Assembly: GCA_013375485.1 (NCBI GenBank)
Contig: JABXKB010000007.1
Span: forward strand, 1-36,686
Direction of reading: 5' to 3'
Length of the DNA: 36,686 nucleotides
Source: Promethearchaeota archaeon
Lineage (GTDB): Archaea; Asgardarchaeota; Lokiarchaeia; Sigyniarchaeales; SOKP01
Notes under the pieces: model-generated
Told to the model about the DNA's origin: nothing
Databases searched by the model: none
Seen by the model: only the letters and a program-made list of their open reading frames with translations
Shown here: positions 1-36,686 of the stretch, in pieces
Position numbering within the stretch: position 1 is the first letter of the stretch
Layout of the letters: each line of letters starts with the position of its first letter
Program-made: the position numbers and the translations under genes

Positions 1-2
1 TG

Positions 3-950
3 TATCAAGAGATTGTTGAAGCTTCTTCTAATAGGACAGGTATTGAACTCAACAGTTATGACTATATTCAATACAAAATAGTATTTTCATTTGATCAAGA
101 ATTAGGATTAATGTTTATGTTTATAACTGATCTTAATGATGAACTTAGGCATACAAAACGTCAATTAGAAACCTTGCAAAAAGAATTTTTAGATACATTT
201 GGAGAAAGCACAGATAATTTGGATCCTTCTCTTATGGAGTTACTTGATCCTATAATGGATTCTATTCATAGGAATCTTAAAACAAAAATTTCCTTAGTTG
301 GGTTTTCAGGAGTAGGAAAAACAACGACCACAAAACTGATTTGCGCTACTGAAATTCCTTCTGTACATATTCCTACAATAACAGGAAAGATTTCAACCGT
401 AAAAATTGGTAAATTATATTTTCATTTATGGGATTTTGCAGGACAAGAACAATTTAGTTATTTATGGAATGATTTCATTCTCGGTAGCGATGCCGTTCTC
501 ATTATTACAGATTCTACATTAGAAAACGTGGAGAAAAGTAGGTTTTTTATTGAATTAATAAAAGAACACGCCCCTTATTCTCACACAGCTATAATAGGAA
601 ATAAGCAGGACTTACCTGACGCTTTAAATGTTGAAAAAATTGAAGAGATCCTTGGGTTAAAAACATATTCAATGGTCGCTATTGAACCAAATAATCGAGA
701 TAAAATGATCCAAATAATTGCAGATATCTTAGGGATAAGTACTGATGCTTCTCCCTTATTAAAACCTTTATTTGAGAGAGATCAACTAATCCATCAAGCA
801 AGAGTTAGCTTAGAAAATGGTGATATTGCTCAAACTGCTGAATATTTTGAAAAAATCTCTGATTTATGTCTTGAATTAGGAGATGATTCCCTTTATAAGG
901 ATTTTTATGAAAAAGCTAAGAAATTGAAAGGATATTTGACTAATCAATAA
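3..950 (+). CDS. Longin-type small GTPase, 5' end outside window
   Basis: Ras/Arf-superfamily GTPase. The frame is open to the left edge, so the ATG at 111 in the ORF track is internal and the true start lies upstream. From that ATG, the P-loop GFSGVGKT lies near residues 64-71, the G3 motif WDFAGQE near 107-113 and the G4 motif GNKQDL near 163-168; the G5 motif is weak. The segment before the P-loop contains strand-like sequence (IVFSFDQELGLMFMF) and a helix, which suggests a longin/roadblock-like N-terminal domain, but this domain is incomplete here. The C-terminal ~70 residues look helical, with no prenylation cysteine. G3 keeps the catalytic-type Gln, so it may hydrolyse GTP. It converges on the longin-like/surface protein pair. 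GTPase assignment is firm; the N-terminal domain identity is inferred. Confidence 0.85.
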   Translation, partial: YQEIVEASSNRTGIELNSYDYIQYKIVFSFDQELGLMFMFITDLNDELRHTKRQLETLQKEFLDTFGESTDNLDPSLMELLDPIMDSIHRNLKTKISLVGFSGVGKTTTTKLICATEIPSVHIPTITGKISTVKIGKLYFHLWDFAGQEQFSYLWNDFILGSDAVLIITDSTLENVEKSRFFIELIKEHAPYSHTAIIGNKQDLPDALNVEKIEEILGLKTYSMVAIEPNNRDKMIQIIADILGISTDASPLLKPLFERDQLIHQARVSLENGDIAQTAEYFEKISDLCLELGDDSLYKDFYEKAKKLKGYLTNQ

Positions 951-985
951 ATATTAAGCTTCTATTTAATCTTTCTATTATTAAA

Positions 986-1016
986 TAGACAAAAAAAAAA
1001 AATTAAAAAAAAAATT
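986..1016 (-). terminator. T-tract terminator of the minus-strand pair
   Basis: Immediately downstream of the 368-aa minus-strand gene, the plus strand carries long A runs broken by TT. Transcribed from the minus strand, these are two long U tracts, a typical archaeal intrinsic terminator without a required hairpin. The region is the convergence point with the GTPase gene. Confidence 0.5.
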
Positions 1017-2122
1017 TATTCTTCTTCTTCAGTTAATAGTTTTGTCGATCGATAGTTGTCATCGAGAACGTTTAGATATTCAATCAAAACACCCTCTGAT
1101 TTTGATTTTACTCCATATTGATGAATAATTGTGTTTAACATGTATTTAGGATAGAGTAATGAATTATAAAAATCAGTAAGTAAAGCATAATACTCATTTC
1201 CTTTAGTATCTTGAAATACGTGAATCATTTGATTATTCCATAATTTTTTTAAGCCACCATCTATATCATCTACTCCCTTTTTTCTAAGTTTCTCTAATAC
1301 ATTCTTGGTTACAATTGAAATTCGTAAAAGCTTCAATATTTCATAGATTTGGGGATCAGCAATAACTTGATCTAAAATCTTGGTGTTATCTTCATCGGTT
1401 GGACGATATTTTTGAAAAAAATTCCGTATAGCAACATTATATTCCTCAACAAATCTTTCAGGGAGTCCTCGTTCTACTGGATTCTTGAGTAACTTGATCG
1501 GAGGTCTTCTAATCATAAAAAGATCATTAATTAAAAAGATTAATTCAGAAGGCATTCCTTTTACTGATGTTTCTTTAATGATTTCCTTTTTAATTAATTC
1601 CATCAAAATCGCATCTACGTCAAAAAATCCCTCTCTATATCTATCTTTTAGCCATATTTTTAATTCAGATTTAGTAATCACGCCTTCTTCTCTAAGTCTA
1701 TTAATTATCAAACGATTGACACTATCCAAATACGTAATGGCTAAACTCTGTTCTTCATTTAAATTAGGATAAGTAGATAGTCGTTGGAACAGGAAGGGAA
1801 TCATTTCCAAATAAGCATCATCTTCGAAATTTTGGAAAATAACCCGTGAAATATCTGATAATCCCCCTTCATAAGCATCAGCATCCTCATCCAAATTAAG
1901 AAGTAAAATGATATAAAGAGGTTTCTCTCGACCTGTATAATATGAAGCAATATTTAGTGGACCTACTAATAGACTAATCATCCCTGGTTCTCCTGTATAT
2001 TCATGTGCTGCATAAATTTGCATTAAAGTTTCATCGCTAATAATGAGTTCTTCAGGGTATTTTGTAAGAATTTCAGTACTAACCTTAATATCCCATCTCA
2101 TTATAACTAATCCTATTGGCAT
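1016..2122 (-). CDS. Longin-like / winged-helix cytosolic protein
   Basis: Protein of 368 aa of unknown function. The first ~95 residues (GLVIMRWD..., LMQIYAAHEY, MISLLVGPLNIASYYTG, LYIILLLNLD) alternate strands and helices in the style of archaeal longin/roadblock-like domains. The middle and C-terminal parts are helical, with segments resembling winged-helix units (VITKSELKIWLKDRY; NVLEKLRKKGVDDIDGGLKKLW). No signal peptide or membrane segment. Its ATG overlaps the stop of the upstream giant surface protein (TAATG), and a strong GAGGTGAT site lies 9 bases before it, so the two are translationally coupled. An inner ATG at codon 8 is an alternative start. The coupling suggests it acts at the cytoplasmic tail of the surface protein. 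Longin assignment is by pattern only. Confidence 0.6.
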   Translation of the reverse strand: MPIGLVIMRWDIKVSTEILTKYPEELIISDETLMQIYAAHEYTGEPGMISLLVGPLNIASYYTGREKPLYIILLLNLDEDADAYEGGLSDISRVIFQNFEDDAYLEMIPFLFQRLSTYPNLNEEQSLAITYLDSVNRLIINRLREEGVITKSELKIWLKDRYREGFFDVDAILMELIKKEIIKETSVKGMPSELIFLINDLFMIRRPPIKLLKNPVERGLPERFVEEYNVAIRNFFQKYRPTDEDNTKILDQVIADPQIYEILKLLRISIVTKNVLEKLRKKGVDDIDGGLKKLWNNQMIHVFQDTKGNEYYALLTDFYNSLLYPKYMLNTIIHQYGVKSKSEGVLIEYLNVLDDNYRSTKLLTEEEE

Positions 2123-5100
2123 TACTCAATATCACCTCTTTGTTCTGTTATTTTATCTTTTATTGCTAATTTCTTTTTTGATTCTTCAATTCCTAGTGAT
2201 TTCTCAATTGATAGACCAATTTGCTTCCAATCATTCCCAAATAATTTTGCAATCATTTGCTCTTTTGAGGGAATAGATATTAATTCCTCAATCTTCTTCT
2301 TAGATTTTATTAAGCCCTTAACTTTCCTAATTTTCTTTACGTGGTTAGGGATTCTAGCCTGTTGAATAACTCGATATGCCACTACGCTACCTAAAACTCC
2401 GATTATGGACAAAGTTATCAAAATAAAATAAAAAGTAGGCATTCCAGGAAATATTTCTGCCATTTTAATCTCAATTGTAATTGATACTATTTCTTTTTTA
2501 AAATTAGTCTTTTGGAATGTAATTTCTCCAGATAGAGTTTTCGAAGAAGTAAATGCTTCTGGATAAGAGAGAAAAGTAATAGCATAAGTTCCATCTCCAT
2601 TATTAACAATACTGATATCTTCATATAATCCACCACCGATGAAAATGTTGATAGTTCCGTCTGTTATTGGAGATCCATCATAGGAATCAATAAGTGTGAT
2701 ATCAAAAGATAGTCTATCTCCAGAAATTATTCGAATAAGATTATTTCTAAATGGCTCTGTTATTGAAATGTTAAAAAATCTATTCTGTAAGAAAATAGTA
2801 GTCGCAATTATCTGTGAAGTGAAATTAACTTTAGAAATGATAATCTGAGTGGTTGAGGTAGTCGAGGTTTCATCCTCAGTTAATCGAGTATAATCTATTA
2901 CATTTACTGAGTAAGATCCATTTACACCTTCAGAGAACGTATAATTGTTATTTTGATAAACCATTGAAATTGTAGCATTTTGTAGTGGAATATCTCTTGT
3001 CAGATCATGAAGAATTATATCGAGATCTAAAGGATCTCCATTCCTGAGCGTAAGAATACCTTCCACAATTTTTTCCGTAGGAAATGTGTAATTGAAGATT
3101 CTTGACATAATTTCTAAATTAATTAGAGCGGATTTAGCTTTATAATTCTGTTTGTGTAATGTAACATATAAATAATAAAATCCAATCGATTTTAATTCTG
3201 TGTGAAAATCTAAAGTATGTGTGTTGTCACCGTTTTGAACTAAGAACCCAGTACCAGATACTCCAGGAATTCTAGATCCATTTGAATATAATTCTTCCCA
3301 AGTATAAGAAGCAGTAGTTAAATTACCTATATTCTCCTCTGAAATTATATCTTGATATATAAATTCAAAGGGATTAGGATCCTGAACCCAGACTTTTGAA
3401 TTAATGTAGACTAAGTCAGATTCGCCATTTAAAGTTGTTGGCCTTTCAAGAACCTGTAGAGAAGAAAAAATAGTCTGTGATGTGTAATTTTCTTTCGATG
3501 CAGTAATAGTGATTGGGTATGTACCTACATTTATAGCCGGAGACGTGTCAATTTCACAATAATAATATCCATTATGAACAGGATCTTCAACAAAATATTT
3601 GGTCGGTTGATTAATCCATTTGAATGTAATTATTGGATCTTCTAATGGATTATCAGGTAGACCATAATATCTAACTGTTATATTTATTAATTCACCAAAT
3701 TCCTTTTTGAGATCAGATACAATAAGGCGTGTTTCATAATCATATAAGTTTATAGATGTTGAGGATGCATTCACTTGGACTTGCTGATAATATGGTTCTG
3801 GAGGTTCATATCCCGGTATCTCACCATCAATTATAAACCAATACTTTTTGAAATTATATCCTGCGGATAATCTGCTTGAATTTATTGTAAAGGAATAGTT
3901 TTGCAAATTGGGACCATCATAATTTGGGGTCAAATCTTCGATTAATACTATTTCACCTGTTATCCAATCTTCTACATAGCAAGTAAAAGTTCCCTCATCA
4001 AGCACTTGAATCCAATTAATACCATCTGTTGAATATGATACATTTATTGTTACATGTAGATCTCCAATATTCCACACTGCTTGAGAAATATCCGCCAGTA
4101 ATTCTATTTGAGTTTCCAGAGCAGGTGGAGCGGCAGCTTCTTGAAAATCAAGTATAACTGTAGAATTTTGATATAACGTGTAATTATATATATTAACATC
4201 TGTTAGAGGCCCCCATTGGTATGGATCGGTGTAATTAACATAGAAATCAGCAAGAACACCAATTCTTCTGAGAGTTATGTTATATCTATAACCAATTAGA
4301 AAAATGAATGGTTTATAGGTTGCTTCATAATGAGATGCCCATCCATCATCATAAGTAGTTAGGGTTGTAATTAAGGAACTACCATTCCAAATTCTAACAC
4401 TAACATAAGGAACAGGATCATATGAATAAGCATCATCAATAACTCTAATATGCATCTTAGATAAAGCTGTTTTGTTATAAACATTTGTTAATTCTGTTGT
4501 GTTAATTTTTATTAATCCATTATGAGCACCAATACGATATCCCTTAACATCAATTAAAATTCCATAAGCCTCATAATTTTCTCCTTTAAGTTTATCATTA
4601 TCTACAGTTCCAATATCTATTGATTTAAAGAACTCAGTACCTGACATACTATTATTTTGATAAATGACATTTCCTACAGTTTGATTATTTTTATCTATGT
4701 AATAAATTGTCATGTTATCAATTCGGTCATCCATAGTTTCTAAGGTTATATTAAAATTAATCAACTTCTTATGAGTGAAATCTGACATTGAACCATTTGT
4801 ATAGATTCGTTCATAAACCCTATAATAATTTCCAGCTTCTTGGTCATAAGTACTTACAGGTAAAAGATGATCATAAAACTTTTCATTTTGGACATAATTA
4901 GATCGGTAGATATAGCTTGAATTCAAAAGAAATTCATTAACATTATATTTTGTGTTATCGAAATAAACTTCATAATAATAAAATGAAGCATTATTCCATC
5001 GAAATCTTGCTGTTCCATTAACCAATGATAGTTGTTTTAATAGTGTCCCTCCATTATCATCAAAAACTTTAACATATCCGTCATTGAGAAGATCTTCATC

Positions 5101-6777
5101 CCAATCAACGATTTCAAAGTCTATTGTCCATACATCTAAATATAATTCAAAAGTATGATCTAATTCAGAAACATTATAGAGATTCCATTTTGCGGTTCCA
5201 AAATTTTCAAGGTAACTATTAAATACTTCATCTTCATAGCTTGGAGAAAAAGTATAATTTACAGTAAAGTTATATATCCCAAAATTTAACCCAGTAAAAA
5301 TAGTCGTACCAGATTCATCAGTGATTTGTTTTTTCATTAAAGAACCATCCTGTACTAGCGATACTTCTGCATTTGAAATAATTCTACCATCAATATCGCG
5401 TGTAATAACTGTAATATCCGATTGTTGTATCTGGGGATCATTTAACACGATTGTTAAATCATCGTTGTAAGTAAATTCAACATCATCAACTTGGACAAAA
5501 CCAGTGTCATAATTACCCACTGTGTTTTCATCTCCATACATTCCTAATTCAAGTGATATATTTTGTCCCATATAATTACTTAGATCAAATGATACAAAAC
5601 CCGTTAATTCACCTAAATCTGTATCAAAAGTTCCTGTTACCGTGCCAAGGGTATAGTTTTGTAATGAATAACCACCTTTATTATTATGAGTGATTCCCTT
5701 AAAATACCCTAAATATTGACCTAGTTGTTGATGGTCATCAGGATCACCAAATAAATCACTTGAAGCATTAATTACTCGAACAAAATAACCATCATTGTAG
5801 GCTTTTGAAGAACTACCATCAAAACCCCAAATTCTAACGTTTTGCCAGAGTCTAAGATAAATTTTTCCACTACCATCATCTACAATTGGAACAACAAATG
5901 GGTTTGTGTATAAAACTCCACCATATTGATTATCAGGTCCAGTAGAATCAGTTATCGAAGTTTGGTTTGATCCCCATTTATAAGTATATGTCCCTCTCAC
6001 TTGAGTGTCTCCCACCGCAGTGGCAATCAAACAATTTTGCCACCATTCTGTTGCTTGATCTTCTGTCTGTGAATCTTCACCTACATCAGGGGGTCTCGGT
6101 GCAATATCATCCGGTATATCATCAGACCAATTCCAACCTACAGGATTATAGTAATGAGGTGAAACTGAAGGATTTCCAGTAGGATCATCATCGATAGGAA
6201 CATATTCAAAATCTCCATTTTTTATCGATCCAAGACCATAATCTACCGCTGTACTTTGAACTTGCATATTTCCAAAATATATGTATGTATCAGTTTGAGG
6301 AGAGCTGGAAGCAGTAAGATTTGTATTGAAGTAGATGGTTGCTTTTACTGCTGAATCATCGCCTAAATCTCCATCAAAATCCTTAAAAATGTAATACTCT
6401 CTTTCTATAGGCTCATTATTTATGTATTCAATCACTCTTATATCTTTTAATGAGTCATTTACTTTACCTTGATAATCATCATCTCTATATGGCAAAACTA
6501 CACTCACACCATAATTCTCTAAATCAACTCCAGCTTGATTCGTTATATTTACTAAAGTTCTATAAGGCCAATTAGAATCCCACCAAGGATGTTCACCGAA
6601 AACACTTAATTCTGGACTAATTCCATTGATGCCATCGATATCTTCGTTTGAATTCTCTTTAGAATATTCTATGCTAGAAAAATTCAATAAAAACGTAGGG
6701 AAAAGACCTATTAGGAGTAAGGTAAGTATCAAAGTTCCTTTCCTTTTCCGAATTTTATGTATTTTTTGTGATTTCAT
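2122..6777 (-). CDS. Giant surface-anchored beta-sandwich protein with DUF2341-like domain
   Basis: Protein of 1551 aa with a basic N-terminus and hydrophobic signal segment (about residues 12-33), then a DUF2341-like start of the mature region (WWDSNWPYRTLVNITN). The long extracellular part is rich in N-x-S/T sequons, aromatic residues and repeated Ig/CARDB-like strands, including a carboxypeptidase-regulatory-like piece (DIDGRIISNAEVSLVQDG). A single membrane helix near residues 1445-1467 (TFYFILITLSIIGVLGS) is followed by a cytoplasmic tail of ~85 basic, helical residues. This topology suggests an S-layer-associated or receptor-like protein whose tail is available for cytosolic partners. 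It is coupled to the longin-like protein downstream. No catalytic motif was seen. No Shine-Dalgarno site is visible before the ATG, so it may be leaderless. Confidence 0.75.
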   Translation of the reverse strand: MKSQKIHKIRKRKGTLILTLLLIGLFPTFLLNFSSIEYSKENSNEDIDGINGISPELSVFGEHPWWDSNWPYRTLVNITNQAGVDLENYGVSVVLPYRDDDYQGKVNDSLKDIRVIEYINNEPIEREYYIFKDFDGDLGDDSAVKATIYFNTNLTASSSPQTDTYIYFGNMQVQSTAVDYGLGSIKNGDFEYVPIDDDPTGNPSVSPHYYNPVGWNWSDDIPDDIAPRPPDVGEDSQTEDQATEWWQNCLIATAVGDTQVRGTYTYKWGSNQTSITDSTGPDNQYGGVLYTNPFVVPIVDDGSGKIYLRLWQNVRIWGFDGSSSKAYNDGYFVRVINASSDLFGDPDDHQQLGQYLGYFKGITHNNKGGYSLQNYTLGTVTGTFDTDLGELTGFVSFDLSNYMGQNISLELGMYGDENTVGNYDTGFVQVDDVEFTYNDDLTIVLNDPQIQQSDITVITRDIDGRIISNAEVSLVQDGSLMKKQITDESGTTIFTGLNFGIYNFTVNYTFSPSYEDEVFNSYLENFGTAKWNLYNVSELDHTFELYLDVWTIDFEIVDWDEDLLNDGYVKVFDDNGGTLLKQLSLVNGTARFRWNNASFYYYEVYFDNTKYNVNEFLLNSSYIYRSNYVQNEKFYDHLLPVSTYDQEAGNYYRVYERIYTNGSMSDFTHKKLINFNITLETMDDRIDNMTIYYIDKNNQTVGNVIYQNNSMSGTEFFKSIDIGTVDNDKLKGENYEAYGILIDVKGYRIGAHNGLIKINTTELTNVYNKTALSKMHIRVIDDAYSYDPVPYVSVRIWNGSSLITTLTTYDDGWASHYEATYKPFIFLIGYRYNITLRRIGVLADFYVNYTDPYQWGPLTDVNIYNYTLYQNSTVILDFQEAAAPPALETQIELLADISQAVWNIGDLHVTINVSYSTDGINWIQVLDEGTFTCYVEDWITGEIVLIEDLTPNYDGPNLQNYSFTINSSRLSAGYNFKKYWFIIDGEIPGYEPPEPYYQQVQVNASSTSINLYDYETRLIVSDLKKEFGELINITVRYYGLPDNPLEDPIITFKWINQPTKYFVEDPVHNGYYYCEIDTSPAINVGTYPITITASKENYTSQTIFSSLQVLERPTTLNGESDLVYINSKVWVQDPNPFEFIYQDIISEENIGNLTTASYTWEELYSNGSRIPGVSGTGFLVQNGDNTHTLDFHTELKSIGFYYLYVTLHKQNYKAKSALINLEIMSRIFNYTFPTEKIVEGILTLRNGDPLDLDIILHDLTRDIPLQNATISMVYQNNNYTFSEGVNGSYSVNVIDYTRLTEDETSTTSTTQIIISKVNFTSQIIATTIFLQNRFFNISITEPFRNNLIRIISGDRLSFDITLIDSYDGSPITDGTINIFIGGGLYEDISIVNNGDGTYAITFLSYPEAFTSSKTLSGEITFQKTNFKKEIVSITIEIKMAEIFPGMPTFYFILITLSIIGVLGSVVAYRVIQQARIPNHVKKIRKVKGLIKSKKKIEELISIPSKEQMIAKLFGNDWKQIGLSIEKSLGIEESKKKLAIKDKITEQRGDIE

Positions 6778-6924
6778 AAAATCATCATATTAAATTAATA
6801 TTTTTTGAATAAATTGTTAAAAATATTATATGAGAAGATAAATAAAACATTATGCTTATAGTCAAATTCTTATATAAAGAATTAGGGAAGAATCGATCTT
6901 ATTTATGGATACAATTTTTACTAA

Positions 6925-7560
6925 TTATGTCTCTTTCTCTAATAAAAGATAGATTTTTCGCTTCCTTTGGCTATTTGGATGATCTATTATGAAATTTCCA
7001 TGAAAACCTGTGCTTTCTGTAATAATTTTACCGATATTTTCTAAGATTTTCTTACTTTTAGGATAAAATTGAATGACAACTCGGGAATTAGGTTTTAAGA
7101 TCTGAAAAAAAGATTTAGATAAACTTTTTAACATCAAACTCATTTGTTGGTTTTCAATGTCTCTATATATCCATTGTAATGCTGAAATAGATATAATAGC
7201 ATCAAATGTGCTTGGTTTAAAAGGAGGAAGACACATATCTGCAACAATTGGGTTTAATTCTTTTATATCATAATAATTTAAGAATTCAGAAATGAGATCA
7301 ATAGCCACTGTTTTATATCCTATCTCATTTAAATACATCGCAGTAAATCCTGGACCACTACCGGCGTCTAAGATTAATAAATCGTCTCTTTCAAGATTTA
7401 AAAGTTCTAAAGCTCTGATCGTAATTTCTTCTTGTGTTTTCATAATACTTTTAGAGGATGCATATTGTTCAAGGATTTCTCCTTTAAAGTAATCTGAGAC
7501 ATCACTATATATCTCTTCTGGTCTTTTCCTTTTTACATTAAAATCGTAATTATTACTCAA
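6925..7560 (-). CDS. Bud23-like SAM-dependent rRNA methyltransferase
   Basis: Class I SAM methyltransferase of 211 aa, starting at TTG. Motif I is LDAGSGPGF near residue 65. Several blocks match the eukaryotic Bud23/WBSCR22 family rather than generic UbiE-type enzymes: a leading RPEEIYSD segment, TIRALELLNL just before motif I, FDAIISISALQWIYR, VVIQFYPKSK, and a C-terminal GFHGNFIIDHPNSQRKRKIYLLL block. Bud23 with Trm112 makes N7-methylguanosine in the small-subunit rRNA decoding region. Eukaryotic Bud23 has a basic tail longer than the one seen here. The gene stands alone between the surface protein and the divergent eS25-like gene. Family resemblance is recalled rather than searched, but several independent blocks agree. 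Confidence 0.75.
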   Translation of the reverse strand: MSNNYDFNVKRKRPEEIYSDVSDYFKGEILEQYASSKSIMKTQEEITIRALELLNLERDDLLILDAGSGPGFTAMYLNEIGYKTVAIDLISEFLNYYDIKELNPIVADMCLPPFKPSTFDAIISISALQWIYRDIENQQMSLMLKSLSKSFFQILKPNSRVVIQFYPKSKKILENIGKIITESTGFHGNFIIDHPNSQRKRKIYLLLEKET

Positions 7561-7707
7561 ATTTATTGAATTTTAATATTTTACTTAGCCATTCAACGCT
7601 GAAATTAAACTTTCAATAATAAATCAAAAATTTTATTAAATTTTAAATATTTATAATTTCATTCAGCTAATATTCTTTAAAATTTATTAAATATAAAGTG
7701 ATTTCTA

Positions 7708-8007
7708 GTGTCGGAAAAAGAAGAAAAACAAATAGTTAGAAAAACTACACTAAATCTTAGAAGAAAATACGGAAGAACAAAACAAATAAATATTGTTGAG
7801 AGAGATGCTTTTATTCCTAAAAATATAGAAAAAGAAATAAAAGAAGCGATCATGAAAAAGAAAACAATTTTAGCAACTGACATTGCAATGAGGTATGATA
7901 TAAGAGTATCGACAGTAAAATTACTTTTAAAACAATACGAAGATGAAGGTTTAATCAAATTGTTTGATCCATCCTTAAAATTAAAAATTTATGTTCCTTC
8001 ATCTTAA
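7708..8007 (+). CDS. eS25-like ribosomal / winged-helix protein
   Basis: Protein of 99 aa starting at GTG, with a basic lysine/arginine-rich N-terminus and a winged-helix C-terminal half (ILATDIAMRYDIRVSTVKLLLKQYEDEGLIKLF). This matches the layout of ribosomal protein eS25 in archaea and eukaryotes: a basic disordered arm, then a winged helix with a DIAMRYDIRVS-type recognition segment, ending soon after a beta wing (LKIYVPS). An alternative is a small DNA-binding regulator, since the fold is shared. It is transcribed divergently from the Bud23-like gene, so two genes of likely ribosomal role share one intergenic region. The start is chosen because residues after GTG (MSEKEEK) look coding and the next in-frame start is far inside the protein. 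Confidence 0.65.
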   Translation: MSEKEEKQIVRKTTLNLRRKYGRTKQINIVERDAFIPKNIEKEIKEAIMKKKTILATDIAMRYDIRVSTVKLLLKQYEDEGLIKLFDPSLKLKIYVPSS

Positions 8008-8160
8008 AAGTATCAATCTATTACTTACAATCCTACATTTTTAAAGAAACCAAAAATTTGCTTTTACTGCTTTAGAAAGGAAATAAATTTATATACATAG
8101 GGTTTTAAGATCATTAAAGTATTTTATGAAAATAAACTGACATATTTCATTTTACTTGAA

Positions 8161-8265
8161 GCAGATGTAGCCTAGCTGGTAAGACGCCGGCCTCGAGTGT
8201 TAATAGTGATGATCAAGAAAGCCGGTGCGCGTAAGCGCTCGGGGGTTCGATTCCCTCCATCTGCG
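8161..8265 (+). tRNA. tRNA-Ser(CGA) with 22-base intron
   Basis: The acceptor arm GCAGATG pairs with CATCTGC and G is the discriminator base. The anticodon stem is CCGGC/GCCGG around the loop CT-CGA-G...A, giving anticodon CGA (8194-8196), which reads the serine codon UCG. An intron of 22 bases (8198-8219) sits at the canonical position 37/38. A long variable arm (GCGC-GTAA-GCGC) confirms a class II tRNA, and the T arm is GGGGG-TTCGATT-CCCTC. The D stem has a C11-A24 mismatch (GCC against GAC), which is unusual. A T run follows directly as terminator. No CCA is encoded. Confidence 0.92.
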
Positions 8266-8270
8266 TTTTT
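8266..8270 (+). terminator. T5 terminator after tRNA-Ser
   Basis: TTTTT directly after the discriminator base of tRNA-Ser, typical of archaeal tRNA genes. Confidence 0.45.
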
Positions 8271-8278
8271 ATTACAAT

Positions 8279-9214
8279 TTACTGTATTATCTGTAGAATT
8301 AAATTCTCCATTTGAGGTTTGGCGGCTTCAATTTTGTCTAGAATTGAGATAGTTTTTTCTAAATCTGCCTTATCTTCTTCTACAATGAATAACAAATAGA
8401 AATCCAATTTTCCAAATTTAAGAACTTCAATTATACCTGAGAACCTCTCTCCGCTTTCAAATTTATCGGAAAATTCTAATAAAGTTCTATTTTCGGTAAC
8501 AACACGTTTTTGTAATTCAATATATTTTTCATATATCTTTAATTTCTCATTTAATTGAAGATGGGGTCTATAGTATTCGCCAAGAGTTATTCCTTTGGCA
8601 TCAAATAATGCAATTAAGATGGAATTATAGTTTTTACTTATTTCAGAAAATAATTGAGAAACCATTTCCATCTTTTCGAATAACATTGATAAACCGCTTG
8701 AAAATGCATCCATAATAGATTTTATGTCGAAAATTGTTGTTTCAAAGAAAAATATATCAAAAGCATTTGAATATCTTGTTAAAGCTTGCTTTAATGTAAG
8801 AATCCGTTTATTGATATCTCTATCATTAACAAGTTGAGGGTCGAATTTATGAAAAAGAATGCATATCGGCACATATTCTTGTTCTTCCTTGAAGAAAAGT
8901 AATACTTCTTCCAAATAATCTATAGATTCAATATATCGGTTAAAATCTTGAGCATCTATAACATAAAATAATAAATCTGTTCCCATTAGATATTTTTCTG
9001 GATGTTTTAAATATTCTTCTCTATATTGCTTCTGACCTCCAAAATCCATCCTTGTAAATTCTATGCCTAAAAATTTGAAAGAATCACGAGCAATTCTTCT
9101 TGTAGGTGTTAATCTAGCAATCTCTTCTTCAAAACCAAAGCGATTTGTTATTGCTGTTATGATACTGGTCTTACCTGCATTATCTAAGCCCATTACACCA
9201 ATCTTTTTTGAAAT
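8279..9214 (-). CDS. Rag/Gtr-like small GTPase, probable AUU start
   Basis: The P-loop GLDNAGKTS is of Arf/Rag type, G3 is MDFGGQ and the G4 position reads FHKFD, resembling the HKxD motif of Rag/Gtr GTPases rather than NKxD. The C-terminal ~130 residues (from about QLFSEISKNYNSILIALFDAKG) look like a roadblock-type domain, as in Rag proteins that bind Ragulator-like partners. The ORF track starts at ATG 9193, which would remove the first beta strand before the P-loop. Upstream in frame lies ATT TCA AAA AAG ATT GGT GTA, restoring the strand KKIGVM. GGTGA stands exactly six bases before that ATT, so initiation at ATT is preferred. It converges on tRNA-Ser. GTPase identity is firm; Rag subtype is likely. 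Confidence 0.82.
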   Translation of the reverse strand: MSKKIGVMGLDNAGKTSIITAITNRFGFEEEIARLTPTRRIARDSFKFLGIEFTRMDFGGQKQYREEYLKHPEKYLMGTDLLFYVIDAQDFNRYIESIDYLEEVLLFFKEEQEYVPICILFHKFDPQLVNDRDINKRILTLKQALTRYSNAFDIFFFETTIFDIKSIMDAFSSGLSMLFEKMEMVSQLFSEISKNYNSILIALFDAKGITLGEYYRPHLQLNEKLKIYEKYIELQKRVVTENRTLLEFSDKFESGERFSGIIEVLKFGKLDFYLLFIVEEDKADLEKTISILDKIEAAKPQMENLILQIIQ

Positions 9215-9225
9215 AATAAATCACC
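9212..9225 (-). promoter_or_regulatory. Shine-Dalgarno site plus ATT start of Rag-like GTPase
   Basis: On the minus strand GGTGA (9225-9221) is followed by six bases and ATT (9214-9212). The TGA of the site is in frame with the gene and closes the ORF upstream. No ATG, GTG or TTG lies between it and the ATG at 9193. Confidence 0.6.
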
Positions 9226-9364
9226 AAATCTAGATTTTATTTAGTTTTTAATGAATCTTCTTCTAAATTATTCAATATTAAAAACTCTTAATAAATAATC
9301 GCTTTTAGTAAAAAAAATATGATGATATTCATATTTAAGTTTAACGTTTAAAAAAGCGACCTTT

Positions 9365-9646
9365 TTAGCCCCCTGCTAATGCATAAGACAAATAAAGTTC
9401 ATCTCCATCTTTAAGGCTTGTTTTGTAATTTTTAAGATATTTAATGTTTCTACCGTTCAATAATATTAGAATATGGGTATTAAATTTTTGTTTGCTATTA
9501 TTCAATAATTCCACATCAAGTTTATCTCCATTTTCCTTTAGAAATTGAGATATTATATCTCCAACAGTTTTTCCTTCATAATCTATTGATTTTTTATTAA
9601 TTCTAAGTTGAAAAATATTTAATAAGTTCAATTTCACTTTAGCCAT
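9365..9646 (-). CDS. Ubiquitin-like small modifier / sulfur carrier (SAMP/MoaD/ThiS-like)
   Basis: Protein of 93 aa with the beta-grasp layout of MoaD-family proteins: an initial strand pair, a helix near residues 28-36 (VGDIISQFL), the central ILLNGRNI strand, a KTSLKDGDELYLSYALAGG end, and a free C-terminal diglycine. This family carries sulfur for molybdopterin or tRNA thiolation and, as SAMPs, is conjugated to proteins in archaea. No E1-like partner lies nearby, so its role cannot be decided from context. The insert before ILLNGRNI (about residues 42-54) is slightly longer than in minimal MoaD. Confidence 0.8.
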   Translation of the reverse strand: MAKVKLNLLNIFQLRINKKSIDYEGKTVGDIISQFLKENGDKLDVELLNNSKQKFNTHILILLNGRNIKYLKNYKTSLKDGDELYLSYALAGG

Positions 9647-9805
9647 AGAAAAACCCTTAAAATACTAGAAATCTCGAAATAATTATTTATTTAAAGTTTA
9701 TTCTTTATTTTTATATAAAAAATATGAAATATAAGTTTATTTTTTATTGAAAATAGATGAAATACTAAACTTAGAGTATTTTTCGGATGTATTCTTGCTT
9801 TCCAA

Positions 9806-11407
9806 TTATATAAAAATAGTTATATTATAATTGCCTACGATTTTTACTTGACCAGTTTTTAAGTTGTATTCCTTTAATACAACATTACCTTTTTTATAAA
9901 TTTCAATTTCGATAATAGATTCATCAAAACGTTCAGGGTTAAGGTTTCCTCCATTAGAAAACACTGTATGATCAATTTTAACATTAAAGGAAATACTTGG
10001 GGAACTATTTAAACATAAATCAATTTGGGACCGAGCAAATTGAGAAAGTATATCTCCTGAATCTATTAACTCCGTTCTCCATATGCTTAAAGGCGTAGGA
10101 ATTAAACTATGAAAACAACAAACTCCAAAAATTTTTTGATGGCTAAGAGATAAAACTTTTTCTATAAACTTGCTTAATCTTTTTCGCCCTATAAAACCCT
10201 CTGTAGAATCTTGGGTTGTAGAGTTTAATCCTTGAAAAAATATTTTTTCATTCTCATATAAAGGATCAAAATCACCAAAATAGTGTTTCCAATATTCCCA
10301 AGCTGGGGGTTTCGAATCAGTATATCCTGGTACAATCAAATAAGGATAATCTAATTTACTGATTTTATCTTTTGCTATTCTAAATTCTTCTTTATAACTA
10401 TTTTGAGTTACATTTCCAGTATGTACAACCAAATCTACATCTTTAAATGTATTTATTTTTTCGATAGCCCTATCTAAAATTGTTATCTGATTTTCCGATT
10501 GTTTATTAATTAATGAGTGTGATAATTGCATAAACTTACACAATGGTTTTTGCCCTCGTTCTAATTCTAATGGAAGATAATAATTAATTTCACGATGTAT
10601 TTCACGTTTTGAATTTGAATCTAATATGGGAATTATCTTGAAAGTGAGATTATTTTCTTCCATGTCTATAATTGAATAAGTGAACAATTCTCGATATCTA
10701 GTTTTATTACAACAAAACGTCCCTGCATTAAAAATGTATAAATCTTTTTCACTACTGCTTACAGTATATAAGTTTGAAGTATGTCTATGACCATTCAAAA
10801 CTAAATCGGTTTTTGTCTCTAAAAGCATTCTTAACATATCTCCTGAATCATCAATAGCAGATCTTTCTTTCCCGGTATTTGGAATGGGGATTAGTTGATG
10901 ATGAAAACAAACTACTTTGAATTTATTTTCTCTTTCTGGTTTTAGTAATCTCTTTCTAACAGCATCGATTATATTATGATGAATTATTCCCCCCGGTAAA
11001 TCTGGTTTAGTACTATCTATTCCAATTACATATATATCATCATCTTCATATTCATAATGCCTTCTACCTATCATTTCTTCAAATAATAAGTATCCAACAT
11101 TCATCGCATCATGATTCCCTATTAAAATCATTAAAGGACATTCAGAAATTGGCTTGAACTTCTTGAATTGCTCCATAGCATATTCATATTCTAAAAGAGT
11201 ACCAGTATGAGTGATGTCTCCAAGGTGTAGATAAAGATCAACGTCTTTTATCTTATTTATTTTTTCTATACCTAAATTGAAGGCGTGTAGATTAAAAGGT
11301 CCTCTGGTTCGACTGATATGAGTATCCGATACAATTACAAATCTCTTTTTTGAAGGATTTTTTTCTTCCGTTTTTGTTCTAACACTTTTTTCAGATATCA
11401 TATTCAT
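9806..11407 (-). CDS. Tandem calcineurin-like phosphoesterase, second half degenerate
   Basis: Protein of 533 aa made of two metallophosphoesterase domains. The first (about residues 20-270) has the full metal-binding set: SDTHIS, LGDITHTG, GNHDA, CFHHQ and NGHRHTS. The second (about 285-530) repeats the layout but has LSHS in place of DxH, HTGNVT in place of GDxxH, PGYTDS in place of GNHD, and NSSPS in place of GHxH. It has therefore lost nearly all metal ligands and is probably a structural or regulatory domain. No signal peptide or membrane helix. It begins six bases after the stop of the second hexapeptide acyltransferase and ends a three-gene operon. The substrate is unknown; nucleotide-sugar, lipid or polyprenyl phosphates are possible. 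Confidence 0.88.
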   Translation of the reverse strand: MNMISEKSVRTKTEEKNPSKKRFVIVSDTHISRTRGPFNLHAFNLGIEKINKIKDVDLYLHLGDITHTGTLLEYEYAMEQFKKFKPISECPLMILIGNHDAMNVGYLLFEEMIGRRHYEYEDDDIYVIGIDSTKPDLPGGIIHHNIIDAVRKRLLKPERENKFKVVCFHHQLIPIPNTGKERSAIDDSGDMLRMLLETKTDLVLNGHRHTSNLYTVSSSEKDLYIFNAGTFCCNKTRYRELFTYSIIDMEENNLTFKIIPILDSNSKREIHREINYYLPLELERGQKPLCKFMQLSHSLINKQSENQITILDRAIEKINTFKDVDLVVHTGNVTQNSYKEEFRIAKDKISKLDYPYLIVPGYTDSKPPAWEYWKHYFGDFDPLYENEKIFFQGLNSTTQDSTEGFIGRKRLSKFIEKVLSLSHQKIFGVCCFHSLIPTPLSIWRTELIDSGDILSQFARSQIDLCLNSSPSISFNVKIDHTVFSNGGNLNPERFDESIIEIEIYKKGNVVLKEYNLKTGQVKIVGNYNITIFI

Positions 11408-11413
11408 TTTGTT

Positions 11414-12145
11414 TTATTTTAATTTTGCAGGATGACCCATATATACTGAGTTTTCTTCTAAAACCTCATTAAAATTCGTATATGAGTGGGCAGATAACTT
11501 TGTATTGTGTTTAATGTGAGTTCCTGGCAATAATACGCATTTTGCTCCGATTAGAACGTTATCTTCTACAACTATTCTATTTAAAATAAATTTATCCTGC
11601 TCAATTCCAAAACTCAATAGAGTACTATTCATTCCAATGATTACATTTTTACCGATTGATACAAATTCAGAAGAGATCCAGCTATTATCATGTATTCCAT
11701 TTTTACCAATTTTCACTCCAAAAAATCGAAGTGTAAAACGATTTTTAAACCAGGGAAAAGGATTTGATGCAATAATAAAAAGTGGCCATTTTTTAACAAC
11801 ATTTCTCAAATTCCAGTAAAAATAATCCTTATCTTTTATATTTCTATTGAAATTTCCCTCTTTTGGGGGATAAATTAGCTTTACTACAGTTAAAAATAAA
11901 AATGAAATTAATATAGCACTAAATTGTAGCAAATAGATGATTAATATGATGTTGAGAGGTAATAGTAAAAAGAACAATAAGTAAATTCCTTTTCTCCAGA
12001 AAATACCTAAATACCCATATTCAAATATAACACATGGAATAACACTTAAAATGATGATGATAAAATATAGGATTAGATATTTATTTCTAAATCTCTCATC
12101 TATGGGGGTTGGAGAATCTCCTTTTAAACTTGCTGGCTGAAACAT
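11414..12145 (-). CDS. Membrane-anchored hexapeptide-repeat acyltransferase (second paralog)
   Basis: Protein of 243 aa. Two hydrophobic helices occupy about residues 24-45 and 53-86; the C-terminal ~100 residues form a left-handed beta-helix with hexapeptide repeats (VSIGKNVIIGMNSTL, IVVEDNVLIGAKCVLLPGTHI) closed by VYMGHPAKLK, typical of LbH acetyl/acyltransferases. No classical catalytic His is obvious in the repeats. It starts a few bases after the stop of its paralog (12149..13027) and shares the layout of two membrane helices, a PPxEGxFxRN loop and an LbH domain, so the pair arose by duplication. The likely role is acylation of a cell-surface glycan or lipid at the membrane; the substrate is not determinable. 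Confidence 0.82.
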   Translation of the reverse strand: MFQPASLKGDSPTPIDERFRNKYLILYFIIIILSVIPCVIFEYGYLGIFWRKGIYLLFFLLLPLNIILIIYLLQFSAILISFLFLTVVKLIYPPKEGNFNRNIKDKDYFYWNLRNVVKKWPLFIIASNPFPWFKNRFTLRFFGVKIGKNGIHDNSWISSEFVSIGKNVIIGMNSTLLSFGIEQDKFILNRIVVEDNVLIGAKCVLLPGTHIKHNTKLSAHSYTNFNEVLEENSVYMGHPAKLK

Positions 12146-12148
12146 TTT

Positions 12149-13027
12149 TTATTTACGGTCTCCGCTCTTATTTTTACCTCTATTATCGATCTCTTCCAGA
12201 GAATCACCTTTAATTCTCTCTACCTTATTTTGGGATTGTTCCACTGATTGAATTTGAAGTGTTTTATTTACTGGGGTTCCCACATGAATTAAATCTCCTT
12301 CTAGTACTTGGTCTACCCATGTATAACTATTTACCCCTAAAATAGCTCCATCTTGAAGTATAGTCCCAGGACTAATTATGGTTTGAGGCCCAACAATACA
12401 AGTTTTCCCTATCTTTACCTTCTTGATTAAAATTTTATCCTGATATATTAAATGTGAAAATATACAAATATTAAGTGAAGTCATAGTATAATCTTCAATC
12501 TCTACAAACTCAGGATCTATATACCCCTCATAAGCAACTACATTTCTACCTATACGTACCCCTAAAAAACGATAAACAAAAATATCGGACCAAGGTAGCG
12601 GTAATGATCTTGCTAACCAAATTGGAAAATAAGCTGTCCAAAATCTTCGATGGGTATACTTCCATTCTTTACTATTTCTTTCAAAAACACCCTCTATTGG
12701 AGGATACAGTTTGGTTAATATTTTAAATATAGCTGTTGAAAACAAAATAATTGAAAATGCAAATAACAAGAGATTTCCATAAATATTCAAAGGAAGTAGA
12801 AACCATTCCCACCATTGTCCAATTAAAATAAATGATAGAAATCTCTTTCCTGTGAGAAGAAAATATAGGTCATTATAAAACCATAGATTAACTGAAATTA
12901 CTACCATGCATCCAACAAACAATTGTAAAAGGACAATTAGTGTAAATGGGGTTTTATACACTCCGGAAGTCGAAATATATTCGATTCTGAATTGTGAATC
13001 ATTTGTATTTTCCATTGTGTTAATCAA
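12149..13027 (-). CDS. Membrane-anchored hexapeptide-repeat acyltransferase (first paralog)
   Basis: Protein of up to 292 aa. Two long hydrophobic segments lie near residues 30-52 and 78-104, followed by a PPIEGVFERN loop and a C-terminal left-handed beta-helix (FLGVRIGRNVVAYEG, VEIEDYTMTSLNI, VKIGKTCIVGPQTIISPGTI) closed by DLIHVGTPVNKTL. A charged ~30-residue tail follows. It is the first gene of the operon with its paralog and the tandem phosphoesterase. The ORF track starts at TTG 13027, but the ATG at 13015 (MENTNDSQ) is an equally good start; neither has a clear Shine-Dalgarno site. Confidence 0.82.
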   Translation of the reverse strand: MINTMENTNDSQFRIEYISTSGVYKTPFTLIVLLQLFVGCMVVISVNLWFYNDLYFLLTGKRFLSFILIGQWWEWFLLPLNIYGNLLLFAFSIILFSTAIFKILTKLYPPIEGVFERNSKEWKYTHRRFWTAYFPIWLARSLPLPWSDIFVYRFLGVRIGRNVVAYEGYIDPEFVEIEDYTMTSLNICIFSHLIYQDKILIKKVKIGKTCIVGPQTIISPGTILQDGAILGVNSYTWVDQVLEGDLIHVGTPVNKTLQIQSVEQSQNKVERIKGDSLEEIDNRGKNKSGDRK

Positions 13028-13208
13028 ACTTCAATTATGATTTCTTTATAATATATTATAATTTTGAAAATAATTAAATCATCATATTTAATTCTAGTAA
13101 TTGAATCTCAAAAGTAAAAATAATTTAAAACTTATTACACTATGATTTATATATTATTAACAAATTTAATTCATAAAATCAATTCAAAATACAAAAAAAT
13201 TTGAATAA

Positions 13209-13222
13209 GGTGAAATATAATT
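13209..13222 (+). promoter_or_regulatory. Shine-Dalgarno site plus ATT start of coiled-coil zinc-ribbon gene
   Basis: GGTGA (13209-13213), six bases, then ATT (13220-13222). The TGA is in frame with the gene, and no ATG, GTG or TTG occurs in frame before the ATG at 13265. A TATA-like TTATATATT lies about 70 bases upstream of the ATT. Confidence 0.6.
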
Positions 13223-14101
13223 AGTATCGACTGGTCAAAAGCAGAAGAAAAGCCCGATAAGAAAATGTCGGTTGAAGGCAGATTCTTACTGGACCTCAGA
13301 GCTAAAGTCAATGACTTAGAAAAACAATTAACTGAAACTAAAAATGAATTAACTCAAACAAAAGATAAACTTGCCGATACAATGAATGAACTCGATGAAA
13401 CTCAATCCAAACTAGAAAAAACTGAAAATGACCTTGAAAAGACTAAAATAGATGATCAAGAAGTAATTAAAAATCTGAATACTGAAAATAATGACCTTAA
13501 GCAAGAATTAGCAGAGTTTAAAACTAAAGCTGACGATCTGGATAACAACTTGGCTCTTAAAGAAGCAAAAGTTTCTGAATCTGAAGAAAAAATAACAAGT
13601 TTAACATCAGAGTTAGAGGTTTCTAAAGAAAAAGGTTCAGACTTAGAAAACCAACTGAATGAGGCAAATAATACTTTATCAACAAAAGTAGGAGAAATAA
13701 ATAATCTCACTTCTCAAGTTGAAGAATTAAATTCGAAACTAGCAACAGCTCAAGGCGAAATTACTCAATTAAATTCTCAATTGAGTGAACTAAATAACAC
13801 ACTATTGCAAAGAGATAACCAAATTCAAGAATTAAGTGATAAAGTCGTTGAGAAAGAACAGGTTTTAGAATCCACTTCAGCACATCTTCATGAAGTTGAA
13901 ACTGAGTTAGATGAATTGAAACCACCAGACATAGGTGCGGGAGGATTCGCCAGTGATGAGCGGATTACTTGCCCGATGTGTGGTGCTGTAGGAACTAATA
14001 TCAAGGTCATAGAAGATAAGACTAAAGTTCTCTCCTACGTAGGACATATCCCTATGTATGCAAAGAAGCATGTCTGTAAGAAGTGCGGCTATGAATTTTA
14101 A
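13220..14101 (+). CDS. Coiled-coil protein with C-terminal zinc ribbon, probable AUU start
   Basis: A long coiled coil occupies about residues 20-230 (repeats such as KLEKTENDLEKTK, LNSQLSELNN). It is followed by a Gly-rich hinge and a C-terminal zinc ribbon with two knuckles, CPMC and CKKC, ending CGYEF. The ORF track begins at ATG 13265, but the preceding in-frame codons from ATT 13220 (ISIDWSKAEEKPDKK) look coding and are preceded by GGTGA at six-base spacing, so 293 aa is the more likely length. No enzymatic motif. It could be a nucleic-acid- or protein-binding tether. It stands alone, and a T run follows the stop. Confidence 0.78.
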   Translation: MSIDWSKAEEKPDKKMSVEGRFLLDLRAKVNDLEKQLTETKNELTQTKDKLADTMNELDETQSKLEKTENDLEKTKIDDQEVIKNLNTENNDLKQELAEFKTKADDLDNNLALKEAKVSESEEKITSLTSELEVSKEKGSDLENQLNEANNTLSTKVGEINNLTSQVEELNSKLATAQGEITQLNSQLSELNNTLLQRDNQIQELSDKVVEKEQVLESTSAHLHEVETELDELKPPDIGAGGFASDERITCPMCGAVGTNIKVIEDKTKVLSYVGHIPMYAKKHVCKKCGYEF

Positions 14102-14125
14102 TTTTTTTTTTAGATTTTTTTCTAT
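14101..14125 (+). terminator. T-tract terminator after coiled-coil gene
   Basis: Two T runs (ten and seven T's) begin at the stop codon of the coiled-coil zinc-ribbon gene. Confidence 0.5.
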
Positions 14126-14170
14126 TCAATTATTTAGACTCTTCTACAATGTAAATTTTGAATAATCTAT

Positions 14171-14330
14171 CTATCTAGGATCTTTAGGGATTAGTTCTAT
14201 GTCTCTAGCTCTTAATTCTTTTATATTAATTATTAAATAATTATTTTATTTAGTTTTACCCAAATAATAGATTATATGATTCCTTTCCATCTTTGTTATC
14301 AACTAAACAATTTAATTCTAAAAGGATTTT
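14171..14330 (-). pseudogene. Possible coding remnant in the 14.1-14.4 kb gap
   Basis: Within a 324-base gap, the minus strand holds two stretches with protein-like codon content in different frames: ILLELNCLVDNKDGKESYN, ending at a TAA near 14256, and INIKELRARDIELIPKDPR, ending at a TAG at 14173-14171. Separated by stops and a frame change, they could be the ruins of one gene. No family was recognised. The rest of the gap is AT-rich upstream sequence of the aminotransferase gene. Confidence 0.22.
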
Positions 14331-14425
14331 TTTTGAATATGAAAAAGAATTATTAAATTAATATATAATAGAATTGAAACTAGTTTTCAAAATTTTAAAA
14401 TATTTTTACATGTTTTATTAAAATT

Positions 14426-15739
14426 ATGAATACGAATCCTAAGCAAAAATTTATTGGAACTTTATCTCAAAAGGAATTACTTAAAATATATTCAAAGTAC
14501 GTTAATAGTCCTAAAGTTCGAATGTTTAAAGGATTTGGGTTAGGAGTTATTCCTGGTGAGAGAGATGGAATTCATTTAAAAACATTAGAAGGTTCCAAAC
14601 TCGGAGATCCCCCAATGGAATTATATAATTGTCGTTCTTCTGGGGGTGTTTTCAATTTAGGCCATAGAAATCCAAGAATTATTCAACGTCTTAAGGAAGC
14701 TTTAGATGGAGGCTTAGATTTGGGTGATCACATGCTTCTATCAGAACAACGAGCTCTTTTAGGAAAGAAGTTAGCAGAATTAATGCCTGGAGATATTAGT
14801 AAAACTACTTTTGGAGTTAGTGGAGGTGAAGTAATCGATACTGCTATTAAGTTTTCAAGAGCGTATACAAAAAGACGTGGATGTATTTCTGCAATTGGGG
14901 GGTATCATGGCCATACAGGATTTGCTTTACTTACGGGAGATCCAGATTTCAGAGATCCGTTTTTATGGAATTCTCCTGATTTTAAACAGATCCCTTATGG
15001 AGATATCGATGCTATGCGAAAAGTTGTAACTGAAGATATAGCCTGTGTAATTATTGAAACCATTCCTGCTACAGCAGGAGTTTTAATTGCTCCAGAGGGA
15101 TACTATCCTGAAGTTCGTGAGATCTGCGATGATAAAGGAGTAATGATGATAAATGATGAAGTCCAGGCGGGTTTAGGCCGGACTGGAAATTTTTGGGCCA
15201 TTTATGGGGGATTGTATCCTAATGAGAAAGTAGTACCAGATTTTATTATATGCGGAAAGGGGATGAGTTCTGGAATATATCCATTATCAACTTGTAGCTA
15301 TAAACCTTTTATAGAAAAAGCAGTTTTCAAAGACGACCCATTTATCCATATTTCTACTACGGGCGGTTCTGATCTAGGGTGTGCCATTGCTCTTGAGATG
15401 TTAGAAATACAATCCGCTCCTACATTTTTAGATAATGTGAAAGAGTTGGGGAAGCTATTTGGTAAAGGTTTGGAAGAGATTGCAGAAGATTATTCCGAAA
15501 TGATCAAAGAAGCTAGAGGAAGAGGGTTGATGTGGGGTTTAGAATTTTATAAGGAGGAGGATAGTCTACTAGGTATGGTTTCAATTATAAAAGAGGGAAT
15601 TCTTCTTAACTATTGTGGAAATAAAAAAGATACCCTTATAATTATGCCTCCTTTAATTGTAAAAAAGGAAGAAATTGAAGAAATTCTTAAAAGAATTCGT
15701 CAGGGTATAATAAACTTAAAAAAAATAAAGAAAAATTAA
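14426..15739 (+). CDS. Class III PLP-dependent aminotransferase
   Basis: Fold-type I aminotransferase of 437 aa in the acetylornithine/GABA/glutamate-semialdehyde group. Visible motifs: SGGEVIDTAIKFSRAYT (cofactor phosphate pocket), GYHGHTG, NDEVQAGLGRTG (PLP-binding Asp region) and FIICGKGMSSGIYPLS with the Schiff-base Lys. It is a PLP enzyme moving an amino group between an omega-amino or diamino substrate and an oxo-acid; the exact substrate cannot be read from the sequence. The gene is probably leaderless, with its ATG close behind an AT-rich promoter and no Shine-Dalgarno site. It converges on the GPH transporter with a 5-base gap. Confidence 0.88.
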   Translation: MNTNPKQKFIGTLSQKELLKIYSKYVNSPKVRMFKGFGLGVIPGERDGIHLKTLEGSKLGDPPMELYNCRSSGGVFNLGHRNPRIIQRLKEALDGGLDLGDHMLLSEQRALLGKKLAELMPGDISKTTFGVSGGEVIDTAIKFSRAYTKRRGCISAIGGYHGHTGFALLTGDPDFRDPFLWNSPDFKQIPYGDIDAMRKVVTEDIACVIIETIPATAGVLIAPEGYYPEVREICDDKGVMMINDEVQAGLGRTGNFWAIYGGLYPNEKVVPDFIICGKGMSSGIYPLSTCSYKPFIEKAVFKDDPFIHISTTGGSDLGCAIALEMLEIQSAPTFLDNVKELGKLFGKGLEEIAEDYSEMIKEARGRGLMWGLEFYKEEDSLLGMVSIIKEGILLNYCGNKKDTLIIMPPLIVKKEEIEEILKRIRQGIINLKKIKKN

Positions 15740-15744
15740 AGAAT

Positions 15745-17169
15745 TTAAATTTTTGATTTTTTTTCTTCATGTAGCTTTTGAAGAACCTCTTTAACTTGTT
15801 TCAACTTCTCACCATGCAAAGGATACTTATAAATTGCAGCGATTGCAATCCCTAAAGCTACAGCAGGATAAACAAACATCAATGTTCGAAGACCCAATTG
15901 TATTTCTGGAGTTATTACGCCAAAAACCTCCCAATCAGCAATAATAAAAACGGGACCTATGCTTATAAATACTATAATGATGCCTAATCGTAAAAAAAAT
16001 GAATTTACGCCATAATAACTTGCGTCTCTCCGAATGCCTGTATTAATCTCATCTTCATCAATGAAATCTGCCATAATTAAATCTATCATGTACCAAGATC
16101 CTGATAATCCAAGCCCAATAAAGAAAAATACAATCATTGCGATTATTTCCATATTTGGTCCAAGGAACATCAATGGTAAGAGTGTAAAGATCCAAATTGT
16201 CATTGAAATCAGCCAAGTTTTTCTATTACCGATTTTTTGTACGATTGGTTTCCATACGAAGGTGATGAAAATAGCGGATGATAGAAATGTACATCCCAAT
16301 AAAATTGAGATCATAAAAGCATCTTCCATTCCTAAAACTGCTTTTGCATAGAGAGGTACTAAGGTTGGTAATATTCCATACACAAACCAATTTGCAATCT
16401 CTGCTGGAATAAACCATCTAAAAGATTTACTTTTCATACACATTTTAATAGATGTTAGAAAACCAGGGGCATTCTTATAATCCTGTTTGAATTCTGCTTT
16501 TTCTCGAGGGGCAAATTTTATAAAAAAACCTCCTATTAAAATAATGATAATAGCCAAAACGATTCCAAAAATTTGATATTCTCCTAATGCAATATCTTTC
16601 TCCGCTGAAGAAGTAGGAGCGTAGTTATTAATAAATAAACTTGGTAAAATAAATGCTATAATTAATCCTAAAATGAGAAATACTTGTCTCACATTATTAG
16701 CTTTCGTCCTCTCTTCTTTAGAAATAAAAGTTTCAGGAAATAGTGCCGTTACATTTAGACTAAACATCGAATAGAATAATTCAAAAATTATTATTATGAA
16801 CATAAAATATATGAAATTCCCTAATTGATTTGCTACACCTATAGGAAAAGGTGGTGTGAATAAAAGAAACATTATTATTCCTAAAGGAACTATTGCAATC
16901 ATAATGTATGGCATTCGACGCCCAAATCTGGTGTGTGTTCTATCTGATAAATGACCTATCATAGGGTCATTGAAGGCGTTCCAAACCGCCCATATTATAA
17001 AACCAACTGTAATCAGTGTAATATTAATTTGAACAATCGCAAAATAGAACGTGAATATTAAAAAGGTAAAGGATTGATATGTAGCTTGATCAGCAATTTG
17101 TCCAGTACCATAACTAGCAGCTTTTTTAAATGAATAATCTTCTTTTTTAACCAATTTTTTCTCTGTCAT
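15745..17169 (-). CDS. GPH/MelB-type sugar:cation symporter (MFS)
   Basis: Integral membrane protein of 474 aa with about 12 hydrophobic helices. The N-terminal half has the GPH-family signatures KKAASYGTGQIADQ, NDPMIGHLSDRTHTRFGRRMPYI and, at the start of the second half, a KSFRWFIPAEIANWF block. GPH transporters import glycosides or sugar acids with Na+ or H+. A lacZ-type beta-galactosidase lies 3.7 kb away on the same strand, so galactoside uptake is plausible, though the two are not in one operon. No Shine-Dalgarno site precedes the ATG. Confidence 0.85.
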   Translation of the reverse strand: MTEKKLVKKEDYSFKKAASYGTGQIADQATYQSFTFLIFTFYFAIVQINITLITVGFIIWAVWNAFNDPMIGHLSDRTHTRFGRRMPYIMIAIVPLGIIMFLLFTPPFPIGVANQLGNFIYFMFIIIIFELFYSMFSLNVTALFPETFISKEERTKANNVRQVFLILGLIIAFILPSLFINNYAPTSSAEKDIALGEYQIFGIVLAIIIILIGGFFIKFAPREKAEFKQDYKNAPGFLTSIKMCMKSKSFRWFIPAEIANWFVYGILPTLVPLYAKAVLGMEDAFMISILLGCTFLSSAIFITFVWKPIVQKIGNRKTWLISMTIWIFTLLPLMFLGPNMEIIAMIVFFFIGLGLSGSWYMIDLIMADFIDEDEINTGIRRDASYYGVNSFFLRLGIIIVFISIGPVFIIADWEVFGVITPEIQLGLRTLMFVYPAVALGIAIAAIYKYPLHGEKLKQVKEVLQKLHEEKKSKI

Positions 17170-17318
17170 TTAAAGTTTTTAAATATAATTAAATTGATAC
17201 TAGTTCTTTTTGCTTCCTTATAAAGGTTTAATTTGGACAAACCTAGAAGAAAAATAAATATTATTTTAATCTTTAAAGATTATACTTAAATACAAACTAG
17301 TATAATGTTCTGTTTAAT

Positions 17319-18767
17319 ATGGATTTAGAAAAGCTATTTAAGCCAAAGTCAATGTGTGTTGTAGGTATCAGTAAAAAAAATCCCTTAAGCCCCGGAAGAA
17401 TTGTTTTACTAAAGAATGAATTTGAAATGGAGGTAAAAGTTTATGGAATATATCCTAGCGCTGGAGAAATAGAGGGTATTCAATTATATGAACGATTAGA
17501 CAAACTACCAGACATTCCAGATCTTCTTGTGATTGCAGTAAGTCCTGATGATACTTTAGAATATATCCAAGATTGTGCAGATTTAAAAATTCCAGCAGCC
17601 GTGATAATTGGTGGTGGTTTTGCTGAAATTGGGGGAAAGGGTAAAAAGAGACAAGAGGAGTTAATAAAAATAGCATTTGATAATGACATAGCGGTATTAG
17701 GTCCTAACTGCCTTGGAGTTTATGCTCCGCCCCTCGTAGATACAATCTTTCTACCTACAGAACGTATCACAAAACCCCCAAAAGGTTCTGTAGCATTGAT
17801 AAGCCAGAGTGGGGGAGTGCTTGTTGATCAATTTTTTGTTAAGTTCAATGAAAGAAATATAGGTGTGTCAACTGCAGTATCTATTGGAAATCGTGCCGTT
17901 GTAGATGAAGTAATGTTATTAGAATATTTCAGTCAAGTTGATCCAGAAACATCAAATATAGCTTTTTATTTAGAAGGATTTAAAGAAGGTAAAGCAAGAA
18001 AATTCTTACAGCTAGCAAAACAATCAGAAGATACAGTAATTGTATTTTTTGGAGGAAAAACGAGAGAAGGAAAAGTTGCAACACAATCGCACACCGCAAG
18101 TTTAGCAGGGGATTTTAAAATTATTTATGATGCATTAAGACAACACTATATAATACAACCACATTCTGAAAGAGAGTTGTTGACAAGTTTAAAGGTATTT
18201 GATGTATTATCACAACGAAGAAACCCCTTTGGAGAAAATGTAATAACTAATGGCGATGTAGCAATTGTATCCGTTTCTGGAGGGCATGCAGTACTTGCCT
18301 CGGACATGCTAAAGAAATATGGATTGAATGCTGTTCGATTTTCACCACAAGAAAAAAGAGATCTAAAAGAGCTTATGAATCCAGTTGCTAGAGAAATAGC
18401 ATCGTTTAATAATCCCATTGATTTAACAGGTTCTGTATTAGACACGGATATTGAAAATATAATTCGCTACTTATCAGATTTGGAAAAGATAGAATGTATA
18501 ATATTACTTTTACTTCCTTATCCACCAAATATATCGTTTCAAATTGGAAGAAGGATTGCTAATATTATATCATATAAAAATAAACCAACTGTGTGTTTTG
18601 TTCCATATGTTCCAAAATATTCACTGATAATAGAATCATTAGAACTTGCGAATATTCCTGTGTTTCATTCAATTAAAGAGGCAGTCCAAGCTGTATCAGC
18701 ATTAAAAGAAAGAACAAGGGTAGATAACTTAAAATTAAAAAACTTCTTCTGGAAGGAAAAATCTTAA
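17319..18767 (+). CDS. ADP-forming acyl-CoA synthetase alpha subunit
   Basis: NDP-forming acetyl/acyl-CoA synthetase alpha-type chain of 482 aa. The order is an N-terminal CoA-binding Rossmann domain (LFKPKSMCVVGIS..., KIPAAVIIGGGFAEIGG), a succinyl-CoA-ligase-like flavodoxin domain (GPNCLGVYAPPL, SVALISQSGGVL) and a second ligase domain containing QSHTASLAGDFKI with the phosphorylated His. In archaea this enzyme makes ATP from acyl-CoA plus ADP and phosphate during peptide or sugar fermentation. The required ATP-grasp beta subunit is not adjacent, so it must be encoded elsewhere. A TATA-like element lies ~30 bases before the ATG, suggesting a leaderless transcript. Confidence 0.88.
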   Translation: MDLEKLFKPKSMCVVGISKKNPLSPGRIVLLKNEFEMEVKVYGIYPSAGEIEGIQLYERLDKLPDIPDLLVIAVSPDDTLEYIQDCADLKIPAAVIIGGGFAEIGGKGKKRQEELIKIAFDNDIAVLGPNCLGVYAPPLVDTIFLPTERITKPPKGSVALISQSGGVLVDQFFVKFNERNIGVSTAVSIGNRAVVDEVMLLEYFSQVDPETSNIAFYLEGFKEGKARKFLQLAKQSEDTVIVFFGGKTREGKVATQSHTASLAGDFKIIYDALRQHYIIQPHSERELLTSLKVFDVLSQRRNPFGENVITNGDVAIVSVSGGHAVLASDMLKKYGLNAVRFSPQEKRDLKELMNPVAREIASFNNPIDLTGSVLDTDIENIIRYLSDLEKIECIILLLLPYPPNISFQIGRRIANIISYKNKPTVCFVPYVPKYSLIIESLELANIPVFHSIKEAVQAVSALKERTRVDNLKLKNFFWKEKS

Positions 18768-18777
18768 CTCTTTAAAA

Positions 18778-19593
18778 TTAAGTCACATCTATTATGTGAT
18801 CTAATTCTTTAATAGATTTTTGTACATATTGTACATCTTCAATTAGAAGTTCTATTGCTTTTTGAGGGCATATATCAACACACCGACCACATCCTCTACA
18901 TTCATAATTTATAACAGCGTGGTTATCTATTATCTTTATCGCATCAACGAAACACACTCCTTTAGTACATGTTCCACAGCCAATACATTTGTGAGTAACC
19001 CTAACATTTACTCCCGGTATTTTCTTAATTTTCCGACCAATCTTAGCAGATAAGATTGGAGATACACGCCATAAACAACAACATGGATCGCAATTACAAA
19101 TACTAAGTAGTTTTTCTCCAGGTTTAACACCAAGCCATTGGGCATCTAACCGATTTCTACCAATCATGTGAACCAATCTTGCTTCTTCGCATTTTTTTAA
19201 ATGTAAGAGAGCTTCTTCTTTTGAAACTAACCTTCCTAATTGTGGATTAATACCTATTACAGCATCTCCAAGAAATAGACAACCCAGATCAATTGGATAA
19301 TCTTCACACTTCATGCTTGACCTACAAATGCAGAAATCCATCACCCAATGATGATTAGCTTTCTCAATAAAATATTTTAGTACTTGAGAAGGTAATACAA
19401 TTTCACTGTAGTCACCTAAAGCTTTACCTACTTCAATTATTCTATCTTGAGGAAGATATATTATATCATCATCTCTAAAAAGTAGATAATCAAAAATAAA
19501 ACCAAGAATGGGGAAATTAGTTAATTTGGCAATTAGTTTGATATTTGGAAATGTTTTTTTGAGTAATTTAACAAACCATAAAGGACGAGCCAT
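18778..19593 (-). CDS. Cys-rich ferredoxin-domain protein with extra CNCDPCCC motif
   Basis: Protein of 271 aa. The C-terminal ~80 residues hold two 4Fe-4S motifs (CIGCGTCTKGVC and CRGCGRCVDICP). Upstream are two further cysteine groups, FCICRSSMKCEDYPIDLGC near residue 87 and CNCDPCCC near residue 167, plus DAQWLGVKPGEKLLSI between the groups. This layout is that of a widespread but poorly characterised 4Fe-4S protein type; the extra clusters may bind another Fe-S centre or metal. No membrane segment. A GGTG site precedes the ATG by five bases. It converges on the acyl-CoA synthetase gene, and a redox role is inferred only from the clusters. Confidence 0.8.
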   Translation of the reverse strand: MARPLWFVKLLKKTFPNIKLIAKLTNFPILGFIFDYLLFRDDDIIYLPQDRIIEVGKALGDYSEIVLPSQVLKYFIEKANHHWVMDFCICRSSMKCEDYPIDLGCLFLGDAVIGINPQLGRLVSKEEALLHLKKCEEARLVHMIGRNRLDAQWLGVKPGEKLLSICNCDPCCCLWRVSPILSAKIGRKIKKIPGVNVRVTHKCIGCGTCTKGVCFVDAIKIIDNHAVINYECRGCGRCVDICPQKAIELLIEDVQYVQKSIKELDHIIDVT

Positions 19594-19688
19594 TCAAACA
19601 CCAATTTCTTAGAAATATTAATTAAATATAATTTTAAGTTAAATTTTATTTAATAATCTTGCTAAATTTGAGGTAAAGAGACTAGTTA

Positions 19689-20579
19689 TTATTCAATAGC
19701 TTCAAGTGCTGCTTGTTTTTGAGCTAATAGAAATCCACTTATTAATATGAGCATAACGCCAATAATAATATAGACTATAGATAAGAAGTTTGGAGGATTT
19801 TTCAAATATACAACAAAATAGAGAAAAATTGGTACAATTTGGATAGGTATTTGCTGAATTGGGCTGATTTTACTAGCATCTCCATATTTAAACGCTTCTT
19901 GAACGAAAAAAACACCAAGAAAACTAGTAGGTACTACTATTATTAAAGAAATGATAAATATAATTATCTCTGCTAACTCCGCGTTACCACTGAACACCAT
20001 TCCCATCGAAATTGTAAACGGCTGAAGCCATATATTACCAATCGCAAAGGGAAGTCCCGCTGAAAATGCCAAGAATACAACTTTTTGGTATTTTTTTCCT
20101 GCCATACGACATCCCATCCATAAAATGCTTAGAATTGTTGTAAGAATTGTAATTCTTATGGTGAAGTAAATATCATAAAAAATATTCAATTCGCCTGAAA
20201 TTGATAATTCACTTAATGCAATTAGAAAAATAGCGATAATAATTAATGCAATTCCAAATATTTCTGATTTTTTTAAGTGTTCTCCAAGTATTTTAATCGA
20301 ACCAATCACAAGAACAATCATTCCCATTGCTGCTAAACCAGGTACTAATGCACCCCCTATGAAAACTTGAGCAGAAAGAAAAAAAATTGCACTAAAAACC
20401 ATTATGAAAATAAATCCTAAAATCCAAAGGGGACTTTTAAACAGAGTCCTAATAAACTTTTCATCTCGATTTTCTTTTGGAATTTCATTCACTACTTTTT
20501 TCTGAAAAATAACTCCAATACTATTAATAACGCCGCCTAAGATTGCTAAGATTACACCAGTAAAATAAGTATTTGCCAT
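19689..20579 (-). CDS. DMT-superfamily permease
   Basis: Integral membrane protein of 296 aa with about nine or ten hydrophobic helices. The start (GVILAILGGVINSIGVIFQKKVV) and the AMGMIVLVIGSIKILGEHLKKSEIFGIALIIIAI hairpin fit drug/metabolite-type (EamA/NIPA-like) transporters. The substrate is unknown; NIPA-type Mg2+ transport is one option. GTGAT lies three bases before the ATG. It is on the same strand as lacZ but separated by a decayed gene fragment, so an operon is doubtful. Confidence 0.7.
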   Translation of the reverse strand: MANTYFTGVILAILGGVINSIGVIFQKKVVNEIPKENRDEKFIRTLFKSPLWILGFIFIMVFSAIFFLSAQVFIGGALVPGLAAMGMIVLVIGSIKILGEHLKKSEIFGIALIIIAIFLIALSELSISGELNIFYDIYFTIRITILTTILSILWMGCRMAGKKYQKVVFLAFSAGLPFAIGNIWLQPFTISMGMVFSGNAELAEIIIFIISLIIVVPTSFLGVFFVQEAFKYGDASKISPIQQIPIQIVPIFLYFVVYLKNPPNFLSIVYIIIGVMLILISGFLLAQKQAALEAIE

Positions 20580-20685
20580 AATATCACTCGTTAATAATTA
20601 ATGAATCTAATAAATCGATAATCTGAAAATTAAAAGTAATTCAAAATTTAATAACCTTCTTTAATGGTTATTAATATAATGGTGG

Positions 20686-20897
20686 TTATTTCTGAGCTAT
20701 AGCATTAAAATCTCCCATGTCTTTAGTATATCCTCTTAGGAGAAATGCATAGCTATCTGTAACTCCTCCTTTCAAGAGATGTTTCTTATGAATTGCTGCA
20801 ATTGCTGGGAAATCACCCTTTACTTCTTGTTATCTATAGTCAATGTTAAATAAAATAAATTCTCGATGAGGTAATTCATGATTATGTGTCGCTGATT

Positions 20898-20898
<1 letters not shown>
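20686..20898 (-). pseudogene. Decayed C-terminal fragment of a second GH2 beta-galactosidase
   Basis: Directly after the lacZ stop, the minus strand reads about 70 codons (HNHELPHREFILFNIDYR, stop, QEVKGDFPAIAAIHKK..., SYAFLLRGYTKDMGDFNAIAQK, stop). They align without gaps to the last ~66 residues of the neighbouring lacZ product (for example NIDY, SYxFLLRxYxKxMGxFNxI), with about 45% identity by eye. One internal TAA (20832-20830) and the absence of any start mark it as a pseudogene. It is most simply the tail of a tandem lacZ paralog whose body was deleted. The remaining ~100 bases to the permease gene look like AT-rich upstream sequence. Confidence 0.8.
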
Positions 20899-24101
<3,203 letters not shown>

Positions 24102-24205
24102 TTAAAGTCAATAAATTAAACAAAAACAATAAAGTTTATACTTTTAAATAAAAATAAAGTTAAATTAAATTTAAGAGATATTTCTAAATTCTATAATGAT
24201 ACCTT

Positions 24206-25168
24206 ATGAAAGTAAATATTGAATTGTTAAAAGAATTTGAAAAAACGCTTGATACTATCCATCCAGAAAGAGGAAAAATACCAATTAAAATACTTGGTTT
24301 TGGAGAAATTAGCTTAGTGTTTGAAATTCTTAATGATCCCGCACATTTGGCTTACAAGAGAATCCCTATTTTCGATAACAAGAAGCAAGTTAAAAGACAT
24401 ATTTGGGCTTATAATGAATATTGTAAAATTTTAAGTGAAGATATTGGGTTAAATCTTCCCGAACATGAAGCAATCTGGTTTAGAGATCATAAAGGACAAA
24501 TTCAATTTTATTGTATTCAAAAAAAGATTGATCCTCAAGCTGTTGGGAATAAGGTTATTCAACATATATCCGATGAGGAAATTGAAAACTTAATAATCCT
24601 AACTATGAGAGAATTAAAGAAAGTATGGACATTTAATAGGGAAAATAAGATTTTCGATGTTGGTCTAGACGGGCAAATCTCAAATTTTGTTGTTATTGAT
24701 TATGATCATAATAATCCAGAGATAAGTAACTCCTCAAAATTATTTTATTTAGATACGAGTACTCCACTTTTTCGAAAAAATAATATTGAAGCTATGGAAG
24801 CTGAATTGTTCTTAAAAAGTGCTCCATCATTCTTGAGGTTTTTATTAAAAGCGTTGTTTGTGCAAGAAGTTGTAGATCGATATTACGATTGGAGATTGGT
24901 GACAATTGATTTAATTGCCAATTTTTTCAAAGAACAGAAACCTGAAATTATCCCTAGGCTAATTAGGAGGATAAATAGATTTTTTAAAGAGGAAGCTAAT
25001 GAATTTGAGATAGAACCTATCAAATTTGAAGAAGTGTATAAATATTATAAAAGTGATAAAATGATTTGGGTTGTTTTTCAAAATGCTAGACGATTTGATA
25101 GATATCTAAAAACTAAATTATTAAAGAAAAAATATGACTTCTATCTTCCAGAAAAAATTAAAAGATAA
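24206..25168 (+). CDS. Kinase-like protein (DUF6206-like)
   Basis: Protein of 320 aa with a protein-kinase/aminoglycoside-phosphotransferase-like layout. It has a Gly-containing loop region (ILGFGEISLVFEI), a candidate ATP-binding Lys in AYKRIPIF, a catalytic-loop-like DVGLDGQISNFVVID (Asp followed by Asn) and a DFG-equivalent YLDTSTP. It lacks a classic HRD motif. The C-terminal third is helical. The function is unknown; it may phosphorylate a small molecule or be a pseudokinase. DUF6206 membership is a recollection of similar sequences and should be checked. It is divergent from lacZ with a 116-base shared promoter region and probably leaderless. Confidence 0.6.
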   Translation: MKVNIELLKEFEKTLDTIHPERGKIPIKILGFGEISLVFEILNDPAHLAYKRIPIFDNKKQVKRHIWAYNEYCKILSEDIGLNLPEHEAIWFRDHKGQIQFYCIQKKIDPQAVGNKVIQHISDEEIENLIILTMRELKKVWTFNRENKIFDVGLDGQISNFVVIDYDHNNPEISNSSKLFYLDTSTPLFRKNNIEAMEAELFLKSAPSFLRFLLKALFVQEVVDRYYDWRLVTIDLIANFFKEQKPEIIPRLIRRINRFFKEEANEFEIEPIKFEEVYKYYKSDKMIWVVFQNARRFDRYLKTKLLKKKYDFYLPEKIKR

Positions 25169-25182
25169 TATAATGGAAGGAT

Positions 25183-25341
25183 TTACTTTTCTTTCTTTTT
25201 TTGAGCAGAAATCTTTTTATCTCTAGGTGATTCAGAACAGAACACGTGCATGGTTGTAGGCTCAATCGGGTCAAACTCTTATATTTTAGCCACTCCAGTA
25301 AAGTTTTTTTCACATTCTTGATATTTAACTATAGTTATTTT
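25183..25341 (-). pseudogene. Decayed small zinc-ribbon gene
   Basis: In the 298-base gap, the minus strand encodes ITIVKYQECEKNFTGVAKI, then TAA, then EFDPIEPTTMHVFCSESPRDKK and a lysine-rich end before a TAA at 25185-25183. The pattern is that of a small two-knuckle zinc ribbon (CxxC...CxxC), with the first Cys changed to Tyr (YQEC) and the last pair changed to CSES. There is an in-frame stop and no clear start codon. Nothing else is recognised in the gap beyond AT-rich upstream sequence of the dehydrogenase gene. Confidence 0.55.
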
Positions 25342-25466
25342 CTATCATCATTAAGATTTTTTAATTAAAAATTAGGTTTAATTTTAATAAATATTGATAA
25401 TAACAAAAATACAAACATTTTAAATTCATAAAAAAAATCAAATATTCAATATTACCGGAAATAGAT

Positions 25467-26600
25467 ATGATTTATAAACCTAAGATATTTTTCACCTCGA
25501 ATGTTTTTTCTGCGAGTGAAATAGGATCTAATGAGAAAGTCTCAGAAAATTATCGTAATACGATTAAAGATTTATGGTATCAATTAGATCAGATATCGAA
25601 ATTAAAATTCTTCAATGGGAGATTTCCCACAGAGGAGCAACTTAAAAAAGATGTAGAAATATTCAATCCTGATATTCTAGGGTGTCATTTAAGTCACTTA
25701 ATATCCTCAAAAATATTAAAAAACTCAGAAATATTTGCAATTTCTACTTCAACAGCAGGATATAATCATATTCAAAGAACTGAAGAAGACAATATTTTAA
25801 TTACGCACACTCCCAGTGTTCTTCACGAGACTGTGGCAGATTACACGATTGCGGTAATTATGGCAAATTTAAGGAATTTAATTGATCTTCATAATTATGT
25901 ATGGAATGAACAATGGACTACTGATAATAAATGGGATTTAGATCAATCTCTTTCCTCGGTATTTACTGATAAAACTCTCGGTATTGTAGGATTGGGTGAA
26001 ATTGGGAAGGAACTAGTAAAACGATTATATCCATGGGGTGTTAAAATTCTATATCATGATATTAAACAAATAAACGAAATTGAGAAAAAATTTCCTTTAA
26101 TTGAATTTAAAGGAGATATTAAAGATATTTTTAGAGAATCAGACATAATAAGTTTGCATATTCCTTTAAATAAATATACAGAAAATTTAGTAAATCGAAA
26201 TCTGTTAAAGTTAATGAAAAGAGGAGCATTGCTTATTAATACTGCGCGGGGAGGTGTTTTAGATTTAGAAGCTCTATTAGATATGTTAGAAAATAAAGAA
26301 ATACAAATTAATATTGCTTTTGATGTATTTCCAATAGAACCTATTGAATCTAAAACTCTTAAAAGGTTAAAAAATATAAAAAAGAGACAACCAGACATTA
26401 GAATGATTTTAATTCCACATAATGCCTCTGCTGATGCAAATACCAGAGCTAAAATGAATATTCTTTTTTTAGAAGATATAATTAAGATTATAAGATCTTC
26501 CTCCTTAGAAGATTTGAAAGAAATTCACATCATTCCTGAACATAAAAAACAACTAACAGAAAAAAAATGGAGAATTTTTAATTACTGGAGAAAAAAATGA
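25467..26600 (+). CDS. D-2-hydroxyacid dehydrogenase
   Basis: NAD(P)-dependent D-isomer-specific 2-hydroxyacid dehydrogenase of 377 aa. The Rossmann motif is LGIVGLGEIGKEL. The catalytic set is the Arg in INTARGGVLD, the Glu region in FDVFPIEPIES and the His in LIPHNASAD. It interconverts 2-oxoacids and D-2-hydroxyacids; glyoxylate/hydroxypyruvate- or phosphoglycerate-type substrates are possible, but there is no ACT domain. It is first in a coupled operon: its TGA overlaps the ATG of thpR (ATGA), and the HAD gene follows. Confidence 0.88.
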   Translation: MIYKPKIFFTSNVFSASEIGSNEKVSENYRNTIKDLWYQLDQISKLKFFNGRFPTEEQLKKDVEIFNPDILGCHLSHLISSKILKNSEIFAISTSTAGYNHIQRTEEDNILITHTPSVLHETVADYTIAVIMANLRNLIDLHNYVWNEQWTTDNKWDLDQSLSSVFTDKTLGIVGLGEIGKELVKRLYPWGVKILYHDIKQINEIEKKFPLIEFKGDIKDIFRESDIISLHIPLNKYTENLVNRNLLKLMKRGALLINTARGGVLDLEALLDMLENKEIQINIAFDVFPIEPIESKTLKRLKNIKKRQPDIRMILIPHNASADANTRAKMNILFLEDIIKIIRSSSLEDLKEIHIIPEHKKQLTEKKWRIFNYWRKK

Positions 26601-27175
26601 AAATGATAAGATCTTTTATAGCTATTGAGTTGAAAGATAAAGGAACAATTGAAAAAATTATCTCATTCACTCAAAGATTAACGCAAAATCAGCCAAAGAT
26701 TAAACTTGTCGAACCCGTAAATCTTCATATGACCATGAAATTTTTAGGAAATATCCCCGAAACTCAAGCACCTAAAATTTACTCAATTTTACAAGAAGAA
26801 ATTAATGACAAATTATTTCCTGGTAAAAATTTTGAATATATCTTAAAGGGAGTTGGTCAATTTAATAAATTTTCTGTTCTTTGGATAAAACTTCTTGGAA
26901 ATATTCAATTTTTACAGAACATTAAAGATTCTTTAGAAGATTTCCTCTTTAATAAACTAAAAATAGAACGTGATAAAAGAACTAAATTTAAGCCTCATCT
27001 GACAATTGGTAGACTTAAAAAAGATAAAATAAATTATAAAACTTTTGATACACTTAAGAATTTAATTACTGAGAATAAAGATTTGGAGTTTGGAGTTTTT
27101 ACTATTAATCAAGTAAAATTGAAGAAATCTCAACTCACTAGTAAGGGTCCAATTTATACAGATCTGAAATATTAA
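26597..27175 (+). CDS. thpR: RNA 2',3'-cyclic phosphodiesterase (2H family)
   Basis: ThpR/LigT-type 2H phosphoesterase of 192 aa. Both HxT motifs are present, HMTMKFLG near residue 47 and HLTIGRLK near 133, the second from the KFKPHLTIGR block typical of the family. It opens 2',3'-cyclic phosphates on RNA; bacterial members can also ligate tRNA halves in vitro. ATG 26597 overlaps the upstream stop by four bases. The ATG two codons later (MIRSFIAIEL) matches the usual family start, and a GGAGA site precedes both. Confidence 0.88.
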   Translation: MKMIRSFIAIELKDKGTIEKIISFTQRLTQNQPKIKLVEPVNLHMTMKFLGNIPETQAPKIYSILQEEINDKLFPGKNFEYILKGVGQFNKFSVLWIKLLGNIQFLQNIKDSLEDFLFNKLKIERDKRTKFKPHLTIGRLKKDKINYKTFDTLKNLITENKDLEFGVFTINQVKLKKSQLTSKGPIYTDLKY

Positions 27176-27868
27176 ATGCAAAAGAAAAAATCTATTAAAG
27201 CAATTGTTTGGGATCTAGATGGTACAATAATTCATTTTAAAATCGATTATCTAAGAGCACGGAAGACAGCTATAGAAATCTTAAAAAAATATGCAGTTCC
27301 TAAACAACTCCTTACTGTTAATATTTCTATTTTGGAAAATATGAAATTTGCCAGAGAGCATTTTGAAAAAGAAGGTTTACATCAGAAAAAAATAAATGAA
27401 ATAATAGAAGAAGTAGATATTGAGATTATTAAGATAGAATATGAAGCTGCCATAAACGCTATAATGATTGATGGAATAGATCAAGTATTAGAATTCGCGA
27501 AGAAGAAAAATCTAAAACAAGCAATTTTTACTTTTAATACAAAAAAAAATGCTGAACTTTCTCTCAAAAATGTGAATCTATTACATTATTTTAATTTAAT
27601 TGTTGGAAGAGATAATGTCACCAATTTAAAACCCCATCCAGAGCATTTAATTTATATATGTAAACAGTTAAACATAAAATCCGACGAAATTTTAATAATT
27701 GGAGATAATATCCGCGATATTGAGGCTGCTATCAATATAGGTGCTCATTCTATAGCACTGCATACCAAATTAGCTAAAGTTGAAACCCTCCAAATAGCAG
27801 ATAAAATAGTTAAAGAAAATGAAATACCATTAAAATTAATAGAAGAAATTGAAAAACTTATAAATTAA
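27176..27868 (+). CDS. HAD-superfamily phosphatase
   Basis: HAD hydrolase of 230 aa, phosphoglycolate-phosphatase-like. Motif I is VWDLDGTII with the nucleophile Asp, motif II is IFTFNTKKN, the Lys is in LKPHPEHL and motif IV is IIGDNIRDIEAA. A helical cap lies between motifs I and II. The substrate is unknown. Its ATG follows the thpR stop with no gap (TAAATG), so it is translationally coupled as the third gene of the operon. Confidence 0.85.
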   Translation: MQKKKSIKAIVWDLDGTIIHFKIDYLRARKTAIEILKKYAVPKQLLTVNISILENMKFAREHFEKEGLHQKKINEIIEEVDIEIIKIEYEAAINAIMIDGIDQVLEFAKKKNLKQAIFTFNTKKNAELSLKNVNLLHYFNLIVGRDNVTNLKPHPEHLIYICKQLNIKSDEILIIGDNIRDIEAAINIGAHSIALHTKLAKVETLQIADKIVKENEIPLKLIEEIEKLIN

Positions 27869-27951
27869 AAAAAAATTATTAATAAAATATCAATAAAATA
27901 TCCACAAAATCTATTATTGTATAATTACATATAAGGGATTAAAATAAAATA

Positions 27952-28206
27952 ATGAAAGTAGAATTTCTTTTGGATGTTCTAAAACCTCATCAACCTGATT
28001 CATATATTGTGGCTAAAGAATTAATGAAAATTACTGGGGTATCAAGAGTTAGCATTAGAGTTGATGAATTAGATCAAAAAACAGCTTCTTTACATATTCA
28101 CATTGTGGGGAACAATCTCTCCCTTGAAGAAATAACTGAAACACTTGGAACGAATAATTGCGCTTTGCACAGTGTAGATGAGGTTATTTGTGAAGAAATG
28201 GATTAA
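27952..28206 (+). CDS. DUF211 family protein
   Basis: Protein of 84 aa. LLDVLKPHQPDSYIVAKEL, GVSRVSIRVDELDQ, LHIHIVGNNLSLEEI and a C-terminal ALHSVDEVI match the compact ferredoxin-like DUF211 family found in many archaea. The molecular function is unknown. A TATA-like ACATATAA lies about 22 bases before the ATG, so the transcript is probably leaderless. Confidence 0.85.
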   Translation: MKVEFLLDVLKPHQPDSYIVAKELMKITGVSRVSIRVDELDQKTASLHIHIVGNNLSLEEITETLGTNNCALHSVDEVICEEMD

Positions 28207-28314
28207 TTAAATCTTTTTTCCATATTTTTTTTTAATATTGGACTAACCAAAAAAATAAAAATTAGTTATACCGATTTTATTAATAATAAGAAAATATTAT
28301 TTTTCATAAAAATA

Positions 28315-28665
28315 ATGAATCCAAGTGTTATAAAAATCCTCGAAGAACGAGGAGAAATCAATGATGAGTTAGATTATGCTTTAATGAATTATTTACTTAA
28401 AAATCGAGGAGTTGGATATACTGCTTGTCAACCTCAACTCGTTGAATTAGAAGGGAGTAAAAAAGCAATTAAAATGAATATAGATCATACGTTTGTTGAT
28501 AAAGATAATAAATTAATGGGGTTAGGTATTGTAGGGAATATCTATATTGAAGTTGATTCTTTACAAGTTGTGTATTGTACACCTGCTGAAGAGTTAGTAA
28601 AAAATATAGAAAAATTAAAAGAAGCAGGAATTAAACCTCAACCCAGACCGAAAGGGAAATATTGA
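28315..28665 (+). CDS. Conserved-looking protein of unknown function (116 aa)
   Basis: Not recognised. The N-terminal third is helical (VIKILEERGEINDELDYALMNYLL). The middle is rich in strands (KAIKMNIDHTFVD, GLGIVGNIYIEVDSLQVVYC), followed by a helix and a Pro/Lys tail (KPQPRPKGKY). Two cysteines (TACQP, VYCTP) are 48 residues apart. No membrane segment. Its own short AT-rich leader separates it from the DUF211 and DUF2299-like genes, so it is probably transcribed alone. Codon content and composition look like a genuine gene. Confidence 0.65.
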   Translation: MNPSVIKILEERGEINDELDYALMNYLLKNRGVGYTACQPQLVELEGSKKAIKMNIDHTFVDKDNKLMGLGIVGNIYIEVDSLQVVYCTPAEELVKNIEKLKEAGIKPQPRPKGKY

Positions 28666-28755
28666 GAGATTCATTCATTTAAAAAAACTGAAAGATATAT
28701 CTTAACTTGGAAAAATAATATAAAATTCAGTTCATTTTTAACCATACTGAATATA

Positions 28756-29304
28756 ATGTCGAGTAAAGAAAATAATATTAAACAACTTATCCAAGATTAT
28801 TTGTTAGATGAGGGATTATTGCGAGGAAAGATTTCTGATCCTAAAGTTGAATTTGGTTTTCAATTTGTATTTCCCCCAGGAAAAGATCCCTTAGGACGCC
28901 CAATTGGCAGGAATATGGTAGTAATTCAACCTAAGAAGAAAAACATAATTGTTGTGAGTTTAGGAGTTCAAATTTCAGAACCACATATAAGAGCTTTAGA
29001 TTCTTTAGAAAATCCTAAAAAATTGAATTTTTTCATGGATTTAAGAAAATCTTTTCTTTTAAAAGACGTTTTCTATCGAATTGATATAAAAAATCATAGA
29101 TATGAAATAACAGATCAAATATTTCTCAATAAGGATGGACATATTTCGAAAAATACTTTTTATAAATGCATTCGAAAGGTATTTAATTGTGCTGCCTATA
29201 GTAATATTATCCTTGGAGAATACTGTGTGGGTAAGATAAAACCAGAAGATTTTATGAAATCTAAAGAATTCTCCGAAGATTCTAATTTTTCTCTCTACAC
29301 ATAA
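28756..29304 (+). CDS. DUF2299-like protein
   Basis: Protein of 182 aa. An N-terminal helix (IKQLIQDYLLDEGLL) precedes a strand-rich core (VEFGFQFVFPPG, MVVIQPKKKNIIVVSLGVQIS) and a helical second half, the layout of archaeal DUF2299 proteins, whose fold resembles type III secretion chaperones. Function unknown. A TATA-like AATATAAAA lies about 40 bases upstream of the ATG. Assignment is by pattern and should be checked by profile search. Confidence 0.5.
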   Translation: MSSKENNIKQLIQDYLLDEGLLRGKISDPKVEFGFQFVFPPGKDPLGRPIGRNMVVIQPKKKNIIVVSLGVQISEPHIRALDSLENPKKLNFFMDLRKSFLLKDVFYRIDIKNHRYEITDQIFLNKDGHISKNTFYKCIRKVFNCAAYSNIILGEYCVGKIKPEDFMKSKEFSEDSNFSLYT

Positions 29305-29323
29305 TTTCAAACTTAAATTTAAT

Positions 29324-29337
29324 GGTGAACATTAATT
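29324..29337 (+). promoter_or_regulatory. Shine-Dalgarno site plus ATT start of HIT gene
   Basis: GGTGA (29324-29328), six bases, then ATT (29335-29337). The TGA is in frame with the gene, and no ATG, GTG or TTG occurs in frame before the TTG at 29368. Confidence 0.6.
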
Positions 29338-29853
29338 TTTAAAAAGTGGCTACAGGCATTAGGAAAATTGGATTATGTTCAAGGAAAAACAAAACCACTC
29401 GTTGATTGTATTTTATGTGCTGTGCGTGATAATGATGAAAGAGTCAAATCTCTAAAAATTTACGAAGATAGTTTATGTTTTATTACTCTGAATTTATATC
29501 CTTACAACCCTGCTCATTTAATGATAGTTACTCAAAGACATATAACTAAATTCCTTGAGCTTACTAAAGAAGAACTCGTTCATATCACAAGAACAATTCA
29601 AGGAATTCAATTATTATTAGACGAGTTATATAATCCTAAAGGGTATAATATAGGTATAAACCAAGGACGAGATGCAGGAGGCAGTATTGAACACTTACAT
29701 TTTCATATAGTTCCGAGATATGGCTCTGAACTTGGATTTATAGATATTGTAGGAGAAATTCGTGTTTTACCTGAAGGTTTGGATTCTGTAAAGGAAAAAT
29801 TAGAGGGATCCATTAAAAATTATTTAAATAGAGAATTCTTCGAGAATTTCTAA
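29335..29853 (+). CDS. HIT-family nucleotide hydrolase/transferase, probable AUU start
   Basis: HIT protein with the zinc-type CILC motif, the NLYPYNPAHLMIV block and the catalytic HLHFHIVPR triad (HxHxH). These enzymes cleave or transfer nucleotides, such as diadenosine polyphosphates or aminoacyl-AMP adducts. The ORF track starts at TTG 29368, giving 161 aa. Reading from ATT 29335 adds FKKWLQALGKLDYVQG, which resembles the W-x-x-(R)-x-x-YV segment that begins many HIT proteins and is preceded by GGTGA with six-base spacing. A 172-aa product starting at AUU is therefore favoured. Confidence 0.85.
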   Translation: MFKKWLQALGKLDYVQGKTKPLVDCILCAVRDNDERVKSLKIYEDSLCFITLNLYPYNPAHLMIVTQRHITKFLELTKEELVHITRTIQGIQLLLDELYNPKGYNIGINQGRDAGGSIEHLHFHIVPRYGSELGFIDIVGEIRVLPEGLDSVKEKLEGSIKNYLNREFFENF

Positions 29854-29905
29854 CAGATAAAAAAAGAAAAAAAAATATTACATTAAATTTTATAATTTGA
29901 TGAGT

Positions 29906-30157
29906 TTACCTTGTAGCATTGCGAATATCGGCAGCAGTTACCCTTTTACGCTTGTCCGCCTTACAAACCTTAATAGCTTCCTTGGTTGCTGTAGCAGCGC
30001 TACCTTCAAGAAAATCTATGAGCTTATCTAATGCTTCCGCAGCTACGAGATCAGCACCTTCTTTCTTCATTAATCTTCTGATTGGAGCTTTAGCAATATA
30101 TCCTTCAGATTTTTTCTTTGCAGGTGCCTTTTTTGCAGGAGCTTTCTTTTTAGCCAT
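29906..30157 (-). CDS. Archaeal histone with lysine/alanine-rich N-terminal tail
   Basis: Protein of 83 aa. Residues 1-18 form a tail of AKK/PAKK repeats (MAKKKAPAKKAPAKKK), followed by a single histone fold: IAKAPIRRLMKKEGA (helix 1), VAAEALDKLIDFLEGSAATATKEAIKVC (helix 2), then KRKRVTAADIRNATR (helix 3). Archaeal histones normally lack tails, so the tail is the notable part. The gene is richer in G+C than its surroundings, consistent with high expression. A GGAGGATG Shine-Dalgarno site lies close to the ATG, and a TATA-like TTTATATAA lies ~80 bases upstream. It converges on the HIT gene. Confidence 0.92.
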   Translation of the reverse strand: MAKKKAPAKKAPAKKKSEGYIAKAPIRRLMKKEGADLVAAEALDKLIDFLEGSAATATKEAIKVCKADKRKRVTAADIRNATR

Positions 30158-30236
30158 AATTCATCCTCCACTTTTTTTAAAATTAATTAAATTTTTAAAA
30201 TTAGATTATAATTAAGTATAACTACACATTTCTATT

Positions 30237-30245
30237 ATATAAATG
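30237..30245 (-). promoter_or_regulatory. TATA-like element of the histone gene
   Basis: TTTATATAA on the minus strand about 80 bases before the histone ATG, leaving room for a leader of roughly 50 bases containing the GGAGG site. Confidence 0.35.
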
Positions 30246-30782
30246 TTATGATTCAAATCAATGAAAGACATAATCTCGAGAATTTTCTCGGAGAGATCAT
30301 AGTGAATCGAAAATGAGATCGTTTTATTAATTTGATATTAATTTTTCCGACTAAAATTAAATTTTAATTTTTATTAGGTAAAGGCGTAGTTTCTTTATTT
30401 TTTGAAGTTTTACTTTTATTAGTATTTCAATTTTTTTACTTGATATATTATTAATCGTTAATTAAAATATATTAAAAGTTTAATGAATCGGGGATCAAAA
30501 AAATTTGAAATTTAACCTCCTAAAGCCTTGAATACCACTTTATTTATATTTTTACTGTTATTCACAATTCAATAAGCATTTTTCTGAAAAAATATATTAA
30601 ATCAATTTATCCTATTTTTTTTACATTCATAAAGTTTTAATATAAAAATATTTCAAATCTTAAATTGTTAAAGCTTAAAATTTTGAAGTTTTTTTCAAAT
30701 CTAAAAATTAAAATACTAATTGTTAGATTAGGATATTATAGAAAAATAATAGTTTGAGTTAATCAATACTCCGTAAACATCA
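30246..30782. other. Long AT-rich intergenic region between histone and TrmB-like genes
   Basis: Divergent promoter region of ~600 bases. A short imperfect hairpin (TCTCGAGA, ATTT, TCTCGGAGA with one bulged G) lies near 30273-30293, about 120 bases upstream of the histone start. The rest is very AT-rich, and no ORF, tRNA or repeat was recognised. It may hold regulatory sites for both genes or a small RNA; nothing decisive is visible. Confidence 0.3.
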
Positions 30783-31625
30783 ATGACCGATTCAAAAAAA
30801 TATAATGACTCTGAAATTGAAGAAGCACTTCAAACATTGGGATTCACAAAAAATGATTCTAAAGTCCTATTAACATTATGTAAATTTAAGATTCTTAGCC
30901 CTGCAGATATCGCAAAACACTCTGGTGTTGATCGAGCAAGAGTATATGATTCTTTAAATAGATTAATAGAGAAAGGTTTCATTCAAAAAGAACCTATAAA
31001 AAGGGGAGCTAATTATCAAGTAATCCCAATAGAAAGAATCTTTAAAGTAATTCGTGATGAATATAAGAATAAAATTGAAGATACATTAATGCTCGAAAAA
31101 ATAATTGGCGAATTAGAGATTAATAAAGAAGAATCAGAACCTAGAGTATGGGCTATAAATTCTAGAGGAAAAATTCGAAAGAAAATCAAGGAATTAATAG
31201 TGTCAGCAAACGAGAAAATATTTTTTATTATTACACCAGATTTACTTATGCAAGAATTAGGCGGTTATGATTGGGTACTAAAGGAACTTTGGAATAAGAA
31301 ATTTTCTTCTAATATCCAACTTATCATCGCTTTAAAATATAATGACATTTTAAAAGAAGAAATTAAAAAGTTATTGAAAATATCGATAACTATTCATTCA
31401 ATTGAGGGAGATAGTGTTATTCCTTTTGGATTGTTAATAACTGATAATCATTTTTTGCTCACGACATTAGATAGCGTAAAAGAGGCACCTGAATATACTT
31501 CTGGATTATGGTTAGAAAATGGTACTCCAAAACAGATCGTAGGATATGAACATTTATTTAAACACTTTATTACAAGCGAATGTAAGTTAATAAAACTTAC
31601 GCCTATCAAAAATACACCCTATTAA
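30783..31625 (+). CDS. TrmB-family transcriptional regulator
   Basis: Protein of 280 aa. The N-terminal winged helix (residues ~12-75: LGFTKNDSKVLLTLCKF, SPADIAKHSGVDRARVYDSLNRLIEKGFI) is the TrmB HTH, followed by a helical linker and a C-terminal phospholipase D-like regulatory domain (ISANEKIFFIITPDLL-type segment, LLITDNHFLLTT). TrmB proteins regulate sugar uptake and central metabolism in archaea. The sugar ligand is not predictable. It lies far from lacZ, with no direct link seen. The start has no Shine-Dalgarno site. Confidence 0.85.
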   Translation: MTDSKKYNDSEIEEALQTLGFTKNDSKVLLTLCKFKILSPADIAKHSGVDRARVYDSLNRLIEKGFIQKEPIKRGANYQVIPIERIFKVIRDEYKNKIEDTLMLEKIIGELEINKEESEPRVWAINSRGKIRKKIKELIVSANEKIFFIITPDLLMQELGGYDWVLKELWNKKFSSNIQLIIALKYNDILKEEIKKLLKISITIHSIEGDSVIPFGLLITDNHFLLTTLDSVKEAPEYTSGLWLENGTPKQIVGYEHLFKHFITSECKLIKLTPIKNTPY

Positions 31626-31724
31626 ATTCTTTAATTTAATTAAAAATAAATAATTAGAAAAATATATAATTAAAAGTCAAAAATACTATTTTAAACATAA
31701 TTAAGAAATTAGGGGAAAAACATT

Positions 31725-32282
31725 ATGTCTTATCGAGGAAAAGTAATTCTTTGTGGAGACGCGGGGGTTGGTAAAACTAGCCTATTAGCTCAATATGTTG
31801 ATAATCAATTTAGTGAAGAGTACCATCAAACGATTGGAGCTAATTTTTTAATAAAGGAAATTGATTTAAGTAAAGTAATTGATAAATTAGACATAAAAAA
31901 CCCGAAATTAAAGAAAGATATTAAACAAAAAGGATTCAAACTATACTTTTGGGATATCGGGGGTCAAACTGACAAACTTTGGGCTAATGAGTATTATTTC
32001 GTCCAAGCAGTTGGAGCAATGGTTATTTTTAGTTTAGATAAAGTTTCTTCCTTTGAACAAATAGATTTTTGGATTTCAAAACTAAAGGAATTAAGTGGAG
32101 ATGTACCATATATAATAATCGGAAATAAAACAGATTTAAAAAGAGAGCTCAATGAAGACAACATTAAAAGTAAGGTTAAAGAATTAGGAGTTGAATATTT
32201 TGAGACATCTGCAAAATTGGATGAGAATGTAGATAAGGTATTCGAGACTTTGTCAGTTCAAATTCTAAATAAACTAAAATGA
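31725..32282 (+). CDS. Rab-like small GTPase with interswitch insertion
   Basis: Ras-superfamily GTPase of 185 aa. P-loop GDAGVGKTS, switch I YHQTIGANF, G3 WDIGGQ, G4 GNKTDL and G5 ETSAK give a complete, Rab/Ras-like set. Between switch I and G3 there is an extra ~19-residue charged segment (LSKVIDKLDIKNPKLKKDIK) compared with eukaryotic Rabs, which lengthens the beta2-beta3 hairpin. The C-terminus (VQILNKLK) has no prenylation cysteine, so it is not lipid-anchored in the eukaryotic way. It follows the TrmB gene by ~100 bases with its own TATA-like element, so it is probably monocistronic. Confidence 0.92.
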   Translation: MSYRGKVILCGDAGVGKTSLLAQYVDNQFSEEYHQTIGANFLIKEIDLSKVIDKLDIKNPKLKKDIKQKGFKLYFWDIGGQTDKLWANEYYFVQAVGAMVIFSLDKVSSFEQIDFWISKLKELSGDVPYIIIGNKTDLKRELNEDNIKSKVKELGVEYFETSAKLDENVDKVFETLSVQILNKLK

Positions 32283-32519
32283 ATTTAAAATAAATATAAA
32301 ATAACTAAATAAATTTAAATTGTTTAATTATTAATTAAATAGTTTTACGATAATTTTATCTGAATAAATAACAAATAAAACAATTTGTATTATATTAAAA
32401 TATTCAATATTGAAATTAGACATAAAGTTCTCATTATATTTAAAATTTAAAATATTCTTAGTTATTAATTAAGGTTAAAAAATATTACTGGATTTATTGA
32501 ATATAATCAGTCTTATAAT

Positions 32520-33251
32520 ATGAGTATTTTACTAATTCCCATTGCTCCGTTATCTAGAACTAAATCTCGCTTGAGAGATTGTTTTTCAACTGAACAACTT
32601 AAAGAATTAACAATAGCAATGTTTAAGGATCTCGGGAATATATTAACTAAAGTAAATTGTTTTGATGAAAAAATTGTGTATTGTAATACCAGTAAAATAT
32701 TAGAACTTGCAAATGATTACGATTTAGTAGGGATTAAAGAGACTATATCAACTCCACCTAAATCATTCGATAATGTTATTGAAGATCTTAACAACATCGC
32801 CATAAAAAAATATAAAGCAACCCAAACTGTGTTCTCATTTCTCGATTTAATTTTAATTACTGCTAATAACTTCTATGAAATTTTTTCCCTCTTAAGTAAA
32901 AACCAATTAGTAATATGCCCTGCTATTCATTCCGCTGGAATTTCTATACTTGGAAGAAATCCACCTGATATAATATCTTCTTATTTTTCAGATCCAAATA
33001 TCCCCTCTTTATTAGCTCTATTTAACAATGCTTCAAAAAACGATATTGACAAAATCGCTATATATGATTCTTTTAGAGCTGGTTTTGATATTGATATCAA
33101 ACAAGATTTAGTGTTGGCTTTTGAATATCTAAAGGTATTTAATTTAACGCACACTAATGTCTATAAATTTTTAAAAAGGAATTTAAGACTATCATTTAAG
33201 AAAAGAAATCAGATTAATAATCGATCTTTTGAAATAATAGAAAGAGAATAA
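32520..33251 (+). CDS. cofC: CofC-like phospholactate guanylyltransferase (F420 biosynthesis)
   Basis: Nucleotidyltransferase of 243 aa. IPIAPLSRTKSRLRDCFS at the N-terminus is the NTP-binding loop of CofC, and the later HSAGISILGRNPPDII block is its typical second signature. CofC activates 2-phospholactate (or phosphoenolpyruvate) with GTP in coenzyme F420 synthesis. The metal-binding Asp pair usual in the centre is not clear (FLDLILIT at that position), so activity should be checked. The C-terminal ~40 residues are basic and extend beyond the usual end. A 238-base AT-rich leader precedes it. Confidence 0.75.
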   Translation: MSILLIPIAPLSRTKSRLRDCFSTEQLKELTIAMFKDLGNILTKVNCFDEKIVYCNTSKILELANDYDLVGIKETISTPPKSFDNVIEDLNNIAIKKYKATQTVFSFLDLILITANNFYEIFSLLSKNQLVICPAIHSAGISILGRNPPDIISSYFSDPNIPSLLALFNNASKNDIDKIAIYDSFRAGFDIDIKQDLVLAFEYLKVFNLTHTNVYKFLKRNLRLSFKKRNQINNRSFEIIERE

Positions 33252-33255
33252 AAGT

Positions 33256-34488
33256 TTATAAAGTAAAAGTTATATTTATTTTTATTTCTTCCTTTAAGAT
33301 TTCTTCTATTAACTTCTGAAATTCTTCCCTTTCAGATTTAAGAGTGCTGAGATATCTGGTGTAATCTTTATTTTTTCGATTGTAATCTGCATCGATATGT
33401 TCAAGTTTTATTGTATTTGAGGAGATTTGATTTTTGAGATCATCTAATTTTTGAGCTAATCCTTCTTCTTCAATTTTTTTTTCTATTCCTTTTATTACTC
33501 CTTTAAGCTGTAAATAATTTTCTATATTTGTTTGTAATAATTTCTCATCAAATATTGCATTTATTTGTTCAATTGTTTTTTGTTTAGTTTCAGATTTAAG
33601 ATTTAATTTGTTTTCTTCTAAAACATGTCGTAATTGTACCATAAGACTCGTAATTTTTGGTAAATCTTTACGTTCATTACTTAGCATTTTAATTGGATTT
33701 TTAAGAAAATCTCTCAAATAATTCATATCTATATTGAGTACATGAATTGTTTCTTTTTCTAATTCAAACTTAAATTTTTTTAAAGCCTTTTTAAATCCAA
33801 TTTCATCATTTATTGACATTTGTAATTGGAATAATTTTTCTTTTTCAGCTTCTAAATCTTTAAAAAGTTCATTTTGTTCTAAGTTAATTAATTCTGAGTT
33901 TAATTCTTCTTGTTTTGTTTTTCGCTCGTCCAATTCATTTTCAAACTCCTCTAAATCTACTTTGGCGTGTTCAATATTTTCTTTTAAAGTGAAGAGTTTT
34001 GGTAATTTCTTAAGTAGATATTCAGCATCTCTAACAGTAGTATATTTTTTTCTCATGAATTCGTTTAGTTGTGCTTGTTTTTTTCCCAGTTTACGAGTAA
34101 GATATTCTAATTCTTTTATTTCTGATTGTACTTCTTTATGAAACTTGGGAAATGATTTTCTAGCGATTTCATTAATGCTAGTAAATAACTTCTTAATTGA
34201 ATTCAGTAAATCTGAAATATTATCATAATTTATTTCTTCTTCTGGAATTTGAATCTCATCAATTTCCTTTCTAATTCGACCAGAAAAAAAGTTCAGTGAT
34301 TTTTGGGCTTTTTGATCAATTTTTTCTTTCCCCGTTTCTATGAAGTGATCCAAACATACCTTTATTTGTATTAAATTCTCTCTAATATCTTGAAGAAATT
34401 TATTTGGGAATTTCTTGATTTTAGAAAATTGAGAATTGAGTTGTTCTTTATAAAAAACTTCAAATTCATCTAGGTCCTTTTCAATCAT
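33256..34488 (-). CDS. Long coiled-coil protein of unknown function
   Basis: Protein of 410 aa, nearly all charged helix, with heptad-like patterns throughout (KKIEEEGLAQKLDDLKNQ, ELDERKTKQEELNSEL). No enzymatic or membrane motif, and the C-terminus is short and hydrophobic (INITFTL). It begins 18 bases after the serS stop on the same strand, so the two are probably co-transcribed; GGATG lies four bases before the ATG. It could be a structural or tethering protein. Function not recognised. Confidence 0.65.
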   Translation of the reverse strand: MIEKDLDEFEVFYKEQLNSQFSKIKKFPNKFLQDIRENLIQIKVCLDHFIETGKEKIDQKAQKSLNFFSGRIRKEIDEIQIPEEEINYDNISDLLNSIKKLFTSINEIARKSFPKFHKEVQSEIKELEYLTRKLGKKQAQLNEFMRKKYTTVRDAEYLLKKLPKLFTLKENIEHAKVDLEEFENELDERKTKQEELNSELINLEQNELFKDLEAEKEKLFQLQMSINDEIGFKKALKKFKFELEKETIHVLNIDMNYLRDFLKNPIKMLSNERKDLPKITSLMVQLRHVLEENKLNLKSETKQKTIEQINAIFDEKLLQTNIENYLQLKGVIKGIEKKIEEEGLAQKLDDLKNQISSNTIKLEHIDADYNRKNKDYTRYLSTLKSEREEFQKLIEEILKEEIKINITFTL

Positions 34489-34506
34489 TTTGCATCCTAT
34501 TAGGTT

Positions 34507-35796
34507 TTATTTTATTGCCTTAATAATCTTTCTACCATTCATGTATTGACGAAGAATATCTGGAATTGTTATTGAATGGTCCTCATTTTGATAATTTTCA
34601 AGTATACAGCAGATGGTACGTTCAGTGGCTATTGCTGTTGAATTTAATGTATGTAATACCTCTTTAGCTTGCTGAGAACCAACTTTTCCCATCCGAATTT
34701 TTAATTTTCTTGCTTGATAATCTAAGCAATTACTACATGATACTAATTCGCGATAAGTTTCAGATGCAGGAAACCATGCTTCCAAATCATACTTTTTGGC
34801 AGCATTATCATTTAATTCGCCAGACGCTATATTAGCTACTCGATAAGGGATATTTAATTCTCTAAAAAGTTCTTCTGAATTTGTAATTAACTCTTCAAAA
34901 TATTTCCACGAGTTTGTTGGTTTGCTGAAAATAAACTGCTCAACTTTTTCAAATCGATGAACTCTGAATATCCCAAGGGTATCTTTGCCATGTGATCCTG
35001 CTTCCCTTCTAAAACAAGAGGAAATTCCCGCATATTTGATTGGTAATCTTTTGGGGTCAACAATTTCGTTATAATGATAAGCAGCTAAAGATTGTTCCGA
35101 TGTTGCAATCATATATAAGTCTTCATCTTGAATTTTGTATAATTGCTCTTCAAAATCTACTAATTCTGCAGCAGCTTTCATAACTTCATATTTAGTAAAG
35201 AAGGGAGTCCACATAGGGGTAAAATTTTTGCTTATCAATTTATCTAAAGCATATTTCAAAAGGGCTAAATTAAGTAAAACCAGATCTCCTTTTAAATAAT
35301 AGAATCTTGAACCTACAACTTCAGAAGCTTTTTTAGTGTCTACACCATCAATTTTTTCAATTAAATCAACATGAGATAATGGTTTAAAATCAAATTCAGG
35401 TAATTTTCCAAAAACCCTTACAATTTCATTATCATCTTCTGTTTCACCAATGGGAACAGATTCATGTAAGATATTACCTATCTTATAACGATACTCTTCT
35501 CGCTGTTCAAGGTATTGAGCTTTTAGTTTTTCTAAATCTTCAATTTTATCCTTTATTTCTTTTGATTCCTTTATTGCTTCTTCAGCTTTTTTACTGTCTT
35601 TTGATTTTTTAAACTCTCCAATTTTAGTTGAAATTTCATTTCTATATTTCCTTAATTCTTCTATATCTTGTAGAGCGGTCCTCCATTTTATATCGTATTC
35701 TAAAACTCTTTCTGCAATTGATGGATCTTTAAACCTTTTTTTCTCCGATTCGATTATTATATCAAGATTCTTTCTGAATAATTCAATATCAAGCAA
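34507..35796 (-). CDS. serS: Seryl-tRNA synthetase
   Basis: Class II SerRS of 429 aa. The N-terminal coiled-coil arm (residues ~25-110) contacts the long variable arm of tRNA-Ser. Motif 2 is CFRREAGSHGKDTLGIFRVHRFEKVEQF and motif 3 is STAIATERTICCILENYQ, with the serine-binding TxE as TSEQ upstream. It is of the common bacterial/archaeal type, not the rare methanogen type. It starts at TTG, with GGTGC six bases upstream. tRNA-Ser(CGA) is also in this window, and tRNA-Sec (if present in the genome) would be charged by this same enzyme, which links it to hdrA nearby. Confidence 0.95.
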   Translation of the reverse strand: MLDIELFRKNLDIIIESEKKRFKDPSIAERVLEYDIKWRTALQDIEELRKYRNEISTKIGEFKKSKDSKKAEEAIKESKEIKDKIEDLEKLKAQYLEQREEYRYKIGNILHESVPIGETEDDNEIVRVFGKLPEFDFKPLSHVDLIEKIDGVDTKKASEVVGSRFYYLKGDLVLLNLALLKYALDKLISKNFTPMWTPFFTKYEVMKAAAELVDFEEQLYKIQDEDLYMIATSEQSLAAYHYNEIVDPKRLPIKYAGISSCFRREAGSHGKDTLGIFRVHRFEKVEQFIFSKPTNSWKYFEELITNSEELFRELNIPYRVANIASGELNDNAAKKYDLEAWFPASETYRELVSCSNCLDYQARKLKIRMGKVGSQQAKEVLHTLNSTAIATERTICCILENYQNEDHSITIPDILRQYMNGRKIIKAIK

Positions 35797-35893
35797 GTTT
35801 TAGCACCTTCAATTATATTGGAAAAATAAATATATTGTTAGATTTATAAAATTATCATTTTATTAAAATATGAAGCTGATTCAAAAATTTAAA

Positions 35894-36079
35894 TCATTCA
35901 TGCTGAATCCTATCAACAATAGTGGAACGAGCCAAGGCGGTTTTAATCTTCCTTTTATCATAACCCACCGTATCGATAATCTTCATTATTTTTATTCTTC
36001 TAGCCTTTCCTTTCAGACCTTCTTCAAGCATAAACTCTTTTGCAAAATCTTCCTTCTTTTTCTCTTCTACCTCAGACAT
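35894..36079 (-). CDS. Small charged protein of unknown function (61 aa)
   Basis: Highly charged peptide: an acidic/lysine N-terminus (SEVEEKKKEDFAKEF), then a basic helical half (GKARRIKIMKIIDTVGYDKRKIKTALARS). No motif is recognised. The codon content looks more coding than the overlapping plus-strand ORF. The ATG has no Shine-Dalgarno site and is probably leaderless. It could bind nucleic acid or a ribosome, but this is only inferred from charge. Confidence 0.5.
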   Translation of the reverse strand: MSEVEEKKKEDFAKEFMLEEGLKGKARRIKIMKIIDTVGYDKRKIKTALARSTIVDRIQHE

Positions 36080-36310
36080 AATATTAAATAATTATTTTTT
36101 CAATAAAAAATTCACGAGAAGATCTTAATACAATTATCAAAATTAAGTCCAATCATCTAAAAATATCTTATTAAAAACAAATATCTAAGATTTTCTTTTT
36201 TTTTAGAGAATTCTATTATCAAAATCAATATTATGAAAACTAATAAGAAAAAATAAATTATTTCAATAATTTCATAACGCAATAAGATTTAATGTTATAT
36301 TTCAAATCAA

Positions 36311-36318
36311 TATAAAAG
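36311..36318 (+). promoter_or_regulatory. TATA box of hdrA
   Basis: TATAAAAG about 40 bases before the TTG start of hdrA; a transcription start near 36336-36340 would leave a short leader carrying the AAGGTGA site (36339-36345). Confidence 0.45.
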
Positions 36319-36350
36319 TAATGGTGAAGTTTTACAAAAAGGTGAAATAA

Positions 36351-36686
36351 TTGTCTGAAAGTCAGACCACTGTTAGAATAGGAGTCTATGTATGCGAGTG
36401 AGGAGTAAATATTAAAGCTTCCGTTGATTGTGATGCTGTTAGAGATGCTGTGGAACATATTCCGAATGTAGTGGTTGCTAAGGTGAATTCTTTTACGTGT
36501 TCTGATCCAGGACAAAACATAATACGGAATGATATTTTAGAGCAAGATTTAAATAGAATAGTTGTGGCTGCATGTACACCAAAAATCCATGAACCCACCT
36601 ATAGAGCAGTTTTAATTGAGGCAGGTTTAAGCCCATATTATTTCCAGATGGTCAATTTAAGAGAACATTGCTCTTTTGTCCATAGA
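36351..36686 (+). CDS. hdrA: HdrA-like heterodisulfide reductase subunit A with in-frame UGA (probable selenocysteine), 3' end outside window
   Basis: N-terminal 112 codons of HdrA, the FAD/Fe-S electron-bifurcating subunit of heterodisulfide reductase. From TTG (AAGGTGA five bases upstream) the product reads SESQTTVRIGVYVCE-UGA-GVNIKASVD..., then FTCSDPGQNIIRND, RIVVAACTPKIHEPTYR, GLSPYYFQMVNLREHCSFVHR. All blocks match HdrA, whose N-terminal motif is normally CxCG (often YVCHCG). Here the second Cys codon is TGA at 36399-36401, and homology continues unbroken after it, so this is recoding to selenocysteine, not decay. HdrA is a known selenoprotein in some archaea. The SECIS element would be beyond the window edge. 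The ORF track misses this gene because of the TGA. Confidence 0.88.

Follow-up and report, generated by a model that had tools for sequence, protein, structure and literature searches.

The window, that is, the whole stretch of 36,686 nucleotides analysed here, lies on contig C123 of a Lokiarchaeia genome (G000), a metagenome assembly of 4.6 Mb in 457 contigs. On its minus strand it carries a gene for a Rag/Gtr-like small GTPase, whose start site consists of the following features:

8279 to 9214, minus strand: Rag/Gtr-like small GTPase, coding sequence read from ATT (Pfam Gtr1_RagA 4.9e-24; PDB 8yl2, LokiRagO, 6.8e-35 by sequence and 1.4e-16 by fold)
9221 to 9225, minus strand: GGTGA, a Shine-Dalgarno-type site of the GTPase gene, pairing with the 16S rRNA 3' tail GGATCACCTC (tail taken from relatives)
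9212 to 9214, minus strand: ATT, at which the GTPase very probably starts, 6 nt after GGTGA, with ATG (G018) or ATT/ATA/GTT in orthologs at the same column
9191 to 9193, minus strand: ATG, the mechanically called GTPase start; when the protein is read from AUU it is Met 8, at the end of strand beta-1 (ORF calling and structure models)

Directly upstream of the GTPase gene lies a gene for a ThiS-family (ubiquitin-like) protein ending in ...ALAGG (9365-9646, minus strand). Just past the 3' end of the GTPase gene is an intron-containing tRNA gene (8161-8265, plus strand; Rfam RF00005, 43 bits) that was missed by ARAGORN, and tRNA matches also adjoin the GTPase orthologs in G001, G003 and G015. 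The gene for ribosomal protein eS25 (Pfam S25; 7708-8007, plus strand) has a GTG start.

The GTPase matches Pfam PF04670 (Gtr1_RagA, 4.9e-24) and also Arf, and its motifs GLDNAGKTS and DFGGQ satisfy what is expected of a P-loop and a switch region. Its closest solved relatives by both sequence and fold are the Lokiarchaeal Rag proteins (PDB 8yl2, 8zla, 9m28), with LokiRagO (8yl2) and LokiRagM (8zla) nearest by sequence and LokiRagO, human RagA/C and yeast Gtr1 nearest by fold. The Foldseek alignments to full-length RagA/Gtr1 and LokiRagO span about 300 columns, with TM-scores of only 0.4-0.5; the C-terminal roadblock-like domain was not separately scored. Identity to LokiRagO and LokiRagM in the fold alignments is 20-28%, and the comparison bears on the protein alone, not on how its gene starts.

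Start site of the GTPase gene

The minus strand reads ...ATTTGGTGA TTT ATT ATT TCA AAA AAG ATT GGT GTA ATG GGC TTA GAT AAT GCA GGT AAG... at the beginning of the gene. An earlier note on this DNA, made from the letters alone, had argued that the protein would open with MGLDNAGKT and lack its first beta strand if started at the called ATG, and that an ATT exactly six bases after GGTGA is the start instead. The opening MGLDNAGKT and the spacing (GGTGA at 9225-9221, ATT at 9214-9212) are as it described. So is the upstream limit that it set, since the TGA inside GGTGA (9223-9221) is a stop in frame with the GTPase, and no ATG, GTG or TTG is present between this TGA and ATG 9193. An earlier ATT at 9217, with a spacing of 3 from GGTGA, is also in the GTPase frame; ATT 9214 is preferred because the orthologs single it out.

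The orthologs were compared within one genus, g1 of family f1, and beyond it. Aligned with the window's ATT, the codon is ATT in G000, G001, G003 and G013, ATA in G009, G011 and G015, and GTT in G008 and G014. In G018 the sequence is GGTGA TTTTTT ATG ACA AAG AAA ATT, with ATG at exactly this column, and the start column is established by this sister species; most of the others replace the ATG by a codon differing from AUG at the third base. Across the orthologs GGTGA lies 5-6 nt upstream of the column, in most of them with an in-frame stop just before it. The G010 protein is one residue longer, with its ATT one codon further upstream and the spacing of 6 after GGTGA kept. Comparable arrangements are found in G002 (GGTGT-N6-ATA, immediately following an in-frame TGA) and G016 (GGTGG-N6-ATC), and standard codons serve in G005 (GTG), in G004, G006 and G017 (ATG at neighbouring positions) and in other genera of the family (ATG or TTG; G020, G021, G022). 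Upstream of the G009 and G015 genes there is an in-frame TTG or GTG, so a normal start is possible in these two, which alone need no near-cognate codon. The annotated ATG (9193) is not conserved, its place being taken by ATA in G001, TTG in G005, CTA in G016, TTA in G020 and ATT elsewhere. Orthologs that uniformly begin at MGLDN, which would have spoken against the AUU start, were therefore not what the comparison returned.

Structure prediction with and without the additional residues supported the need for the AUU start on the protein side, together with the ortholog start column. In the AlphaFold2 model of the AUU-started protein (24 sequences), residues 3-9 (KKIGVMG) form strand beta-1, which is missing from the ATG-started model (14 sequences), where residues 1-36 have pLDDT below 50. 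With pTM 0.51 and 0.48 the two models are moderate, and the smaller alignment behind the ATG-started one is a confounder; they are thus taken as support for the AUU start, not as proof. The N-terminal stretch SKKIGVMGLDNAGK would be expected in the protein if it starts at AUU and would be absent if it starts at ATG 9193. Although no N-terminus has been measured, the comparative evidence for the start site is strong, and we consider it very probable that the GTPase is translated from AUU 9214-9212 and that this start belongs to a recurrent GGTGA-N6 near-cognate rule.

Near-cognate starts in other genes and the spacing rule

Beyond what the earlier note had proposed, the GTPase case is one instance of a rule that recurs in the genus, and the gene of initiation factor aIF1 is itself AUU-started. 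Further genes of the window show the same arrangement (coiled-coil and HIT genes) or a probable ATA start (beta-galactosidase):

13209 to 13213, plus strand: GGTGA of the coiled-coil gene, 6 nt before ATT, its TGA in frame
13220 to 14101, plus strand: coiled-coil protein with C-terminal Cys motifs, read from ATT 13220-13222; the ortholog column has ATT six times, TTG four times and ATG twice
29324 to 29328, plus strand: GGTGA of the HIT gene, 6 nt before ATT, its TGA in frame
29335 to 29853, plus strand: HIT-family protein (HIT domain 6.8e-21), read from ATT 29335-29337, with ATT in 7/8 orthologs
24066 to 24068, minus strand: ATA, probable start of a beta-galactosidase according to ortholog codons; the mechanical call is TTG 24089
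20898 to 24068, minus strand: glycoside hydrolase family 2 beta-galactosidase, coding sequence read from the ATA (domain search)

Between the in-frame stop and the conserved coding start, no NTG codon was found in the GTPase, coiled-coil and HIT genes of the window or in most of their orthologs. For the HIT gene, G006 has ATG one codon upstream, and in G013 a TAA directly precedes the ATT ('taa ATT TTT AAG AAG TGG'); a DNA pattern for this start, run over the order, matched with ATT in six genomes belonging to the genus, and the remaining matches look unrelated. The beta-galactosidase orthologs of G009, G013, G006 and G005 have ATG at the column of the window's ATA, and those of G008 and G015 have ATA shortly after an in-frame TAG without an NTG between, so that a start at ATA 24068 is inferred as probable for the window gene. 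From the near-cognate start up to the next NTG, the differences per site at codon positions 1/2/3 are:

GTPase: 0.26/0.21/0.48
HIT: 0.17/0/0.35
Coiled-coil: 0.16/0.23/0.38
aIF1: 0.08/0.04/0.46

Third positions vary most in all four genes; judged by this pattern of differences, the codons in question evolve as coding. Another GTPase-like gene, in G003 (b + 142932), has ACG at spacing 6 from GGTGA (ACG AAA TTA TCA TTA GTG GGA CTT...), and there an ACG start, again supplying strand beta-1, is probable.

For the statistics, orthologs in 1.43 Mb of same-genus DNA were collapsed into gene families before counting. At spacing 6 from GGTGA, AUU/AUA/AUC occurs in 11.7 of the 25 gene families, against 2.7 expected (P about 2e-5). 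The control same-frame spacings 3, 9, 12, 15 and 18 give only background (12.3/123; Fisher P 1.4e-4), and AUG/GUG/UUG is used at spacings 4 to 10. Among single genomes, 620 kb of G003 yielded 14 codons at spacing 6 from GGTGA, among them four ATA, two ATC, two ATT, one ACG and one ATG, and 440 kb of G001 yielded ten, among them four ATT, one ATA and three NTG. Four NTG and two AUH were counted at this spacing in G024, from another genus of the family (n=6), and four NTG but no AUH in G030, from another family (n=6). A whole-genome count of WGGTGA-N6-ATH versus N9 in the genus (4637 vs 4610) is swamped by the coding background and lends no support. These figures rest on samples from few genomes, and the enrichment on 25 gene families. 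The near-cognate mode is recurrent in this Lokiarchaeia genus, and probably in its family, with roughly 1-2% of genes and, by extrapolation, a few dozen genes per genome concerned; it uses AUU, AUA and AUC, with an occasional ACG or GUU. As the spacing is fixed, such starts seem to be set more by the ribosome-binding site than by the codon.

Start codon of the aIF1 gene

The aIF1 gene (Pfam SUI1) of G000 lies on contig C293, and its leader in the family is AGG TTG TGA TAA GAG AGT ATT AAA GAC GAC GAC ATT TGT CCx. In f1 outside genus g7, the start column is ATT in 28/29 genomes and ATC in one (G022), and 28/29 have no ATG, GTG or TTG from the in-frame stop up to the zinc knuckle CPxC; in the exception, G053, the sole NTG is the GTG inside its GAGGTGA site. 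Since the knuckle is conserved as protein, it must be translated. ATA is the codon in genus g7, in the f2 species G028 and G032 (again without NTG) and in G080 and G162. Among the rows parsed, the aligned codon of the f28 species is CTG or GTG and in no case ATG. ATG is found in f4, f8, f12, f17, f23 and most of f20, and G155 has ATA at that column. These phylum-wide rows were selected by the DNA pattern of the knuckle, and the SUI1 profile confirmed only genomes among 39 relatives. With that profile, aIF1 was not located in G001, G010, G011 and G014 of these relatives; absence is not claimed, and contig breaks are the likely reason because aIF1 adjoins 16S in several assemblies. G003 has two aIF1 places, C1:1385131 and C1:1032029, the upstream part of the first being masked by N.

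The aIF1 site, AGGTTGTGA-N9, is imperfect and lies nine bases from the AUU; it is not GGTGA-N6 and falls outside the spacing rule. Such a site would fit a deliberately weak start.

Initiation machinery, alternative readings and related systems

In the genome of the window and its sister species, the initiator-type tRNA has A1:U72, the GGG/CCC anticodon stem and the anticodon CAU. An intron follows its position 37, and for this reason a pattern for intron-less initiator tRNAs missed the genus. Introns appear to occur at several places in the tRNAs of these genomes (anticodon loop, D arm, T arm), sometimes two per gene, initiator tRNA included. The 16S rRNA ends in ...GGATCACCTC wherever it was located (23/39 genomes, including G003 and others of the same genus; not G000), an ordinary tail with which GGTGA pairs normally. 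As initiator tRNA and 16S tail are normal and aIF1 is present, the simplest mechanism is Shine-Dalgarno positioning combined with two-of-three pairing. The GGUGA would pair with the 16S rRNA tail, the exact 6-nt spacing would place the near-cognate codon in the P site, and the ordinary initiator tRNA (CAU) would start there with two of the three codon pairs. That Met-tRNAi(CAU) reads the near-cognate codons, and that Met is the residue made, is inferred.

Several other explanations of these starts have been weighed. If the annotated ATG 9193 were the true GTPase start, the conserved codons before it would be leader; this ATG is the first NTG after the in-frame stop and is chosen by mechanical gene finding, and the protein that begins there still scores in Pfam (1.5e-23). 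However, such a protein would have no strand beta-1 in its G domain and the P-loop region of its model collapses, the supposed leader evolves as coding, and the orthologs do not conserve this ATG and have a real one at the ATT column, all of which leaves the annotated start very unlikely. Translation from further upstream, by readthrough of the TGA or by a frameshift, for example from a GTG inside GGTGA, might be considered since GGTGA contains both GTG and TGA, and both kinds of event are known in archaea (PMC8211752). Yet this GTG is in a different frame at spacing 6, codons further upstream of the GTPase are not conserved, orthologs carry further stops (TGA TAA, TGA TGA), and the TAA before the ATT in the HIT gene of G013 also argues against readthrough, so that this explanation is hardly credible.

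It could also be supposed that an assembly or sequencing error turned ATG into ATT, the genome being a metagenome assembly in 457 contigs, but about a dozen species with independent assemblies have near-cognate codons at the GTPase start, and such codons recur in further genes and in aIF1. The independent genomes refute such an error, whose chance we regard as negligible. A special initiator, with the codons read by an additional initiator tRNA of different anticodon or the mRNA edited, would explain why any base is accepted at the third position of the codon (AUU, AUA, AUC, AUG), as if it went unread, and archaeal tRNAs carry unusual modifications. Nevertheless, the initiator-type tRNA that was found is the normal one, ACG and GUU starts are incompatible with an Ile anticodon, and we know of no U-to-G editing. 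The tRNA search required CAU, with other anticodons sought only in intron-less form, so a special initiator is improbable but not fully excluded. Initiation by the ordinary initiator tRNA at a positioned near-cognate codon remains the preferred reading; it is based on comparisons of sequence, with no N-terminal peptide, ribosome profile or toeprint behind any of the starts.

Near-cognate initiation and autoregulated fidelity factors are already known in kind; their systematic use in an archaeal lineage and the aIF1 case appear to be new. In bacteria, the IF3 gene infC has ATT as its start codon in E. coli and ATC in Streptomyces, and that codon serves its autoregulation (PMC5472188). The resemblance lies in a near-cognate start in the gene of a fidelity factor, here aIF1, with other near-cognate genes beside it. 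IF3 and aIF1, however, are different protein families, the regulation by aIF1 is only inferred, and here a number of ordinary genes begin with AUU/AUA/AUC as well, in connection with GGUGA-N6. Eukaryotic eIF1 (SUI1) autoregulates via the poor context of its AUG (PMC7049704 and works cited therein); aIF1 is of the same family (Pfam SUI1) and its gene, too, has a suboptimal start, but here the codon is poor rather than the context of an AUG, and archaea are without long-range scanning. For Asgard archaea, the available passage on the Kariarchaeaceae tubulin AtubA reports that its first strand was restored by a 'rare ATT start codon' (PMC13394414, 2026). As for the GTPase, the first beta strand is regained from an ATT further upstream that has a plausible ribosome-binding site, and the argument is the same; AtubA is a single gene and belongs to a different Asgard lineage, and that passage mentions its start as a cloning detail, without a series of orthologs, a spacing rule or genome statistics. 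This was the only Asgard ATT-start report recognised, and none dealing with the aIF1 start codon in Asgard genomes was recognised, in a search by title and abstract with subscription journals largely outside its scope. According to a 2021 review, non-canonical translation in archaea had been demonstrated solely for elongation and termination (PMC8211752).

Gene finders commonly accept AUG, GUG and UUG alone. With this restriction, an unknown number of Asgard proteins, including eukaryotic signature proteins, probably have wrong N-termini in databases, which affects structural work, as has already happened with the Asgard tubulin.

From Sulfolobus work, as cited in PMC6237735, aIF1 is described as disfavouring non-canonical start codons. 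Because a factor that rejects poor starts is itself encoded from AUU, its most likely physiology would be self-limitation together with co-regulation of the other near-cognate genes: aIF1 would limit its own synthesis and co-regulate them, as IF3 does in bacteria. Lokiarchaeia may thus possess an aIF1-controlled near-cognate regulon, in which an AUU-started aIF1 (AUA, CUG or GUG in other Asgard families) is self-limiting and a few dozen GGUGA-N6-AUH genes, including those of the Rag-like GTPase and the HIT protein, vary with it. This regulation is inferred without expression data, and we are slightly more doubtful than convinced of it. If true, the logic of infC and eIF1 would be present, independently or by inheritance, in archaea near the origin of eukaryotes. 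Self-regulation of start-codon fidelity factors is known from bacteria and eukaryotes, and the AUU start of aIF1 opens this question to direct tests in Asgard archaea.
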